From positions 1,133,403-1,197,402 of the forward strand of contig MOYA01000001.1 in assembly GCA_001899315.1 (NCBI GenBank): a DNA stretch of 64,000 nucleotides. The letters are read 5' to 3'. Positions within the stretch are counted from its first letter, which is position 1, and every line of letters begins with the position of its first letter. Positions 1 through 64,000 of this stretch are shown here, in pieces. Below the pieces are notes generated by a model, which worked only from the letters and a program-made list of their open reading frames with translations, was not told where the DNA came from and did not search any database. The position numbers were made by a program, and so were the translations under genes. Source of the stretch: Candidatus Obscuribacter phosphatis (GTDB taxonomy: Bacteria; Cyanobacteriota; Vampirovibrionia; Obscuribacterales; Obscuribacteraceae).

Positions 1-473
1 CTTGAAAGATCGCTCCATTGCGTAATGTTGGAACCACTCAGTACTGTACCGAAATCGCCTTTCAGCCATAACTTAAGGCCGCTTCTGGGAACCGGCAAAG
101 TGTTGACATCGTTGTCTATGTAAGCTGTGGTGACAGAGCTTGGCACGCCTGAAGCGTATGCAATGGCTTTAATGGTAGCACTTGCACTTATCGCCACAGG
201 CACCGTATATGGTGCAGAGCTTGAGGACGGGTTGCTTCCATCGGTCGTGAAAAACAGGGAATCGCCTGGGTCTCCGGTTATCGTCACCGTCGACTCGACT
301 TTTGAATAGACCCCTGTGCCTGGCGTTATGCTTGGCGCCGTGGTGGCATAAGCCGCGCACACGGATGCTAGGTGCAGCAAGCAACCGACAACGCCCACTG
401 AGGCTAACTTGCCTGACCAAGCGCGCCTCTTACTACTTAACTGATTCTTCCTCATATACCATTTCTTTTTCAT
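1..473 (-). CDS. Secreted protein with chitobiase-type C-terminal domain (3' end outside window)
   Basis: The reading frame is open from an ATG at 473 to the left edge of the window, so only the first 157 residues are visible. It starts with a lysine/arginine-rich n-region and a hydrophobic stretch ending near CAAYA, a signal peptide for export. Residues about 45-115 contain FFTTDGSNPSSSS followed by YTVPVAIS and IKAIAYA, the pattern of the chitobiase/beta-hexosaminidase C-terminal domain (CHB_HEX_C family), an Ig-like module in surface proteins. The last visible residues (GLKLWLKGDF, then ITQWSDLS) resemble the start of a LamG/concanavalin-like domain. An in-frame TAG lies three codons before the ATG, so the start cannot lie further upstream. 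The enzymatic or binding role cannot be told from this fragment. Confidence 0.75.
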   Translation of the reverse strand, partial: MKKKWYMRKNQLSSKRRAWSGKLASVGVVGCLLHLASVCAAYATTAPSITPGTGVYSKVESTVTITGDPGDSLFFTTDGSNPSSSSAPYTVPVAISASATIKAIAYASGVPSSVTTAYIDNDVNTLPVPRSGLKLWLKGDFGTVLSGSNITQWSDLS

Positions 474-1045
474 GGAAGACTAATAGCTCTTTGAAAATGC
501 CCGACCTTAAACAGGTGCACCACTAATGATGCACACAACTAAACAACCCTGATGAATCAGAGTCGAAATAAAATATCGGCAGCACAAACTGCCGGTTTAA
601 AACACTAAAAGCGGGATTCCTGGCGGATACCAATCCAACTTATCTAAAGATCTCGTGACTTAAGTTTCCCGAAGACACAATTTCGATGGAAATTCAGAGC
701 CGTATGCCACTGATTTGCAGTATATATACGACCCAAATCTTTGTCCATCCCTCATGGAATCAGCAATCGCCACGCCTATCAGCATCTCGGGCTTTATTGG
801 ATTTTGTTAATATTCTACACCACCAAGAGTAAGAACCCAAAAACCCCACCTTGCCAAAACTGGCGGGTTTTCTCTTTCTTACACTGCAGCAATCTAGTGC
901 TTTACAGAACCTTCTTTCTTGTCTCTTCAAAGTGAAACTAACGAAACAAGTGAGATCTTTACGCTCGTGTTCTGCATGCAGATTAGTGCTTTCCGAGAAA
1001 AATTGATCTCCCTAACTTATCTATCCAATCTAGTTTTCTTGCTAC
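474..1045. other. Gene-poor intergenic stretch
   Basis: These 570 bases separate the secreted-protein start (473) from an RHS remnant. Short open frames exist on both strands, but none has a recognisable product or ribosome-binding site. The only structure I can defend is the hairpin at 838-880. The stretch may be decayed sequence belonging to the same degraded locus as the RHS remnant. Confidence 0.5.
838..880 (-). terminator. Hairpin terminator, roughly symmetric
   Basis: AAAACCCC and GGCGGGTTTT form an imperfect stem with a G.T pair and one bulged base, closed by a loop around TTGCCAAAAC. A T-rich run follows on both strands. On the minus strand it lies about 170 bases past the RHS remnant and could be its old terminator. 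Confidence 0.45.
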
Positions 1046-1520
1046 CTAATTTGAATTCCAGTTCCGCGGCTTTCGCCGAGTAAATAGCCTTAATGAATTA
1101 CTTAGTTCGTCCTTTGGACCATCATCCGCTCCCTTTAGAAAACATTTCACAGTCAACACCTGCCCCGAGCTATTATATGTATACTCGGTGCGCTGAGCAG
1201 AACCATCGATGTAAACCAAGGGCTGGTGCTTTGAGTTGTATTCCCAATGCCCAAGCAAATAGTTGTCCGTTCCTTGGGTCTCTCTCTCCTCTAAAAAGGT
1301 CCACTCCATTCGAATCAAAGCTGTAGCTAAATTTGCGCCCGATTGGGTCTATAGTCTGGGTCATATTTCCTGTTGAATTGTACTGATTTTCAACAAGCGA
1401 AGTGCTGCCGTTTCGGTAAGAGGCAAAACCGAAGCTCTCAGCGCCAGAAGTACCAGTGTTGTATGTGACTATCTCTTGAGAGAAACACAGCAAGTTGATA
1501 TTGCTACCACTAGCGGTTGC
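1046..1520 (-). pseudogene. Frameshifted RHS/YD-repeat remnant
   Basis: Two overlapping minus-strand frames together carry YD-repeat protein sequence. The upstream frame reads ...ENQYNSTGNMTQTIDPIGR and FSYSFDSNGVDLF. The downstream frame continues with LEERETQGTDNYLLGHWEYN and ends its homology at TEYTYNSSGQVLTV. The switch falls on a run of five A (five T on the coding strand) at 1293-1297; removing one base gives a continuous YD-repeat protein. A stop codon just upstream (near 1518) and loss of similarity after QVLTV show that both ends are also missing, so this is a fragment and not just one frameshift. RHS proteins are large polymorphic toxins or surface proteins of which only internal repeats remain here. 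Confidence 0.7.
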
Positions 1521-1683
1521 TTACAGCCCTGTACGAAGCAGCCGCAAAAGAGCTTGTCTGACCAAACCGGATTACCAGAGAATCTCTTTTGTGTTTTTAG
1601 CCACCGTTAGTGGTGAACAGATCCTCTAATTCTTCAGTTTTTGCAACAGAGCCAGAAGAACAGCTAAGTGGTGATTGCTCTTA

Positions 1684-2937
1684 CTACTTGTGTCCCAGAG
1701 CCATGACTGCCAGGGCTAAAGCAATGACGGCACCTAGAGCAATAGAGCCCACGCGCAACATTTTTGCTTTCTGCTTGGCTCTCTTTACTGCTTCTATTTG
1801 CATTTGAATGCGGCGGGGAAACACTTCCAGCTGTTCTTTCAATTTTGCGATTGTTTCGAGACGTTCTTTGGGGTCTTTCTCAAGACATCTTTCAAGCACT
1901 TCTTCCAAATCTCTTGGTCTATCTGCTGCAAATTTAAGCGATGAAATGCGCGGCGGCAACTTGAGAGCGTGACTGTTTTTAATATCGAGGGCGGTGCCAT
2001 CTTTGAACGGTGGTTGACCGGTCAAGAGAAAATAACCTAGACCGCCGATAGTGTATAGCTCGGCTTTTTCGTTATATTCTAGATTGCGAGCTTCATCGCC
2101 CGAATAATAAAGAGTAAGCCAGCTGTGATTGAGTTCTTCGCTCTTTTTGATTTTGGGCATGGCAAAGTCGGTGACTGCTATAGTTGGCTCGGAGTTTGTA
2201 TCATCAATAAAGATGATATTGCCTGGTCTAATATCTCTATGCAGCACACTTTGACTTTGGGCATAAACAAGCACTTCGCAGAGGCTTATCAAAATCTTGA
2301 CGGCGACATCATGGCTGGGAATGTCGTACATAGCCATGCACTGTTCAAGGCTGAAGCCGTCTTTGTACTCGCTGACCACATAGGGGCAATTGTTTTCAAT
2401 GCCAAAGTCGGCTACCTTGGCTATATTGGTATGGGTTAGTTGTTTGATTTTGCGCATCTCGCTTTCAAAAGTTTGATGCAAATTGGCTGGGATATTCTTG
2501 AATATTTTCACCGCCACTCTGGTGTTTCTTTCTTTGTCGCGGCAAAGAAAGGTGGTGGCTCTGACGGTATCACCCAAGAGGGCGATGGGGCTATATTTTT
2601 CTTTTGGAAAAGCAAGATTCTTAAGAAGCGAAGCTGGATCAAGGCTTACCGGGTCTTTCTCGCCCGGCTTCAGTTGCACCGGAATCTTTTGGGCATCTGG
2701 TGTTTCACAACTGCAAAGTTCAAAGCGATCGCTGGGGACGCGGTAGTTTAATCCCGCTTGATAGGGAATACGCCGCCGACACTTTCCGCAAACTGCTATG
2801 GTGAACTGCACATTGGGCTTATATGTATACTGGCAGCGGCAGTGAGAAACCCATTGGTTAGTCTCTGATTTTAGATCTGCACCGGCCGGTAGAGGCGGGC
2901 GAAAGCAAGCTTGGCAGGTTGTCTCTGTATTTTCCAT
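1684..2937 (-). CDS. Ser/Thr kinase-like protein with N-terminal zinc ribbons and C-terminal membrane anchor
   Basis: 417 residues. The N-terminus has four Cys pairs (CQAC 8-11, CRC 33-35, CGKC 50-53, CSC 75-77), suggesting one or two zinc ribbons. A protein-kinase fold follows: a poor glycine loop (LLGDTVRATTF, about 120-130), the ATP lysine in VAVKIF (144), the catalytic loop HRDIRPGN (233-240), and TDFA (256-259) where kinases normally have DFG. The activation-segment APE is replaced by SGDEAR (279-284). A hydrophobic helix at about 395-415 anchors the C-terminus. Catalytic Lys and both Asp remain, so weak activity is possible, but glycine-loop, DFG and APE changes make a pseudokinase or atypical kinase plausible. 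The next gene on the strand is the deaminase-like ORF, 465 bases upstream. Confidence 0.8.
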   Translation of the reverse strand: MENTETTCQACFRPPLPAGADLKSETNQWVSHCRCQYTYKPNVQFTIAVCGKCRRRIPYQAGLNYRVPSDRFELCSCETPDAQKIPVQLKPGEKDPVSLDPASLLKNLAFPKEKYSPIALLGDTVRATTFLCRDKERNTRVAVKIFKNIPANLHQTFESEMRKIKQLTHTNIAKVADFGIENNCPYVVSEYKDGFSLEQCMAMYDIPSHDVAVKILISLCEVLVYAQSQSVLHRDIRPGNIIFIDDTNSEPTIAVTDFAMPKIKKSEELNHSWLTLYYSGDEARNLEYNEKAELYTIGGLGYFLLTGQPPFKDGTALDIKNSHALKLPPRISSLKFAADRPRDLEEVLERCLEKDPKERLETIAKLKEQLEVFPRRIQMQIEAVKRAKQKAKMLRVGSIALGAVIALALAVMALGHK

Positions 2938-2966
2938 GGAAGAATTATACAGCCGGAACCTTGAGA

Positions 2967-3401
2967 CTATTTGTCGGCAGCTTCCAGGTTGGCTGGTCCA
3001 AAATGCTCGGGCAACAGACTCTTCAGGGCTATGGTGCGATATTTTGAGGCATCGGCTTGAGAATTTTCGCTTGTTGCATCGATTGGAGCGACCACCGTCA
3101 AGGTTATACCAAACTCGGCAAAAAACTGTCTTGCTACACCGGAAGGATAGCTGAAGGGTTGCACGCAGAGTGCTTTGAATTTGCGCTTGCCGGCGTTCAT
3201 GGCGTTGACCAAGGCGGCGATGTCGGCTGAAATGGAACCGCCATAGGTAGCAAATTCGGCTGATGCGCCGGTGAAAATTTCACCGCTATCGGTAAGCAGC
3301 GCTGCACCCTGGGGTAGTTTGCTGTAGGGAGCGTAGGCATGTTTGGCTGCCAATCTAGCCGCGTCTAAAAGTTTTTGCTGTTCAGCTTGGCTGAGAGACA
3401 T
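2967..3401 (-). CDS. Cytidine deaminase homologue lacking zinc ligands
   Basis: 144 residues with the cytidine deaminase (Cdd) layout: AYAPYSKLPQGAALLT at 22-37 matches the family's N-terminal substrate segment, and ARQFFAEFG matches the C-terminal side of the active site. The zinc site is gone. The family CAE motif is SAD at 58-60 and PCGxCRQ is PSGVARQ at 86-92, so all three Cys ligands are Ser/Ser/Ala and the catalytic Glu is Asp. Deamination by the usual mechanism is therefore not expected. Length and overall fold are kept and the frame is intact, which argues against a decaying gene. A ligand-binding or structural role is possible. The gene starts directly after the tandem repeat at 3407-3456. 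Confidence 0.75.
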   Translation of the reverse strand: MSLSQAEQQKLLDAARLAAKHAYAPYSKLPQGAALLTDSGEIFTGASAEFATYGGSISADIAALVNAMNAGKRKFKALCVQPFSYPSGVARQFFAEFGITLTVVAPIDATSENSQADASKYRTIALKSLLPEHFGPANLEAADK

Positions 3402-3406
3402 CTATA

Positions 3407-3456
3407 TAAACTTTATTAGGGGTCAAACTTTATTAGGGGTCAAACTTTATACGGGG
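3407..3456. repeat. 17-bp tandem repeat spanning a stop codon
   Basis: AAACTTTATTAGGGGTC occurs nearly three times in a row on the plus strand. On the minus strand the first copy contains the last codons and TGA stop of the upstream small gene (3440-3679), and later copies place two TAA codons in the same frame. It fills the 38-base spacer before the deaminase-like gene. Confidence 0.9.
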
Positions 3457-3679
3457 GCAGTCTAAGTTCGAGATTCATTATCCAGAGCAAGAGTTCTCTA
3501 TGGCGATCTTCCAGCATCTTTATCAGAGCTTGTTCTGATTCACCCGGCTGTGGGGCTTCTTGAGCAATTGTAGAGGTGTTGGCATTGCTTTCTTGCAGTT
3601 GCGGCACTTTCGGCGCCTTGTAGGCGCTGTCGTCGCTGGGCGCGCCCTTGGGCTGCAAGTAAGTTAGAAACTCAGACAT
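3440..3679 (-). CDS. Small protein of unknown function
   Basis: About 79 residues from the ATG at 3679, chosen because AGGAGA lies six bases upstream; an ATG five codons earlier (3694) has no such site. The protein is MSEFLTYLQPKG... with a polar, proline/serine/glutamine-rich middle and a helical C-terminal third (ALIKMLEDRHRELLLWIMNL). There is no signal peptide, membrane segment or recognised family. The last residues and stop codon lie inside the 17-bp tandem repeat. It may be co-transcribed with the deaminase-like gene 38 bases downstream. Confidence 0.6.
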   Translation of the reverse strand: MSEFLTYLQPKGAPSDDSAYKAPKVPQLQESNANTSTIAQEAPQPGESEQALIKMLEDRHRELLLWIMNLELRLPPYKV

Positions 3680-3817
3680 GGCTCTCCTTGTCATGTAGTC
3701 TGCACTACATTGACAGCTTATCCCTTGTGAACTGTATTTACCTGTATGGATTTTAATTCCATCATGAGAGTAATTTCAGTGCCAGGTGAAGGTCGACCAG
3801 TATTGCCTTTTGGGCTC

Positions 3818-4426
3818 TTAACCGACCGCCTCTTGACTGCCCGACTTGCAAAGATTACTTAAAAAATCCACAAGTTTGGCAAAGGCCATACCGCGATGCG
3901 AAAGCTTGTTCTTTAAAGAGGGTTCCATCTGGCTGGCTGTAATCTCATAGCCTTCCGGAATAAATATAGGATCAAAGCCAAAACCGTGTTCGCCCGCCTC
4001 TGAAAAGCCGATTTTGCCCCACCAATCTATCTCGCAAACGAAAAGGTCTTGCTTGCCATCGCATAGGGCGAGGGCGCAGACAAAGGCGGCTCTGCGCTTG
4101 CCTTCTGGCACAGCTTCCAGCTCTTGCAAAAGTTTGCTGCGGCGATCACCGTCTGTGCCTGGGGCATAGCGAGCCGAATAAATGCCTGGTCGCCAGTCCA
4201 TGGCTTCTACTTTTAGCCCCGAGTCATCTGCCAGTGAGAGTTCGCCGGTCATTCGCGCTGCCTCTCTGGCTTTGATCAAGGCATTTTCGGTGAAGGTGGC
4301 ACCGGTTTCTTCCGGGTCGAAGCCTGCTGGTGCCAGTTCTACATCTAGATCGAGCTTGGCTTGCTGCAAAAGAGCCTTGAACTCTTTGAGCTTGCCTTTA
4401 TTGGTTGTCGCTAGTATTAGTTTCAA
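3818..4426 (-). CDS. rdgB: Non-canonical purine NTP pyrophosphatase (RdgB/HAM1 family)
   Basis: 202 residues, normal length for the family. It hydrolyses dITP, XTP and related deaminated purine nucleotides to monophosphates, keeping them out of DNA and RNA. Visible motifs are the N-terminal TTNKGKLKEF nucleotide-binding segment, the SLADDSGLKVEA metal/substrate segment (about 63-75), GFGFDPIFIPEGY, and the terminal SHRGMAFAKL. The gene follows rel by 21 bases on the same strand and is probably in one transcript with it. That pairs control of alarmone (p)ppGpp with nucleotide-pool cleaning. The short C-terminal tail beyond FLSNLCKS is not conserved in the family. Confidence 0.93.
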   Translation of the reverse strand: MKLILATTNKGKLKEFKALLQQAKLDLDVELAPAGFDPEETGATFTENALIKAREAARMTGELSLADDSGLKVEAMDWRPGIYSARYAPGTDGDRRSKLLQELEAVPEGKRRAAFVCALALCDGKQDLFVCEIDWWGKIGFSEAGEHGFGFDPIFIPEGYEITASQMEPSLKNKLSHRGMAFAKLVDFLSNLCKSGSQEAVG

Positions 4427-4447
4427 TTATCTAGGTCTCAAGCAACT

Positions 4448-6796
4448 TTAATCAGAAGCCTTGCGTTTACGCGAGCGTTCGCCTGCTTTGGCTTTAGAGC
4501 CGGCTTTCTTCTCTGAATTGCTGTTGCCATTACCATTGCCGTTGTTATTGCCGTTGCTATTGCCGTTGCTATTTCCATTGCCATTGCCATTGCCTGAGAC
4601 GTTGCGGCGGCGGTGATCTCTTCTGAAGACCCTGATTACATCTGATATTTGCGAAATGGCTTGGGAGACTCGCGCCAGCTGGTCGATGTCGTTGACATCG
4701 AGCAAAAGAAAAATAGTGGCTGTTTTCTTGTCTCTGTGGGTCTCGACTCGCAGATCGCGCAGATTGACTTTGTGGTCCGATACTTTCTTGAGAATGTCGC
4801 CGGCGATACCGACCCGGTCTAGGCATTCTACCTGCAGACCGGCTGGATAGTTGGCGTTGCGGTCTTTAGACCAGTCTACAGCCATGCGCCGCGATTCTTC
4901 GATTTTGAGCAGATTGTTGCAGTCGATGCGGTGCACGGCTATGCCACTACCTCTGGTGACAACCCCGACGATTGGTTCGCCCGGCACCGGTTGGCAGCAT
5001 TTTGCTAAATGATGCAAAAGCCCGCCTAGACTGGAGATATTGCTTGGCTTGCTTTCTTGTGGGGTGGGTATGGCATAGCCTTTTTTCTGAATCTTTTCAG
5101 CTTGGTCTACTTCGCGAATGCGATTGACCACTTGGTTGATTGAAAGATCGCCATAGCCGACGGCTGCCAAAATATCGTTGGCGTCGGCAATGTTCAGCCG
5201 TTTGCCCACTTCTTTGAGCTTGTCCGATTTGAGAAACTCTTCCAGGGTGTTGCGGCCCAGTTCGGCTTCCAGCATCTGGCGTCCTTGCTGGATATGCTCT
5301 TCCCTGTGGTGTTTCTTAAACCACTGTCTGATGCGGTTTTTAGCCCCATGGGTATTGGCGAAATTGAGCCAGTCCATTTTGGGCTGGGCTGTTTTGCTGG
5401 TAATGATTTCGACTATATCGCCGTTCTTCATGACCGAGTTAAGAGGCACAATGCGGTCATTGATGCGAGCCCCGATGCAACGGTGCCCGATATCGGTATG
5501 AATGCGATAGGCAAAATCTATCGGGCAAGAACCGGAAGGTAGGTCTATAACATCGCCTCTGGGGCTGAAGACAAAGACCTCATCGGCAAACAGGTCCATC
5601 TTCACTTCTTCGAGATATTCAGATGCGTCTTTGAGATCTTGTTGCCAATCGACTAACTGTCTCAGCCAAGCTAGTTTCTTGTCGGCGCTTGAATCGGCTT
5701 TGACAGCCTCTCCGGCTTCTTTATAGGCCCAGTGCGCGGCGATACCATATTCGGCGATATGGTGCATGCGTCTGGTTCTGATTTGAATTTCGACCGGCTT
5801 GCCTTTGGGTCCAATAACGGCTGTGTGCAAACTTTGATAGCTATTGAACTTAGGCATAGCTATATAGTCTTTGAAGCGCCCCGGTATCGGTCGAAAAATA
5901 GCGTGCACCGTGCCCATCACTTCATAACACTTCTGTGTGTCAGGATCAGCTTCTAGTTCGCAGAAGTTTTTGTCTGGATTGCTTTCGATGATGACTCTGA
6001 CGGCAAGCACATCGTAGAGTTCATGGAAGGATTTCTGCTGTTGCTTCATCTTCTTCCAGATACCGAAGAGATGCTTGGGTCTGCCGAAAATGTCTGCCTT
6101 TATCGCTCGACCATCCAGCTCTACTCTTAGTTTCTGCACGACTTCTTCCAGCAAGAGTTCGCGCTCGGCTCTAGTGTCGGCCACCAATCTTTCGATTTCT
6201 CGGTATTCATCTGGATGCAGATATCTCAGACCCAGATCTTCCAGCTCCCATTTCATCCGTCCCAAACCGAAGCGGTTGGCTAGGGGGGCGTAAATTTCCA
6301 GAGTTTCTTTGGCTTTCTCAGCTTGCTTATGGGGCAGCATGTGCTCCATAGTGCGCATATTGTGCAGTCGGTCTGCCAACTTGACCAAGACCACCCGAAT
6401 GTCTTCAGCCATGGCCACAAGCAACTTACGAAAGTTCTCGGCTTGTCTTTCTTCTTTTGAACTGAAAGAAAACTTGCCTAATTTGGTAACGCCCTCTACG
6501 ATGCGTCTGATATCAGGGCCAAAAGCCTCTTCCATTTCCTTTGGCTTGACGTCGCAGTCTTCCAGCACGTCATGCAAAAGGCTTGAACAAATGGTTTCGG
6601 TGTCGGCATTGAGCTCGGCCAATATGCAAGCTACTTCGACCGGGTGAATGATATAGGGGTCTTCCGACTTGCGCATCTGCCCGTCATGAGCTTTATAGGC
6701 AAAGTCATAGGCTTTATGTACCAAAGCGAGGGCATCAGCCGGGCGGTCCTGCTTTTCTAAGATGTCAAATAAAGGCTTACCTATTAGTTCTTTCAT
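4448..6796 (-). CDS. rel: Bifunctional (p)ppGpp synthetase/hydrolase RelA/SpoT
   Basis: About 782 residues. The N-terminal HD hydrolase domain is intact (HPVEVA, LLHDVLED and later DRLHNMRT). The synthetase domain carries GRFKDYIAMPKFNSYQSLHT at roughly 305-325. RFKD is the RXKD form found in bifunctional Rel/SpoT enzymes, unlike the EXDD of synthetase-only RelA. TGS (DVIDLPSGSCPIDFAYRIHT) and a C-terminal ACT domain (GLQVECLDRVGIAGDIL) follow, so it should sense starvation at the ribosome. After the ACT domain is an unusual Asn/Gly-rich tail and then a Lys/Arg-rich end. I chose the ATG at 6796 over the TTG one codon earlier. A TATAAT box lies 27 bases upstream, and rdgB follows 21 bases downstream. 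Confidence 0.95.
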   Translation of the reverse strand: MKELIGKPLFDILEKQDRPADALALVHKAYDFAYKAHDGQMRKSEDPYIIHPVEVACILAELNADTETICSSLLHDVLEDCDVKPKEMEEAFGPDIRRIVEGVTKLGKFSFSSKEERQAENFRKLLVAMAEDIRVVLVKLADRLHNMRTMEHMLPHKQAEKAKETLEIYAPLANRFGLGRMKWELEDLGLRYLHPDEYREIERLVADTRAERELLLEEVVQKLRVELDGRAIKADIFGRPKHLFGIWKKMKQQQKSFHELYDVLAVRVIIESNPDKNFCELEADPDTQKCYEVMGTVHAIFRPIPGRFKDYIAMPKFNSYQSLHTAVIGPKGKPVEIQIRTRRMHHIAEYGIAAHWAYKEAGEAVKADSSADKKLAWLRQLVDWQQDLKDASEYLEEVKMDLFADEVFVFSPRGDVIDLPSGSCPIDFAYRIHTDIGHRCIGARINDRIVPLNSVMKNGDIVEIITSKTAQPKMDWLNFANTHGAKNRIRQWFKKHHREEHIQQGRQMLEAELGRNTLEEFLKSDKLKEVGKRLNIADANDILAAVGYGDLSINQVVNRIREVDQAEKIQKKGYAIPTPQESKPSNISSLGGLLHHLAKCCQPVPGEPIVGVVTRGSGIAVHRIDCNNLLKIEESRRMAVDWSKDRNANYPAGLQVECLDRVGIAGDILKKVSDHKVNLRDLRVETHRDKKTATIFLLLDVNDIDQLARVSQAISQISDVIRVFRRDHRRRNVSGNGNGNGNSNGNSNGNNNGNGNGNSNSEKKAGSKAKAGERSRKRKASD
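4517..4594. repeat. 6-bp microsatellite encoding the Asn-Gly tail of Rel
   Basis: About twelve imperfect copies of CCATTG/CCGTTG-type hexamers. On the coding strand they encode alternating Asn and Gly/Ser. Because the unit is a multiple of three, gain or loss of copies changes tail length without shifting frame. Confidence 0.9.
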
Positions 6797-6822
6797 CAAA
6801 CTTACGCGCCAGGACCTAGTAG

Positions 6823-6828
6823 ATTATA
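6823..6828 (-). promoter_or_regulatory. -10 box of the rel promoter
   Basis: A perfect TATAAT lies on the minus strand, 27 bases before the rel ATG, predicting a leader of about 20 bases. No good TTGACA-like -35 is seen at 16-18 bases, so it may depend on an activator or extended contacts. Confidence 0.5.
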
Positions 6829-6886
6829 CCCATTGCAAGCCCGATTCCGGACTTTGCCAGGCTTACCGGCAGTTTATCTTGATAAT

Positions 6887-7636
6887 TTAGGGGGCCCAGG
6901 GTACAGATTTCAAGTCTTTAGGGAAGGGATTACCCGATGAGCCCCAGTAGTTGTCTGATGAGTTATTGAGAGACTTCGGCCTTTGTATGCGGTTTAGATA
7001 GGCATAATCATCTTGGCTTTTCTGACCGCTGGAACTGGAAGATGAATAGTAACCGCCCGAGGCGCTGGCATCGCCGACCGAACCAGAATAATAGTTGCCG
7101 CTTGCCTTGCTGGGGGCTGTTTGGATGACTGTTGTATTGGAAAGCCTGCCCGAATTGGGAATGCCGTAGTTCTGAAAGGGGCGGGCATAATTGCCGCTGA
7201 AAGCGCCGGAAAAGGCGCTGGGGCGATAAAAATTGCTGTAAGGCAGGGCACCGATTCTTGGAATTGAGCCTATATAGGGAATTGAGCCTACATAAGGAAT
7301 CGAGGGAATCGAGCCTATACTTGGCACAGAGCCAAGATAGGGCACTGAACCGAATGATCTAAAAGAGCCTATATTTGGTACCGACCCCAAGTAAGGCACC
7401 GAACCTACATAAGGCACCGACCTAAAAGTCCCTATATAAGGAACCGAGCCCCAAGAAGAACCCATGGGAGAACCAATAGAAGAACCTGTAGAAGAACCTA
7501 TAAAAGAATTTGGCAAAACTATTTGAGGCGGTAGCCCGTTTGCGTTTTGTGCCAGTGTTTTGCCTGTGGAAAGAGCTGCTAATGCTGCCAAGCAAGCCAG
7601 CATTGTGCCTTTCAGTGGACGGTTTAGGTTGAACAT
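6887..7636 (-). CDS. Secreted protein with GSVPYxGS repeats
   Basis: 249 residues with a strong AGGAG site before the ATG. The signal peptide is MFNLNRPLKGTMLACLAALAALSTGKTLAQ. Residues about 60-135 are a run of short repeats such as SVPYVGSVPYLGSVPNIGS and SIPYVGSIPYIGSIPRIGA, alternating Pro-Tyr/Ile with Gly-Ser. A Ser/Gly/Tyr/Asn-rich segment and a polar C-terminus follow. No Cys pairs or enzyme motif are seen. Such low-complexity exported proteins are often surface or matrix components, but the function here is unknown. The octapeptide IPSIPYVG recurs in the CsgG-like protein at 10848-12002, and the DNA is similar there too. Confidence 0.8.
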   Translation of the reverse strand: MFNLNRPLKGTMLACLAALAALSTGKTLAQNANGLPPQIVLPNSFIGSSTGSSIGSPMGSSWGSVPYIGTFRSVPYVGSVPYLGSVPNIGSFRSFGSVPYLGSVPSIGSIPSIPYVGSIPYIGSIPRIGALPYSNFYRPSAFSGAFSGNYARPFQNYGIPNSGRLSNTTVIQTAPSKASGNYYSGSVGDASASGGYYSSSSSSGQKSQDDYAYLNRIQRPKSLNNSSDNYWGSSGNPFPKDLKSVPWAP

Positions 7637-7872
7637 TTCTAACTCCTGCCTTGTCTTAAAATATTTACAACTCTGTTACAACCTCTTTGCTACTCTGACA
7701 TCGTGATTGAAATGCTCGTTGCATAGATTTCAATTTACATGCCCCTCTACCGGCCCTCTACCCCTCGCAAGTCAAATTACCAGTTAAGAGAATAAATTAG
7801 AAGCTTCCTTTGCTTGGAGCTCAGTTTTTTTCGCTTATTTTGACTTCCTTTTCTCCAAAGGAGTTTCTTATC

Positions 7873-8910
7873 ATGGCTGATACACACAATAATGAACGCT
7901 TCGATAAACCAGTCGAGAGCAAAGGCACTGTTGAAAACAACAATTTCGATGTTCATGAGCTAAATAAACAAGCAGCCGCCATGGCTGTCGAGAACAAAGC
8001 GAATGGTGCAGCCGGAGTCTCTAAAGACGGCAATCTCGACTTCAATGCCGCACCAATAAGTGGTTATGACAAAGCTTCTAGTAAAAGTGATAATGCCAAT
8101 ACCCAGTCTAATGGTGCCGAGGCTAATGGTGCGGAAGCCAGTGTCTCTAAATCGAGCGGGGCTACAACCAGCTCTGAGAAAACACAATCAAAAGGACAAG
8201 AGCAGGCTAATCAAAGCGGTCATAGTGGAGCCGATGGTTCGCAGGCTGCCGGTAGCGATAATCCATCACAGAGTTCTCCCAATGCAGAAGGTGCTGATTC
8301 TGCCGGTAAAGAAGGTTCGCAGAGCGAGAGCACCGGCAAGACAGGCGAAAGTGCATCAAAAGCTTCTGAGTCCAACTCCAAAAGTGATTCGCCAAAATCA
8401 CAGGGCGGCGGTGACAAGCTAGACAGTAAGGGTGAAACCGGCGGTGATAGCCTTAATAAAGATCAATCACAAAAAGGTCAGGCAGGTGCTGACGGTATAG
8501 AGAAGCAAAATAGCAAGCCTGAATCAGCAAATGAGGGAGGCAAAAGTCAAAACCCAACCTCGCCGGACGGTGGCGCGAAGCTAGACAGTAAGGGTGAAGC
8601 TAACGGTGATAGCAGCAGCAAAGATCAATCACAGACCGGACAGACCGGCGCTGACGGTGTTGAGAAGTCAAATAGCAAGCCTTCTTCGGACTCAGGCGAG
8701 GCTAAATCAATTGAAGGTCGCAAGCCCGCTGAATCGCATGGCTCTGAATCAAAAACCGGTGAAGGCGATGCTCTTAAGTCTTACGACAAGCAAGGCAGCA
8801 GCGGATCTTCCAATAATAGCCAAAATGGTTCTTTCGCTCCGCAGTCAGGTTATGGCATGAGCCAATCTGCTAGTAGCGCTGCAAGCGGCAGTGCCAGACC
8901 GACTTGGTAG
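7873..8910 (+). CDS. Long disordered Ser/Gly/Lys/Glu-rich protein
   Basis: 345 residues from the ATG at 7873, fixed by AAAGGAG about ten bases upstream; the frame is open for 21 codons before it but lacks a ribosome site there. There is no signal peptide or membrane segment. The sequence is almost wholly polar (Ser, Gly, Lys, Asp/Glu, Asn, Gln), lacks Cys and Trp until the final residue, and should be intrinsically disordered. Two 54-residue repeats (from about residue 178) share KLDSKGE, DQSQ, GADG, EK and NSKP blocks. The N-terminus (DVHELNKQAAAMAVENKANG) may form a helix. The divergent neighbour is the GSVPY-repeat gene. The function is unknown. Confidence 0.8.
   Translation: MADTHNNERFDKPVESKGTVENNNFDVHELNKQAAAMAVENKANGAAGVSKDGNLDFNAAPISGYDKASSKSDNANTQSNGAEANGAEASVSKSSGATTSSEKTQSKGQEQANQSGHSGADGSQAAGSDNPSQSSPNAEGADSAGKEGSQSESTGKTGESASKASESNSKSDSPKSQGGGDKLDSKGETGGDSLNKDQSQKGQAGADGIEKQNSKPESANEGGKSQNPTSPDGGAKLDSKGEANGDSSSKDQSQTGQTGADGVEKSNSKPSSDSGEAKSIEGRKPAESHGSESKTGEGDALKSYDKQGSSGSSNNSQNGSFAPQSGYGMSQSASSAASGSARPTW
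8404..8727 (+). repeat. Two tandem 162-bp coding repeats
   Basis: The sequence GCTAGACAGTAAGGGTGAA at 8418 recurs at 8580, exactly 162 bases (54 codons) later. Flanking similarity includes AAAGATCAATCACA and GCTGACGGT. The units have diverged by substitution but keep the frame. Confidence 0.8.
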
Positions 8911-8919
8911 ATGCAACTT

Positions 8920-8983
8920 ACTGGTCAGCCAAGTCTTCAGTAAAGAAAGAAATTTAACTACTGATTGATTGTGGCTGACCAGT
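8920..8983. repeat. 12-bp perfect inverted repeat across convergent gene ends
   Basis: ACTGGTCAGCCA (8920-8931) and TGGCTGACCAGT (8972-8983) are exact reverse complements with a 40-base loop. The right arm encodes the HWSA residues near the end of the minus-strand gene; the left arm lies just past the plus-strand stop. There is no T-tract at the arms, so its use as a terminator is uncertain. Confidence 0.7.
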
Positions 8984-9383
8984 GATAGTGCTCTATTCGC
9001 CAGGAACCTTCTTCAAAGATCATAATCACATCAAGGGAACACGGAAAGGTTCGACCGAGGTCATTGGCAATAGCCGTGCCTTTCATCAAACAGCGTATTC
9101 CCTGCATGCGTTGCACATTGATCTTGGGCTTGTAGACATAGCCCACTTTCAGTTCTTCCAGCTTATATTTAGCTGCTTGTCCCTTCAGGGCTTCCAGCGG
9201 TTCTCGAGTTGGTTTTGCCCAGAACTTGGTGATCTGATTGAGATTCTTGGCGTAATACAGGTCTCTTATATAGTGATAAAAGACTATTGCCTGCTGGCTT
9301 TCCGCGGCTCTCACCATGGGTGAAACCAAAATGGCCGCCACCGCCATCAGTGTCGATAAAGTTAGTTTCGCCGTTCTATTCAT
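8958..9383 (-). CDS. Small secreted protein, NTF2-like candidate
   Basis: About 141 residues with a signal peptide (TAKLTLSTLMAVAAILVSPMVRAAE). I prefer the ATG at 9383; another ATG two codons upstream (9389) is nearly as good, since AGGA sits between 4 and 9 bases from them. The mature part, ending in DVIMIFEEGSWRIEHYHWS, has the alpha-then-beta pattern and terminal 'W...I' strand seen in NTF2-like/DUF4878-type exported proteins, but the match is weak. Two Cys (IRCLM and FPCSL) could form a disulfide outside the cytoplasm. It follows ilvE by about 55 bases and may be read from the same transcript. Confidence 0.7.
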   Translation of the reverse strand: MNRTAKLTLSTLMAVAAILVSPMVRAAESQQAIVFYHYIRDLYYAKNLNQITKFWAKPTREPLEALKGQAAKYKLEELKVGYVYKPKINVQRMQGIRCLMKGTAIANDLGRTFPCSLDVIMIFEEGSWRIEHYHWSATINQ

Positions 9384-9424
9384 GATCATTTTCCTGGATT
9401 GCTTTTAGACTGGTGAATAGTCTT

Positions 9425-9454
9425 TCTATGTCACAGCTCTCTATGTCGCAGCTT
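9425..9454. repeat. 15-bp tandem duplication spanning the ilvE stop
   Basis: TCTATGTCACAGCTC is followed directly by TCTATGTCGCAGCTT. On the minus strand the first copy holds the final ilvE codons and the TAG stop, and the second gives another in-frame TAG five codons later. Confidence 0.85.
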
Positions 9455-10382
9455 TCTTTCTGCAATAGACGGGTGTCAGCCAGTGGTGATACTGGGGCAT
9501 CTCGCCGCGACAGAGTGAAATGTACTTGTCTTTTATCATAGTCGATATAGGACCTGCGCTGCCAGAACCAATCGGGCGACGATCAACTTCGATAATCGGA
9601 GCTATTTGAGCGCCTGTACCGCAGAAGAAAAGCTCATCGGCAATATAGAGTTCGGAACGGTCTATTTGTCTGCTTTCCACTTTCAGATTCAGTTCGCCTT
9701 CGGCCATCTCAACTATGGTGCGACGGGTAACGCCTTCCAGAATATTCTCGGTGGAAGGTGTGGTGATCAGTTTGCCATTCTTGACCATAAAGACGTTCAT
9801 GGCTGAACCTTCAGAGACATGACCGTTTTCAGAGAGAACTATACATTCATCAAAGCCGGCCATGAGGGCATCGGTTTTGGCAAGGGCGGTATTGGCATAA
9901 GCGCCGACAATCTTTGCTCTGGCGGGGATGGCATTGTCTTCTACTCGGCGCCAGCTCGATACTTGCACTTTCAGACCAGCGGCGCCATGAAAGTAATCAC
10001 CGAAAGGCACTGTGAAAATACAAATGTCTGAAGGGTTGTTTTCGAGGGAGGGACCGACTCTGTGCACGGTCTTATAAGCTGTGGGGCGCACATAGGTGTC
10101 GGTGCGAGGAGCGTTCTTTTTGACCAGTTCCACGGTCAGTTTGCAGAGTTCGTCAATGGAATATTTGACGTCGAGATACATGATCTTCATGCTGTCGGCC
10201 ATGCGCTCGTAATGCTCTCTCAGTCTAAAGAGATAGAGTTCTTCTTCTTTAGCGTTCCAGTAACCGCGTATGCCTTCAAAGACTGCAGTGCCGTACATGA
10301 ACGAATGGTTCATGATACTGATTTTGGCATCTTCCAGAGGAACTATTGCACCCTGGAAGTAGGCATAATTTTTCTCGGTCAC
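9441..10382 (-). CDS. ilvE: Branched-chain amino acid aminotransferase
   Basis: 313 residues, a PLP class IV (fold type IV) aminotransferase that interconverts Val, Leu and Ile with their 2-oxo acids. Motifs include FEGIRGYW (35-42), TYVRPTAYK (96-104), the PLP-binding lysine in ARAKIVGAYAN (K157) and the downstream GHVSEGSAMNVFMV and GVTRRTI segments typical of IlvE. The C-terminal ISLCRGEMPQYHHWL is standard for the family. It is the last or next-to-last gene of a minus-strand run that begins with alaS; the TPR gene ends 18 bases upstream. Its stop codon sits in a 15-bp tandem duplication. Confidence 0.95.
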   Translation of the reverse strand: MTEKNYAYFQGAIVPLEDAKISIMNHSFMYGTAVFEGIRGYWNAKEEELYLFRLREHYERMADSMKIMYLDVKYSIDELCKLTVELVKKNAPRTDTYVRPTAYKTVHRVGPSLENNPSDICIFTVPFGDYFHGAAGLKVQVSSWRRVEDNAIPARAKIVGAYANTALAKTDALMAGFDECIVLSENGHVSEGSAMNVFMVKNGKLITTPSTENILEGVTRRTIVEMAEGELNLKVESRQIDRSELYIADELFFCGTGAQIAPIIEVDRRPIGSGSAGPISTMIKDKYISLCRGEMPQYHHWLTPVYCRKKAAT

Positions 10383-10400
10383 AGCTGAGCTCCTCTTTGG

Positions 10401-10838
10401 TTATTGTCCTTTGCAGTACTGAATGCGATCTTCAATGGTGCGTCTCTGAGCATTTTCTGGTTTCAATTCCAGATATTTTTCAAAAGCTTGAGCGGCTTGG
10501 GTCCATTGTTTGTCGCTTTCGGAAAGCACGCCGTATTCATAGAAGCCATCCGGAAAGGTGGGCTCTACTTCAGTGGCTTGCTTGAATTCTTCTTTGGCTT
10601 GGTCTAATTTGCCTAAACGTTTGAGGGCTCGACCGAGAGCGGTGTGACAGGCGCCTGAGCTTGGATACTTCTTCACTTTGGCGGCGAAGAAAGCAGCAGC
10701 TTTTTCCGACTCACCAATTTGAAGCATGTAATTACCGTTCTTCAAGACTTCGTCGAAGTTTACTTCTTTGGCCCAAACCGAGGCCAAGCTTGTAAGCAAA
10801 AGTCCGGTCAATAAAAGGCTCCCGATCGAGCTTCTCAT
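10401..10838 (-). CDS. Exported TPR protein
   Basis: 145 residues. A cleavable signal peptide (SIGSLLLTGLLLTSLASVWA) is followed by about three tetratricopeptide repeats: NYMLQIGESEKAAAFFAAKV, TALGRALKRLGKLDQAKEEF, and YEYGVLSESDKQWTQAAQAF with the closing LELKPENA. TPRs are protein-binding scaffolds, so this is probably a periplasmic or surface adaptor. It lies 9 bases after the CsgG-like gene and 18 before ilvE on the same strand, and is likely to work with the CsgG-like protein rather than with ilvE. Confidence 0.85.
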   Translation of the reverse strand: MRSSIGSLLLTGLLLTSLASVWAKEVNFDEVLKNGNYMLQIGESEKAAAFFAAKVKKYPSSGACHTALGRALKRLGKLDQAKEEFKQATEVEPTFPDGFYEYGVLSESDKQWTQAAQAFEKYLELKPENAQRRTIEDRIQYCKGQ

Positions 10839-10847
10839 AGTTTCTCC

Positions 10848-12002
10848 TTAGTGCGGCTTATTGGTCTTGTTGAGCAATTTGGTGGCACTATTGACGGCGT
10901 GGTTGGCGGCGTCGTTGATTACCTGCTTGGCGGCATTATTGATGATAGTGCCGGTGGCGCTCATCGAACGGCTCATACCGGCCGGCTCGCTGGCTCCACC
11001 CACAGGTGAGACTACGATGGCTGATACTTCCATCGATACTTTCTTGACCGAATCGCCCACACGTACTCCCGAGCCCTTAACGATATTGCCGGTCGAACTT
11101 TCTTTATCAACCGAGTCTAGGGTGATGACAGCAACAGTGTTTTTGATCTGTTTGATCACTTTACCGGTATCGGGGTCGGTGATGGTTTTGAAAGGTCTTT
11201 CGACCGCGAGGTTGTCGCCAACAGCCAAACCGTTGATTTTGCCTACGTTCAAAGTTATAGAGTTACCGGTGACATCGGCAATCTTGCCTTCTACGTTCTG
11301 AGCGGCAATAGACTGGTTGTCGGGAATTTTGGCAGCAGCAGCGATAATCTGACCACCCATATCTTCGACGGCTTGCAAGGTTGCTTCACCGGCAATTGAA
11401 GTGGCAAAGTCGGAAGAATCAACGTCGACGCCGAAAGCACCGGTGGATGATCTCTTACTTTCGCCGGTGCCATGCACGGCGGCCAAAATCTCGGTGGTGT
11501 TTACGTCGATAACACGGGCATCAACGGCTACTTTCACCTTGCTCTTGCTGGAGCGCACTGTGCCGATGAAGCCGCCGATTCCACCTACATAAGGAATGGA
11601 GGGGATGTAACCGGTGGGTAGGCTGGCGCTTGACGATTTGGTTTCATAACCAAATTGAGTAACCGTGCCTACGATGATCGCGTCAACGCTCAAAATTTTA
11701 CCGATTTTGCAGGCGGTGGCTGGGTCGGCGCGGTCTGAAACCGATAGGTTCTGTTCTTTCAAGATGCTGTCGAGCATCTGTCTGTCAACCACTGAATAAG
11801 TGCCATCGTTGACTAGTTTGGTGATGAGCAGGCTGACAATGCCTTTACCAACGTCATATGTGCCAACCACTCCAGAGACTGAGCCGTATTCGAACGGCAG
11901 AATGGCAATACGTCTTTTAGTGGCGGCTAACGAGCTTTGGGGCATCGAGCCAACCAGCAAGAAGAGCGCAAACATGAGCGCCAGTGTCTTCCTCAATTTC
12001 AT
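10848..12002 (-). CDS. CsgG/HfaB-family exported protein
   Basis: About 384 residues with signal peptide (LALMFALFLLVGSMPQSSLAA). RRIAILPFEYG, the D-G-KGI...LLITKLVNDGTYSVVDRQ block, LDSILKEQNLS and the SVDAIIVGTVTQFG strand are the signature of the CsgG family, whose best-known member forms the outer-membrane curli secretion pore. There is no lipobox Cys, unlike true CsgG. An insertion after the GTVT strand holds PTGYIPSIPYVGG, matching the repeat protein at 6887-7636. The C-terminal 160 residues (GKINGLAVGDNLAVERPF...) form a separate beta domain ending in an Asn/Ala-rich tail. Two ATGs are adjacent; AAGGAG spacing favours the second (12002). Confidence 0.85.
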   Translation of the reverse strand: MKLRKTLALMFALFLLVGSMPQSSLAATKRRIAILPFEYGSVSGVVGTYDVGKGIVSLLITKLVNDGTYSVVDRQMLDSILKEQNLSVSDRADPATACKIGKILSVDAIIVGTVTQFGYETKSSSASLPTGYIPSIPYVGGIGGFIGTVRSSKSKVKVAVDARVIDVNTTEILAAVHGTGESKRSSTGAFGVDVDSSDFATSIAGEATLQAVEDMGGQIIAAAAKIPDNQSIAAQNVEGKIADVTGNSITLNVGKINGLAVGDNLAVERPFKTITDPDTGKVIKQIKNTVAVITLDSVDKESSTGNIVKGSGVRVGDSVKKVSMEVSAIVVSPVGGASEPAGMSRSMSATGTIINNAAKQVINDAANHAVNSATKLLNKTNKPH

Positions 12003-12105
12003 CATCTACTCCTTACCTGATACGGCGTTTGTTAAAGATACTGGATTAACCTTTCGGTGCTTAAAGATAGGATTGAGCGGCTGATTTATTTTTGCCTAAT
12101 CTATC

Positions 12106-12141
12106 TTTTAGCTTGCTTAGCTTAATCAGCTTACTTAGCTT
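12106..12141. repeat. 9-bp tandem repeat (four units) spanning a stop codon
   Basis: On the minus strand: AAGCTAAGT, AAGCTGATT, AAGCTAAGC, AAGCTAAAA, back to back. The first unit includes part of the final Lys codons and the TAA of the secreted-protein gene. Because the unit is nine bases the phase is kept, and TAA, TAA and then TAG follow in frame. Confidence 0.9.
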
Positions 12142-12928
12142 TCTTTTTGGTCAGCATGTCCCTCCAACCGGAAATTTTGGTGCGGGATGCCTTATATCTT
12201 TTGCTCTTGGCATTTACGCCCGAAGCTATATTTATTGCCTCACCGAGGCTGCCCTTTTGAGCTTTAGCTTGGGCTGCCTGCATTCGTTCCAGGGCGTCTT
12301 GTTCCATTTCGAACTGGTCGATAAGAGCTCTTACGTCCTTAAAATGCGGCGTGTCCGGGGTTATTGGTCTCAAGAGCGAGATGGCTTCTTGGTACTTGTC
12401 TTCATCACCCAAACTCTGCGATTGAATGATACGGTCGCGGGTTTCCATTTCAATCATGACAGCCTGCTGTATCGGTCCAATGACGCGGGTGCTGGCTGCG
12501 TTGATTACATCTCGGGCGGCGTTGTCCACAAGCCTTTTATTGAGCTGGGGGGCGCCTGAGACCGAAAAGTCTTGGTTGTATTTTTGCACTGCTGCAGTAT
12601 GAATAACCTGGCCGGAATTGGTTTTGACCAAGACCGAGCCGTTATATCTAATTGAACCTGACATCTGGTCGATGCTTTCATTTATATTGCAAACCACGTA
12701 CCAGTCGGGGTTTACAGTAGAAAGTGCCACGTCTTGCATATTTGAGAGCTGACTAGATATACGGTCGACTATGTCTTGTTCTACACCGCTGCCATTGCCT
12801 GTGACGACGGCAATACGCACCGGCGGTGCTGCCTGGGCGGCAGTACAGCTAAACAAGACCAGGGCGGAGCATGCTAGTGCCAAATGTTTCCACTTGGGGC
12901 TGACTTTCACCCAATTACTTATCGGCAT
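12131..12928 (-). CDS. Secreted protein of unknown function, partner gene of the CsgG-like protein
   Basis: 265 residues. Signal peptide HLALACSALVLFSCTAAQA; the Cys after LFS could be a lipoprotein site but the lipobox is poor. The mature N-terminal domain (PVRIAVVTGNGSGVEQDIVDRISSQL) recalls the first strand and helix of CsgG-like or TolB N-terminal-like domains. It is followed by a beta segment (SIRYNGSVLVKTNSGQVIHTAAV), a long helical part (about 165-225) and a very basic tail ending in KKKAK. GGAGCG precedes the ATG. It begins 3 bases after rnhA and is followed, 128 bases on, by the CsgG-like gene, with which it probably functions. I do not recognise a named family. Confidence 0.75.
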   Translation of the reverse strand: MPISNWVKVSPKWKHLALACSALVLFSCTAAQAAPPVRIAVVTGNGSGVEQDIVDRISSQLSNMQDVALSTVNPDWYVVCNINESIDQMSGSIRYNGSVLVKTNSGQVIHTAAVQKYNQDFSVSGAPQLNKRLVDNAARDVINAASTRVIGPIQQAVMIEMETRDRIIQSQSLGDEDKYQEAISLLRPITPDTPHFKDVRALIDQFEMEQDALERMQAAQAKAQKGSLGEAINIASGVNAKSKRYKASRTKISGWRDMLTKKKAK

Positions 12929-12931
12929 TAC

Positions 12932-13375
12932 TTACGCTCCTCTATCCATAGCTTGGTTGGCAAGACGATCGGCTTCCTTGTTTTGCTCCCGTCTGACATG
13001 GCTGATGGCAAACTTTTTGAATTTGCTTTTGAGAGCGGTAGCTTTTAGATATAAAGGTTTGAGATTTTCGTTTTTGACCCGGTATTCGCCCTTTATTTGT
13101 TTGACCACCAGTTCCGAATCCATGCGCACTTCCACTTCGGGTATGCCTAAGGCAAGGGCCTTTTCTAGACCAAGAACTAGACCGGTATATTCGGCCACAT
13201 TGTTTGTGGCTGTACCGAGAAAATGCGAGATATTCTCTAGATTTTCACCGGTGGCGGCGTTGCTGAGCACAACACCACAGCCGGCCGGCCCCGGATTACC
13301 TCTAGAGCCGCCGTCGGCATAAATAAGCACTTGTTGCGGCATCGGGTTTGGTGATTGCGGACTATTTTCGCTCAT
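12932..13375 (-). CDS. rnhA: Ribonuclease HI family protein
   Basis: 147 residues. It cleaves RNA in RNA/DNA hybrids such as R-loops and primer remnants. The four acidic metal ligands are present: Asp in YADGGSRGNPGPAG (about 20), Glu in NVAEYTGL (about 63), Asp in RMDSELVVKQI (about 86) and Asp in KEADRLAN (about 137). The sequence follows the short bacterial/archaeal RNase HI type without the basic handle loop of E. coli RnhA. It lies 11 bases after alaS and 3 before the next gene, so it is surely co-transcribed. Confidence 0.92.
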   Translation of the reverse strand: MSENSPQSPNPMPQQVLIYADGGSRGNPGPAGCGVVLSNAATGENLENISHFLGTATNNVAEYTGLVLGLEKALALGIPEVEVRMDSELVVKQIKGEYRVKNENLKPLYLKATALKSKFKKFAISHVRREQNKEADRLANQAMDRGA

Positions 13376-13386
13376 GGCAATTTTCC

Positions 13387-16089
13387 TTAAACAGCAAGCA
13401 GTTTGCTGACGATCTGATTGAAGCGGTTCAGGGCTTCTGAAACTTTCTCAGGTTCTTTGCCTCCGGCTTGGGCGATGTCTGGGCGCCCACCACCTTTGCC
13501 GCCCAATATCTGCGCTACTTCAGAGGCGACTTTGCCGGCATTGAGGCCTTTTTTGACCAGCTCTGGGCTGAAAGCCGCCACCAAAGAAACCCCGCCATCA
13601 GGCTGCGGAGCCGCCAACAAGACAGCAAGATTTTCGCGATTTTTCAGATTTTCGGCCAGGCTCTTGAGTGATGCGGGCGAAATATCTTGCACCGCCTGCG
13701 CTACCACAGTCGTCTCTCCCATTTTAGAAGCCTTGGCGATAAGCTCGGGGATGCGAGCCACTGCCAATTTCTCTTCCAGCACTTGCAGCTGTTTTTCTTT
13801 CTGCTTGAGATTGTCTTGCAGCCTGTCTATCTGACTGCCTAGTTCGGCAGGCTTGATCTTGAGACGGTCTGTGGCATCGGTGAGATGTCTCAATTGGTCT
13901 GAGATGTAGTTCCAGGCTTTTTCACCCGATAGGGCTTCGACACGGCGCACCCCTTGCGAGATACTGCCTTCCGAAATAATCTTGATTTGACCAATCTCGG
14001 CTGTATTGGCCACATGGGTGCCGCCACAAAATTCCAACGAGAAGTCGCCCATCTGCACTACTCTTACTCTGTCACCGTATTTCTCGCCGAACATAGCTAT
14101 GGCGCCAGTCTGTTTGGCTTCGTCGATAGACATCTCGGTGGTCTTGACCGGGCTGGCTGTGCGCACCCAAGTGTTCATCAGGTTTTCGACCTGGGCTAGT
14201 TCGGCTTTGCTTGGTTGCTTGCTTAAGGTAAAGTCGAAGCGCATGGCTGCCGGTCCGACTTGCGAACCTGCTTGTACTACTTCTTTGCCAAATATTTGTC
14301 TGACTGCAGCATGGAAGACGTGGGCGGAAGAATGGTGCAACATTGTTTCTTTACGTCTGCCGGCATCGACATCGGCATTTACTTTGGCACCATCGGCGAT
14401 GACGCCCGATATAGATCTAACCCGGTGTATATGCAGACCTTCATGCTTCTTGGTGTTGAGCACTTGCAAGATGCCGTCTTCATTTTTTAGATAGCCGGTA
14501 TCGCCGAGCTGACCACCCGATTCACCATAAAAGGGCGTGCAATTCAAGATGATGTCGGCTTCTTCGCCTTCAGAGATCTCGCGCAACAAATTGCCGTCTT
14601 TGCCGATGATGGCCAGTATGGTGGCTTCACTTCTCAGCTTGCCATAGCCGGTAAATTCGGTGGCGCCGTGTTCTTTCAAGACTTTACCGAGGGCTTCTTC
14701 ACCGGTGATGATGACATTGAACTTGCCCACCGAAGAAACTTCTTCGTGTTTGGCTCTGGCTTTGGCAAAGCCGTCCATGTCTACGGTTTTGCCATGTTCT
14801 TGGGCGATCTCGGCTGTCAATTCGATGGGGAAGCCATAGGTGGCATAAAGATTGAAGACATCTTCACCGGCAAGTATTTTGCCCTCTGCACCGAGCATAT
14901 CGTTCAAGAGGCTAGTGCCTCGCTCGATGGTTTTGGCGAAACGCTCTTCTTCTTCTTTGATTACCTGCACTGTGCTCTCTTTTTGAGCGACCAGTTCTTT
15001 ATAGAAGTGTCCGTAGATTTTCACCACTTCATCGACAAGCTTGTAGATGAAAGGTTCGGTAATGCCGAGCAGTCTGCCGAAACGAGCGGCGCGTCTGATG
15101 ATGAAGCGCAGCACATAACCACGCCCGACATTAGAAGTGCGAATGCCGTCCGATACCAAGAAGGTCACGGCTCTGGCGTGGTCGGCAATGATCTTGAGAT
15201 AGCTGTCTTGCTTGGTCTCTTGGCTTAAGTTCCAAGGACCGTTATTGATACCGCCTCGGTAGGGCACACCAGCTAAGTTTGAGACTTTCTCGAGAATCGG
15301 GAAAAATAGATCGGTTTCAAAGGTATTGTTCTTGCCTTGCAAAATCAGGGCTACCCGCTCAAGACCCGAGCCTGTGTCCACATTTTTCTTTTCCAGAGGG
15401 CTGAATTTGCCTTCTTCATCTTTGTAGAGTTCCATGAATACCAGGTTCCAGAACTCCATATAGCGATCGCCTTCGACGCCCTTATAGCAATAGTCGTCGA
15501 AGCTTTCGGGACCATAGTCGGGTCCGCGGTCATAATAGATCTCGGAACATGGACCACAAGGACCGGTGGGACCGGGCGGACCCCAGAAGTTGTCTTTTCT
15601 GGACATGCGGTAGATGCGCTCTGCCGGAACGCCGACAACTTTGTTCCAGATTTCGAAGGCTTCGTCGTCGGGTGGATTTTGATCGTCACCTTGAAAAATA
15701 GTGACATAGAGTTTTTCGGGCTCTAGACCAAGTTCTTTGGTGACGAATTCCCAAGCCCATGGAATCACTTCTTTCTTGAAATAGTCGCCGAAGCTGAAAT
15801 TGCCAAGCATCTCGAAGAAGCTATGGTGTCTGCTTGTCCGTCCAATATTTTCGATATCAGAATCTTTACCGCCGGCTCTGGCGCATTTTTGCACGGTGAC
15901 CACACGGGGCGGCTCGGTGGGTTTTGCTTGACCAAGGAAGATGGGCACAAATTGCACCATCCCTGCTGATGTCAAAAGCAAGGTGGGATTGTCAGGAATT
16001 AAGCTGGAGCTGGGCAGATGCAGGTGTCCACGCTTGTTCTCGAAGTACGAAACAAATTTGTCGCGGATCTCGTTACCAGTGAGCGCCAT
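13387..16089 (-). CDS. alaS: Alanyl-tRNA synthetase
   Basis: 900 residues from the ATG at 16089, chosen for the GGAGGAG immediately upstream and because the protein then begins MALTGNEIRDKFVSYF, as AlaRS normally does; the frame is open 51 codons further but without similarity. The class II catalytic domain includes GHLHLPSSSLIP, ARAGGKDSDIENIG and the GPTGPCGPCSEIYYD signature. The editing domain has the zinc site HHSSAHVFHAA and FCGGTHV. A coiled coil and the C-Ala/DHHA1 domain with GGKGGGRPDIAQAGG close the protein. It heads a run of five or six minus-strand genes. Confidence 0.97.
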   Translation of the reverse strand: MALTGNEIRDKFVSYFENKRGHLHLPSSSLIPDNPTLLLTSAGMVQFVPIFLGQAKPTEPPRVVTVQKCARAGGKDSDIENIGRTSRHHSFFEMLGNFSFGDYFKKEVIPWAWEFVTKELGLEPEKLYVTIFQGDDQNPPDDEAFEIWNKVVGVPAERIYRMSRKDNFWGPPGPTGPCGPCSEIYYDRGPDYGPESFDDYCYKGVEGDRYMEFWNLVFMELYKDEEGKFSPLEKKNVDTGSGLERVALILQGKNNTFETDLFFPILEKVSNLAGVPYRGGINNGPWNLSQETKQDSYLKIIADHARAVTFLVSDGIRTSNVGRGYVLRFIIRRAARFGRLLGITEPFIYKLVDEVVKIYGHFYKELVAQKESTVQVIKEEEERFAKTIERGTSLLNDMLGAEGKILAGEDVFNLYATYGFPIELTAEIAQEHGKTVDMDGFAKARAKHEEVSSVGKFNVIITGEEALGKVLKEHGATEFTGYGKLRSEATILAIIGKDGNLLREISEGEEADIILNCTPFYGESGGQLGDTGYLKNEDGILQVLNTKKHEGLHIHRVRSISGVIADGAKVNADVDAGRRKETMLHHSSAHVFHAAVRQIFGKEVVQAGSQVGPAAMRFDFTLSKQPSKAELAQVENLMNTWVRTASPVKTTEMSIDEAKQTGAIAMFGEKYGDRVRVVQMGDFSLEFCGGTHVANTAEIGQIKIISEGSISQGVRRVEALSGEKAWNYISDQLRHLTDATDRLKIKPAELGSQIDRLQDNLKQKEKQLQVLEEKLAVARIPELIAKASKMGETTVVAQAVQDISPASLKSLAENLKNRENLAVLLAAPQPDGGVSLVAAFSPELVKKGLNAGKVASEVAQILGGKGGGRPDIAQAGGKEPEKVSEALNRFNQIVSKLLAV

Positions 16090-16276
16090 AGCTCCTCCAT
16101 TGCAAAAAAGTCGGCTCGGGTGCAGCAAATGCCGCAACCAGGCTAAAACAGACAGAGGCTGATTATATCTTATTTCCAGCCATGTTATTTGATAGCTACA
16201 TAAGCTTGTAATGAAGGCTATAAATCTGCTAATCTGAGCCATTCGTAAGCTCTAGCTTAGTTTGGTGTAATCAGAT

Positions 16277-17221
16277 TTGAAGCTTGAAAAAGTTCTTGTC
16301 GTTCACAAGAAGTCAACTTATCAGATTCAGGCGCAGGAACATAAAGAAGCGCGTTTTCTCAAGCTTATGGAAAGCGGCTCGGATGTTGTTTCACGGGTCA
16401 GGCTTGCCCATGAAGAGCATGTGGAAACCCTTGAATTGGTTGAGTCTGAGCTGCGCCGACTGGGCATCAGTTTCCAGTCGCTCTGGCGCTCTCAGGTGCC
16501 CGGCATAGTCGAAGATATCGACTTGATGATATCGGTGGGGGGCGATGGTACCTTCCTCGATGCCTCCCATGCTCTGCGCAATGTGCCAATTCTTGGTGTC
16601 AACTCATCTTGCTCTTCCAGTTTCGGTCATTTCTGCCTAGGCAATAAAGACAATTTTCAAGACTGTCTGGAAGGCATAATCGACGAAAGACTGCATCCAA
16701 TAGATATACTGCGCCTCGAACTTTCTATAGATGGAGTAGTTATTCAGGAATTGGCCTTGAATGAAGTCTTGATTGCCCATAGTTCGCCGGCGGCCACCAG
16801 TCGGTATTTTATTAATGTAGACGGCAGGCAAGAAGAGCAAAGATCTTCGGGCATTTGGGTGAGCACACCGGCCGGTTCCACCGGCTCGATGCGTTCAGCC
16901 GGCGGGCAGGTGAGCCCCATCGATTGTCGCAGTTTTGAATATCTTGTCCGCGAACCCTATACAAGACCGGGCGAAAATTTTGTTTTATTGAACGGCATGC
17001 TCGATCAAGCCAAACAGATGAAAGTAAAGTCGATGATGCGCACCGGCGAAGTCTATATCGATGGGCCTCACATAATATATCCACTGAGCCTGGGCGAGGA
17101 ATTGACCATTAAAGCCAGTCCCTATAGTTTGCGTGCTTTCATAGATAGACACGTCAACGATATTTTCAATAAAGTCGAAGCAAAAACCGAGTCGACATCT
17201 TGTCTGGGAGAGAACCGCTGA
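16277..17221 (+). CDS. nadK: NAD kinase family protein
   Basis: 314 residues. NAD kinases phosphorylate NAD to NADP. The GGDGT motif is at 88-92 (ISVGGDGTFLDA). The second motif NEVLIAHSSPA carries the conserved Asn-Glu, and the third reads VSTPAGSTGSMRSAGG, where the family usually has GSTAYSLSAGG. The region between them (GVNSSCSSSFGHFCLG) is atypical, so this is a divergent branch. The start is taken as TTG because no ATG precedes the conserved core; no clear ribosome site supports it. The stop is one base before the murT start, so the two are translationally coupled. It is transcribed divergently from alaS across a 187-base gap. Confidence 0.85.
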   Translation: MKLEKVLVVHKKSTYQIQAQEHKEARFLKLMESGSDVVSRVRLAHEEHVETLELVESELRRLGISFQSLWRSQVPGIVEDIDLMISVGGDGTFLDASHALRNVPILGVNSSCSSSFGHFCLGNKDNFQDCLEGIIDERLHPIDILRLELSIDGVVIQELALNEVLIAHSSPAATSRYFINVDGRQEEQRSSGIWVSTPAGSTGSMRSAGGQVSPIDCRSFEYLVREPYTRPGENFVLLNGMLDQAKQMKVKSMMRTGEVYIDGPHIIYPLSLGEELTIKASPYSLRAFIDRHVNDIFNKVEAKTESTSCLGENR

Positions 17222-17222
17222 A

Positions 17223-18644
17223 ATGGTCGAAACAAACCGCACCGAGCCGGGTGGCACTGAATCTAGAGAAAAGAATCTAACAGTCTCAGATAAGGCTGCC
17301 GTTCTTGTCGCTCAGCTGGCTGCCGGTACGATCAGAAAGCTCGGTCTGGGCTTGGGCTCCAATTTGCCTGGTCGTATCGCCCGCAAATTATCTCCTACTG
17401 TTTTGAGCAATCTTTCGGCACAGACCAAAAAAGGCGTTGTAGCCGTCACCGGCACCAATGGCAAGAGCACTACCAGTGGTATCCTCTCCGAGATTCTCAG
17501 AGTGGCTGGTTTTACTTTTGCCCATAACCGCCAGGGTGCCAACTTGGTCACCGGCATCACCGCCTCTTTGGTCGAGTCTGCCAACTGGGCTAGCGGAATT
17601 AAAGCCGATCTTTGTCTGTTTGAAATTGACGAAGCCGCACTGCCTGTGGTGGCGCGTGAAGTGAAGATCGAGACTGTGCTGGTCACCAATCTCTTTAGAG
17701 ACCAATTAGATCGTTTTGGTGAATTGGATACAACAGCCAAGCTAATTTCAAGCGGTATTGTCAAAAACCATAGCCGCGCCATACTCAATGCCGATGACCC
17801 TAATGTCAGCCAACTTGTACCTGATGAGTCAAGGTTTTTTTATGGCATAGAGTCGGTCAAAGAAGCCACGGTTTCCAGTTCAAATCAAGAGTTGGCTTAT
17901 TGTTCTAAATGCGGCGCCGAAGTGGCTTTTCATAATGTCTTTTATGGTCAGCTTGGTCATTGGTATTGTCCCAGTTGTGAAAACTCTAGACCCAAACCAA
18001 ATATTGTCGCCAAAGATGTAGAGGTCTTTGCCACCAGTTCGCGTTTTAAATTGCAAATTGGCAGTAGCGAAGAAGACTGTGTTTTGCCCTTGCCTGGGCT
18101 ATTCAATGTCTATAACGCACTGGCTGCAGCCACCGCCGCCCACTATATGGGTGTGAGCAATCAGGCAATTCGCTATGGTCTGAAGGAATACAATACTCTT
18201 TTTGGACGCTCTGAGAAGCTTGTTATCGACGGCAAGCCTGTGATTGTCCAGCTGATCAAAAATCCAGCCGGTGCCACCCAGGCGGTAAGCTCTTGTGTGA
18301 AAGACGATAAAGCTCGTTTGCTCATTGCCATCAACGATAATTTGGCCGATGGCAGAGATGTTTCCTGGTTGTGGGATGCCGATTTCGAACAGCTGGCCAA
18401 GGCTGCCGCCCAAACCAGTTTGGTTGTTTCTGGGCAGCGAGCCGAAGACATGGCCGTGCGCATGAAATATGCCGGATATGCCGCAGACAAGATTGTCTGC
18501 GTGCCCAAGCTGCAAGAAGCTTTGGAATTGTCTTTGAATGAACTAAAAGAGGGCGAGACCCTTTGGCTGATGCCGACCTATACCTGTTTGCTCGATTTAC
18601 AGAAACTGCTCAAGTCTATGGGCGTTTCAATGTCGTGCACTTAG
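17223..18644 (+). CDS. murT: Mur ligase MurT (lipid II isoglutaminyl synthase subunit)
   Basis: 473 residues. In Gram-positive bacteria MurT, with the glutaminase GatD, amidates the D-Glu of lipid II. The ATP loop is VTGTNGKSTT (75-84), followed by HNRQGANLVTG and FEIDEAALP. A Cys4 zinc ribbon, typical of MurT and not of other Mur ligases, is at C227, C230, C249 and C252. FGRSEK and the C-terminal DUF1727 motif NDNLADGRDVSWLWDADFE confirm the family. No gatD gene flanks it, although murT and gatD are usually adjacent. It overlaps functionally with the NAD kinase-like gene through a one-base gap. The glutaminase may lie elsewhere, or the enzyme may use another nitrogen donor. Confidence 0.93.
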   Translation: MVETNRTEPGGTESREKNLTVSDKAAVLVAQLAAGTIRKLGLGLGSNLPGRIARKLSPTVLSNLSAQTKKGVVAVTGTNGKSTTSGILSEILRVAGFTFAHNRQGANLVTGITASLVESANWASGIKADLCLFEIDEAALPVVAREVKIETVLVTNLFRDQLDRFGELDTTAKLISSGIVKNHSRAILNADDPNVSQLVPDESRFFYGIESVKEATVSSSNQELAYCSKCGAEVAFHNVFYGQLGHWYCPSCENSRPKPNIVAKDVEVFATSSRFKLQIGSSEEDCVLPLPGLFNVYNALAAATAAHYMGVSNQAIRYGLKEYNTLFGRSEKLVIDGKPVIVQLIKNPAGATQAVSSCVKDDKARLLIAINDNLADGRDVSWLWDADFEQLAKAAAQTSLVVSGQRAEDMAVRMKYAGYAADKIVCVPKLQEALELSLNELKEGETLWLMPTYTCLLDLQKLLKSMGVSMSCT

Positions 18645-18666
18645 TTTTAACTGATAAAATCAAGTC

Positions 18667-19140
18667 ATGAGGTGCTTTGGTCTAGTTTGGTCAAGACTTT
18701 TGCTGGCTTGCCTATTTAGTCAAGTTTATGTCGGTTTTGCTTGTTCGCAAGAAGCGACAGTCTCTCCTGCGAAAACAGATAGCGCTCTTAAGTACATTCA
18801 GAAAGCCGAGAACTCAAAGAAGAAAACGAATTCTAGGAAAATTAAAAACTCTAAGAAAATCCAGAACTCTAAGAAGAACCAGAACTCTAAAAATATCCAG
18901 AGTTCTCTCAAAGAAAGAAAATCTACTCAAGAAGACAAAATCAGCACTGATCTAAACTCATCGAAAACCCAGGACTTTGAACCGGCTCAAATGCAAGACC
19001 GGGGTTCTGTTGGAGAAAATTACAGTAGACAAATGAATATACACAGAAACAGTTTGCCGCCCTGTGATTTGAGACCGAAGGATAGATATTGGGTGCCTAA
19101 AGGCAGTTTTTCAACTGAGCTGGCGGAACCTTCTCAATAG
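18667..19140 (+). CDS. Secreted lysine-rich protein with NSKK repeats
   Basis: 157 residues. Signal peptide LLLACLFSQVYVGFACSQ, with the Cys in FAC not in a convincing lipobox. Residues about 45-85 are degenerate repeats of NSKK, NSRK and QNSK units, giving a strongly basic segment. A short C-terminal block (SLPPCDLRPKDRYWVPKGSF) looks more folded. Nothing identifies a function; a basic exported stretch could bind envelope polyanions. It starts 22 bases after murT and is probably in the same transcript. Its stop is one base from the convergent tadC stop. Confidence 0.7.
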   Translation: MRCFGLVWSRLLLACLFSQVYVGFACSQEATVSPAKTDSALKYIQKAENSKKKTNSRKIKNSKKIQNSKKNQNSKNIQSSLKERKSTQEDKISTDLNSSKTQDFEPAQMQDRGSVGENYSRQMNIHRNSLPPCDLRPKDRYWVPKGSFSTELAEPSQ

Positions 19141-19141
19141 A

Positions 19142-20065
19142 TTAAGGCAGAATGCCACCTGGCTTTACATGCTGGAAGAAGATGAGCAGCGAAGGCGCCA
19201 AGACCAGCACCATGAGGGCGGGCATAATACAGAACCACAGGGGAAAAGCCATATAGATGGGTAGCCTGGCTGCCTTCTCTTCTGCTTTTTGACTGAGTTT
19301 AGTTCTCAGATATTCAGATTGGTTGCGCAGGGTCTTTGAGATGCTCAACCCCAGCTGATTGGCTTGGTTGAGGGCTCCGGCAAAGGCGCCCAGCTCTTCT
19401 ACGCCGGTGCGTTTGTATAGTTCCTGAAAGGCTCTTTCTCTGCTCATGCCAAGCAAAATATCGCGGTTGAGAGTAAGCAACTCTTCCGCTAGAGGCGAAC
19501 TCTTGCGATTGCTACGAATATCATTTCTATCTTGCTTTTCTTGTGCGACACGGGTCAAGGTGGCATCTAGGCCAAGCCCGGCATCGACGCAGAGCACCAT
19601 GAGGTCCAACAGCTCCGGCAGGGCTTCTCTGATGGCGGTTTTGCGTCTGCCGGCCAAAACTGTAATCACCAAATCTGGTGCAAAGAAAAGAAAGATGGCC
19701 GTGCCCAAGACAATCAGAGGTTGATTGACGAAAGCCCAAAGTATTGTTGAAAGCAGGGCGGGATAGAGTTTGGCTGAGGCTAGAAAAGCCAGTTGGGTAT
19801 TGCCGCGGAAGCCGCAATAGTTGAGCTTGGTTTGCAGTTTCTCTAGATAGGCAGGGAAGGGTCTGAGAATTTCAGTGGCTGGATTGGTTAGGTAGACCGG
19901 CAAATAAAGAGGACCGTTACCGAACAGATTGTTACTGAGATTTGTGCCCATAAGTCCGCCACTACCTGCAGACTGGGTCTTGCGGCGCCATTGCACAGCG
20001 ACCAGCACCAGGGCGACGGCGGCAAAGGCAAATAACTCGGGATATTGGCTTAGATATTCAGGCAT
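19142..20065 (-). CDS. tadC: Tad pilus inner-membrane protein TadC
   Basis: 307 residues of the type II secretion F (GspF) fold, the inner-membrane platform of the Flp/Tad pilus. N-terminal and mid-protein hydrophobic helices, the cytoplasmic LLDLMVLCVDAGLGLDATLTR segment and the LGLSISKTLRNQSEYLR segment match TadC, as does the final membrane helix WFCIMPALMVLVLAPSLLIFF. It is the last gene of the pilus operon and its start shares one base with the end of tadB. The convergent neighbour ends one base away. Confidence 0.92.
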   Translation of the reverse strand: MPEYLSQYPELFAFAAVALVLVAVQWRRKTQSAGSGGLMGTNLSNNLFGNGPLYLPVYLTNPATEILRPFPAYLEKLQTKLNYCGFRGNTQLAFLASAKLYPALLSTILWAFVNQPLIVLGTAIFLFFAPDLVITVLAGRRKTAIREALPELLDLMVLCVDAGLGLDATLTRVAQEKQDRNDIRSNRKSSPLAEELLTLNRDILLGMSRERAFQELYKRTGVEELGAFAGALNQANQLGLSISKTLRNQSEYLRTKLSQKAEEKAARLPIYMAFPLWFCIMPALMVLVLAPSLLIFFQHVKPGGILP

Positions 20066-21036
20066 CAGGCTTTTACCTCGGTCATTTTCTTCATCAGGAA
20101 CATACCTAAAAATTGCAAACCTATGGCTAAGATCAAAAGAAGCTTGCCTGTCTCATTCGTAAAGAGCGGATTGAGATAGCCAGGGCTCAAGACTTCAAGG
20201 GCGGTGGCAAGAAAGATGGGCAAAAGACCGACTATGAAACCGGTGAGCCGGCTCTGGGTGGTGAGCACACCGATTTGTCTCTTTAGCTTTAGTCTGCCTC
20301 TAAGAGTGACATTGGTTTTGTCCAGCAGTTCAGCCAATGATCCGCCTACCTCTGCTTGTATAGCCACCGCTCTGCCTATTAGGTCCAACTCGGTAAGCTT
20401 ATAGCGTTGCTGCACAAAGGCGAGAGCTTCTGAAAGAGTCAGACCAAGGTTCATGCGCTGATCTATATGGGCAAACTCGATGGAAAGAGGGGCCGGGCAG
20501 TCGCTGGCGATTGATTTGACCGCCTGCGGGAGGCTGTGCCCCGAGCGCAACACCGAGACCATGAGGTCGATGGCATCTGGCAGTTGTTCTTGAAACTTTC
20601 TTCTTACTGCCTGGGCTTTGATTTTGAGAATGATAATCGGCAGGGCAAGAATAGCCAGGGGCAAAAGTAAGGTCAACCAGAGAGGGGCTTCAAAATAGTT
20701 GGCGCCAAGCAGGCTCAAGCAGGCAGAAATAAGCACTAGTCCGGTAAACTCGGAGGCGTCCATGCCTAGACCGCTCATCGCTACAAGATCGCTTATAAAT
20801 GCCGGTGCCTTGATGGCAATGGCGCTGCTTACTGGTACTCTTTCTTTCAAGAGTTTCTGATCTGACGGGCCCAAGGTCTGGCTGAGAGCCGGTGAAAGTG
20901 CTTCTTTCACTCTCTCTTTTACCTGACGATTCCATCTCAGTCTGCTATAAAGTCTGGTCAAGACTATGCCTGTGACCACGGTCAAAAGCAGGGTGAGCGC
21001 TAAATAAGTAGGGTCGATGCTGAGAGTGTGGTTCAT
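20065..21036 (-). CDS. tadB: Tad pilus inner-membrane protein TadB
   Basis: 323 residues, also of the GspF fold and partner of TadC. After an N-terminal membrane helix and a linker, the domain QEQLPDAIDLMVSVLRSGHSLPQA is the standard TadB signature. AEVGGSLAELLDKTNVTLRGRLKLKRQI and paired C-terminal helices follow. The gene overlaps tadA by four bases (ATGA) and tadC by one, so translation of the three is coupled. Confidence 0.93.
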   Translation of the reverse strand: MNHTLSIDPTYLALTLLLTVVTGIVLTRLYSRLRWNRQVKERVKEALSPALSQTLGPSDQKLLKERVPVSSAIAIKAPAFISDLVAMSGLGMDASEFTGLVLISACLSLLGANYFEAPLWLTLLLPLAILALPIIILKIKAQAVRRKFQEQLPDAIDLMVSVLRSGHSLPQAVKSIASDCPAPLSIEFAHIDQRMNLGLTLSEALAFVQQRYKLTELDLIGRAVAIQAEVGGSLAELLDKTNVTLRGRLKLKRQIGVLTTQSRLTGFIVGLLPIFLATALEVLSPGYLNPLFTNETGKLLLILAIGLQFLGMFLMKKMTEVKA

Positions 21037-22502
21037 GCTTCGCTACCCGCAATCTCGACATTTTGAAATAGCTCGGAGGGAAGCTCCACTCCCATTTCTT
21101 GAAAGCGCAGCGATTTGGCCGGTCTGATACCGCAGGCTTGGTGGCGCCCGGTCAACTCGCCGCCTTCTTTCAAGGTGGCTTTAAACTCATAGAGGTCTTG
21201 CATGGCAATCACCCCTTCTTGCACGCCGGTGATTTCAGAGATGCTTACTACCCGGCGTTTGCCGTCTGATAGTCGCTTCACTTGTACCACCAGGTCAAAG
21301 GCTGCGCCGATTTGTTCGCGAATTGATCTTTGCGACAAATCTACACCCGACAACAAAACCAGAGTTTCGATACGGGCTAGGGCATCGCGGGCGGTATTGG
21401 CGTGCACTGTGGTGAGCGAACCTTCGTGACCGGTATTCATAGCTTGCAGCATATCTAAAGCTTCGGCACCGCGCACTTCGCCCACTATGATGCGGTCCGG
21501 TCTCATACGCAAGGCGTTTTTGACCAGCTCTCTTTGTCTTACTGCCCCTTCGCCTTCCAAGTTGGCCGGGCGAGATTCCAGTCTAATCACATGTCTTTGC
21601 TGCAGGCGCAGCTCGGCGGTATCTTCTATGGTGACAATGCGTTCTGAGCCTGAAATATGCGATGACATAACATTGAGCAAGGTGGTTTTACCAGCCGAAG
21701 TACCGCCTGAAATGAGTATGTTGAGGCGGGCTTGCACTGCTTTCTTGAGAAATTCAGCCATCTCTTGCGAAAGAGCACCTTTTTCAATTAGGTCATCGAC
21801 ATTGAAAGGTACTGGTCTAAAGCGTCTAATCGATAGTACCGGACCATCTAGAGCCAAAGGCGGAATTATGGCATTGACGCGGGAGCCGTCGGGCAAGCGC
21901 GCGTCTACAATCGGCGAAGCTTCATCGATGCGGCGACCGATGCGGGCAACTATGCGGCTGATTATATGAAGCAGATGTTTGTCGTCTTTAAATCTAATTG
22001 GTGTTTCCACCAGCTTGCCGTCTTGATCGATCCAGACACTTTGGCTGCCGTTCACCAAAATATCATTTATAGAGGCATCACTCAAAAGTGGCTCAAGCGG
22101 ACCAAGTCCGAGTGTCTCATAGAGCACTTCTTCGGTTAGTGTATCTCTTTCAGAGGCAGATAAAGGCAGTCTCTCTTCGTCCACCAAAACTCTGATGGTC
22201 TCGCGCACCGCGCCTTCCAGTTCGCTGTCTTGCGAGAGTTTCATCAAGACGCTGACATCGATGCTATCCACCAGTCTTTCGTGAATACGCATCTTCAGAT
22301 CATGGTGTTCCAAATGGGCTTTGTTCTGCGCTGGGCGCAAGCTTAAGCCTAGACCGGCGCGTTTCTCATTTGCTTCTTTGGCGGCCGGTGCCATTTCACC
22401 TGCAAGAGAAGCATTTACACTCGAAGCAGAGGCATTGCTTTGTTTGCCTTGTCCTGGCAGCTCGGATGCTCTACTTTTGATGATTGATCTAAGATCGGTC
22501 AT
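21033..22502 (-). CDS. tadA: Tad/Flp pilus assembly ATPase TadA (CpaF)
   Basis: 489 residues, a GspE/VirB11-type hexameric ATPase that powers pilus extension (and retraction in some species). Visible are GLGPLEPLLSDASINDILVNG, the Walker A GGTSAGKTTLLN at about 265-276, the Asp box DTAELRL, Walker B-like RIIVGEVRGAEALDML and the His box GHEGSLTTVHANT. The N-terminal 60 residues are a low-complexity extension. The gene starts two bases after tadZ and overlaps tadB by four. Confidence 0.96.
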   Translation of the reverse strand: MTDLRSIIKSRASELPGQGKQSNASASSVNASLAGEMAPAAKEANEKRAGLGLSLRPAQNKAHLEHHDLKMRIHERLVDSIDVSVLMKLSQDSELEGAVRETIRVLVDEERLPLSASERDTLTEEVLYETLGLGPLEPLLSDASINDILVNGSQSVWIDQDGKLVETPIRFKDDKHLLHIISRIVARIGRRIDEASPIVDARLPDGSRVNAIIPPLALDGPVLSIRRFRPVPFNVDDLIEKGALSQEMAEFLKKAVQARLNILISGGTSAGKTTLLNVMSSHISGSERIVTIEDTAELRLQQRHVIRLESRPANLEGEGAVRQRELVKNALRMRPDRIIVGEVRGAEALDMLQAMNTGHEGSLTTVHANTARDALARIETLVLLSGVDLSQRSIREQIGAAFDLVVQVKRLSDGKRRVVSISEITGVQEGVIAMQDLYEFKATLKEGGELTGRHQACGIRPAKSLRFQEMGVELPSELFQNVEIAGSEA

Positions 22503-22504
22503 TT

Positions 22505-23287
22505 CTAGCTCCTGCTGTATTCGAGAGAGATTGAAGCAACTATATTTTTGAGCGAACGGCTATAGGCGCAGCGAGGCGCCGTGAGCACCAGGGGCAGTCC
22601 CACTACGGCGGCATTTTCTACTTCTTTGAAGTCGTTGGCCAATTTCACTAAGTTGAAGTCTCTATCTTTGACCATCTGCAATATTTGCCCTTCAATTTCT
22701 TTGTTTTTGCCACCGGCGCGGTTAAGCACAATGGTGAGATTTTCACCGGCAAAGCCCAGGTCGCTTATCACTTTCAACCAGCGTGCCGCAGCGGCGATGG
22801 CCGGCACAGTCGCTTCGATAAGCAAAAAGAGATGACTTAAGCTGTCGAGCAAGTCGAGTAAGGTCTGGTCCATTATCTTGGGCAGGTCGATAACGGTGGT
22901 ATGGTTCAGCTGTCTCAGCCCGGCAAGCAGGTTGACCAAGGCATAGGGCGAAATAGTCAGGGCTTGGTCGAGAACCAGGGGCGGGGTGATTAAGGTCAGA
23001 TTGCCTAGATCTTTTTCGGGCAACGACATGCTGGCGAGCATTTCTTCTGTCAGCCCATCAAGTCGCGGGCTCAAGTCTTGCAGATTAAAGCGGGGAGAGA
23101 CATTGAGCAAAGTGGCAAGGTCGGGTTGTTGCAGATTACCATCCACCAGGTTGACCTTTTCACCCAAAGCGAGAGCACTGGCTAAATTAAGGGCGAAAGT
23201 TGAGGAACCTACGCCCCCTTTCACTCCCAGCACACCAATTGTTTTGCCTTCTTTTATACTGCTGACTTTCATATTGCTTACTGGCAT
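22505..23287 (-). CDS. tadZ: TadZ/CpaE-like MinD-family ATPase
   Basis: 260 residues. The deviant Walker A GVKGGVGSSTFALNLASAL marks the MinD/ParA superfamily. Within a tad operon this is TadZ/CpaE, which localises the pilus machine to a pole or focus. The usual N-terminal receiver-like domain is missing: the ATPase begins at about residue 15, so this is a short form. TAATG overlap with the end of the upstream TadG-like gene couples their translation. Confidence 0.85.
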   Translation of the reverse strand: MPVSNMKVSSIKEGKTIGVLGVKGGVGSSTFALNLASALALGEKVNLVDGNLQQPDLATLLNVSPRFNLQDLSPRLDGLTEEMLASMSLPEKDLGNLTLITPPLVLDQALTISPYALVNLLAGLRQLNHTTVIDLPKIMDQTLLDLLDSLSHLFLLIEATVPAIAAAARWLKVISDLGFAGENLTIVLNRAGGKNKEIEGQILQMVKDRDFNLVKLANDFKEVENAAVVGLPLVLTAPRCAYSRSLKNIVASISLEYSRS

Positions 23288-24621
23288 TAGCGTGCCCTCA
23301 CCAGAGATGGTGCCATGACCATCGAGATTTTCTTGGGCGCCATGCTGTGTTCGCCTGCTAAAACTCTGGTGGTGAAAGGCGCAGTTGCCTGGGAAAGGGC
23401 GCGGCCGTCATAAGCCGCCGCCGCATGGCAGACATTGGGCATGACGATTGAACTAACCGGCTTTACAGTCAAAGCCAAGGCAGTTCCGGCAGTCGGATCC
23501 ACTGCCATAGATTGCAGTTGAAAGAGAGCAAAGCCCAAGACTTCATGCTGGCTGGAACGGGTACCGGGCACGGGATTGCCCTTCATCACCGGAAACATAT
23601 AGAGAAACTTTTGACTATTTAGTGTGTTGACTATGGCAGTGAGATTGGCTTTCTGGCTCGTGAATGCGGCGCTCTCGTGGTCTATAGCAGACAAGATCAT
23701 GCCTCTTTCCACAGCTCTCGGCGGAATGGCCGTGGTATCACCCTTGATGAAATACTTTAGATTGGAGATTGCGTCGCTTACGGCCTTATTACCCTGGGCA
23801 TCACCAAAATAGCTATTGCCTGTGCCCTCGCTCAAGTTGACCAGGGCAGCTTTTATATGTCCGGCTGCCGGTGGGCTGGCGGCATTATCTAGATCGATTG
23901 TGACAAGAGCCGGCGGCGCTTGGGCGATGGCGGCATATTGCAAATTACTGAGGGCGATTGGCATGGCGGCAAAGCCTGCCAGTTTTCTTTTCTCAAGATC
24001 GGCATCGAGGCGGCTTACGCCTGCGCCGATGCGAGTGGCTGGTTGAGCCGCCACTTCTACATCTATGATCGGACTTAAAAGGCTAAATTCGTCGCTTTTG
24101 GGATTTACCGAACTATTGAAGGCAAAAACAAGAGGCATAAAGAATTGACGTAAGGCGTCCACCCCTTCCCTTCTTACTTTTAGGGTCAAGAAAAATTCGT
24201 TTGAGTCTTGCTGATTTTCGGGGAATTCGATTTTGTCGGCGCTGAACTTTACCGCCGAACTGCCGCTGTTATTTTGGCCACTATCTGGTCCGCAAAGGGC
24301 TTGATGCCAGGCGATCGTGTTATTGCCTTGTCCCGAGATTTCATTTAGGGCAGCGGCAATATTGTTTTTGGCTGTGTTGCTATCGTAAAGATCTGAGGTC
24401 TCTTTTATTTGACTGGCATAGGCGGCAAGAGCCGCTGTTTTACCGGCAAACTTGAGAATCTGCACATTGTAGGTGCTACGCATGACATCTACGGTTAAGG
24501 CGGCAAAAGCAATGCCCACAAAGACTAGAAAAAGCGCCAGAGGCAGGATTGCCCCCTGCCTGCTTCGCTTTATATGGGCAGTCTTTCTGCCTTTGCCTTT
24601 ACTGTGATCGTGGAAATTCAT
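23287..24621 (-). CDS. TadG-like pilus-associated protein
   Basis: 444 residues. A basic N-terminus is followed by one membrane helix (GAILPLALFLVFVGIAFAALTVDVMR), the arrangement of TadG-type minor pilus proteins with a large exported domain. That domain has no von Willebrand A motif that I can see, although many TadG proteins carry one. It includes long Ser/Asn/Ala-rich stretches and a C-terminal VCHAAAAYDGRALSQAT segment. It starts inside the end of cpaB (23-base overlap). TadG naming rests on position and topology. Confidence 0.7.
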   Translation of the reverse strand: MNFHDHSKGKGRKTAHIKRSRQGAILPLALFLVFVGIAFAALTVDVMRSTYNVQILKFAGKTAALAAYASQIKETSDLYDSNTAKNNIAAALNEISGQGNNTIAWHQALCGPDSGQNNSGSSAVKFSADKIEFPENQQDSNEFFLTLKVRREGVDALRQFFMPLVFAFNSSVNPKSDEFSLLSPIIDVEVAAQPATRIGAGVSRLDADLEKRKLAGFAAMPIALSNLQYAAIAQAPPALVTIDLDNAASPPAAGHIKAALVNLSEGTGNSYFGDAQGNKAVSDAISNLKYFIKGDTTAIPPRAVERGMILSAIDHESAAFTSQKANLTAIVNTLNSQKFLYMFPVMKGNPVPGTRSSQHEVLGFALFQLQSMAVDPTAGTALALTVKPVSSIVMPNVCHAAAAYDGRALSQATAPFTTRVLAGEHSMAPKKISMVMAPSLVRAR

Positions 24622-25570
24622 GCGTCTCTCTACGGTTGCCAGTAAATACTTCTACAACCCAGTCGGCAGCTTTTTTCACTTCCGGCATGGTTTTGACTGG
24701 GTTGAGGTCAAAGAGTGGCGGCGGTGGCGGTACGGCAAGGGCCGGCAGGGCTGGCTGCAGATTGCTGTTGAAAGGCACTGCTGCCGGGGCGGCGGCGGGC
24801 AAGCTTGGCTGTGTCTGGTGGGCTTTAGCCGGCAAAAGATCGTCTTCGGCTATGCCGTATGACTTTGGCTCGACTGTGCTTAAACGATTGCGCAAAACCA
24901 ATCTGATTCTTCCTGTTTCTTCCGCTTGGCTTAAAATTTCGGCTTGTTCCGGGGTGACTGCCAGGGTGATGCGCGAGGCGTCATGACCTTGCAGACTTTT
25001 GCTCTTCACTGCTTCTTTGGGCAAGCTGAAAATTACAGGCAGGTTTTGACAGATTGTTTTGGTGTACTTTTTGCCTTCTTTTGTGGCGGTAAAAATGACA
25101 TCTACTTTGTCGCCGCCGGTGATACCGTGGTCGACAAGGGCTTCGTCGTCAAGCTTTAGCGAAATAGCTCTTTCGTGTGTTTCAAGCTCCTGAGAAAGGG
25201 TTTGACCTGCCTTAAGCAGGCTTGTATCGTGCAGAGGTTCACCCTTACTTATAAAAGTGCGGGCGATTCTGCCTACTACCATATTGTTTTTGGCAAACAG
25301 ACCTTCTTGATCAAAAGATGCCGGTACAGTCACATAGTGCAAATTGTTGTAAGAGATTCTAGTGCCGGGCAAAATGTCCTGCCCAGCGCCTACTACGTTT
25401 ATGGTCTGTATCACCGGCTTTGGTGTCATAGCCTTAAAAACAGTGGCGCCCGCCAAGACAACCAGCAGTGCCACCAAGATGAGAGTGAGCGGCGAAGACT
25501 GCGGCTTTTTAACCGGCAGTCTTTCTTTAGACAGCAACATCTTGTTTGTTTGTTCTAAGGTCTGTACCAC
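24599..25570 (-). CDS. cpaB: Flp pilus assembly protein CpaB (RcpC)
   Basis: 323 residues from a GTG start preceded by GAGAGG. One membrane helix near residues 25-48 (LILVALLVVLAGATVF) leads to an SAF domain: NVVGAGQDILPGTRISYNNL and FISKGEPLHDTSLL, then GDKVDVIFTATKEG and LAVTPEQAEILSQAEETGRIRLVLRN, the CpaB/RcpC pattern. The C-terminus is proline-rich and probably spans the envelope. CpaB helps place the secretin and modifies the pilus, yet no secretin gene is seen here. Confidence 0.92.
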   Translation of the reverse strand: MVQTLEQTNKMLLSKERLPVKKPQSSPLTLILVALLVVLAGATVFKAMTPKPVIQTINVVGAGQDILPGTRISYNNLHYVTVPASFDQEGLFAKNNMVVGRIARTFISKGEPLHDTSLLKAGQTLSQELETHERAISLKLDDEALVDHGITGGDKVDVIFTATKEGKKYTKTICQNLPVIFSLPKEAVKSKSLQGHDASRITLAVTPEQAEILSQAEETGRIRLVLRNRLSTVEPKSYGIAEDDLLPAKAHQTQPSLPAAAPAAVPFNSNLQPALPALAVPPPPPLFDLNPVKTMPEVKKAADWVVEVFTGNRRETHEFPRSQ

Positions 25571-25591
25571 TTTGAGCCTCTCTTTACAGAT

Positions 25592-26179
25592 TCAGTCTGC
25601 CAGCTGTTTGCCGCAGACTGCTATTTCGCTTATCAAGCTGTCTCTGAAATTTACGGCGGTGCCTTCACCGGCATAAACTCCAAAATTTGAACCAAATTCG
25701 TTATCGCTGTTTTGGGCAGGAAAAGCACTGCCGATAAACTTAAAAGGATAGGTAATCTTTACAGCCACTGTGCCTGGTGCCAGAGTCGGATCGGCGGCAT
25801 CGGCGTCATAAGGCAGCACTTTCACCACTGAGCCTGGGGGAAGGTCGCCGCTGGTGCCGGCTGATAGCAAGTTGGCCGACCCTAAAATGGCCGAGAGTCG
25901 CGAACTTGCATTTACTTGTTTGCCCGTTTGGTCAAAGCCAAGTATGGCTTCGCGTCTTGAGGGGTCGGAGAGTGAGGCGCTCAGAGCCAGGTCGGCGACG
26001 CCTTCCTGGCAGGCACTAAGCACAACTTGCTTCATATAAAAGAAGCGGCCGAAATAGAGAATAGTGACCATGATCAGCAAAAAGAAAGGCAGGCTCAAGG
26101 CCAGTTCAATCATGGCCTGACCGTTCCGCTTTTTTGAGCGGTGGCTTTTCTTTCTGTTGGTTATGACTCTTGACGGCAC
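25592..26179 (-). CDS. tadE: TadE-like minor pilin
   Basis: 195 residues. A basic leader (RKKSHRSKKR) precedes NGQAMIELALSLPFFLLIMVTILYFGRFFYMKQ, the TadE family signature with its glutamate (E in MIEL) at the prepilin-type position. The exported part is rich in Asp, Ser and Gly. The start is taken as GTG at 26179, with GAGGG about eleven bases upstream; a later start is possible. It is the first gene after the terminator that follows the major pilin gene. Confidence 0.85.
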   Translation of the reverse strand: MPSRVITNRKKSHRSKKRNGQAMIELALSLPFFLLIMVTILYFGRFFYMKQVVLSACQEGVADLALSASLSDPSRREAILGFDQTGKQVNASSRLSAILGSANLLSAGTSGDLPPGSVVKVLPYDADAADPTLAPGTVAVKITYPFKFIGSAFPAQNSDNEFGSNFGVYAGEGTAVNFRDSLISEIAVCGKQLAD

Positions 26180-26215
26180 AGGCGGCTCGCCCTCATCAAA
26201 GTTGCAATTAGTGAT

Positions 26216-26264
26216 TAAAAATTGCCGCCGGTTCTAAAGAGAAACTCTCGAAGCGGCGGCAATT
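26216..26264 (-). terminator. Strong intrinsic terminator between pilin gene and tad genes
   Basis: On the minus strand an 11-bp stem (AATTGCCGCCG with CGGCGGCAATT), with an internal GAGAG/CTCTT helper stem, is followed by a T-run. It starts about 12 bases past the pilin stop and precedes tadE. Partial read-through would let pilin be made in excess over the assembly machine. Confidence 0.88.
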
Positions 26265-26276
26265 AAACTCTCAGAA

Positions 26277-26501
26277 CTAGTCGATGATCCAGGGCTTGGC
26301 GTTGTCGCCGGTGATCTGGATTGTACGACCTGGCTCGGTGGATTTTGTGCCGCCATAGTTGGTGGCTTGTTCTACTTTCCACACCATGTCGCCAGCGATA
26401 TGGCCAAGCGATCCCAGAGCGACTACGCAAAGGGCGGCTACGCAGCCGATACCGAGGGCGTACTCAACCATACTTTGACCGCGCTTTCTGCGATTCATCA
26501 T
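26277..26501 (-). CDS. flp: Flp-type major pilin precursor
   Basis: About 74 residues from the ATG at 26501, which has GGAG six to seven bases upstream; the frame is open five codons further. After MMNRRKR, GQSMVEYALGIGCVAALCVVALGSLG is the class IVb Flp prepilin motif with Gly at the cleavage point, the Glu at +5 and Tyr at +6. The mature pilin is about 65 residues, within the Flp size range, with a polar C-terminal half (NYGGTKSTEPG). It begins the pilus operon and is insulated from it by the terminator 12 bases after its stop. Confidence 0.93.
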   Translation of the reverse strand: MMNRRKRGQSMVEYALGIGCVAALCVVALGSLGHIAGDMVWKVEQATNYGGTKSTEPGRTIQITGDNAKPWIID

Positions 26502-26797
26502 CTTTCTCCTTCTCATTCTGCGTTCAATCTATATTTGGGTTTGTGATTTGTTTTGACTAAAGTTTGGACAATGCCACTTTTTGCATTACTCGCTAATCTC
26601 TTTGCGAATAATTCTCAATAGCTGTACAAAAGGCTAGCAGTCTCAACCGGGCTCAGTCAATTAAGAGCTTCTCAGGAAGATATCGACTATTCAGTCTTGA
26701 CAATATCAAGATTTCAGCCGGTGGGTATTTTCGGTAATCGGCTGCAAAACTTACCAGCTTGCAATCGACCTTAGGGGTGAGAATTATTCTTAATAAA
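26502..26797. other. AT-rich intergenic region ahead of the pilin gene
   Basis: About 300 bases lie between the secreted-protein gene (ends at 26798) and the pilin start. A 60-codon minus-strand frame at 26653-26835 overlaps the end of the neighbour and has no family, so I do not call it. The pilin promoter must be here, but I see no convincing -35/-10 pair. Confidence 0.4.
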
Positions 26798-27505
26798 TCA
26801 ATACCCGGTATCGCCAAGAACCACTTCCGCTTCATCCCGGGCGTTCTTGAAGCCCTTTGGTTCTTGGAATATCTGGTCGTTTAGCTTGGCTTTCTCCGCT
26901 TTCAGTGTATTGAGAAGCTGTGTCAACTTAATGCCGCTCAAACCGGTCTTTTCATCTTTGTAATTTTCAAAAAACTGCAGGCGCAGAGGAAAACCCAAAC
27001 CGGTCGGGCAGTCGCTCAGATGGGCGCAGGCGATCTCCATCTCTTTAGGCAGATTGAGCTCGCGGGTGGCATAAATATTCATGCGCGGCCTTGGCAACTT
27101 CTTCTTATCTTTGTATATGTGTTCTGACCGGTAACCCTGACACATAAAGTCGGCTATTTTACGGTCTTCTATGCGACGCAAGACTTCCACCGTGCCAAGT
27201 TTCTTGTCTTTCTCTGCGACTGTGCGCAGAGTCAGTCTTTTGGCGACACTGTCCACCGTAGTCTTGTATTGCAGTTTTTGCTCGGTGTTATACATGATGA
27301 TGAACTTGTAGGGCGGCTTGAGATGAATCTGCAAATCCATCGCATCCATGCGAAAACGTGTCGGGGTCACATAGCAGGTCAGCTTGCCATATCTTGAACT
27401 ATCCTGCTTGAAGATATATCCGTCTTCGGCGGCGGCTTCTGCTTGAGGCGAGAATCCGCCGAGCAGGCTGCAAGCCAAGAGTGACCAATAATATTTTGAG
27501 GGCAA
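26798..27505 (-). CDS. Secreted protein of unknown function
   Basis: 235 residues with signal peptide (YYWSLLACSLLGGFSPQAEAAA). The first mature part (GYIFKQDSSRYGKLTCYVTPTRFRMDA, then KFIIMYNTEQKLQYK) looks like an extended beta protein of the DUF4412/LolA-like shape, in which strands read off a lipid or cofactor-binding half-barrel; this is a guess. Cys residues occur at TCYV, MCQG, ACAHL and DCPTG. The gene is transcribed divergently from the kinase at 27651. Confidence 0.65.
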   Translation of the reverse strand: MPSKYYWSLLACSLLGGFSPQAEAAAEDGYIFKQDSSRYGKLTCYVTPTRFRMDAMDLQIHLKPPYKFIIMYNTEQKLQYKTTVDSVAKRLTLRTVAEKDKKLGTVEVLRRIEDRKIADFMCQGYRSEHIYKDKKKLPRPRMNIYATRELNLPKEMEIACAHLSDCPTGLGFPLRLQFFENYKDEKTGLSGIKLTQLLNTLKAEKAKLNDQIFQEPKGFKNARDEAEVVLGDTGY

Positions 27506-27650
27506 AGTTCAGATCTCCTGTGCAGAGATTATAGACCCAAATTTTTAGGAGTCAGTATGTTTAAGCTGCACAGAACAACTAAACAGACTTATCTAAAGTA
27601 GTGATTTGCCGACTACTCAGCCCAGTTCTTGATGCTAAACTAGTGCTTAT

Positions 27651-29738
27651 ATGACTGATTCGAATGATCGCAAGAAATTGACCGGCTTGACCCTCGATCG
27701 CTGGGAGATTCTTGATCGTATCGGTGAAGGCGGCATGAGCGAGGTTTATCGCGCCAGGCACGTGATCATGAATAAGTTTGGCGCGGTCAAGTTTCTCAAA
27801 GCCGATCTTTCGCAAGACGAAACCGCAGTAAAGCGTTTCCAACAAGAAGCGATGACCTCAGGCAGTCTTGCTCATCCTAATGTGGTGCAGGTCTATGACT
27901 GTGGGGCATCAGAGCAGGGCTTTTATCTTATTTTGGAATTTCTAGAGGGGCTGTCTCTGGAAGACCTGCTTATCGAGCGGGCCGATGCCGATGAAGAAGG
28001 CATTGGGCGCTTGAGCATCGATGAGGCTATTCCCATCTTTATCAAGGTCTGTCAGGGGCTTGCCCATGCCCATAGCCGCGGCATTGTACACAGAGATCTT
28101 AAGCCCAGCAATATCATGATTTTGCGTCAAAATAACGATGTCAAAATAGTCGACTTTGGCATAGCTAAGTTTATGATGACCGCCGGGCGAGAGCTCAACT
28201 CGCTTACCAAGACCGGCGAAGTTTTTGGCTCGCCGCTATATATGAGCCCCGAACAATGCCGCGGGCGTCAACTGGACGGGCGCGCCGATATTTATTCACT
28301 GGGCTGTCTTATGTATGAAGCGGTGACCGGGCGCAAACTCATGGCTGGGCGCAATCCTACCGAGGTGATGCTCAAGCATGTAGAGAAGAAGCCAGACTTG
28401 ACCGCCCTTGAGTCTTTGAACCATGTCGGCGCCCCTCTGCTTCACGCCATCGTGGCGCGCTGTCTTGAGAAAGAACCTGAAAGTCGCTTTGCCGATGTGG
28501 AAGAACTGATTGCCGCCTTAGAAGAAGTGCCTTTAACAAGCTCGTCAAAAAAAACTACAGCAGCTAGAGACAATCAAGTCGAGCAAAGTGGTTTCAGCAT
28601 AATGACACCACTTTTGGTGCTGGCCGCCCTGGTCACAGTTTTACTAATGGGCGTGGCAGTCTTTGCTCTTTGGCCGGTGCCCAAGATTCCCGAGCACCAG
28701 TTGAAGTTGAAAGATCCACAGCCGCTCTTGACCTATACCTATCGACCCCGTCTTTTCGATGCTAGAAGAAAGAAAGAACTGCTGGAAGTGCAGCCGACTC
28801 TAGATTTTTTGAGAGGCGGAGTAAAGGAGCCCTCGCCGGAGAATTTGCTCAAAATCTGTCGGCTCAATCTAAACTGCGCTGATATCAAATATGCAGATCA
28901 GCGTTATGAAAAAGCCGGCAAAGATTTTGCCGATGTTTTAGATGATCTGAAGAAATACAAAGATGTCAAAATCGGTGTCGATGTACTAGACAAGCTGGAT
29001 AAAACTGTTAGTGACGGAACTAGACTGGTTGCCTCTGAAAGGCAAGGCAATATAGAGCTTAGCCTGAAGGCTAATCTAGGCGCTGTAGCTGCTTATCGAG
29101 CTGCTCAAAGAAACTCGCAGCCACGCGATAGCGCGACCGATTCTTTCAATAACGATATGCGAGAGGTGCTGCATGACGCCGAAGACGCTCTCAATGATGT
29201 TCACATTGAAAAGTACGGCGACCCAGTAGTGCTGAACGATCTTTTGACTGTCTTTATAGTACATATGGAAGATAACCACGAACTGGAAAAAGCCAGGCGT
29301 TATCTGGAAAGAAATCTTTCGGTGGAGTTTTTGCAGCGTTTAGCCGATAGGCGCAGAAATATTAGTTCTTCCGATTTGGAACAAGATGAGCACGCCAACA
29401 AGCTGGAAGAAATAAATAAGAGGGCAAACTTAGCTGACCTTTATCGAATCGCCGAGAGATTCGATAAGGAAGATCCATACTTGGAGCCGCTTGAATATAT
29501 GCAGAATGAGCCGCAAATTGAAAAGTCGCTGCTCAGTCGCCTGCGCTTCAGGCACGGGCTCTACTTGCTTGAGCGTGAAAATGGCGACTATTTTAGACAA
29601 GCCGCCGCCGAGTTTGAAAGAGCCTTACCCGGACTTACCGGTTCAGAGAAAACTGCCTGTGCTTCCTATGCTTATGAAGCTAAGAAGCATTATGATTGGT
29701 TTGGCTCCCTTTTGTTCCGATTTCATAATGGCATCTAA
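27651..29738 (+). CDS. Transmembrane Ser/Thr protein kinase with TPR-like output domain
   Basis: 695 residues. A complete Hanks-type kinase: IGEGGMSEVYRARH (24-37), ATP lysine in GAVKFLK (47), HRDLKPSN (148-155), DFGIAKF (168-174), SPEQCRGRQ in place of APE, and RADIYSLGCLMYE. A membrane helix (LLVLAALVTVLLMGVAVFALW, about 320-340) separates it from a 350-residue C-terminal domain of mostly helices with TPR-like character, which would be outside the membrane and could act as sensor. The next kinase begins 54 bases after it and has the same layout. Both probably form a pair with overlapping input. Confidence 0.93.
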   Translation: MTDSNDRKKLTGLTLDRWEILDRIGEGGMSEVYRARHVIMNKFGAVKFLKADLSQDETAVKRFQQEAMTSGSLAHPNVVQVYDCGASEQGFYLILEFLEGLSLEDLLIERADADEEGIGRLSIDEAIPIFIKVCQGLAHAHSRGIVHRDLKPSNIMILRQNNDVKIVDFGIAKFMMTAGRELNSLTKTGEVFGSPLYMSPEQCRGRQLDGRADIYSLGCLMYEAVTGRKLMAGRNPTEVMLKHVEKKPDLTALESLNHVGAPLLHAIVARCLEKEPESRFADVEELIAALEEVPLTSSSKKTTAARDNQVEQSGFSIMTPLLVLAALVTVLLMGVAVFALWPVPKIPEHQLKLKDPQPLLTYTYRPRLFDARRKKELLEVQPTLDFLRGGVKEPSPENLLKICRLNLNCADIKYADQRYEKAGKDFADVLDDLKKYKDVKIGVDVLDKLDKTVSDGTRLVASERQGNIELSLKANLGAVAAYRAAQRNSQPRDSATDSFNNDMREVLHDAEDALNDVHIEKYGDPVVLNDLLTVFIVHMEDNHELEKARRYLERNLSVEFLQRLADRRRNISSSDLEQDEHANKLEEINKRANLADLYRIAERFDKEDPYLEPLEYMQNEPQIEKSLLSRLRFRHGLYLLERENGDYFRQAAAEFERALPGLTGSEKTACASYAYEAKKHYDWFGSLLFRFHNGI

Positions 29739-29792
29739 AGACAGTGGTGTTTGGCAGACTGAAAGTATGAGTACAAAATATGAGTGCAATAT

Positions 29793-31778
29793 ATGACGTC
29801 AGGTAGAGATACATTTAGTTTCAAGGACGACGCTTTTTCCCAGTCGAAAGATCCTTTTATAGGCAAGGTGCTCGACCACTATGAAATAGAAGAGAAAATA
29901 GCCGATGGCAGCCTCAGCTCGGTCTATATAGCCATTGACAGCAATAACCGTCAGGAGGTTATTGTCAAGGTAATTCATAAGCATCTCATTTCGACTATCA
30001 AAAATTACAAGAAATTGGAGCAGAAGATAAGGGCTCTGATTGCCCTCAATAGTCCTAACATTGCCACCTATAAAGATGTGGTCTTTGTTGATGGTCGTGT
30101 TTGTTTAATCATGAAACCCTTGGTTTTCGAGAGTCTCGAGGATCTGCTTTCCAAAACCGGACACATCGGACCAGAGCGCGCCGTTGGTATTTTCAGCCAG
30201 GTCTGCGATGCTCTGACAGCGGCTAACAAAGCCGATATCATGCATAGAGACATCAAGCCAAGCAATATCATTATTTTAGATAACCAAAAGTTCTCAGACG
30301 ACATCATGGTTCTAGACTTTGGTATTGCCCGTATCATCGCCGAAGAAACTGAAGGCGGTAAGACAGATCAGTTTATGACTCGTACCCGTGAGGCTTTCGG
30401 CAGTCCGCTTTATCTAAGTCCCGAGCAATGTGCCGGTAAGAAAGTCGATAACCGCTCCGATATTTATTCACTCGGTTGCGTAATCTATGAATCTCTCACC
30501 GGCAAACCTCCTTTTGTCGGCAAGAACGTGCTTGAAACCGCCTACAAGCATATGAATGATAATCCGCGCGACATGGGGCTAGATCCTTCGATGGAGCCCA
30601 TCTCGTCGCGCTTTGAAGAAGTAGTGGCTAAGTGTCTGGCTAAAGATCCCGATGCTCGCTATCAGAGTGCCGCCGATCTTAAAGATGACCTAGAACTGCT
30701 TATGACCGCCGAAGACGCCGAATGGGAAGCAGAAGCCGGTGTCTATCGCGAAGAAACACCGCGTAAGCGCGAAAAGAAGAGTACGCGCATATCGGTGGAA
30801 GCAATAATTTGGGGCGTTTCCATTTTCTTTCTGGTCGGTATTGTCGGCTTTTGGTCTTGGTTCATTCTTAAGCCGGAAGGCAGTAAGAAGTATCCCAACT
30901 TTGACAGTAATACACTCTGGCTCGTCAATCCAAGCAGCAAGACTAAACCTATAGACGACTTCGGCAATAAAGAAGAAGCCATCAAACTCTCTTTGCAAAA
31001 CATAGAAAGAGACATGGGGACCAATTGTAGAGAATATGCCGATTCTGTCTTTTCACTGGTGCAACTCTATTTTGAAAGTCAGCACTGGAGCGATGCTCAG
31101 CAGTATGCCCGCAAATTGGTCTCGGTCACTGAAAAGTTAGAGAAGGACGGACAGGAAGGTCCCGGACCACTATCTGAATGTTTGCGCCTGGTGGCCTATT
31201 CGGCCTTTATGGCCGGAGACTATACTGAAGCCATCGCCGCCGGTACCAGATCAGTTGATCTTTCCTATGGCAAAGAAACATTGAATGGTCAGACGATTCA
31301 ATGTTTGAGAGTCTTGGGCGATATTTACTCGAGACAAGATAAGTTGCGCAAGGCTGCTGAAGTTTACAACAAACTCTTCGCCATGGCCGAACAAGACAAA
31401 GAACAGCATCCGACCATTTACTGGGAAGCAACCGCCAAGTTCGGCGACATCTATAGACGTTTAGGCGACTATAACGAAGCTGAGCGTCTCTATAAGCTTG
31501 GTATCGAATGGTGGCGTTCACACGGTATGCCCGATAATATCTGGGCTGTGCGCGCCCTCTATGGCTATGCCATGGTGCTCAGTTATCAAAATAAATTCAA
31601 AGAATCGGAAGAGTTATTGAAAGAAGATCTGAGCATCATCAAGCGACTAAACAATGTCGAACTGGGTCTGGTCGGTGCCGTGCGCAAGCTCTATGTAGAT
31701 ACTTTGTGGCATACCAACTGGATGGGTGCAGTTTCAGCCCAACTGGGCGATCTAGATAAAGACATCAAGCGTAAGTAG
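29793..31778 (+). CDS. Second transmembrane Ser/Thr kinase with TPR domain
   Basis: About 661 residues from the ATG at 29793; a GTG nine bases earlier is an equal possibility, as neither has a clear ribosome site. Kinase motifs are VIVKVIHK (ATP lysine), MHRDIKPSN, LDFGIARI and LSPEQCAGKK, all intact. The glycine loop is degenerate (IADGSLSSVY keeps one Gly). A membrane helix (IIWGVSIFFLVGIVGFWSWFIL, about 335-358) is followed by a C-terminal region with several clear TPRs (LRVLGDIYSRQDKLRKAAEVY; FGDIYRRLGDYNEAERLYKL). It lies directly after the similar kinase. A bidirectional terminator follows. Confidence 0.93.
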   Translation: MTSGRDTFSFKDDAFSQSKDPFIGKVLDHYEIEEKIADGSLSSVYIAIDSNNRQEVIVKVIHKHLISTIKNYKKLEQKIRALIALNSPNIATYKDVVFVDGRVCLIMKPLVFESLEDLLSKTGHIGPERAVGIFSQVCDALTAANKADIMHRDIKPSNIIILDNQKFSDDIMVLDFGIARIIAEETEGGKTDQFMTRTREAFGSPLYLSPEQCAGKKVDNRSDIYSLGCVIYESLTGKPPFVGKNVLETAYKHMNDNPRDMGLDPSMEPISSRFEEVVAKCLAKDPDARYQSAADLKDDLELLMTAEDAEWEAEAGVYREETPRKREKKSTRISVEAIIWGVSIFFLVGIVGFWSWFILKPEGSKKYPNFDSNTLWLVNPSSKTKPIDDFGNKEEAIKLSLQNIERDMGTNCREYADSVFSLVQLYFESQHWSDAQQYARKLVSVTEKLEKDGQEGPGPLSECLRLVAYSAFMAGDYTEAIAAGTRSVDLSYGKETLNGQTIQCLRVLGDIYSRQDKLRKAAEVYNKLFAMAEQDKEQHPTIYWEATAKFGDIYRRLGDYNEAERLYKLGIEWWRSHGMPDNIWAVRALYGYAMVLSYQNKFKESEELLKEDLSIIKRLNNVELGLVGAVRKLYVDTLWHTNWMGAVSAQLGDLDKDIKRK

Positions 31779-31786
31779 ACAAATAA

Positions 31787-31823
31787 AAGAAGAAGAGGAA
31801 GATTTTTTCTTCCTCTTCTTTCT
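31787..31823. terminator. Bidirectional intrinsic terminator
   Basis: AAGAAGAGGAAGA and TCTTCCTCTTCTT form a perfect 13-bp stem with a short T loop, flanked by A- and T-rich ends. It lies between the convergent kinase and TPR genes and can serve both. Confidence 0.88.
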
Positions 31824-31827
31824 CAAT

Positions 31828-32871
31828 TTACTTTGTCTTTTCCAGCTTGTTCATTGCTTCTAGAGCAATTTTGGAATCAGGTTTGATTTCCAAAGCCTTC
31901 TTGTATTCGGCCAGGGCCGATTGTTTTTGCCCTTGCTTTTCTAAGAACTGAGCGTATTCAACGTGGGCGGTAACATCGCGGGGAGCCAGTTGAATGGCGC
32001 CTTTGAATTCGGCCTCGGCTTGTTTGTTGTCGCCGGATGCAGCCAGCGCTGTGGCCAGTCTACGCTTTGCCGGTGAGAAGTTAGGCACTGTTTTGAGAGC
32101 TTTGCGTTGGTTTTCGATGGCGCCTTTATAGTCGCCCTGTTTCTCGAGCATCCAACCTAGACCACTCAAGGCATTTGGATGATTGGGGGCAATTTTGAGA
32201 GCGTCTTTGAAAGCTTGTACAGCCGACTGGGTATCGCCTGATTCGGCATAGATATTGCCCAGGTTGATATAAGACTCGGGGACTCTTTTATCGAGGGCGA
32301 TAGCCTGTTGTTCAGCTTCGATGGCTTGCGGATACTTGCCTTGCTGAGCCAAGAGCACACCCAGGTTAATCAAGGGCGAAGCGTCTTTATCATTCAGTTC
32401 GCTAGCTTTTTTGTAGGCGGCAATGGCTTCATCTACTTTGCCCAGGTGGGTGCAGGCAAAGCCCAGGTCCATGTGGGAACGGAAACTCGTCGGCTTCAAT
32501 CTGCAGGCTTCTTGGAACTCGACCATGGCTTCTTGTATTTTGCCTTGGTTGGCGAGAATTTGACCAAGCACGACATGGGGCAGGAAGCTTTTACTGTCTA
32601 GTTTAATCGACTGTTTGCATTCCAAAATGGCTGTGTCATAGTCTTCCATGGCTGCCAAAACGGCGCCCAGTCTCTGGTGCGCTTTAGCATTGGTGGGTTC
32701 TTGTCTGATTGCTTCTCTGAACTGTTTGGTGGCTTCTTTCAAGTTCATTTTGTGATAAGCCGCTTCGCCTTTTTTCATGGCTTCCGACTCTTCTTGAGCC
32801 GTAGCGGGGCTTGTATTGAGAAGCGCTGCCATAAGAAGAAGCGCACCGCCTCCAATCTTATTCAATTTCAT
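31828..32871 (-). CDS. Exported TPR-repeat protein
   Basis: 347 residues. Signal peptide GGALLLMAALLNTSPATAQ is followed by about nine tandem TPR units of 34 residues, very regular: KAHQRLGAVLAAMEDYDTAI, HVVLGQILANQGKIQEAMVEF, HMDLGFACTHLGKVDEAIAAY and so on. The whole mature protein is one superhelical scaffold with no added domain. Targets are unknown. It is transcribed towards the kinases and ends at the shared terminator; deoC is the next gene upstream on the same strand, 29 bases away. Confidence 0.9.
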   Translation of the reverse strand: MKLNKIGGGALLLMAALLNTSPATAQEESEAMKKGEAAYHKMNLKEATKQFREAIRQEPTNAKAHQRLGAVLAAMEDYDTAILECKQSIKLDSKSFLPHVVLGQILANQGKIQEAMVEFQEACRLKPTSFRSHMDLGFACTHLGKVDEAIAAYKKASELNDKDASPLINLGVLLAQQGKYPQAIEAEQQAIALDKRVPESYINLGNIYAESGDTQSAVQAFKDALKIAPNHPNALSGLGWMLEKQGDYKGAIENQRKALKTVPNFSPAKRRLATALAASGDNKQAEAEFKGAIQLAPRDVTAHVEYAQFLEKQGQKQSALAEYKKALEIKPDSKIALEAMNKLEKTK

Positions 32872-32900
32872 TGATCTTTCTCCTTGCCTTTCGAAAGGCT

Positions 32901-33593
32901 TTAGTAGGCGGCTGCCTTTTCATCTGCAGTTTGTAATTTGACGATATCTACCCCGGCCGATGTTCCCAGTCTGGTGGCACCGGCGTCGATAAGGGCTTTG
33001 GCTTTGGCATAGTCTCTGATGCCGGCTGAAGCTTTTATGCCTAGCTTGGCCGAGCCCAGAGCTTTCTTGATCAGTTCTATATCGGCGACGGTGGCCCCTT
33101 TGCCGTCTTTGACAAAACCGGTGGAAGTTTTCACCATGGCTGCTCCGGCTTTGACACAGCATTCGGTGGCCTGCACTTTTTCGTCATCAGAGAGCAAGTC
33201 GGCTTCGATGATTACTTTCACCGGCATGCCTTTGGCTGCTTTCACAATCGATTTGATTTCTTCGGTGACATAGTCTAGGTCTCCCGACTTGAGCGCGCCG
33301 ACATTGATGACCATGTCGATTTCTTCGGCACCCTCGGCAACGGCACGCTGTGTTTCGGCAATTTTGATGTCGGTAAGGTTGGCTCCTAAAGGGAAACCGA
33401 TAACTGTTGCCACGGCGACATTGGAAGAGGATAGTTCTTTCACCGCCTGTCTGACGAAGCAGGGATTGACGCAAACAGCAAAGAACTTATGCTCCATTGC
33501 TTCTTGACAAAGCTTGCTCACCTGAGCCTTGGTGGCTTGGGGCAAAAGCAAGGTGTGATCGATATATTTAGCTAGATCAATAGAGTTCGACAC
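32901..33593 (-). CDS. deoC: Deoxyribose-phosphate aldolase
   Basis: 230 residues, typical length. A class I aldolase that splits 2-deoxyribose 5-phosphate into acetaldehyde and glyceraldehyde 3-phosphate, for use of deoxynucleosides. The Schiff-base lysine is in VKTSTGF (K155), and the proton-relay residues are Asp in EIDMVINVGALKSGD (D93) and Lys in GIKASAGIRD (K187). It is followed by the TPR gene 29 bases downstream. No other deoxynucleoside catabolism gene is in the window. Confidence 0.95.
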   Translation of the reverse strand: MSNSIDLAKYIDHTLLLPQATKAQVSKLCQEAMEHKFFAVCVNPCFVRQAVKELSSSNVAVATVIGFPLGANLTDIKIAETQRAVAEGAEEIDMVINVGALKSGDLDYVTEEIKSIVKAAKGMPVKVIIEADLLSDDEKVQATECCVKAGAAMVKTSTGFVKDGKGATVADIELIKKALGSAKLGIKASAGIRDYAKAKALIDAGATRLGTSAGVDIVKLQTADEKAAAY

Positions 33594-33692
33594 GGTTAAA
33601 GTCTCAAGCGAAAGTATAGACGCCCAAGATTCTAGCCTTTTTCCTCGGCTCTTTTATTACACGCTTTTCCACTTATGGCTTGGCGGCAATAT

Positions 33693-33746
33693 AGTTTTAG
33701 CTCTGTTTAGGTCTAACTCTATTTAGATCAGGCTCAAACTCTTTTA
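33693..33746. repeat. Degenerate tandem tract spanning the carB stop
   Basis: On the minus strand, TAAAAGAGTTTGAGCC, CTAAATAGAGTTAGACC and TAAACAGAGCTAAAAC are variants of one 16-20-base unit. The first holds the carB TGA. Reading on in the carB frame gives TGA, TGA, TAG, TAG and TAA within 11 codons. Confidence 0.7.
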
Positions 33747-36700
33747 TTGCTGGTCGTCTCTAAGTGGCTTATGTTGCGGTGATATTCTTGCAGACTCTTC
33801 ACGGCAAAGCTTGAATTGCCGCCCTGCAGAGCTGTAATGCCGGCGGTTACTGCCTTGGCGCCCGAGACCGTGGTCACCACAGGCACGTTGTAATTGATCG
33901 CCGCCCGCCTAATAAGCTGGTCATCGTCTCTGGCTGTTCGTCCTGAGGGTATGTTGACTACCAGCTGAATTTCGCCGTTTTTAATGCGGTCAACCAGGTT
34001 GGGGCGACCTTCTGAGACTTTGTTGGTCAAAAGGCAGGGAATGCCCGCTTCTCTAATCACCTGGGCGGTGCCCCTGGTGGCAATGAGCTCAAAGCCCATC
34101 TGATACAGGTTTTGCGCTATCGGAATGGTTTCTTGTTTGTGTGTATCGGAAACACTGACAAAGACTCGTCCTTTAGTGGGCAAACCATGCCCGGCGGCCA
34201 GCTGCGCTTTGGCAAAGGCTAGACCAAACTGACTGGCTACCCCCATGACTTCTCCGGTCGATCTCATTTCAGGACCAAGCGAAATCACCGATCCTGAGAA
34301 GCGTTTGAAAGGAATGACCACCGACTTGACCGAAACATGCGGCGGTAAAAGTCTTGGCTTGATGCCCAGTTCAGAGAGGGTCTTGCCGACCATGACCGAC
34401 GCCGCCACCCTTGCCCAGGGCACGCCGGTGGCCTTTGAAACAAAGGGGATGGTGCGAGAGGCGCGGGGATTGACCTCTAAAATATAGAGTTCTTCGTCTT
34501 TTACGGCGAACTGAATGTTCATTAGACCAATCACCTTTAGCTTGTCGGCGAGCTCAGTGACGGCTTTTCTAATTTCTTCAATGATTTTGAATGGAATATT
34601 TTGGCTGGGCAAAACACAAGTGCTGTCGCCCGAGTGAATTCCTGCTTGTTCGATATGCTCCATAATGCCGGCGATGACTGTGGCTCTGCCGTCCGAAATA
34701 GCATCAACATCTATTTCGACGGCATTTTCAAGAAACTCATCGATAAGCACATGCATGTCGCCTTTGGCAAAGCCTTCACTGAGCCAACGTTCCAGATCGT
34801 CTTGCGAATAAACAATAGACATGGCTCTTCCGCCCAGCACATAGCTAGGTCTAACCATGACCGGATAGCCGATTTTTGATGCCAGTTCGATAGCTTCGCC
34901 GGCACTTCTGGCGATGGCACCCTCGGGTTGCTTCAGCCCCAGAGCCTTGATAAGCTCACCAAATCTTTCGCGGTCTTCGGCCATATCGATACTCTCGGGG
35001 CTGGTGCCGAGTATCTTATAGCCTCTGCTTTCCAGTCCTTTAGCCAGTTTCAGAGGTGTCTGCCCGCCCAGTTGCACAATAATGCCTTCGGGTTTTTCAA
35101 TTTCAGCGATATTCGAAACATCTTCCAAAGTGAGGGGTTCGAAATAGAGTCTGTCAGAGACGTCATAATCAGTGGAGACTGTCTCTGGGTTAGAGTTGAC
35201 CATCACTGCTTCAAAGCCCAAGTCGCGCAAGGCGAGGCTGGCATGGACACAGCAATAGTCAAATTCGATACCCTGACCGATGCGGTTTGGACCGCCTCCC
35301 AAAATGAGCACGCGCGGCTTAACCGCTTCGAACATTTCGCTTTCATTTTCATAGGTCGAATACATATAAGGCGTAAAAGCTTGAAACTCAGCCGAACAAG
35401 TGTCGATCATCTTATAGCCTGGCACCACATTTAGTGCGCGGCGGTGCTGCCAGACCTCGGCTTCCGATACACCCATAATGCGGGCCAATTGTTCGTCGCC
35501 ATAGCCCATACGCTTAAGCTTGAGCAAAATTTCGCGGTCCAGGTCTTCCAGACTAAGACCGACTTCTTTCAATTCTTCGGTGGTCTCGAAAATTTCAGCC
35601 AGGTTGTCGATAAACCAGGGGTCGATATCGGTCAGTTCAATTATTTCAGCCGGTGAAATACCCGCCGAAAGGGCGCCGTAGATATCGGTGATGCGGTGAT
35701 GCGAGGGCAGCGAGAGACGGCGGCGCCATTCCCAAAAGTCGGCTTTGCTTCTTGCTTCCACCTGGGCAAAGCCGGTCAGCCCCACTTCCATGCCGCGCAG
35801 AGCTTTCTGAAAAGATTCCTGGAAAGTGCGACCGATAGCCATGACTTCGCCCACCGACTTCATCTGGGTGGTGAGGGTGGTGTCGGCACCGCGGAACTTT
35901 TCAAAGTTGAAGCGGGGTATTTTGGTGACCACATAGTCTAGAGTGGGTTCAAAAGCTGCTTTGGTTTCGCGGGTAATATCGTTGGCAATTTCATCGAGAG
36001 TAAGACCAATGGCTAGCTTGGCTGCGATTTTGGCAATCGGATAGCCGGTGGCTTTACTGGCCAGGGCAGAAGAGCGCGAGACGCGCGGATTCATCTCGAT
36101 AACGACGATGCGGCCATCTTGGGGATTGATGCCGAACTGAATGTTGGAGCCGCCGGTGTCGACGCCGATAGCGCGAATGACTTTGATGGCGGCGTCTCTT
36201 AGTCTTTGGTATTCCTTGTCGGTGACTGTCTGCAAGGGCGCGACAGTGATCGAATCGCCGGTATGCACCCCCATCGGGTCTAAGTTTTCGATGGCGCAGA
36301 TAATTACCACATTGTCGAGGCGGTCGCGCATAACTTCCAATTCGAGTTCTTTCCAGCCAAGTACGCTTTCTTCCAACAAAATCTCACTGACCGGTGAGGC
36401 CGCCAGTCCCTGACCGGCTATGTCGTCCAGTTCTTCCTGGTTGTAGGCGATGCCGCCGCCGGCTCCCCCCAGGGTAAAAGCCGGTCTGATGATTATGGGA
36501 AAACCAATGCGCTGTCCTACTTCTCTAGCTTCTGAAGCATTGCGGGCAATGCCCGAATTGGGCACCGAAAGTCCAATTTCAAGCATTTTTTCTTTAAAAA
36601 GATCGCGGTCTTCGGCTAACTTAATTGCTTTCAGCTTGGCGCCGATTAGTTCGACGCCAAATTCGTCCAAGACTCCGCTTTCAGCTAGTTCCACCGCCAC

Positions 36701-36991
36701 ATTCAGACTGGTTTGCCCACCCATGGTCGGCAAGAGAGCCTGGGGTCTCTCCAGGGCGATAACTTCTCTCACCACCGAGGCTGTGACAGGCTCGACATAG
36801 GTGCGGTCGGCCACTTCGGGATCGGTCATGATTGTGGCCGGATTTGAATTGACCAGTACAACTTCATAGCCTTCGTCTTTTAAGGCTTTGCAGGCTTGAG
36901 AGCCGGAATAGTCAAATTCACATGCCTGCCCGATGGTTATTGGTCCTGCTCCGAGAACAAGGATTTTTTCGATATCGGTTCGTTTGGGCAC
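33734..36991 (-). CDS. carB: Carbamoyl phosphate synthase large subunit
   Basis: 1085 residues, full length. It makes carbamoyl phosphate for pyrimidines and arginine from bicarbonate, ammonia delivered by CarA, and two ATP. Both ATP-grasp halves are present, each beginning with an ATP-binding motif ([19 protein letters not shown] near the start; [19 protein letters not shown] at about 560), and the oligomerisation domain lies between them. A methylglyoxal-synthase-like allosteric domain closes the protein. The start is GTG, with GAGGA eight bases upstream. carA is not adjacent; the hydrolase at 37131 is divergent. Confidence 0.97.
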
Positions 36992-37130
36992 GGTTTTAAT
37001 CCTCAGATTTAATTTGACTGGTCCAGAAAGTGCGTTTCAAAGGTACTTACTTCTTGGTACATAAGCTTCAGTGAAATAAATATTCGTCCACGCTCTTCGC
37101 AGCTACTAGCCTAACGACCCAGGGGGAAAG

Positions 37131-38171
37131 ATGTCGTTAAGTTCCTTTCCATTTGTCGATAATGTCATAAAAATTGGAAAAGGGCTGCTTCTTACAACTG
37201 CCCTTGCTGCCTCCGCCGCTGGTTTTTGTACTTTTAGCTTGGCTCAAAGTGCCGAGGCTGTGCCTGTTCGTGAAGACGAGCCGGTGAAAACCCTCGATTT
37301 CTTGCCGAAGCGACCGGTTTCGATGTGGAAAGACGATGAAATCGCCACCCGCGGAATAGTCGTAGCCGTTCATGGGCTGGTCATGCATGGTCGGGTCTAT
37401 GACACCATGGCTCGAGAACTGGCATCGCAGGGCATGCTCGTTTTCGCTCCCGACCTGCGGGGTTATGGTCGTTGGACCGCCGCAGGCAACGATGAAAAGT
37501 CTAAGGTCGAAGCTAAAGTTGCCTATGAACGCAGCTTTGAAGACCTAAAAGAGTTGGTGACTGTGCTGAGAAGTCAGTATCCCGACCTGCCAATTTATAT
37601 GGTGGGTGAAAGTATGGGAGCCGGCATGAGCATCCGCATCGCCGCTGCTTTGCCCGACAAAGTAGATGGTCTGGTTCTCTCCAGTCCGGCGATTAAAAGG
37701 CGCTTTTATCTAGAACCCGAAATGGTCAAAGATTTGGCTCATCTGGTGGCCAATCCCATGGGCGAAGTCAACCTTGTTCCTTATATAAAGAAATTTGCCT
37801 CGGAAGACCCGGTCATCGCCGATGAAGCTTTGCAGGACCCCTTTGTGCGCAAGCATCTTAACTGTCTTGATTTGCTCAATACGGCATCTTATATCAAAGG
37901 CAATATCAACCATGTCTCGCAAGTGCCTGCCGATATGCCGGTGCTGATTATTCAGGGTGATAAAGACCGCATGTTGCGCTGCGAAGCCGTTAAGTCATTG
38001 ATGAGCCGTCTGAAAAGCCGCGACACCACCATGTGTTGGCTCAAGGGTAAGGGCCATGTCTTGATTGAGACTTCGCATATCGAGCCAAGCACCATGACCA
38101 CAATCAAGAGCTGGCTGAACGACCATGTGGCGCCTTCGGCACAGAGCCGCAACTTGCTCAGTTCAAACTAA
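37131..38171 (+). CDS. Exported or membrane-anchored alpha/beta hydrolase
   Basis: 346 residues. An N-terminal hydrophobic segment (GLLLTTALAASAAGFCTFSLAQS) directs it to or across the membrane. The domain is of the serine aminopeptidase S33/monoglyceride-lipase type: VAVHGLVMHGRVY (oxyanion region, about 78-90), nucleophile in GESMGAG (S161), acid in QGDKDRML (D277) and His in GKGHVLIE (H309). Substrate unknown; lipases and lysophospholipases of this group act on monoacylglycerols and related esters. The last nine bases overlap the convergent gamma-carbonic anhydrase gene. Confidence 0.88.
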   Translation: MSLSSFPFVDNVIKIGKGLLLTTALAASAAGFCTFSLAQSAEAVPVREDEPVKTLDFLPKRPVSMWKDDEIATRGIVVAVHGLVMHGRVYDTMARELASQGMLVFAPDLRGYGRWTAAGNDEKSKVEAKVAYERSFEDLKELVTVLRSQYPDLPIYMVGESMGAGMSIRIAAALPDKVDGLVLSSPAIKRRFYLEPEMVKDLAHLVANPMGEVNLVPYIKKFASEDPVIADEALQDPFVRKHLNCLDLLNTASYIKGNINHVSQVPADMPVLIIQGDKDRMLRCEAVKSLMSRLKSRDTTMCWLKGKGHVLIETSHIEPSTMTTIKSWLNDHVAPSAQSRNLLSSN

Positions 38172-38681
38172 ATCGAGGTTTTTGGCAAAGTCTCTGGCAT
38201 TGCTCACATAGCTTTGCCAGGTGAGAGCTATCAATGCCTTCTCCTCTTCTTTCACGCCCCGCATCACCTTGCCCGGTGCGCCCATGACCATGGAAGCCGG
38301 CGGCACCACGGTGCCGGGCGCGACAACGCTGCCTGCAGCAACAATAGAACCTTTACCGATGACCGCCCCATCGAGCACAATGGCACCCATGCCTATCAGA
38401 CAATCGTCTTCCACCTGACAGCCGTGCAAAATGGCGCCATGCCCCACTGTCACTCTTTCGCTTATTGAAAGTGAGTGCCTTTGGGTGACATGCAAAATGG
38501 CACCATCTTGAATATTGCTCGACTGTCCTATCGAAATTGAGTTGATGTCGCCCCTGACAACACACGAAAACCAAATGCTCGCCTCTTGGCGCACAATTAC
38601 CTTACCGATGACAACGGCATTGGGGGCAATATAGACTCCTTCTTCCAAAAGAGGTTTGACGCCATGCAGTTGATAAATCAC
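38163..38681 (-). CDS. Gamma-carbonic anhydrase family protein
   Basis: 172 residues of left-handed beta-helix hexapeptide repeats (the PaaY/YrdA/CaiE family). The three zinc histidines are conserved: H64 in AILHVTQ, and H81 and H86 in GHGAILHGC. VVRGDINSISIG near residue 42 is the family's catalytic loop with Arg and Asp. Carbonic anhydrase activity is possible, but many members show none. The C-terminal helix (VKEEEKALIALTWQSYVSNA) packs on the helix trimer. It overlaps the hydrolase gene end by nine bases on the opposite strand. Confidence 0.92.
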   Translation of the reverse strand: MIYQLHGVKPLLEEGVYIAPNAVVIGKVIVRQEASIWFSCVVRGDINSISIGQSSNIQDGAILHVTQRHSLSISERVTVGHGAILHGCQVEDDCLIGMGAIVLDGAVIGKGSIVAAGSVVAPGTVVPPASMVMGAPGKVMRGVKEEEKALIALTWQSYVSNARDFAKNLDLV

Positions 38682-38934
38682 TGATTCTCCTCAAGCTCAA
38701 TTTTCTTGAACTGTAACTCTCTGTTAAGCGTTTCTGCGGTGGTCCAGCAAGAAGACCTCAGTTGCAGCCTTCTTATCAGGCAGCTAGCATTATCGTATAC
38801 AGGCTTCAAGGCTTTACTAACTATATTGAATGTCAAGCTGTTAATATTCCTTTGGCGGCCCGTTTTTAGCATGCCGACTCCAGATGCATTCAGTGGAATG
38901 AATTGGGGGAGGTTGGTACGAGGATTTTTTTACT

Positions 38935-39237
38935 ATGCCGGTTTTCGAACAGCCGATGCGCAAGCTACTGGGAACACTTTCTCCCACAATTTCATGGCTC
39001 AACGAGAGAGGCACCGTAGACGTTTCTTCCGTACCAGAAGCACATATGGATGCCATAAAGCAGCTGGAAAAGATTGGTATTGTGCACAAGCGCAACAATC
39101 GCAGCTACGAACTGCAAAAAATTAGACTGAAAAAACTGCTCGGCAATCTCGGTATCGAGAGTCTAGCTGTAGCTACTGACTATCCTCAAGTTGCTGCTGC
39201 TCCCGCAGGCGCTGAGACCATCACCGAACTCAACTAA
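38935..39237 (+). CDS. Small protein of unknown function before mutS2
   Basis: 100 residues, no signal peptide. The middle (DAIKQLEKIGIVHKRNNRSYELQKIRLKKLL) looks like a winged-helix or small basic alpha/beta fold. GAGGA lies upstream at a spacing of about 11 bases. It ends 27 bases before mutS2, with the same orientation, so co-transcription is likely. No family recognised. Confidence 0.65.
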   Translation: MPVFEQPMRKLLGTLSPTISWLNERGTVDVSSVPEAHMDAIKQLEKIGIVHKRNNRSYELQKIRLKKLLGNLGIESLAVATDYPQVAAAPAGAETITELN

Positions 39238-39264
39238 ACTCCGTATCATTGCCATAGTCGAGAA

Positions 39265-41694
39265 TTGTCAGTCGAAAGTATAGAAAAGCGCAGCCTCAAG
39301 TCTCTTGAATGGGACAAGCTGGTAAGCGAACTTTCTTTACTGGCGCAAACTTTAGAAGGACGGGCACGTCTATCGGCTTTGCGTCCCGAACTGGGCAGGC
39401 AACACTTAGATATAGCTAGGCTGAGACTTTCTGAAAGTCAGGAAGCCGCTTATTTGGTAGCTGCTAAGGGCGAGCCCGATTTATCTTCACTCGAAGTAGA
39501 CTGGGCATCATTAGAAAAGCTTGCCATCGGGGCGACACTTGGTACCCATGAACTTCTCAGCATGCGTCGTCTCCTCTCGGTTTCGCGCAGAACAAGAAAT
39601 TCTCTTTTGCTTCTAGAAAAGCCTAGTTTTCCTTTGCTCCATCGCAAAGGAGAATTGCTCATTTCTCGACCCAATGTTGAAAAAGAGATTGAACTGGCCA
39701 TCGAAGACGATGGATCGGTGAAAGACACCGCCTCAAGCTTGCTTTCGCGCCTCAGGCAAGATGCCCGCAAGCTGGAAGACCGGGTCAAAGAAGAATTGCG
39801 CAATATCATTCATAAACTTGCCGGCAGCAAGGTTTTAACCGACGAACTCTATACAGTCAGACATGGCCGATTTGTTTTGCCGGTCAATTCATCAATGCGC
39901 TATCAAATAGAAGGCGTGGTGCACGATGCCTCGTCAACCGGTCTGACGGTTTATGTCGAGCCGCTTTCAGTGATGGAGCTATCTAACTTGATTAGGCTCA
40001 AAGGCACTGAAATTGAAGCTGAAATTGAACGCATTCTAGACAGCCTTTCGCGCGAGCTTTTGCCCTATGCGGCTGAACTTAAGGCAAGCTATGAAGTGCT
40101 TATAGACTTAGATTGCATCTTTGCTAGGGGCAGGCTGGCCCATCTTACTAATGCCAACATGCCTGAACTGACCGAAGAGCGCTCCTTGATGTTGAAAGAG
40201 GCCAGACATCCACTTTTGATGCTGCGCGGTGAAGCTAAGTCGGTAATCGGCAACGACGTCATTCTGGAAGACGGTAAACGCGCTCTTTTAATCACCGGTC
40301 CAAACACCGGCGGCAAAACTGTCTTTATAAAAACAGTCGGGCTCTGTGCCCTGATGGTGCGGGCTGGTTTAATTCCACCTGTGGGCAGAGGTTCGCGTCT
40401 CGGTTTGTTTGACCTGGTGGCGGCCGATATCGGTGATGAACAGTCGCTTGAGCAGAGTCTTTCCACTTTCTCAAGCCATATGAAAAACATCATTGAAATA
40501 GTCGAGGTTGCCGATACCGGATTATTGGTCTTGCTCGATGAAGTAGGTGCCGGTACAGACCCTAAGGAAGGCGCCGCTTTGTCTCAGGCAATCTTAGAAG
40601 AGTTGGAGGGGCGCCGCGCTACTTTTGTGGCCACAACCCACCTGGGCGCCCTCAAGGCTCTAGCTTTCGGCAACTCCACTTTCTTAAACGGCAGTTTCGA
40701 GTTTGATGAAGAGAATCTGCGACCTACTTATAGATTGAGATTGGGCGTACCCGGCGAATCGAAAGCGATTGCCGTCGCTTCCAGATTAGGGCTGAATGAA
40801 AATCTCGTCGCCCGAGCTAAATCTCTCATGGGTGTCGATAGCGGCGTCGACTTGCTGATCAAAGACTTGACCGAGAAAATGGCGTCTTTGAGTGCCCTAG
40901 AAGAAGAGAACCTCAGACAAAATAGAGAGCTTGTCGCCCAGACCGAAAGTCTGTCTAAGCAAGAAGCGGAACTGAAGGGCTACAAAGAGAAATTGATGAC
41001 CGAAGAGCGCAGTAAGCTGCTTTCTGAGTTTGAGGCGGCTAAGAAGTTAGTCTCTGAGACTGTCAAAGAGTTGCAGCGCAGCCCCTCTCTTAAGAAAGCC
41101 GAGAAAGCGCGACAAGATTTGGAAATTATCAAGTCGGAACTGAAATGGAAAGACGAGGAGAACAAGCGCCTTAAGGCTCCTTTGCCCGACTTCAAACCGG
41201 GAGCGGCGGTGCGGCATCTGGCTCTCAATCAGATTGGCTCGATTTTGACCGTGGATGGAGAACAGCTGCTGATTCAACTGGGCAGTCTAAAAGTGAAGGC
41301 TCGCCCGGCTGAGATTGAAGCGGTGTCCGGCAGCAAGCTCAAGGAACAGCGGCGCTCTTATAAGGGACGTAGTTCGCCGGCTCAGGTTTCGGCAAAGTTT
41401 TCAGGTCAGCTTAAAGATGTAAGTGAACCGATATCGGTTTTTGTAAGAACAGCAGTGAATACCCTCGATTTGAGGGGGAAGCGGGTCGATGAAGCCCTGC
41501 AACTCTCCGAATCTTTTATAGATAGCTGTGTGCTTGCCCGCATCAGTCCTTTTATGATCATCCATGGTCATGGCACCGGTGCTGTAAAGCAAGCCGTGCG
41601 CTCTTTGCTTTCGGAAGGGCGCTACAAAATCAAGTTTAGACCGGGTGAATTGTATGAAGGCGGCGACGGCGTCACTGTTATAGAAATTAATTGA
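39265..41694 (+). CDS. mutS2: MutS2 endonuclease/ribosome-rescue ATPase
   Basis: 809 residues. The start is taken as TTG because the protein then begins SVESIEKRSLKSLEWDKL, as MutS2 normally does. The MutS-type ATPase has the Walker A ITGPNTGGKTVF at about 345-356, followed by DIGDEQSLEQSLSTFSSHM, Walker B VLLDEVGAGTDP and TTHLGALK. A coiled coil (about 520-640) and a C-terminal Smr domain with LDLRGKRVDEAL and HGHGTGAVKQAV complete it. Known roles of the family are limiting recombination and splitting collided ribosomes. The mismatch-binding domain of MutS is absent, as expected for MutS2. Confidence 0.95.
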   Translation: MSVESIEKRSLKSLEWDKLVSELSLLAQTLEGRARLSALRPELGRQHLDIARLRLSESQEAAYLVAAKGEPDLSSLEVDWASLEKLAIGATLGTHELLSMRRLLSVSRRTRNSLLLLEKPSFPLLHRKGELLISRPNVEKEIELAIEDDGSVKDTASSLLSRLRQDARKLEDRVKEELRNIIHKLAGSKVLTDELYTVRHGRFVLPVNSSMRYQIEGVVHDASSTGLTVYVEPLSVMELSNLIRLKGTEIEAEIERILDSLSRELLPYAAELKASYEVLIDLDCIFARGRLAHLTNANMPELTEERSLMLKEARHPLLMLRGEAKSVIGNDVILEDGKRALLITGPNTGGKTVFIKTVGLCALMVRAGLIPPVGRGSRLGLFDLVAADIGDEQSLEQSLSTFSSHMKNIIEIVEVADTGLLVLLDEVGAGTDPKEGAALSQAILEELEGRRATFVATTHLGALKALAFGNSTFLNGSFEFDEENLRPTYRLRLGVPGESKAIAVASRLGLNENLVARAKSLMGVDSGVDLLIKDLTEKMASLSALEEENLRQNRELVAQTESLSKQEAELKGYKEKLMTEERSKLLSEFEAAKKLVSETVKELQRSPSLKKAEKARQDLEIIKSELKWKDEENKRLKAPLPDFKPGAAVRHLALNQIGSILTVDGEQLLIQLGSLKVKARPAEIEAVSGSKLKEQRRSYKGRSSPAQVSAKFSGQLKDVSEPISVFVRTAVNTLDLRGKRVDEALQLSESFIDSCVLARISPFMIIHGHGTGAVKQAVRSLLSEGRYKIKFRPGELYEGGDGVTVIEIN

Positions 41695-41742
41695 TGCCCT
41701 GTCCAAAAAAATTCAAACCGGTGTAGTAATGATTAAAAGTAA

Positions 41743-41782
41743 GGGAAACAACCCGCTTGACAACGCCGCTACGTAGTTTCCC
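41743..41782. other. Inverted repeat ahead of the giant-protein gene
   Basis: GGGAAAC (41743-41749) and GTTTCCC (41776-41782) are exact reverse complements separated by 26 bases that include TTGACA. It could be a hairpin in the 5' leader, an operator, or chance. Confidence 0.35.
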
Positions 41783-41854
41783 CAGTTTCAAAGGCTATTG
41801 ATGCTGGAATAAATTAATTAATGCGTTGGAAAGCATTTTTTGAGGTCTTAATAG

Positions 41855-44800
41855 ATGGCTGCATTAGACGGGTCGGGCGATAACAAAAAGAAAGAAGAGC
41901 CTAAACACGAGCCTAACTTCGACATAGTCAACGGCGCTCCAGAAAGGCGCAACGGACCAACCGGTTCGGGGCAGCCCGTGGATGCCAAAGGGACAGAGGC
42001 GCCCACCGGTGCCGTCAAGAAAGATGGCGACGTCACTGCACCGGCTAAACCCGCCGGGCAAGCCGGGGCCGATGCTAAAGCTCCAGATAAAGCGCCCGAT
42101 AAGGCTCCCGAAAAAGCTCCAGACAAGGCCCCCGAGAAGGGACTTGATAGAGGTCTGCAGCAGGCTCCCGAAAAAGTTAACCCGGTTGACCAGCTCAAGA
42201 AAGTCAACGACATATTAGACAAAGAGGTACCAGCCCTCAATAAAGCCGGTAAGCTCGATGAAGCCAAAGCCGCCTACGAGAAAGCTATTCGTGAAGCCGA
42301 GAAGGTCTCAAAGCAAGATATCGAAAAGGCTAAGCTTGAACTGGCCGAAGTGCAGAAAAAGCTCAAGACCGAAACTAATGTAGAAGAGAAAACCCGCCTC
42401 AAAGAAAAAGAGCGTGAACTCTTTAGTGTCTCGCGCATCAAAGATGCTGCTTATGGCAATATGGCTCTCTGGTATTACCGTCAGGGCAAAGCTGAAGACG
42501 GCAATACAAAACTATTGCAGGCTGCCGGTATTGACGAGGCAACCGCCAAGAAACATGCCAAGCTTGCCCCTGAAGACCTGCAGAAACTCGGTGAGACCGG
42601 TCTGCAATTGCAGAATGTCACTATCTTCGACGACATCCATTTCCAACGCCAGATGAAACGTATCGAAGATTCTAACGGTGCTCCTCCTGATGCTTACTTT
42701 GTTTTGCACGACAAAGTGAGAGCTTTCAACGATGAGGCGGCCAAGAAAGCCATCGCCCAAGCTCAGGGCGACAAGCCAGCCGGTCCTGTCGACAAACCGG
42801 CAGGCACAGGCGACAAGCCCGCCGGCACTGGTGATAAACCAGCTGGTCCTGTCGATAAACCGGCTGAAGGCGGCGACAAACCGCAGACGGCTGCTAAACC
42901 CTATGATGCTAAATCAGTAGAAGACAGAGTGGTTGCCGGTGCCAACTATCTTGATGCCCTAGGCAAGGCCACCGATGGCAGAAAGATTGATGATAACGGC
43001 AAGAAGCTTATGGATGACTCTATCAATGCTTTGGTAGAGATGAAAAATCATTTCCAACCGGCTGCCGTCACCGCTGCTACCGAGCTAATTAAGCAAGTGG
43101 GCGAAGATAAGTTTGAAACTGTACTGGCCGCCAACAAAGTTTATAGACAAGAAGCCGTCAAGGTGCAGTCTGATCCGGCTCTCTTGGCGATTATGCAAAA
43201 AGGACAATCGGAAAAGCCGGAAGAGCGTGAAGCTGCTCAAAAAGAATTGGTCGAAAAGTTCCCCGCTTATGCTAAGGCCCAGCAAGATTACATTGCTTCG
43301 GTAGGCGGTGATCCTAAGAAAGCCTATGATGTCAACCTGCTCGCCAGCCCAATTCATTCATATAGGCAAGCCGCCGATATGGAACTGATGATGCGCACCC
43401 AGTACGGCAACGCCTTGGTGGCTGCCGACGATAAGACCGGTGCCGCCGCTCAAGTCAAGGCCATAACCGAATCTCTCGGTCCTCAAAAGGCTGAAGCTTT
43501 GGGTGCTCTATTGAAAGATCCAGAGCTTGGTCCGCAACTGAAGAAACTTTACGAAGCCACCGGTAGTGATACCAGCGCAGTCGGTACTGCCGGCGATGGC
43601 GTGCCCGCCCTCGTTATCGATAAGTCTAAGCCGCTTGCCGAGCAGATGAAAGACAAGCCGGTCGACCAGTTGGAAAACTTCATCAGAGCCGAGCAAGGTA
43701 AGGGCAACCTGACCATGCCGGAAGTGAAAGCTGCTTATGAAGAACTGATCAGACAGTTCGGAAGTCCTGAGTATCAAAAGGCCAACCGTGAGATTGTCGA
43801 AGGCAACCAGAAGATGCTCACCGAAGGCAAGAACGCCGAAGGTAAGCCACTAACTGAAGAAGAACGTTATAAGCTGCATGCTGAAAACTATCTCTCTTTC
43901 GTCAATATGCAGTACGGGGCCAATCTGCAGTTGCAGTACGCCAAATATCTCGGTGATTTCGGCCGCCGCGAGAAGATGGTTGAAATGGCTCTTGCCAAAG
44001 AACCTTATGAACCCGGCTCGGTGCAGAGATCTGCCACTGCCTTTGTAGAAGGCGGCGTCAATCAACTGGCCGATATGCAGAAATGGTCGCAGTCGGCGCT
44101 GAAAGCTGCTGATGGTCTGCCTTACGACCTGATGAAGAAAGAAATGCAGCTGCAAGGTCAGAGCATCGGCAAAGTCGGACCGTTCGAAGAGCAGCTTGCT
44201 GGTCTCAAGCTCTCTATGAACGGCGAGATCAAGCGCAACGATAAAGGCGAGCCCGAAATTTCATACGGCATGAAAGATCTTTCGGTGACCTACCGTCTAG
44301 AGTTGGCTCAGATTTATCTGAGACACGACATGATGAACCAGCTCGATCTGCAAAAGTCTAAGTCTCCAGCCACCCAGGTCAAGACTACCGATGAACTATA
44401 CAAGCCGCAGGTAGCCGGCCAGATGGCTTCCGAAGCTTTGGCTATGTGGCAGAAGGAAAATCCAACTGTGCCGCACACCATGCTCAACCAGCTTGTGGCT
44501 TTTGGTGAAATGCACAATCCTCAAGCTTTCAAAGATGCTGCTCGTTTAGTGCGCGCTGATTCATCCAGTGGTACTGCCGACATGGCTTCTATGGCCGCAG
44601 CCTTTGTGCTCAACACCGGTGGCAAAATATTGCTTGCCAAATACGCCAAACTCAAGGGACCCGCTGCCGATCTCGGCGGTGATGCCATAGGTCTGGCTGG
44701 TGCTATCGGAGTGCGTTCTGCCGTTATGTACGGCATGACCGGCGAGGCTGAAAACTTCAGAGATACTCTGGTCCACGGCACCGCCTCGGCGGCCATGGTC

Positions 44801-46780
44801 TCCGGCTTCAAATATGGTTCGCGTCTCTTCGGTACTTCTTACCGCACCGAAAATATGTCGTACAAAGCAGTGGCTGGCGGACTCGTCGATGCTAACAGTT
44901 CGGGTGTGCGCTTTGCCGAAGAAATGCTTGCTTCAGGCAAAATTTCCGGTCAGGGTGCCGATCTCGCTAAAGAGCTTGTGGCAATTGAACAAGCTAAAGC
45001 TAAGGCTCTGCCTATCTCGCCTTCTGAAAATGCTTTGCGGGCTCAGGCTCTTATGGGCAAACCCATCAAAGACATGACCGAGGCCGAAGCCCAAGAAATG
45101 TATCGCATGCTTGGTCTGAAAGATATGAACAAGGCTCAGCTCACTGAGTTTATGGGTTCAGTACTGAAGACCAGACCGGGCGACAAAGCTCTGGCTGCCA
45201 GACTAGCTGCCGCCGACCTCATCGACCTCAAGACTGTAGGCGATCTGGAAGTGCGTGCTCAGGCTCACAGTCAGCGCATGGTCGATTTTGCCGGAGAGGT
45301 CGATAAGGCACTTGTGGCCGGCAACAAGAGACTGGGCGACAACATGCCCTTTGTCGGTCTGCGTCCTGAGACCAAGATCGATTCGATTGTGCGCCGCATA
45401 GCCAAAGAAAATCCCGGCAAATATGCCGACGAACAGGCTATCAAAGACCAAATTACTTTCCTCAAAAATTCTGGTGTCAGCACACTGGGCGACCTGAAAG
45501 CCTATTACTTCGAAGCAAAACATGCCGATATGGGTGCTTTCATGGAGAACGCCGCCCGCGAAGGTCTCTTGCCGGAGCGCGGTCGCATGACCCGGGCCAA
45601 AGAAGCAGTGATGCTTTCTGACAGCCAGAGTGTAAGTAATGTCTTGGCTGAACTGAAGAAGAAACCGGGTGTAGATCCTGATCTCATCAAGCGTCTCGAT
45701 GAGTCGTTGCCGGTCTTGGAGCGCATGGGTATCAAGAATATGCGTCAATTGCAGGAAGCTCATGCCATGGGCGGCGAACTGCAATCGGTATTGAATATCA
45801 CCCGTCGTCATCCTGACTTTGCCGATGCCGAGACTGCCTCTATAAGCGACCTTCTGCGCCGCGACCCGCGTGCTCTTGGTCTAAATGGCAATCTCACCTC
45901 TCAGCGCATTGACGGCATACTCGGCACCCGCACCCGCGAGCCTGGAATTATCTCTAGAACTGCAGGCGGCGCTGCTGACTTGTTGTACCGCGATCGCTTC
46001 TATAACTTCACCAGTCCAAGTCGTAACTGGGGCAAGATCGATCCCAATAACACCAACCTGGCTCAACTAGAGCGAACCTCTAATCAGATTAGAACCAGGG
46101 CGGCGCTTGGCGGTTCGCTCATTGCTTCAAGCGCTTATCGCAGCATCACCGGTGTTTATGACAATGCCATCGACACCGATGCCCTTGGTCGTCCTCGTAT
46201 AGATCAAGAACTCGGTCGTCAGCTTACCGTCGGTGAGGCTTTGCAGCGTTCACTTATCGGCAACGGTTCTCTGGTCGAGCGTATGACCGGTAACATGGCC
46301 TCTGATGTCTTGCTCGGCAGCTTCTTACTTAGACCGGCTATTGCCGGCAGCGAGCAAATAGGCAAAGGCGCTCTTGGTTATGTCTTTTATAAGGGCTTTG
46401 ACGAACTCAATAAAGGCTCTGCCACAGGCTACAGCGATGCCGCCGACGCCGATGCCAAAGCCAAGCGTATGGAAGCACCGCTGACTAACGAAACCAATGC
46501 CACCGGTTTGGTCTTCGAGCAAGTGCGCCAGGGTCAAAGTGCCGCCGATCAGCAACTGCCCCAGGGCCAAGATACCGCTGGTCAGATAGCTGATGCTAAG
46601 CAACAAGAAGCACTTAGAGCCAGACAGGCGAGTGAGGCTAAAGCGAAGGCTGAACAACAAGCCAGAGAGCAAGCCGCAAGAGATAAGGCTGCTAAAGAAG
46701 GCAAAGCACCCGCACCTGCTCAAGGTCAAACATCTACAAACAACGATCCGCTTGGTTTGGGACTCTACGATAGTCCCTAG
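41855..46780 (+). CDS. Giant Ala/Lys/Pro-rich protein with low-complexity repeats
   Basis: 1641 residues, no signal peptide. N-terminal 100 residues are repeats (KAPD/KAPE), residues about 305-345 are DKPAGPV/DKPAGTG repeats, and most of the rest is helical, Ala/Lys/Glu/Gln-rich. A coiled-coil-like region spans about 110-210 (DILDKEVPALNKAGKLDEAKAAY). A glycine/alanine-rich hydrophobic stretch at about 908-962 (FVLNTGGKILLAKYAK, LAGAIGVRSAVMYGM) could insert in a membrane. The C-terminal 80 residues are polar and Gln-rich, ending GLGLYDSP. GAGG precedes the ATG. The next gene has the same style. I recognise no family. Size and disorder suggest a structural, surface or effector-like role, but this is inference. 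Confidence 0.8.
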   Translation: MAALDGSGDNKKKEEPKHEPNFDIVNGAPERRNGPTGSGQPVDAKGTEAPTGAVKKDGDVTAPAKPAGQAGADAKAPDKAPDKAPEKAPDKAPEKGLDRGLQQAPEKVNPVDQLKKVNDILDKEVPALNKAGKLDEAKAAYEKAIREAEKVSKQDIEKAKLELAEVQKKLKTETNVEEKTRLKEKERELFSVSRIKDAAYGNMALWYYRQGKAEDGNTKLLQAAGIDEATAKKHAKLAPEDLQKLGETGLQLQNVTIFDDIHFQRQMKRIEDSNGAPPDAYFVLHDKVRAFNDEAAKKAIAQAQGDKPAGPVDKPAGTGDKPAGTGDKPAGPVDKPAEGGDKPQTAAKPYDAKSVEDRVVAGANYLDALGKATDGRKIDDNGKKLMDDSINALVEMKNHFQPAAVTAATELIKQVGEDKFETVLAANKVYRQEAVKVQSDPALLAIMQKGQSEKPEEREAAQKELVEKFPAYAKAQQDYIASVGGDPKKAYDVNLLASPIHSYRQAADMELMMRTQYGNALVAADDKTGAAAQVKAITESLGPQKAEALGALLKDPELGPQLKKLYEATGSDTSAVGTAGDGVPALVIDKSKPLAEQMKDKPVDQLENFIRAEQGKGNLTMPEVKAAYEELIRQFGSPEYQKANREIVEGNQKMLTEGKNAEGKPLTEEERYKLHAENYLSFVNMQYGANLQLQYAKYLGDFGRREKMVEMALAKEPYEPGSVQRSATAFVEGGVNQLADMQKWSQSALKAADGLPYDLMKKEMQLQGQSIGKVGPFEEQLAGLKLSMNGEIKRNDKGEPEISYGMKDLSVTYRLELAQIYLRHDMMNQLDLQKSKSPATQVKTTDELYKPQVAGQMASEALAMWQKENPTVPHTMLNQLVAFGEMHNPQAFKDAARLVRADSSSGTADMASMAAAFVLNTGGKILLAKYAKLKGPAADLGGDAIGLAGAIGVRSAVMYGMTGEAENFRDTLVHGTASAAMVSGFKYGSRLFGTSYRTENMSYKAVAGGLVDANSSGVRFAEEMLASGKISGQGADLAKELVAIEQAKAKALPISPSENALRAQALMGKPIKDMTEAEAQEMYRMLGLKDMNKAQLTEFMGSVLKTRPGDKALAARLAAADLIDLKTVGDLEVRAQAHSQRMVDFAGEVDKALVAGNKRLGDNMPFVGLRPETKIDSIVRRIAKENPGKYADEQAIKDQITFLKNSGVSTLGDLKAYYFEAKHADMGAFMENAAREGLLPERGRMTRAKEAVMLSDSQSVSNVLAELKKKPGVDPDLIKRLDESLPVLERMGIKNMRQLQEAHAMGGELQSVLNITRRHPDFADAETASISDLLRRDPRALGLNGNLTSQRIDGILGTRTREPGIISRTAGGAADLLYRDRFYNFTSPSRNWGKIDPNNTNLAQLERTSNQIRTRAALGGSLIASSAYRSITGVYDNAIDTDALGRPRIDQELGRQLTVGEALQRSLIGNGSLVERMTGNMASDVLLGSFLLRPAIAGSEQIGKGALGYVFYKGFDELNKGSATGYSDAADADAKAKRMEAPLTNETNATGLVFEQVRQGQSAADQQLPQGQDTAGQIADAKQQEALRARQASEAKAKAEQQAREQAARDKAAKEGKAPAPAQGQTSTNNDPLGLGLYDSP
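42077..42139 (+). repeat. 12-bp tandem repeats encoding KAPD/KAPE
   Basis: Five units of AAAGCTCCAGAT or close variants in frame, giving KAPD, KAPD, KAPE, KAPD, KAPE. Third positions vary while residues are kept, pointing to selection on the peptide. Confidence 0.9.
42770..42883 (+). repeat. 21-bp tandem repeats encoding DKPAGPV/DKPAGTG
   Basis: Five and a half units of GACAAGCCAGCCGGTCCTGTC-type sequence. The same heptapeptide style (KPVDKPAEG) opens the next gene at 47020, linking the two proteins. Confidence 0.9.
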
Positions 46781-46803
46781 AATCGCAGAGTAGAAACTCT
46801 AGA

Positions 46804-46838
46804 GAGGTGCAGGGTAAGTCCTGCACCTTTTCTTTTTC
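46804..46838 (+). terminator. Intrinsic terminator after the giant gene
   Basis: AGGTGCAGG and CCTGCACCT form a perfect 9-bp stem with a GTAAGT loop, followed by TTTCTTTTT. Confidence 0.9.
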
Positions 46839-46915
46839 ACCTAGCCTTGGACTTGTCAAGGGATGGCTGAATAGTTCTGCCTTTCCAGACTTTTCATGAA
46901 AAAAAAGGTCTGAAT

Positions 46916-46944
46916 TTGTCCAATTTTGGGCACATTTGTATAGA
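46916..46944 (+). promoter_or_regulatory. Candidate promoter of the 918-aa protein gene
   Basis: TTGTCC and TATAGA are separated by 17 bases, 64 bases before the ATG and about 80 after the upstream terminator. The match to sigma-70 consensus is partial, but the terminator upstream means a promoter must exist here. Confidence 0.45.
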
Positions 46945-47007
46945 GAATGAGCACAGCCTCCCCCCCTCAGATTTTAGAGCCTGGCTGTCTTTTCTAGAGG
47001 AAGTGTT

Positions 47008-49764
47008 ATGGGCGATAGTCAAGTAAAACCGGTAGATAAACCAGCCGAAGGCGACAAGGGTCAGCCTAAAGCAGTGGTGGATACTGTGCAACTGCTGAAA
47101 GATGCACCGGCCAAGGCAGAAAAGCCGGCTCAGGCTGACAACTTTCAAATTGTCGATCGCACCCAACTAAGTGACAAAGTCACAACCCATGCCGATGACG
47201 TCAAGTCTAATTTGGCTAACGCCAAGGCTGCAGCAGTAGAAATCGCCAGACTTGATAAAGAACATACTAATCCGCAAGACAAGATCAAAGTCACCGACTC
47301 TAAAGGCAACGAAGTAGAGATGACTGTGGATGAGCGTGTCAAACAGCTCAAGCGTGAGATAGACACACAGTTTTCCACCGCCATTAAGAAAACCGACAAT
47401 GTACCGACCGAAGCTCTCACCGAGTTGGTCAAGCAAAACACTCTTGAAAGAGTTGCTCTTTCGCAAAAACTTGGTATCGATATAGTTCTATCCAACCCTG
47501 GCGAAGTGAGAACTCAGATTGATAATCTCATGAAGCAACAGCCCAACAATCCCGATCTGCTTCGCATGAACCAATTGCAGACCGATATGGAACGTCTGCG
47601 CGGCGTTGGTGAACTTTCTTCCGCCACCAAGATGCTCTATGCTCAGTATATGGCCGCTGGCTTGACCAATGAAAAATACGGTCTTGAGAAAGGCGAAAAC
47701 GGTAAGTTGCTTGTTGATCCTAAGGATGTGCAACTGGCTGCCCATATGATTATTCAAGCGGGCGAGAATAAAAACTTTCGCGATAACCCGACCTATCAAA
47801 AGGCTCTAGCCTCGGTCGGCGAGCACTTGGGCGTCAAAGATCGTGGTGAAGCAATCACCAAGAAAGTTTCGGAAGCCGCTATCGAAAGAGACCCGGCTAA
47901 GAAAGAAGCCATGCTCAAAGAAGCTGTGGAGCAGACCAAAGGTATTGGTCTAGATAAGCTGGCTACACTATATCGCGATCCTGAGTTTATGGCTCGTCAA
48001 AGTCAGGAAGTACAAGACCGCATTAAAGCCACTGTCGACAGTGCTAATAATGCCAGACTAGAGTATATGCGTCTTTTGACCAGTCAGGGACGCACAGCCG
48101 ATGCCGAAAAGCTTATGGTGCAAATCAAAGCCGATGATCCTGGTGCTGTCGGTCGTCTAGAAAAGAACGGCGACAAGCTTGAGTTCAAGTACAATACACC
48201 CGAATGGCAGGCTCTCGATAATCAGATGGCACTTGGTACTACCACCAATGCCGCTCAGTTTAGACAACTGGCAGACCTCTATAACAAAAAGATGGCTGAG
48301 GGACAACTTACGTCTTCTGGAAGAGGTTCCAGCGCTAGTTTTGATGAAGTCTTGAAGAACGGTGCTAATCGCAGCGATATCGGTGCCGATCAGATTTTGA
48401 AGGCAATGCAGCAACTCACCATCAAACGCGAAGAAGAACGCAAACAAAGTGTAAATGGACTAGATGCCGAAATAAAAGGGCTCAAGGCTGAACTTTCCGG
48501 ACTGCCTGGTAAGTCATTTGATGTCGAAGCCAAACGCGAGATGGCTAGAGAAGAAATTGAAGATAAGCTGAGAGTTCTGGAAGCCACCAAGCGTCAACTG
48601 GAAGAGAATGCCAAGAAAGTCAATGACTTTGAAGACGCCGAGCGCCGAATGCTGGTCATCAACCGCTTTAGCATGCTCAATGAGAAGAGCTCGGCCAGCG
48701 AAGAATTGGAAGCTCTCAAGCGTGACCATCCTGAATATTGGAACACACGCTTTAACGATGAGCAGAGACAACAAATTGAAAAAGCTTGTGAATATGTGCC
48801 GTGGTACAAAGACTGGCGCACATACGCCATTGTCGGTGCCGGTGTGGTCGGAGCCGTAGTCGGCTTTGGTGTCGCCAGCGCCGCCACTTCGGCTGGTGCC
48901 GTGGCTGGTACTGCTGCCTTCCTCGGTGTATCGGCTACCACTGCAGGCATCGGTCTGGCTGCCGTCGGTACTGCCGGTGGTGTGGTCCTGGGTGGCACCG
49001 CCGGTGGTCTCACCTATTACGGCGCCCACAATATGGCTGATTGGATGGGCATGACCAAAGAGTACGATAGAGCCAATTTCAAAGAAGACTTCCTGCAAGG
49101 TTATCGCATCGGTTCGGTAACCGGCGGTATCGGCGCCATGGTGCCAGGTGCGGCTGCAGCCATTGTTGTCGGCAATACCGAAAAAGCCGTGCTTGCCGCA
49201 GTGGCCAATCGCGGCGGCAATCTTAGCGCCAATGCCACCGGCTATCTGTTTAATGTCGGTAAATCGGTCCCGCTTGCTGCTTCATTCAATGCCACAAATG
49301 AAGCCTCTAGATGGGCTATGAGTGCGCCTGGTCAGTATCATTTCGACGGAACCCAATTTGTCAAAGATACAGCGATGTTTGCGGCTCTAAGCCCGCTGGG
49401 TGCAAAAATCCATGAAGTGCCCTTGCTCTCTAAGATACCGGTACCAGGTTTGCGCGGCTCACAAGGGACTCTCGCCGCCAATGCCATGATCGCCGAAGGC
49501 TTCGGTCAGATTGTTATTTCGGGTAGTGAGCATCTCAATGCCTATTCAAATGGCGCCGCCTACAATCCCAACAATCGCATCGGCATGTTCTCACCCACAA
49601 ATGGCTATGCCGAAGATCCTAATTCTAGAGCCGCTCGTGAGCGCATCTACGGCAAATATATTCAGTTTGATGAGCTGAGCTATATTCGCAACTACAGAAC
49701 TCTCCAGTCTCAGTTCGTTCCGCCTGAAATTACTTCACAAGCCGAGCGTCAACTGGCTAAATAG
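47008..49764 (+). CDS. Large helical protein with glycine-zipper hydrophobic core
   Basis: 918 residues, no signal peptide; AGAGGAAG before the ATG. It opens with KPVDKPAEGDKGQPK, the repeat peptide of the upstream giant protein. Residues about 40-600 are helical and charged. Residues about 607-672 are a long Gly/Ala/Val-rich stretch (VGAGVVGAVVGFGVASAATS, then GVVLGGTAGGLTYYGAH) able to span a membrane twice or more, with more at about 705-730. The C-terminal 200 residues are polar. The Gly-zipper followed by a Gly/Ala/Asn domain recalls pore- or membrane-inserting segments. It has its own terminator-promoter separation from the upstream gene, yet clearly similar composition. Family not recognised. 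Confidence 0.8.
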   Translation: MGDSQVKPVDKPAEGDKGQPKAVVDTVQLLKDAPAKAEKPAQADNFQIVDRTQLSDKVTTHADDVKSNLANAKAAAVEIARLDKEHTNPQDKIKVTDSKGNEVEMTVDERVKQLKREIDTQFSTAIKKTDNVPTEALTELVKQNTLERVALSQKLGIDIVLSNPGEVRTQIDNLMKQQPNNPDLLRMNQLQTDMERLRGVGELSSATKMLYAQYMAAGLTNEKYGLEKGENGKLLVDPKDVQLAAHMIIQAGENKNFRDNPTYQKALASVGEHLGVKDRGEAITKKVSEAAIERDPAKKEAMLKEAVEQTKGIGLDKLATLYRDPEFMARQSQEVQDRIKATVDSANNARLEYMRLLTSQGRTADAEKLMVQIKADDPGAVGRLEKNGDKLEFKYNTPEWQALDNQMALGTTTNAAQFRQLADLYNKKMAEGQLTSSGRGSSASFDEVLKNGANRSDIGADQILKAMQQLTIKREEERKQSVNGLDAEIKGLKAELSGLPGKSFDVEAKREMAREEIEDKLRVLEATKRQLEENAKKVNDFEDAERRMLVINRFSMLNEKSSASEELEALKRDHPEYWNTRFNDEQRQQIEKACEYVPWYKDWRTYAIVGAGVVGAVVGFGVASAATSAGAVAGTAAFLGVSATTAGIGLAAVGTAGGVVLGGTAGGLTYYGAHNMADWMGMTKEYDRANFKEDFLQGYRIGSVTGGIGAMVPGAAAAIVVGNTEKAVLAAVANRGGNLSANATGYLFNVGKSVPLAASFNATNEASRWAMSAPGQYHFDGTQFVKDTAMFAALSPLGAKIHEVPLLSKIPVPGLRGSQGTLAANAMIAEGFGQIVISGSEHLNAYSNGAAYNPNNRIGMFSPTNGYAEDPNSRAARERIYGKYIQFDELSYIRNYRTLQSQFVPPEITSQAERQLAK

Positions 49765-49824
49765 GGTATCTATTTAGTGGGCCGCTAGGGCGGCTGTCTA
49801 CTGGAAAGGTAGTTCTTGCGCTAG

Positions 49825-50586
49825 ATGCCGTTTTTATCGGTAATAATTCCGGCCTATAACGAAGAGAGGCGGCTGCCGCGTACTCTTGAGTCGGTCTATG
49901 AGTTTTTGCTTGCCGAGCTAGAGAAGAGCGGCCGAACCTTTGAGATTTTGGTGGTCGACGATGGCAGCCTCGACGGTACGGTCGAAGTTGTGGAAGAGTT
50001 CGCCCGCCACGCTCTTGATAATACTGTGCGTCTTGTCTCATATGCACCCAATCAGGGTAAGGGTTTTGCCGTGCGTACCGGTATGCTCAAGGCTGAAGGG
50101 CAATATCTGCTTATGAACGATGCCGATGGTTCTTCGCCGATAGAAGAAGTCGAACGACTTTTGGCTGCAACTACCAGCGGTGGCGGCGGCGCCAAGGTTG
50201 TCATCGGCTCCAGGGCTAAGGAAGATCCCACTGCCAAAGTGAACGCTCTGGCTTATCGTAAATATATCGGCAATACTTTTAATTTAATTGTGCAGTCTTT
50301 GCTTTTGCCGGGTATTCACGACACCCAATGCGGCTTTAAATTATTTGAGAGACAAGCTGCCCAAGAAATTTTCTCAGTCGCTCGTCTAAACGGCTTTGCC
50401 TTTGACGTTGAACTTCTCTATATTGCCAGACTGAAGGGCTATGCAATTAAAGAAGTGGCTATCAACTGGAACAATGTGGAAGGTTCTAAGGTAAATGTCC
50501 TTACCGATTCGCCCCGCATGCTCATCGAGGTGCTGATAATTACGATCGGCGCTTGGTTTGGCCGCTATGCCAAGGCTAAAGTCTAG
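49825..50586 (+). CDS. Family 2 glycosyltransferase (dolichyl-/polyprenyl-phosphate hexosyltransferase type)
   Basis: 253 residues. SVIIPAYNEERRLPRTLESV (5-24) and ILVVDDGSLDGT (41-52) are the GT2/GT-A nucleotide-sugar site, with the metal-binding DAD at 99-101 in MNDADGSSPIEE. The acceptor segment HDTQCGFKLFERQAAQEIF is typical of the Alg5/Dpm1-like group, which transfers glucose or mannose to a polyprenyl phosphate. The C-terminal part (MLIEVLIITIGAWFGRYAK) is weakly hydrophobic, not a full membrane anchor. The stop codon lies in a CTAG-rich tract. Confidence 0.9.
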   Translation: MPFLSVIIPAYNEERRLPRTLESVYEFLLAELEKSGRTFEILVVDDGSLDGTVEVVEEFARHALDNTVRLVSYAPNQGKGFAVRTGMLKAEGQYLLMNDADGSSPIEEVERLLAATTSGGGGAKVVIGSRAKEDPTAKVNALAYRKYIGNTFNLIVQSLLLPGIHDTQCGFKLFERQAAQEIFSVARLNGFAFDVELLYIARLKGYAIKEVAINWNNVEGSKVNVLTDSPRMLIEVLIITIGAWFGRYAKAKV

Positions 50587-50707
50587 TCAGAAGTCTAGTC
50601 AAGATCTAGGCAAGCAGATCAGCCAAAATCTAGCCAGGCTCTAGTTAAACTCTAGCCTAACTGTGGCTTTCTCTTGCTCGCCCTATTCTCTAGCCTTAGC
50701 CCTGCAC
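50578..50707. repeat. CTAG-rich degenerate repeat tract
   Basis: AAGTCTAGTCAG and AAGTCTAGTCAA follow each other at the glycosyltransferase stop (the first TAG is the stop), then ATCTAG/CTCTAG variants recur to 50700, with seven CTAG in all. CTAG is otherwise rare in most bacterial genomes. The convergent suhB stop (50708) also faces the tract. Confidence 0.75.
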
Positions 50708-51499
50708 TTATTTAGCAGCGGTACTAAGAGCCAGAGCCTTGACCACTTCTTCATGAATTTTGCCGTTTGTGGCCAAAATATGACCGCTTGTCATATCTAA
50801 AGGACCATCTTCTAAGTTGGTCACTTTACCGCCCGCCTCTCTGACAATCAAAGAACCGGCTGCCACGTCCCAGGGGGCCAGTTTCCTTTCCCAGAAACCA
50901 TCTAGACGGCCGCTTGCCACAAAACAAAGATCAAGGGCGGCGGAGCCGTCGCGTCTGACGCCATGGCACATATTGGTGATGGTGCGAAAGCTGTCCATAT
51001 TGTGGTGCACGCTTTTTAAAGTATCCGGCGGGAAGCCGGTGGCAAGCAAGCTGGTATCAAGGGTGGTGCGGTTCGAGACCGCAATTTTCTCGCCGTTCAA
51101 AGTGGCGCCTTGACCCTGGCTGGCCACAAATATCTCTGAGGCGATGGCGTTATAGACCACGCCTAGAACCATTTCGCCTTTTTCTTCCACACCAATAGAG
51201 ACACAAAAGAATGGATAGCTATGGGCGAAGTTGGTGGTGCCGTCTAGAGGGTCGATAATCCAACGTCGGGCACTTTCTTGCTTACCCGACTCGGCGCCGC
51301 TTTCTTCCGCCAAAAAGGCATCATTGGGGAAGCTAGCTTTGATTGTTTCGATGATGAGAGCTTCGCTGGCTTTATCAACATCGGTGACTATGTTAAATGC
51401 ACTCTTGTAGTCAAGTGATTTTACCTTGCCTACTCTAGACTTTTGCAATTCGCCCGCTCTCAGCGCTGCTTCTCTTGCTACTTTCTCGATTTTTTCCAT
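50708..51499 (-). CDS. suhB: Inositol monophosphatase family protein
   Basis: 263 residues. The metal-binding motifs of the IMPase fold are all present: EESG at about 65-68, DPLDGTTNFAHSYPFFCVSIG at about 83-103 and the C-terminal APWDVAAGSLIVREAGG. These Mg-dependent enzymes remove phosphate from inositol monophosphate, and bacterial SuhB also acts on rRNA transcription complexes. The substrate here is not provable from sequence. It is transcribed divergently from the ileS leader. The TAA stop faces the CTAG tract, and two more in-frame stops follow within nine codons. Confidence 0.92.
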   Translation of the reverse strand: MEKIEKVAREAALRAGELQKSRVGKVKSLDYKSAFNIVTDVDKASEALIIETIKASFPNDAFLAEESGAESGKQESARRWIIDPLDGTTNFAHSYPFFCVSIGVEEKGEMVLGVVYNAIASEIFVASQGQGATLNGEKIAVSNRTTLDTSLLATGFPPDTLKSVHHNMDSFRTITNMCHGVRRDGSAALDLCFVASGRLDGFWERKLAPWDVAAGSLIVREAGGKVTNLEDGPLDMTSGHILATNGKIHEEVVKALALSTAAK

Positions 51500-51592
51500 A
51501 TTCTTCGATGTTTTTCCAGCCGGTAGAGATAATGAGATTTTAGACTCTTTAAAACTCGGTATTTCTATCTCTTTACGCTTCTTGCAGATTTG

Positions 51593-51621
51593 TTGACGAC
51601 CATCATTGGCTTATTTATGCT
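51593..51621 (+). promoter_or_regulatory. Candidate sigma-70 promoter of the ileS leader
   Basis: TTGACG and TATGCT are separated by exactly 17 bases. Transcription would begin near 51628, about 27 bases before the leader-peptide ATG and 132 before ileS. Confidence 0.6.
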
Positions 51622-51654
51622 TATTATCCCGAGCAAGATTTAGGGATTAGCTGC

Positions 51655-51690
51655 ATGTCGACTCTATTGGTGTCCGCAATCATTATCTGA
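51655..51690 (+). CDS. Ile-rich leader peptide of the ileS attenuator
   Basis: An 11-codon frame, ATG to TGA, encodes MSTLLVSAIII. The last three codons before the stop are ATC ATT ATC, all Ile. AGGGA lies eight bases upstream of the ATG, a good ribosome-binding site. The peptide is short, has no other likely function and ends 10 bases before a hairpin pair that precedes ileS. Amino-acid-specific leader peptides of this kind control trp, his, ilv and pheST operons by ribosome stalling. The finding rests on arrangement; translation has not been shown. Confidence 0.75.
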   Translation: MSTLLVSAIII

Positions 51691-51700
51691 GACTAATATA

Positions 51701-51745
51701 GCTGGCGAAAGTGTCGCCGGCAGAGATGTCGGCGTTTTTGTTTTT
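51701..51745 (+). promoter_or_regulatory. Mutually exclusive hairpins (attenuator) before ileS
   Basis: Antiterminator: GCTGGCGA (51701-51708) pairs over eight bases with TCGCCGGC (51714-51721), one G.T pair. Terminator: CGCCGGCA (51715-51722) pairs over eight bases with TGTCGGCG (51727-51734), with a GAGA loop and then TTTTTGTTTTT. They share 51715-51721 and cannot form together. No gene on this strand ends upstream, so a terminator here makes sense only as control of ileS. Confidence 0.78.
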
Positions 51746-51759
51746 ATCAGGAGAAAACT

Positions 51760-54615
51760 ATGTCAGAGAAGCCCGACTATAAGGTCAATCTTCCCAAAAC
51801 CGCTTTTCCGATGAAGGCTAATAGTGCCGTAAGGGAAGTGGAGATTCAAAAGGGCTGGGACGAGAACGGGGTTTATGAGGCTAATCTCAAAAAGAGAACC
51901 GACGCCCCCAAGTATGTTCTGCATGACGGTCCCCCCTATTTGTCTTCGAGCAAGATTCACATAGGTACGGCTCTCAACAAGATTCTCAAAGATATCATCA
52001 CCAAGTACAAGGCACTAAAGGGCTTCTATTCGCCCTATGTGCCTGGTTATGACAGCCATGGCTTGCCCATCGAAAATGCCGTGCTCAAAGATGTAAAAGG
52101 CGGTCGCGCCGCCCTGACACCGGTTGAGCTGAGACAGCGTTGCCGGGCTTTTGCTCTCAGCAATTTGAAAGGGCAAGAGACTAACTTCAGACGCCTCGGT
52201 GTCTGGGGCAACTGGGAAAAGCCGTATATCACTCTCGATCAGCATTTCGAGGCTAAACAGATAAGAGTCTTTGGTAAGATGGCCGCTAAGGGCTATCTTT
52301 ATAAAGGGCTGAAGCCGGTCTCGTGGTGTCCTACCTGTGAAACCGCCTTGGCTGAAGCAGAAGTTGAGTATGCCGACCATAATTCACACTCAATCTATGT
52401 CAAGTTTTTGGTGGACAAAGAAGGCAGCAAAGAGCATTACGCCAAATTGCCCGCCGCCGTAAAAGATAAAGAAGTGGCCTTTGTCATCTGGACCACTACT
52501 CCCTGGACCCTTCCTTCCAACCTCGGTATAGCACTCAATAAAGACTTCAACTATCAGTTCTTGCAAGTGGAAGGCGAACCAAGCATTCTTGTTATCGCCG
52601 AAAGCTTGAAGCAGGCTTTCTTGGCTGCCATCGGCAAAGCTGAAAGCAAGGTGGAAGTATTAGCCCAGGCTCTAGGTCATGAACTGGAGCTTTTAGAGAC
52701 CAAGCATCCTTTCTTAGATAGACTCTCAAGAGTAATCAACGGCGATCATGTCACCGCCGAAGCCGGTACCGGTTGTGTGCATACCGCACCCGGTCACGGT
52801 CCCGACGACTTTATCATCGGTAAAGTCTACAATTTGGGTGTTGTCTCGCCACTCGATGGTCGCGGCATATTCACCAAAGAGGGCGGCATTTTTGAAGGGC
52901 AGCGTTATGACAAAGCCAACCCCTTGGTGGTCGAGCATCTCAAAGAAAAGCAAGCCTTGCTTGGGCACAGCACTTTCAACCATTCATATCAGCACTGCTG
53001 GCGGTGCAAAAAGCCTCTCATCTTTAGAGCCACCGAACAGTGGTTCGCCTCGGTGGAAGGCTTCCGCAAACGCGCCCTAGAGTGCATCGATACTGTGGAA
53101 TGGCTGCCCAATAGCGGACGCAACCGCATCTTCAACATGGTCGAAAACCGTTCTGACTGGTGCATAAGCCGTCAGAGAGCCTGGGGCGTGCCGATACCGG
53201 TCTTTTATTGCAAAGGCTGCAGCGAACCGCTAATGTCTGATCAAAGCATCGAAAGAGTGGCTGCCGTCTTTGATAAAGAAGGTTCAGACTCTTGGTGGGA
53301 GCGCGAACCCTCGTACTTCTTGCAAGGGCTCTCGTGCAAATGCGGTAGCACCGACTTCATCAGAGAAACCGATATCATGGATGTCTGGTTCGATTCAGGC
53401 GTCACCCATGCGGCAGTGCTCGATGAAAGACCAGAACTGGGTGGTACTCCTTGCGAACTTTATTTGGAAGGTTCCGACCAACACCGCGGCTGGTTCCAAT
53501 CTTCGCTTTTGACAAGCGTAGCGGTCAGCGACCGGGCACCATACAAGACCGTTCTTACCCATGGTTTTGTCGTCGATGAAAGCGGCCGCAAAATGTCTAA
53601 GTCGGTCGGCAATGTGGTCGAGCCCGATGAAGTGATCAAGCAATATGGCGCCGATGTTTTGAGACTCTGGGTGGCTTCGGTCAATTATACCGACGACATT
53701 CCAATCGGCAAAAACATGCTCGTGCAACTGGCCGATGTCTACAGAAGACTGCGCAACACCGCCAGGTTCCTCCTCGGCAACTTGAGTGATTTTGATCCTG
53801 CCGTCGACAAAGTCGATAAGTCTAAACTATCATCTCTCGATCGTTTTGTACTGCACAGGCTCAATGAAGTAGTCGGTGAAGTGACCCGTGATTTCGATCG
53901 CTTCGAGTTCTTCAAGTATTATCAGCTTTTGCAAAACTTCTGCGGTGTAGATCTCTCTGCCTTCTATTTCGACATAGTCAAAGACAGGCTCTATACCTCG
54001 CATCCTAAAGACGAGGCAAGAAGAGCTGTGCAGACTGTGCTTTGTGAAGTGCTGCATACTTTGGTGCGTCTGTTGGCACCGGTCACCCCGCACCTGGCTG
54101 AAGATATCTGGCAACATTTAAGTGAGCCAATCAAGCAATCTTTCGGCAATCAAAGCTCGGTACTGCTTACTGATTATCCGGTTGTAGACGCCTCGTTGGA
54201 GGACAAAGAAGCCGCCGCCTATTGGTCTGACCTGATGGCTGTGCGCTTGACCGTCAACAAAGCCCTCGAACAGGCAAGAGCGGCCCGTGCCATCGGCAGT
54301 TCGCTTGAAGCCACTGTGGTGATGTCATTTGAAGACAAAGAAAAAGCAGCCAAGATCAAGAAAGTGGAAAAAGATCTAGCCACTGTTTTCATCACATCTG
54401 GTGCCCAGGTCTCAGACAATGGTCTGCCTAAAGATGGTGCTGAAGTTATTTCAACTGTAAGCGAAGACGGCTTGACCGTTGCCGCTTACAAAGCATCGGG
54501 CGACAAATGCGCCCGCTGTTGGAAATATACCGGCGATGTCGGCTCCAAGACCGGCGGCGACAATCAGTTCGGCGACCTCTGCGGCTTCTGTGCCGATGTA
54601 GTTGCAAGACTATAA
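51760..54615 (+). CDS. ileS: Isoleucyl-tRNA synthetase
   Basis: 951 residues, bacterial type. SSSKIHIGTALNKI (HIGH-equivalent HIGT, about 67-70) and GRKMSKSVGN (KMSKS, about 611) are the class I signatures. The CP1 editing region (WTTTPWTLPSNLGIAL; GTGCVHTAPGHGPDD), tRNA-binding helices and a C-terminal zinc finger (CARCWKYTGDVG...CGFCADVV) are all present. A GGAG six to seven bases before the ATG lies downstream of the attenuator terminator. No T-box is seen. Its stop codon is in the tandem repeat that continues to about 54735. Confidence 0.97.
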   Translation: MSEKPDYKVNLPKTAFPMKANSAVREVEIQKGWDENGVYEANLKKRTDAPKYVLHDGPPYLSSSKIHIGTALNKILKDIITKYKALKGFYSPYVPGYDSHGLPIENAVLKDVKGGRAALTPVELRQRCRAFALSNLKGQETNFRRLGVWGNWEKPYITLDQHFEAKQIRVFGKMAAKGYLYKGLKPVSWCPTCETALAEAEVEYADHNSHSIYVKFLVDKEGSKEHYAKLPAAVKDKEVAFVIWTTTPWTLPSNLGIALNKDFNYQFLQVEGEPSILVIAESLKQAFLAAIGKAESKVEVLAQALGHELELLETKHPFLDRLSRVINGDHVTAEAGTGCVHTAPGHGPDDFIIGKVYNLGVVSPLDGRGIFTKEGGIFEGQRYDKANPLVVEHLKEKQALLGHSTFNHSYQHCWRCKKPLIFRATEQWFASVEGFRKRALECIDTVEWLPNSGRNRIFNMVENRSDWCISRQRAWGVPIPVFYCKGCSEPLMSDQSIERVAAVFDKEGSDSWWEREPSYFLQGLSCKCGSTDFIRETDIMDVWFDSGVTHAAVLDERPELGGTPCELYLEGSDQHRGWFQSSLLTSVAVSDRAPYKTVLTHGFVVDESGRKMSKSVGNVVEPDEVIKQYGADVLRLWVASVNYTDDIPIGKNMLVQLADVYRRLRNTARFLLGNLSDFDPAVDKVDKSKLSSLDRFVLHRLNEVVGEVTRDFDRFEFFKYYQLLQNFCGVDLSAFYFDIVKDRLYTSHPKDEARRAVQTVLCEVLHTLVRLLAPVTPHLAEDIWQHLSEPIKQSFGNQSSVLLTDYPVVDASLEDKEAAAYWSDLMAVRLTVNKALEQARAARAIGSSLEATVVMSFEDKEKAAKIKKVEKDLATVFITSGAQVSDNGLPKDGAEVISTVSEDGLTVAAYKASGDKCARCWKYTGDVGSKTGGDNQFGDLCGFCADVVARL

Positions 54616-54735
54616 AAGTGCAAGACTATAAATGATCTAGTCTATAAATAGGCAAGACCATAAAGATCTAGGCTGCCAATCTAGCCAATAAAGTAAACCC
54701 TAGACTACAAAATCTCTAGGACTATTTTAGAACAG
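54604..54735. repeat. Degenerate repeat tract starting at the ileS stop
   Basis: GCAAGACTATAAA at 54604 (containing the ileS TAA) recurs at 54620 and, with one change, at 54652; between and after them are CTAG-containing variants (GATCTAG, CCCTAG, TCTCTAG) as in the 50578-50707 tract. The potC-type gene stop lies just beyond, with further in-frame TAG codons on the minus strand. Confidence 0.8.
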
Positions 54736-54742
54736 GCTCAAA

Positions 54743-55528
54743 CTAGCCTTGCTTCGCTGCGCCCTTGATTCGACTTAGCTCGGCGCTGCCTGCAATCAAA
54801 ACAGTGACCAAAAGCATAAGAGTGGAAAGGGCGTTGATTTCGGGGCTGACGCCGAACTTGACCATACTATAAATGCGCAGGGGTAAAGTGGTGGCACCGA
54901 CACCGGCAGTAAACTGGGTGATGACGAAGTCGTCTAGGGAAAGCACAAAAGCTAGTAAGGCACCAGAGATGATACCAGGGGCAATCAGTGGCAGGGTCAC
55001 CTTGAAGAAGGCTTGTAAGGGCGTCAAACCCAGGTCCATTGCTGCTTCCACCAGGCTGGGGTTCATGCCCTGCAAACGAGCCATGACTGTCATGGTTACA
55101 TAGCTGAGGCAGAAAACCACATGGGCGGCGATGACTGTGCCTAAGCCCAGTGATATACCAAGGCTGATAAAAAGCAAGAGCGCCGAAACCGCCATAGCTA
55201 TTTCGGGCACCAGTACAGGCAAAATCAGTAAGGCATTGAGGGCGACTTTGACGCCGCTGTTTTTGAGCTTGCTCAAGCCCATGGCGGCAGCCACACCCAA
55301 GACAGTTGAAATAAAGACCGACGCGACTGCCACAAGCAGACTATTCTTAAGTGCCAGCAAAACATTTTCGTCTTGAAAGAGCGAGGCGTACCATTTGAAG
55401 GTGAAACCGGTCCAAGATACACCTAGTTTGCTTTCATCAAAGCTAAAGACAACCAGTACCAGTATTGGTGCATACAAAAATGCATAGACCAAGATACTAA
55501 ACAGACTGAGCAGCTTGCTTTTGGGCAT
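54743..55528 (-). CDS. potC: Spermidine/putrescine-type ABC transporter permease (PotC-like)
   Basis: 261 residues with six likely membrane helices. LGLTPLQAFFKVTLPLIAPGI is the cytoplasmic EAA loop that contacts the ATPase. The N-terminal FSFDESKLGVSWTGFTFKWY and LDDFVITQFTAGVGATTLPLRIYS blocks are the signature of PotC/YdcV-type permeases. The stop/start overlap with the YgfZ-TPR gene is one base (shared 55528), so it is translationally coupled to it. The usual potA, potB and potD partners are not adjacent, so the rest of the transporter must be encoded outside this neighbourhood. Confidence 0.88.
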   Translation of the reverse strand: MPKSKLLSLFSILVYAFLYAPILVLVVFSFDESKLGVSWTGFTFKWYASLFQDENVLLALKNSLLVAVASVFISTVLGVAAAMGLSKLKNSGVKVALNALLILPVLVPEIAMAVSALLLFISLGISLGLGTVIAAHVVFCLSYVTMTVMARLQGMNPSLVEAAMDLGLTPLQAFFKVTLPLIAPGIISGALLAFVLSLDDFVITQFTAGVGATTLPLRIYSMVKFGVSPEINALSTLMLLVTVLIAGSAELSRIKGAAKQG

Positions 55529-57246
55529 TAGACCGGGCTTTTTGCCTCCAAAGCCGAGAGTTTTTCTTTCATGCGTTTAAGCGGTTGCATGTCGCCTTTC
55601 TGGGCCGCCACTTCGATACCCTTTTGATAAGCAGAAACTGCCTCTTTTATCTTGCCTTGCCCGGCCAAAGCCGCCGCCAAATCTTCATAGCACTGGGTAT
55701 GATTGGGTTTGATGGCGATTGCCTTTTGCAAATATTCCTCTGCCTTGTCATATTCGCCCAAAATGTTATAGCAATTACCCAGACCCTGATTGGCAAAGAG
55801 GTCTTCGGCGTCTATTTCAAGCACTTGCAAAAACATCTTGATGCGCTCTTGCGATTCTTTGATGAGCGCTTCTTTGTCTTCTTTTTCTTTCTTTTCTTGC
55901 ATGGCTAGTTTTGCCGCCTCGCGCATGCGTATGCTCATAGATATGGCTTTTTCTTCTTCCGCCTTTTCTTTGTCGCCCTTTTCTAAATAAAAGACTGAAA
56001 GATTGGCATGGGCCATAATCGAATCAGGATTGAGCGCCACAAGCTTTTCCATGACTGAAATGGCTTTATCTATATAGCCTTCGGCATTTTCATGTTTAGA
56101 CAAAATGACACCGAGGGCTTCAAAGGCGTCTTCATAGGCCGGGTTTAGATAGAGTGCTTCTTCCAGCCTTTCAATAGCCTGTTCGGTGTCGTTTTGGCGG
56201 GTAAACAAATCTAGGGCTTGGTCGAACAAAACTTTAGCCAGGTCGGCATCACTTTTGTTCTCGATAAAGGGCAAAGTGGTGACTTCGCCCGTCACCGGTC
56301 CGCTCTCTGTGCTGATTTCAAGCTTGCGACCGGGCACCCGCAGGTCGCGCTTCAAAAAAGCCAAGGCTAGATGTTTTTGCAGTCGTGGGCTATAGGCTTG
56401 GCTGGCTATGGTGCCAGCTATTTCTCTGTTTGCTGAATCTTTGTTTGCTGAATCTTGGCCGGGGGCTAATCTTATTTCAGACATCGGCGCTAAGTCTATC
56501 GCTCTATCTAAAACTAGACCCATTAGTTGTCTCGTGGGCGAGCCCTGGGCTTTCACCCTAGCCAATACTTCCTGCCCTTGAAAGCAACCTTTGGTATATG
56601 ATACCGCCGGTGATGCTAAGGACAGCTCCACCAATAGAGTGTCTTTATAGTCGACTGCCAAAAGGGCATAGCCCGACTCCACCCTTCTTGCGGCAATTTC
56701 TGCGGCATCAAGCTCGGGCAGGGCTAAAGCGGGGGACTGTCCACCTTCTTTTGAAAAGAAAAGAAAGCAGTCTGTGCTTTGCATCGGCAGCCTTAAGATA
56801 TAACCGGCATTTGTTTCAATCAAATCTTGCAGTGAAAGCTCTTGCTTGTTGTTTGTGCCCAGGCTTTTAACCAAGCTGCGCACTTTCAGAGCGGCTGTCT
56901 CGCCGCTCAAAAGAGTACAGGCGGCAAAGTCTTCTTCTACTATTTCTACTTTGTCGGCAAAAATAAAGCGGTCAAGATGACTCTTCAGCGCGTCTATTTG
57001 TATTTTTGGCGCCGCCAGCAAATAATGCTCTTGGCTTAGGCAATATAAATGAAAGTAAGCAATGATTAGGGCTTTGCGGTCAAGCAGGCTGGATGGTTGA
57101 CCTTGCTTGCTTGCCAGTGCGTTTACATCTGAAGTGCACTGCGATTGCAGAAATCTTTTGGCGTCTGGTCCCTTTAGAGACAAAAGACCAAAGTCGAAAT
57201 CGCTTTTGATGCCGTCAGGAAAGGCGCATTTTGATTGTTCTTGCAT
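55528..57246 (-). CDS. YgfZ/GcvT-family folate-binding protein fused to TPR domain
   Basis: About 572 residues from the ATG at 57246; a TTG 17 codons upstream is possible. The first 325 residues are YgfZ-like: LLSLKGPDAKRFLQSQCTSDV, and the diagnostic KGCFQGQEVLARVKAQG at about 215-230 (KGC[FY]xGQE motif). YgfZ helps keep [4Fe-4S] enzymes active, together with IscA-type carriers. From about 330 there are TPRs (AIERLEEALYLNPAYEDAFEAL; AHANLSVFYLEKGDKEKAEE; QGLGNCYNILGEYDKAEEYL; CYEDLAAALAGQGKIKEAVSAY) separated by a charged helix. Fusion of YgfZ to TPRs is unusual. The IscA-like gene lies upstream on the same strand and potC is coupled downstream. Confidence 0.87.
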   Translation of the reverse strand: MQEQSKCAFPDGIKSDFDFGLLSLKGPDAKRFLQSQCTSDVNALASKQGQPSSLLDRKALIIAYFHLYCLSQEHYLLAAPKIQIDALKSHLDRFIFADKVEIVEEDFAACTLLSGETAALKVRSLVKSLGTNNKQELSLQDLIETNAGYILRLPMQSTDCFLFFSKEGGQSPALALPELDAAEIAARRVESGYALLAVDYKDTLLVELSLASPAVSYTKGCFQGQEVLARVKAQGSPTRQLMGLVLDRAIDLAPMSEIRLAPGQDSANKDSANREIAGTIASQAYSPRLQKHLALAFLKRDLRVPGRKLEISTESGPVTGEVTTLPFIENKSDADLAKVLFDQALDLFTRQNDTEQAIERLEEALYLNPAYEDAFEALGVILSKHENAEGYIDKAISVMEKLVALNPDSIMAHANLSVFYLEKGDKEKAEEEKAISMSIRMREAAKLAMQEKKEKEDKEALIKESQERIKMFLQVLEIDAEDLFANQGLGNCYNILGEYDKAEEYLQKAIAIKPNHTQCYEDLAAALAGQGKIKEAVSAYQKGIEVAAQKGDMQPLKRMKEKLSALEAKSPV

Positions 57247-57433
57247 CTTGTTTGTTTGATTGTTTGAATTTATTGAGTCTGTTGGATGGATTGGCAAAGT
57301 AACTGCATAAATTGAGACTATTCTTGAGCCTGGCTGTGAGATTCACGAGGGCGGCTTGAGAAAAGTATGGACATAACAAAGAACGAGCCGAACTCAACAT
57401 TCGACCCGTTCAAATTTTAACCGAAATATCTAA

Positions 57434-57778
57434 TTAGACCGAGAATGAGTTTCCGCATCCGCAGCTACCCTTGGCTTGGGGGTTCTTGATGACAAAACCC
57501 TGACCATTGAGCCCGCCTTGAAAATCGAGGTGGGTTCCTTTCAGATAGATGGCGCTTTTGGGATCGATGAAAACTTTGACGCCGAAGGCTTCTAGAACAT
57601 GGTCTTTCTCTTGGGCATTGTCAAAACGCAGTCCGTAAGACATACCAGAACAGCCGCCGCCACGGATTTCCATGCGAAGACCTGTTTTATCAGGCTCATC
57701 AGCGAGGAGTCTTTTGATTTCTTGAGCGGCAGCTTCGGTCAAATTGATAACTTGCGGCTCAGTAGTTGTTTCCGACAT
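57434..57778 (-). CDS. IscA/ErpA-type iron-sulfur cluster carrier
   Basis: 114 residues, A-type carrier family. The three cluster-binding cysteines are C43 in GGGCSGMSYGL and C106 and C108 in GSCGCGNSF. It receives clusters from the Isc/Suf machinery and passes them to client enzymes. GGGAGG is upstream of the ATG. It is followed on the strand by the YgfZ-TPR gene about 190 bases on, a fitting partner. It cannot be assigned to IscA, ErpA or SufA by sequence alone. Confidence 0.93.
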   Translation of the reverse strand: MSETTTEPQVINLTEAAAQEIKRLLADEPDKTGLRMEIRGGGCSGMSYGLRFDNAQEKDHVLEAFGVKVFIDPKSAIYLKGTHLDFQGGLNGQGFVIKNPQAKGSCGCGNSFSV

Positions 57779-57965
57779 GTAACCTCCCGGTCATATCCGT
57801 AACTAAGTGCTTCTAGAGTAAATTTAGCACAAGGCGAGTATATACTCTACGCCGCCCGGCAATTGTAAATAATCGCTCAAGTTTGCCCCCCGCTGCCCCC
57901 CAATCGAGCTTGTCAAGGATAAGCTGGAAGAAGGTGTGGTTAGGTAGCAACAGGTATCTTTTCTT

Positions 57966-58460
57966 ATGGCGAAACCTTCTTATCTGGAGGCCTGCGAGAC
58001 TGCGTTCAGGCACGTTATTTCGAGACTTGGGCAATTAAGACCGAGTCAACTAATTTCAAGTCGACTAATTCCAAGTCAATTAAGACTGAGACAAGTTAAG
58101 GACGAACGAGAGCTTCACCCGGTCGTCGAATCAAGTTTAAAAGAAAGCAGTAAAGCAGTTTCGCAGTCTTTACCAGTGATATCGCCTGAGAAAGTCGCCG
58201 ATAAGTTGAGAAATATAGGAACCGCCTCGCATGCCGGTGACTTGAATAAGTTGAGAGCGGTGGCGAGGGCCAATTGCCCTATGGGCAGCGACAGTTGGTT
58301 TGAAAAAGAGGCGGTTGGTCTCGATGCTTGTGCGCAGCAAAGCGCGCAAGAAAGCATGAAAAGGCAGCGCAGCAGCACCAGACTGACGGCAGCCAGGCTG
58401 ACCAATACCCGGCTGCAAGCTTTGACAGCAATGATGAACGAAAAAAGCGAGCAGCACTAA
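57966..58460 (+). CDS. Basic protein of unknown function (probable)
   Basis: 164 residues, no membrane segment. Codon use looks like neighbours and no opposing frame is better, but no ribosome site is strong. The early part (PSQLISSRLIPSQLRLRQ) comes from short DNA repeats of AAGTCRACTAATTYC type. A middle domain (VADKLRNIGTASHAGDLNKLRAVARANCPMG) could be helical, and the tail is rich in Arg/Thr/Gln. Its last four bases overlap the convergent Nudix gene. It may be a real gene grown from a repeat tract. Confidence 0.5.
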   Translation: MAKPSYLEACETAFRHVISRLGQLRPSQLISSRLIPSQLRLRQVKDERELHPVVESSLKESSKAVSQSLPVISPEKVADKLRNIGTASHAGDLNKLRAVARANCPMGSDSWFEKEAVGLDACAQQSAQESMKRQRSSTRLTAARLTNTRLQALTAMMNEKSEQH

Positions 58461-59101
58461 ACGCGGCTATTTTCTTTGATTTTGCTGGCAACCCGAGCCA
58501 GCCTGACGCCGTACTCTTTTGATATCAGTGTGTCGAGGCCGACCCATCTAAAATGGCTCACCTCGTCTTGTTGCAAGTTAAGCTCGGCCCTGTCGTTCAA
58601 CAGTCTATAGACAAACTGAAAATCATGGTGCAAATGGCGCCCTTCGCCCTTTGCCGGGTTTTCTGGAATAACATGCGAGTCAATGTCTATAGGTTGAATG
58701 TCTTGATGAAAAACGAAGGCGGCAAGCTCTTCTGCGCAAGCCGATTGCAATGCCGCCGCCGGATAACCCTTGACCAAAGAACAATTTTGCCCCGCTATTC
58801 CGGTCTCTTCGCTAAGCTCTCTGACTGAGGCTTTGAGCGGCGCTTCCTGCCAGTCTATATGACCGCCCGGTTGCAGCCAGCGGTTAAGACTGTTGTGCTT
58901 GATGAGCAGTACCCTATTTTGACTATCTAAGACTAGGGCGCTTGCAGTCAGATGCCCCACCATATTTTTACGGCTGGTCAGCTCGGCGTCGCCTTCATCT
59001 ACTTGGCGCAGCAAGACCTCTAGACGCTGCCGCTCTTCCTTATCGGCATAGTGCTCTAAGTAAGTATTGATAAGGCGGCTGATATCGTCTAAGTAAGCCA
59101 T
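58457..59101 (-). CDS. Nudix hydrolase
   Basis: 214 residues. The Nudix box is complete at 80-102: G80, E86, R94 E95 L96, E98 E99 and G101 (GX5EX7REUXEEXGU). These Mg-dependent enzymes hydrolyse nucleoside diphosphates linked to another group. An N-terminal 45-residue helical extension (DDISRLINTYLEHYADKEER) and a C-terminal EVSHFRWVGLDTLI segment are seen in the Nudix group that ends with NUDIX-like dCTP/NTP pyrophosphohydrolases, but the substrate is open. The next gene upstream ends 13 bases before its start, so the two form an operon. Confidence 0.92.
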   Translation of the reverse strand: MAYLDDISRLINTYLEHYADKEERQRLEVLLRQVDEGDAELTSRKNMVGHLTASALVLDSQNRVLLIKHNSLNRWLQPGGHIDWQEAPLKASVRELSEETGIAGQNCSLVKGYPAAALQSACAEELAAFVFHQDIQPIDIDSHVIPENPAKGEGRHLHHDFQFVYRLLNDRAELNLQQDEVSHFRWVGLDTLISKEYGVRLARVASKIKENSRV

Positions 59102-59113
59102 TTTAGTGAGCCA

Positions 59114-59668
59114 TCAAAAGTCAAAGAGAATCTGCGCCAGTTCACCAAGCTCATGAAAGCTGGCTTTGACTTTGTCGTAAGAGATGCTGTCAAATGAATT
59201 GGGAATGACCAGGACAAGCCCTTTGCCGCCCTGAATATGCAATTCACGAAAACCGCAATAGCGGCTCAGCGTTCTTATTTTTTCAGCCACACCCGGATAA
59301 TTGATAAAGCGCTGGCAAATCGCTTCGTTATTGCTTGTCGCGATAAATTCGTTGTCGAAGATTTTGGAACCGGTGGGTGCCTCTCTGGCGTCCAGCAAGA
59401 GCAGTTTGCCGATTATGCCTGAAAGACCTTTAGCCACTCTGGGCGTAACTGTGATGGAAAAGAGAGCTTCTTTTTGACCATCACCCAGTACATCGGTTTC
59501 GATATAGAGAGTGGTGCTAAAGGGAAAACCAGGTTTGATAGCCTCAATTGTGGCTCTGAAACCAGAGATAGAACCTTTGATTGATACCTCTACCCGTTCA
59601 GAATCGTCGACAACTTTGCCATCTACGATTTGGGCAAAGTTTTTTTTCTTATCGTCGATGCTTATCAT
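59114..59668 (-). CDS. Protein of unknown function
   Basis: 184 residues, no signal peptide or membrane helix. Alternating beta strands (RVEVSIKGSISGFRATIEAI, TTLYIETDVLGDGQKEALFSITVTPRV, GFRELHIQGGKGLVLVIPNSF) suggest a compact beta or alpha/beta domain. No family recognised. The start codon at 59668 is next to the repeat tract 59669-59729, which separates it from the TPR gene upstream. The Nudix gene follows by 13 bases. Confidence 0.65.
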   Translation of the reverse strand: MISIDDKKKNFAQIVDGKVVDDSERVEVSIKGSISGFRATIEAIKPGFPFSTTLYIETDVLGDGQKEALFSITVTPRVAKGLSGIIGKLLLLDAREAPTGSKIFDNEFIATSNNEAICQRFINYPGVAEKIRTLSRYCGFRELHIQGGKGLVLVIPNSFDSISYDKVKASFHELGELAQILFDF

Positions 59669-59729
59669 TTTTATGGCTATCGCTATTTATGGCTATCGCT
59701 AATTATGACTATCTCTATTTATGTCTATT
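59669..59729. repeat. 16-bp tandem tract spanning a stop codon
   Basis: On the minus strand: a partial AATAGACATA holding the TAG stop of the TPR gene, then AATAGAGATAGTCATA, ATTAGCGATAGCCATA and AATAGCGATAGCCATA. In the gene's own frame the stops read TAG, TAA, TAG, TAG, TAA over 20 codons. The tract ends at the start codon of the next gene. Confidence 0.9.
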
Positions 59730-60711
59730 GATCAGGCTCGATATTGGGATTATAGAGCTTCATCACCGTGCTTTTGGCAGCATCTTTGTCTTTCGAATCT
59801 TTGGCGTCTTTCAAATCTTTCGCGTCTTTACCCGACTCTTTCGGTGCTGCCGCCTTGCTCTTCAACTTAAGCAAGCCCTTCAGCCCTTTCTTCTCTTCGC
59901 CTTTATGCTGCCCTTGACCGCTATGGTGCGCATCAGCAGTTTTGTGCTCTTCATGGTCGAGCTTGAGCGCCGGTGCATCTTCATTCAGCCCTAATTCTTT
60001 GTACTCTTTTTCAAACTTATCGTTGAGACTAGCCAGCTGTTTGCGGGCATCGCGGGCTGTTTCAGACTCGGGCTCGAGTGAAACGGCTCGGCTCAATAAA
60101 TAATGGGCTTGAGGTTCTTTGCTGTCTTTGAGCATCAAAAGCCCCAAATGATAATAAGCCTGCGAAAGATCAGGCTCCAATTGCAGCGATTTGACATAGG
60201 CTTGCTTGGCTTCATCAAACCTATCCAAACTTTCCAGGGCCTTGCCCATGTTCATATAGGCCGAGCCAAATTTGGGGTCGACTTTGATTGCCGCCTGCCA
60301 TTTTTCAATGGCTTCTTCTTTCTTGCCTCTAAAAAACAGTACCGAGGCCATGCCGTTTAAGGTTGAAGGGCGGTCCGACTTAAGAGCATAAGCTTTGTTA
60401 AGCGCCTCTTGGGCTTTGGCATAGTTTTTCTGTCTGATATAGGTGAGACCGAGGTTGCAATATGCCTGTTCCAGTCTGTCGTCAAGTGCGATCGCCTGCT
60501 TATAGGCTTCCACCGCTTTATTGAAATAACCGTGTCGGTAAAGCTCGCGCCCCTGGTTATATTTAGCCACTGCTTCTTTGTTATAGCCCTTGCCCGAGCT
60601 CTTCTGCCCTTCGCTCTTGGCAGAACCGCTGCTTTCGCCCTCTGCATAAGCCTTTGAAAAGGTCAGGCAGAGCGTAAGCGCTAGTAGTAAGTTGAGTGTT
60701 CTAAATGGCAT
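59725..60711 (-). CDS. Exported TPR protein with basic/acidic tail
   Basis: 328 residues. Signal peptide MPFRTLNLLLALTLCLTFSKAYA, then about six TPRs (KYNQGRELYRHGYFNKAVEAY, AYCNLGLTYIRQKNYAKAQEAL, AYMNMGKALESLDRFDEAKQAY and others) to about residue 215. The tail is strongly charged, with Asp-Lys repeats (DAKDLKDAKDSKDKDA), and probably disordered. It is divergent from the gene at 60827 and followed by the 184-residue gene. Confidence 0.85.
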   Translation of the reverse strand: MPFRTLNLLLALTLCLTFSKAYAEGESSGSAKSEGQKSSGKGYNKEAVAKYNQGRELYRHGYFNKAVEAYKQAIALDDRLEQAYCNLGLTYIRQKNYAKAQEALNKAYALKSDRPSTLNGMASVLFFRGKKEEAIEKWQAAIKVDPKFGSAYMNMGKALESLDRFDEAKQAYVKSLQLEPDLSQAYYHLGLLMLKDSKEPQAHYLLSRAVSLEPESETARDARKQLASLNDKFEKEYKELGLNEDAPALKLDHEEHKTADAHHSGQGQHKGEEKKGLKGLLKLKSKAAAPKESGKDAKDLKDAKDSKDKDAAKSTVMKLYNPNIEPDQ

Positions 60712-60826
60712 AGTTTCGAGGTGCTAACCGACAAACGTCTATTATAGTACGTGTTTTCCTCATTGCCGACCTTAGGGCATGGGCTTATGCTTTGCTGTAA
60801 TCTCCCCCGAGCTTACAATTTTTCTC

Positions 60827-62002
60827 ATGACCCTAAAGCCTGAAAGTCCCATCTCAGTTAGAAACAGCAAAGAAGCAAGCGAAGCCAACGTCTTGGGTCA
60901 GTCTGATGCTGTAATGGCGCAAAGCAAATTCATTCAGGACGTGCATGAAATTAAGGCTCAAAAGGGCGGCGAGATAAGCCCAGACGAACTGCGGCGCACT
61001 GCTTTTAAAGCCCTCGACCGCATGTTCGGCATGACCAGCAGCGATGGAGGCGAAAATGCCGGCGTCAGTGCCGAGCAAAGGGCTTTTCGCGATAGCTACA
61101 AATCAGGACGTTCCGACGGTTCGCTCGATACGATGGCTTCCCTCGACCATGGCGTGATAGCCGCATCCAACCCGCTTGAAATATTTAGAGATGCCGAAGC
61201 CCGCGCTTTGATGCCCATGATTCGCAATCTTGACCAGGCTCAGACTATCTCTCCGGCAGACAATACGCCTCTAAAAGAAGTGAACGGTTCTTTCTTTTCG
61301 CAGAAAGACCTAGAAAGACTGGCTAACGGTCAAAATGTCGAAATCGAGCTTTTTGACAAATCCTTGCCCGAAGGCGGTAGCCGCCGCGGTCGCCGCATCA
61401 GACTCGGTGGTTCCGATGTCGATAAAGTGGTGGCTTTGATTGGTCGCAACGAAGGGCGCGCCGACAGCATTAACTGGAACGACGCCGGCTCGGGCATTTC
61501 GGTAGGCATACAGCAAAGCAATCAAAAGTCGGGCAACCTGCCTGAATTATTGCATCGCATGAAAGAAGCCGACCCAGCCAAGTTTAGACAGATATTTGGG
61601 CGCAATGCCGATAATTTGATGGACGAAAATTTTGTCAGACGCGCCCATTTTGCCCCCGGCAATGAACTGGGTCGGGCTATGCAAGCCGCTGTCAGAGAAC
61701 CGGCTTTTCAAAGAGTGCAAGTGATGATGGTGCGCGAACATGTGGAGCGTGCCGCCGAAATAGCCAAAGGTCTAGGCATACAGTCGACCATGGGCGTTGC
61801 CTTGGTGGCAGACCTGACCAATCAATTCGGCGAAGGCGGCGCCCTCAAGTATCTGCGTCAAGCCCGTGGTCGCCACAGCGAAGAAGCCAAGGTGGCAGCC
61901 ATAGCAAGAGCATCGGAAGGCGGTCATTTCACCAGACGCCAACGCTTTGCCACCATAGCCAAGTCAGGCTTGGTCTCGACCCAAGAGAGTTTCAACGCTT
62001 AG
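60827..62002 (+). CDS. Unknown protein with possible lysozyme-fold domain
   Basis: About 391 residues from the ATG at 60827; another in-frame ATG 16 codons upstream (60779) gives a hydrophobic N-terminus but neither has a good ribosome site. The first 200 residues are polar. From about 201, VALIGRNEGRADSINWNDAGSGISVGIQQ (catalytic-type Glu at 209, then N-D and G-IS-GIQ) followed by LPELLHRM resembles the lysozyme-like superfamily (chitosanase/muramidase type); the second half has helices ending in ALVADLTNQFGEGG. That similarity is by eye only. It could be a peptidoglycan hydrolase or an envelope effector with no signal peptide. Confidence 0.65.
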   Translation: MTLKPESPISVRNSKEASEANVLGQSDAVMAQSKFIQDVHEIKAQKGGEISPDELRRTAFKALDRMFGMTSSDGGENAGVSAEQRAFRDSYKSGRSDGSLDTMASLDHGVIAASNPLEIFRDAEARALMPMIRNLDQAQTISPADNTPLKEVNGSFFSQKDLERLANGQNVEIELFDKSLPEGGSRRGRRIRLGGSDVDKVVALIGRNEGRADSINWNDAGSGISVGIQQSNQKSGNLPELLHRMKEADPAKFRQIFGRNADNLMDENFVRRAHFAPGNELGRAMQAAVREPAFQRVQVMMVREHVERAAEIAKGLGIQSTMGVALVADLTNQFGEGGALKYLRQARGRHSEEAKVAAIARASEGGHFTRRQRFATIAKSGLVSTQESFNA

Positions 62003-62031
62003 ACATTCTGTTGTCATTCAAAAGCTGCTTT

Positions 62032-62151
62032 GACTTAGCTTATTTTGTTTGTTTGGCTTATTAGTCTGAGCCTATTGGACTCGGCTTACCGGACTTAGCT
62101 TATTTTGTTTGCTTAGCTTATTAGTCTCAGCTTATTACTCTCAGCTTACTG
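62032..62151. repeat. 60-bp tandem repeat, two copies
   Basis: GACTTAGCTTATTTTGTTTG at 62032 recurs at 62092, exactly 60 bases on; about 51 of 60 positions match. On the minus strand the region continues the aroQ end, where AAGCTGAATTAA (with the stop) is followed by AAGCTGAGAGTAAT and AAGCTGAGACTAAT, giving in-frame TAA, TGA, TAA and TAA. Confidence 0.9.
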
Positions 62152-62158
62152 GCTTAAC

Positions 62159-62611
62159 TTAATTCAGCTTGGCTAAAAGGGCTTCGGCAGCCAGTTCATA
62201 ACCGAGGGGACCGCAGCCGACGATAACACCACTGGCGATATCAGAAAGCAAACTCTTGTGTCTGAACTCTTCGCGGGCATAGACATTAGAGATATGAATT
62301 TCGACAAACTTGATGGCGGTTGCTAAAAGGGCGTCTCTGATGGCAATAGAAGTATGACCAAAGGCTCCAGGATTAATCACTATGCCGCCTTTGGTTTCTT
62401 CTGAGTCTTTGAATTCTTGATAAGCCGCCTGAATGCGATCTACTATCGCCCCTTCATGATTTGACTGAAAGAAGCTCAGTTCAGCCTTGTTTTTCAGCCG
62501 CACTTCGAGATTGGCTTCAATGTCCTTCAGGGTCAAAGTACCATAGTGACTGGTTTCTCTCAGCCCCAATAGATTTAAGTTAGGTCCGTTAATGACCAAG
62601 AGCTTGATCAC
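62159..62611 (-). CDS. aroQ: 3-dehydroquinate dehydratase, type II
   Basis: About 150 residues from the GTG at 62611, which forms a GTGA overlap with the upstream gene's stop and gives the normal family length. It dehydrates 3-dehydroquinate in the shikimate pathway. The active-site Tyr is in HYGTLTL (Y23) with LGLRE before it; [16 protein letters not shown] and [21 protein letters not shown] carry the conserved His, Arg and Glu-His residues. Coupled to the upstream gene of unknown function; aroK lies just beyond that. Confidence 0.95.
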
Positions 62612-63237
62612 GACTGCAGCTCTTCTTCTTCCATTTCCATGGCTTCCAAGGCGCACTGAGCTTCCACAAGGAAGGGATCGTTTCTGGTCAATAGTTGCTC
62701 TCTGCGCACCATCTGCACCAGTTCACCCAGAACATCGATGATTGGCATATTGATGCCTTCGTTGGTGGGTACTTCCCGGTCGATGATAAACATGGCGGCA
62801 CCAAGCAAAACTCTTGCTTCGACGGCGCGCAGCTCTTTAGACTGCAAAATCTCACCAAAGACATCGGTCTCTACCCTGTTTTCCATAACCAGGGCTTTAG
62901 AAAAGGTCATGACCGAATTGAGCAACCCTTTGCTTCTTTCTTCGGGCAAAGATGCCGCCGCTCTAATCAAATTAAGGCGGTTGCCGGCGTCACCGAGACT
63001 CTCGGCGCTATCCACCAGGTTTCGCACTTGGTTAGCCTTTGTATTGAACTGTCTGCGCAATTCGTTTTCGGCTACCGATGAAACCGGTTTGGTGGCTGCG
63101 TCAAAGCGCTTGTCATAATAATCTTGTACATGCTGACGTTTCAGCTCAATGCCGAAGGGCATTAATTCCATGAAAATCGACTCCAGCCCTTCAAGCTGGC
63201 TTTGCAAATACATTAGTTCGTCTTGCGTGACTGTCAA
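62608..63237 (-). CDS. Unknown protein between aroK and aroQ
   Basis: 209 residues, all-helical and acidic: [40 protein letters not shown] and the final EEEELQS. No signal peptide, Cys pair or membrane segment. Its stop overlaps the aroQ start by four bases, so the two are translationally coupled. The aroK gene ends 71 bases upstream, on the same strand. It may be a regulator or partner of shikimate enzymes, but no family is recognised. Confidence 0.7.
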
Positions 63238-63308
63238 AAGGACCGCTCCTTTTCAAGGTCGAATTTCTCAATAGCCAATGATAGCACTGCTAACCAGGCA
63301 TATATCAA

Positions 63309-63815
63309 TTATTTCAAGTAGTTCAAGATAGTTTGAACAGTCTCTTCTACTGTCATCCCGGTTGTATCCACAGTAAATTGGGCTTTCTCGTAAACAGGCG
63401 CTCTCTTGGCAAGAAGTTGACTGACGCGATTGACAAGGTCGCCTTCACCATCGAGCATCGGTCGTGCTTCCGAAGTCAGAACTCTCTTGGCAAGGGCTTG
63501 CGGCCCGGCTTTCAAATAGACAGTCAAACCAAGCCGGTTCAATTTCTCTATATTGCCGGGAAATATCGGCAGCCCGCCGCCGCAGGCCAGTACAAAGGGC
63601 GCCGTTTCCTCAAAGAGGCTGTCTAAAAGTTGATTTTCCAGCTCGCGAAAGGTCGCTTCACCCATGGTGGCAAAGATTTGCTGCGGGCTCATGCCCGTGC
63701 CTTCTGCAATAAGCTTGTCGCTATCAACCAGACTAAGCTTGGTTTGCTCTGCCAAAATCTTGGCGCAAGAAGATTTTCCGGCACCAGATGGCCCAAGCAA
63801 GATCAAATTAGGCAT
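63309..63815 (-). CDS. aroK: Shikimate kinase
   Basis: 168 residues. It phosphorylates shikimate with ATP. Walker A GPSGAGKSS at 8-16, DSD at 31-33, the FRELE Arg and the CGGG (78-81) shikimate site, the lid ARPMLDG and the TVDTTGMTVEETVQTI end are all typical. The TPR gene ends 14 bases upstream, and the unknown gene and aroQ lie downstream on the same strand. Confidence 0.95.
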   Translation of the reverse strand: MPNLILLGPSGAGKSSCAKILAEQTKLSLVDSDKLIAEGTGMSPQQIFATMGEATFRELENQLLDSLFEETAPFVLACGGGLPIFPGNIEKLNRLGLTVYLKAGPQALAKRVLTSEARPMLDGEGDLVNRVSQLLAKRAPVYEKAQFTVDTTGMTVEETVQTILNYLK

Positions 63816-63829
63816 CGAAAACGGCTTTG

Positions 63830-64000
63830 TTATAGTGATCTAGTCGCTTTTCTTTGACAGACTTGCAGCTTGGCCTGGGCGTCTATCAAATTAGGATTGA
63901 GCAAACATGCTTGTTTGAAAGACATGGCTGCACCGGCATAATCTTTGAGATTGTACATGGCCAGCCCTAAACCATAATGGGCTGATGCCATCTGTGGTGC
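63830..64000 (-). CDS. TPR protein, 3' end only (5' end outside window)
   Basis: An open minus-strand frame runs from the right edge to a TAA at 63830 and encodes 56 residues. SAHYGLGLAMYNLKDYAGAAMSFKQACLLNPN is a clear TPR unit, and a short basic end (QRKATRSL) follows. It ends 14 bases before the aroK start on the same strand, so it could share the transcript. Confidence 0.75.
   Translation of the reverse strand, partial: APQMASAHYGLGLAMYNLKDYAGAAMSFKQACLLNPNLIDAQAKLQVCQRKATRSL

What the first reader, a model, noticed from the sequence alone, without database searches (positions are those of the whole stretch)
51593..51759. Candidate Ile-sensing transcription attenuator before ileS
The leader has a promoter (TTGACG-17-TATGCT), AGGGA, an 11-codon frame ending in three consecutive Ile codons (ATC ATT ATC) and a TGA, then two overlapping 8-bp hairpins, the second a terminator with a T-tract just before the ileS ribosome site. 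If tRNA-Ile is uncharged, a ribosome stalled on the Ile codons leaves 51701 onward free for the antiterminator. A ribosome that reaches the stop covers the start of that arm and favours the terminator. No T-box motif is seen. Leader-peptide control is established for pheST and for amino-acid operons. I know of no case for ileS in this lineage.
Basis: partly seen in the sequence, partly recalled or inferred. Interest (0 to 1): 0.9.

Follow-up and report, generated by a model that had tools for sequence, protein, structure and literature searches.

The report
Isoleucine-sensing leader switch before ileS
In a family of non-photosynthetic cyanobacterial relatives, the gene for the enzyme that loads isoleucine onto its tRNA is preceded by a tiny isoleucine-rich reading frame and two competing RNA hairpins that very probably switch the gene on when charged isoleucine tRNA runs short; this control type is classic, but it appears new for this gene and this branch of life.

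Summary
The window is from a Vampirovibrionia (Melainabacteria) genome. In its family, 33 of the 47 genomes whose ileS upstream region I read (15 genera) carry the same design before ileS: a short reading frame with 2-4 Ile codons in its last eight, a stop codon 3-13 nt before an antiterminator arm, an overlapping terminator with a T-tract, then ileS. Leader peptides differ wholly in sequence but keep the Ile codons (15 genera: 50 Ile observed, 4.0±2.3 in shuffles, 0/2000). Both hairpins occur in 33/33 and show compensatory change. The distance from the Ile codons to the antiterminator is nearly constant. A modelled ribosome at the stop destroys the antiterminator; one on the Ile codons spares it. 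No T-box was found in 146 genomes of the class. A second synthetase gene of the family, proS, has proline-rich leaders in seven genera. This is therefore ribosome-mediated transcription attenuation of ileS: a known mechanism on a new gene and lineage. It was not tested by experiment. In the window's own genome the stop-codon masking is borderline, because the arm begins 13 nt past the stop.

The parts
51593..51621 (+). Promoter: -35 TTGACG (51593-51598), 17 nt, -10 TATGCT (51616-51621)
   Evidence: Consensus scan; TTGACG-17/18-TAT(C/G/T)CT found at the matching place in most relatives that have the leader
51642..51646 (+). AGGGA, candidate ribosome site of the leader frame, 8 nt before its ATG
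   Evidence: Sequence
51655..51690 (+). Leader peptide frame MSTLLVSAIII*, ATG to TGA
   Evidence: Ile-rich frame at the same place in 33 genomes of the family, this one included
51679..51687 (+). Control codons ATC ATT ATC (three Ile), 22, 19 and 16 nt before the antiterminator arm
   Evidence: the same 22/19/16 nt spacing in G001 of the same genus although the rest of the frame differs
51694..51696 (+). Second in-frame stop TAA, matching in position the only stop of the G001 leader
   Evidence: inference from the two sequences side by side
51701..51721 (+). Antiterminator hairpin: arms 51701-51708 and 51714-51721, 8 bp, -14.5 kcal/mol
   Evidence: paired in 92.8% of cells over 20 genomes, covariation above all 500 shuffles
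51715..51734 (+). Terminator hairpin: arms 51715-51722 and 51727-51734, 8 bp, -13.2 kcal/mol, excludes the antiterminator
   Evidence: 95.6% of cells paired, 4 pairs changed on both sides
51735..51745 (+). T-tract TTTTTGTTTTT of the terminator
51749..51753 (+). AGGAG, ribosome site of ileS
51760..54615 (+). ileS, isoleucine--tRNA ligase, the controlled gene
   Evidence: TIGR00392, 954 bits against cut-off 621

Best explanation
A ribosome-mediated transcription attenuator that senses charged tRNA-Ile and controls ileS. RNA polymerase starts just after the promoter, near 51628, and makes the leader frame, which is translated at once. If charged tRNA-Ile is scarce, the ribosome stalls on the Ile codons; the antiterminator arm 16-22 nt ahead stays free, pairs with the arm it shares with the terminator, and transcription reads on into ileS. 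If tRNA-Ile is charged, the ribosome runs to the stop, hides the first arm, the terminator forms and the transcript ends before ileS. More synthetase then restores charging. Shown by sequence comparison: the parts, their conservation, the pairing and the spacing. Inferred: translation of the frame, stalling, termination in vivo and the direction of the response.
For: 33 of the 47 family genomes read here (15 genera) have the whole element. Ile codons number 50 against 4.0±2.3 in shuffles (0/2000), and Ile is the most or joint most frequent residue in the last eight codons in 32 of 33. Leader peptides are otherwise unrelated between genera (MSTLLVSAIII, MSVRNIIRTIIIEC, MYTSIIIPT...IIIIGK). The mutually exclusive hairpins are in 33/33, with antiterminator -8 to -22 and terminator -10 to -20 kcal/mol. 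Covariation scores exceed all 500 shuffles for both hairpins. The last Ile codon to arm distance is 15.6±2.0 nt; stop-to-arm and Ile-to-stop distances compensate (Spearman -0.59; variance of the sum 4.7 against 14.5 expected). Modelled with a footprint of 12 nt beyond the A-site codon, a ribosome at the stop breaks the antiterminator in 30 of 33, while one on the main Ile run leaves it intact. The promoter is conserved. The gene upstream (50708-51499) is divergent, so this terminator serves no other plus-strand gene. No T-box in 146 genomes of the class. proS of the same family has Pro-rich leaders and terminator-like hairpins in seven genera (27 Pro of 138 codons in seven leaders, p about 1e-9).
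Against: No expression data. In G000 and G002 the arm starts 13 nt past the stop, so masking by a terminating ribosome works only with a footprint of at least 14 nt. In genera g12, g23 and a few others the terminator is favoured at equilibrium even with the antiterminator arm free, so the switch there must be kinetic. The element is missing in about eight genera of the family and in single genomes of genera that have it, so it is dispensable. The spacing correlation is not corrected for relatedness, and within g1 it may reflect a moved stop codon in an inherited spacing. The 33 leaders were picked out by their Ile frame; the shuffle test does not correct for the 14 genomes without it.
Confidence: 0.9

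Rival explanations
1. A tRNA-binding riboswitch of the T-box type: uncharged tRNA-Ile itself binds the leader and stabilises the antiterminator.
For: T-boxes control ileS in Firmicutes (established knowledge) and, in translational form, in Actinobacteria (PMC1262725).
Against: No Rfam match in the window; 0 of 146 genomes of the class have a T-box, while controls rang; the room between the expected transcript start and the terminator, under 90 nt, is taken up by the leader frame.
Confidence: 0.02
2. A constitutive attenuator: the terminator only sets a basal level, and the Ile-rich frame is unrelated or merely aids translation of ileS.
For: In some relatives the terminator is favoured at equilibrium whatever the ribosome position; leader frames have been proposed to raise expression by reinitiation (PMC4833913).
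Against: Does not explain why unrelated leader peptides keep Ile codons at a near-fixed distance from the antiterminator in 15 genera, nor the Pro codons before proS. The leader stop lies about 70 nt before ileS with a terminator between, too far for the 10-11 bp reinitiation of that paper.
Confidence: 0.05
3. A protein (IleRS itself or an RNA-binding regulator) binds the antiterminator or terminator and sets read-through; the leader frame is secondary.
For: Arm sequences GCTGG/CCAGC are strongly conserved over the family; E. coli ThrRS represses its own mRNA (established knowledge).
Against: Arm conservation follows from two overlapping stems sharing one arm; genus g12 uses a different antiterminator sequence; this again leaves the Ile codons unexplained.
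Confidence: 0.03

Closest known systems
pheST leader attenuator of Escherichia coli and other gamma-proteobacteria
   Same: Leader peptide rich in the cognate amino acid, alternative antiterminator and terminator, controls the synthetase for that amino acid (established knowledge; named in PMC1262725)
   Different: Different amino acid, gene and phylum; no Rfam leader family matches the window
Predicted trpS and leuS attenuators of Streptomyces (PMC1262725)
   Same: Classical leader peptide attenuators predicted before synthetase genes
   Different: Trp and Leu, Actinobacteria; in that phylum ileS was found under a translational T-box instead
Histidine leader peptides of hisS and hisZ in bacilli (PMC2965389)
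   Same: Leader peptide attenuation of a synthetase gene outside Proteobacteria and Actinobacteria
   Different: His, Firmicutes; occurs beside T-boxes, which were not found in this class
ileS leader CDS (CCNA_03934) of Caulobacter crescentus (PMC4117421)
   Same: A short frame before ileS
   Different: Named there only as a negative control construct; the text that I could search gives no Ile codons and no attenuation mechanism for it; alpha-proteobacterium
T-box before ileS (Firmicutes, Actinobacteria)
   Same: Same gene, same signal (charging of tRNA-Ile), same logical outcome
   Different: Senses tRNA directly by RNA and has no leader peptide; not found here

Membership tests
Ribosome-mediated transcription attenuator (classical leader peptide type) | Promoter upstream, so that the leader is transcribed with the gene | tested here: met
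   Conserved TTGACG-17/18-TAT(C/G/T)CT; transcript start not measured
Ribosome-mediated transcription attenuator (classical leader peptide type) | Short reading frame with codons for the amino acid of the controlled gene near its end | tested here: met
   33 genomes, 15 genera, 50 Ile against 4.0 in shuffles
Ribosome-mediated transcription attenuator (classical leader peptide type) | Two mutually exclusive hairpins, the second an intrinsic terminator before the gene | tested here: met
   33/33, covariation
Ribosome-mediated transcription attenuator (classical leader peptide type) | Geometry: ribosome on control codons leaves the antiterminator arm free, ribosome at the stop covers it | tested here: met
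   Met in 30 of 33 at a footprint of 12 nt; in the window's genome only at 14 nt or more
Ribosome-mediated transcription attenuator (classical leader peptide type) | Protector (1:2) hairpin between the leader frame and the antiterminator arm | tested here: inconclusive
   A TATTGGT/ACTAATA pairing is predicted in the window; conservation over relatives not tested
Ribosome-mediated transcription attenuator (classical leader peptide type) | Read-through depends on charging of the cognate tRNA and on translation of the leader | not testable with these tools
   Needs reporter or RNA data
T-box riboswitch (RF00230) | Match to the T-box covariance model | tested here: not met
   No match in the window; 0 of 146 genomes of the class, controls positive
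Rfam leader families (Phe, Trp, His, Leu, Thr and others) | Match above the gathering score | tested here: not met
   0 matches in the window

The most novel reading that the evidence does not exclude
This family, which has no detectable T-boxes, uses leader peptide attenuation as its own way of tying synthetase genes to tRNA charging: Ile codons before ileS and Pro codons before proS. In the proS version the leader frame begins 6-9 nt after the -10 box, so it would be read from a leaderless message without a ribosome site.
Probability: 0.65. Interest if true: 0.65.

Novelty: new member of a known kind. Interest (0 to 1): 0.52.

Why it matters
A 2016 survey states that there is no reliable data on the attenuation mechanism in cyanobacteria (PMC4833913). 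This adds a comparatively well supported case in the phylum Cyanobacteriota, on a gene (ileS) for which the known RNA control is the T-box. With proS it suggests that leader peptides do here the work that T-boxes do in Firmicutes. The natural variation in spacing, with 33 leaders, makes the geometry of ribosome stalling and masking directly testable.

Tried and rejected
Rfam on the whole window: nothing. Energy of the whole leader against shuffles: not unusual (z -0.39), as expected for competing folds. T-box: not found in the class. Cognate leaders before valS, leuS, serS, thrS, pheS, tyrS, trpS and ilvB in the up to ten genomes looked at, judged by eye: nothing convincing. Ile leaders outside the family: none with a terminator in one genome each of 20 other families of the phylum, no terminator in the three order-level relatives, none seen in the Gastranaerophilales and others. 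Papers: no classical ileS attenuator found in the searches; the library holds open-licence papers only. The spacing correlation was not counted as independent proof, because in g1 a stop codon seems to have moved within an inherited spacing. A first pass read minus-strand loci in the wrong orientation; it was redone correctly.

Full report
Where it is. The window is part of contig C1 of a 5.5 Mb genome; among the named relatives of its ileS are records titled Candidatus Melainabacteria. The genome belongs to a family of 50 held genomes in 24 genera. ileS (51760-54615) is a clear isoleucine--tRNA ligase. It is separated by about 260 bp from a divergent inositol-monophosphatase-like gene (50708-51499), so a plus-strand terminator in the gap can only act on ileS transcripts.

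The observation. By itself the Ile content is only a 1-in-40 event in shuffles, and the fold energy is ordinary.

The comparison. I read the upstream region of ileS in 47 genomes of the family. In 33 of them, from 15 genera, the same order recurs: short frame, Ile codons (2-4 in the last eight), stop, antiterminator, overlapping terminator, T-tract, ileS. Between genera the peptides have nothing else in common. Examples are MSTLLVSAIII (window), MSVRNIIRTIIIEC (same genus), MYTSIIIPT, MFSRAAIIITS, MLHPQQACGTGIIIIVQ and MSTLFIFSDNDNFRSIKRAAIIIIGK. With one leader per genus, Ile codons number 50 against 4.0±2.3 in dinucleotide shuffles, 0 of 2000. In only one of 33 leaders was another residue more frequent than Ile in the last eight codons; in three another residue tied with it. 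One genome, G070, has the terminator but no Ile frame.

The hairpins. Both structures fold in all 33 leaders. On an alignment of 20 leaders the antiterminator is paired in 92.8% of cells and the terminator in 95.6%. Covariation scores exceed all 500 shuffles for both, and sliding the partners by 1-3 columns lowers them strongly. The support is stronger for the terminator (4 pairs changed on both sides) than for the antiterminator (2 pairs). Genus g12 uses a different antiterminator sequence but keeps the switch.

The geometry. The last Ile codon of the run lies 15.6±2.0 nt before the antiterminator arm over 15 genera, while the stop moves (3-13 nt before the arm); the two distances compensate. 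In the window and in G001 of the same genus the Ile codons lie at exactly 22, 19 and 16 nt, although the stop lies at 13 nt in one and 7 nt in the other. The window's second in-frame TAA (51694-51696) is where G001 has its only stop. When RNA up to 12 nt beyond the A-site codon is taken as covered, a ribosome at the stop breaks the antiterminator in 30 of 33 leaders, and a ribosome on the main Ile run leaves it intact. In the window's genome this needs 14 nt or more, at the upper end of usual toeprint values (established knowledge), so its shut-off may be weaker. In several genera the terminator wins at equilibrium even with the arm free; there the outcome must depend on the antiterminator forming first, as the order of transcription allows.

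Promoter and distribution. TTGACG-17/18-TAT(C/G/T)CT is found before the leader in most relatives. On an IleS tree the presence of the leader needs at least four changes by strongly supported branches; an early origin in the family with several losses is the simplest reading (inference). Outside the family it was not found: no terminator in three order-level relatives, nothing in the Gastranaerophilales and other loci printed, and none in one genome from each of 20 other families of the phylum. T-boxes were not found in 146 genomes of the class although control genomes rang.

A second synthetase. Upstream of proS (TIGR00409 type, in 26 of 50 family genomes) seven genera carry a short frame with Pro codons followed by a terminator-like hairpin: MMNAADRRPPATPESLWG (G001, same genus as the window), MLQHLKNPPAPVRFLPEAESCVA, MKLARPPHSPPY, MFRNSTPPAPSNPTIPVG, MVKLSFSAPAPNPANPASRWADLSIYISR, MHTHVTFGPPPSPRPRTTG, and a weaker one in G003. 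Seven leaders (G003 left out, two from g7) hold 27 Pro in 138 codons (p about 1e-9 against an assumed 5%). Their ATG lies 6-9 nt after a CATAAT-like -10 box, so these frames seem to be translated from leaderless messages. The proS hairpins were not tested for covariation, and the automatic terminator pick failed in some of them. The window's own genome lacks this proS type. No cognate leader was evident before valS, leuS, serS, thrS, pheS, tyrS, trpS or ilvB in the genomes looked at.

Conclusion. The best reading is a ribosome-mediated transcription attenuator of ileS that answers to charged tRNA-Ile. The kind is classical (pheST; predicted trpS and leuS in Streptomyces, PMC1262725; hisS in bacilli, PMC2965389). 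The gene and the phylum are new as far as the held papers show; a 2016 survey states that there is no reliable data on attenuation in cyanobacteria (PMC4833913), and the only ileS leader frame found named is a Caulobacter CDS without a stated mechanism (PMC4117421). What is shown is sequence, conservation, pairing and spacing; translation, stalling and termination in vivo are inferred.

Noticed in passing
L191, L169, L178, L189, L188, L182, L180, L175 and other g23 loci, upstream of proS: Pro-rich leader frames followed by terminator-like hairpins before proS in seven genera of the family; a probable second cognate leader peptide attenuator.
   Followed up: partly
Same proS loci, region between -10 box and leader ATG: The proS leader ATG lies only 6-9 nt after the -10 box (TTGACA-17-CATAAT), so the leader frame seems to be at the very 5' end of the message (leaderless).
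   Followed up: partly
Upstream of ileS -35 in genera g5, g7, g11, g14, g18, g23: Conserved motif close to AATAAGAATCRTTAACGG a little upstream of the -35 box, also in genomes without the leader (G008, G015, G019); possible operator or upstream promoter element. Not found in the window's genus.
   Followed up: partly
L194, L200, L201, L202 between divergent leuS and tyrS: Recurring near-palindrome around GCTAAGAATCTTAGC in the leuS-tyrS gap, possibly a shared operator.
   Followed up: no
L127 (G070, upstream of ileS): Terminator CGCCAGCGCCAGACGCTGGCG before ileS without an Ile leader frame, in a genus whose other members all have it; a decayed leader or an assembly fault.
   Followed up: no
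Genomes G000, G001, G007, G011, G028: No acetolactate synthase over the TIGR00118 cut-off, so several members with the ileS leader may be unable to make isoleucine; only weaker homologues were found.
   Followed up: no
Window 51688-51696: Two in-frame stops TGA GAC TAA end the leader; the second matches the stop of the same-genus relative G001.
   Followed up: yes
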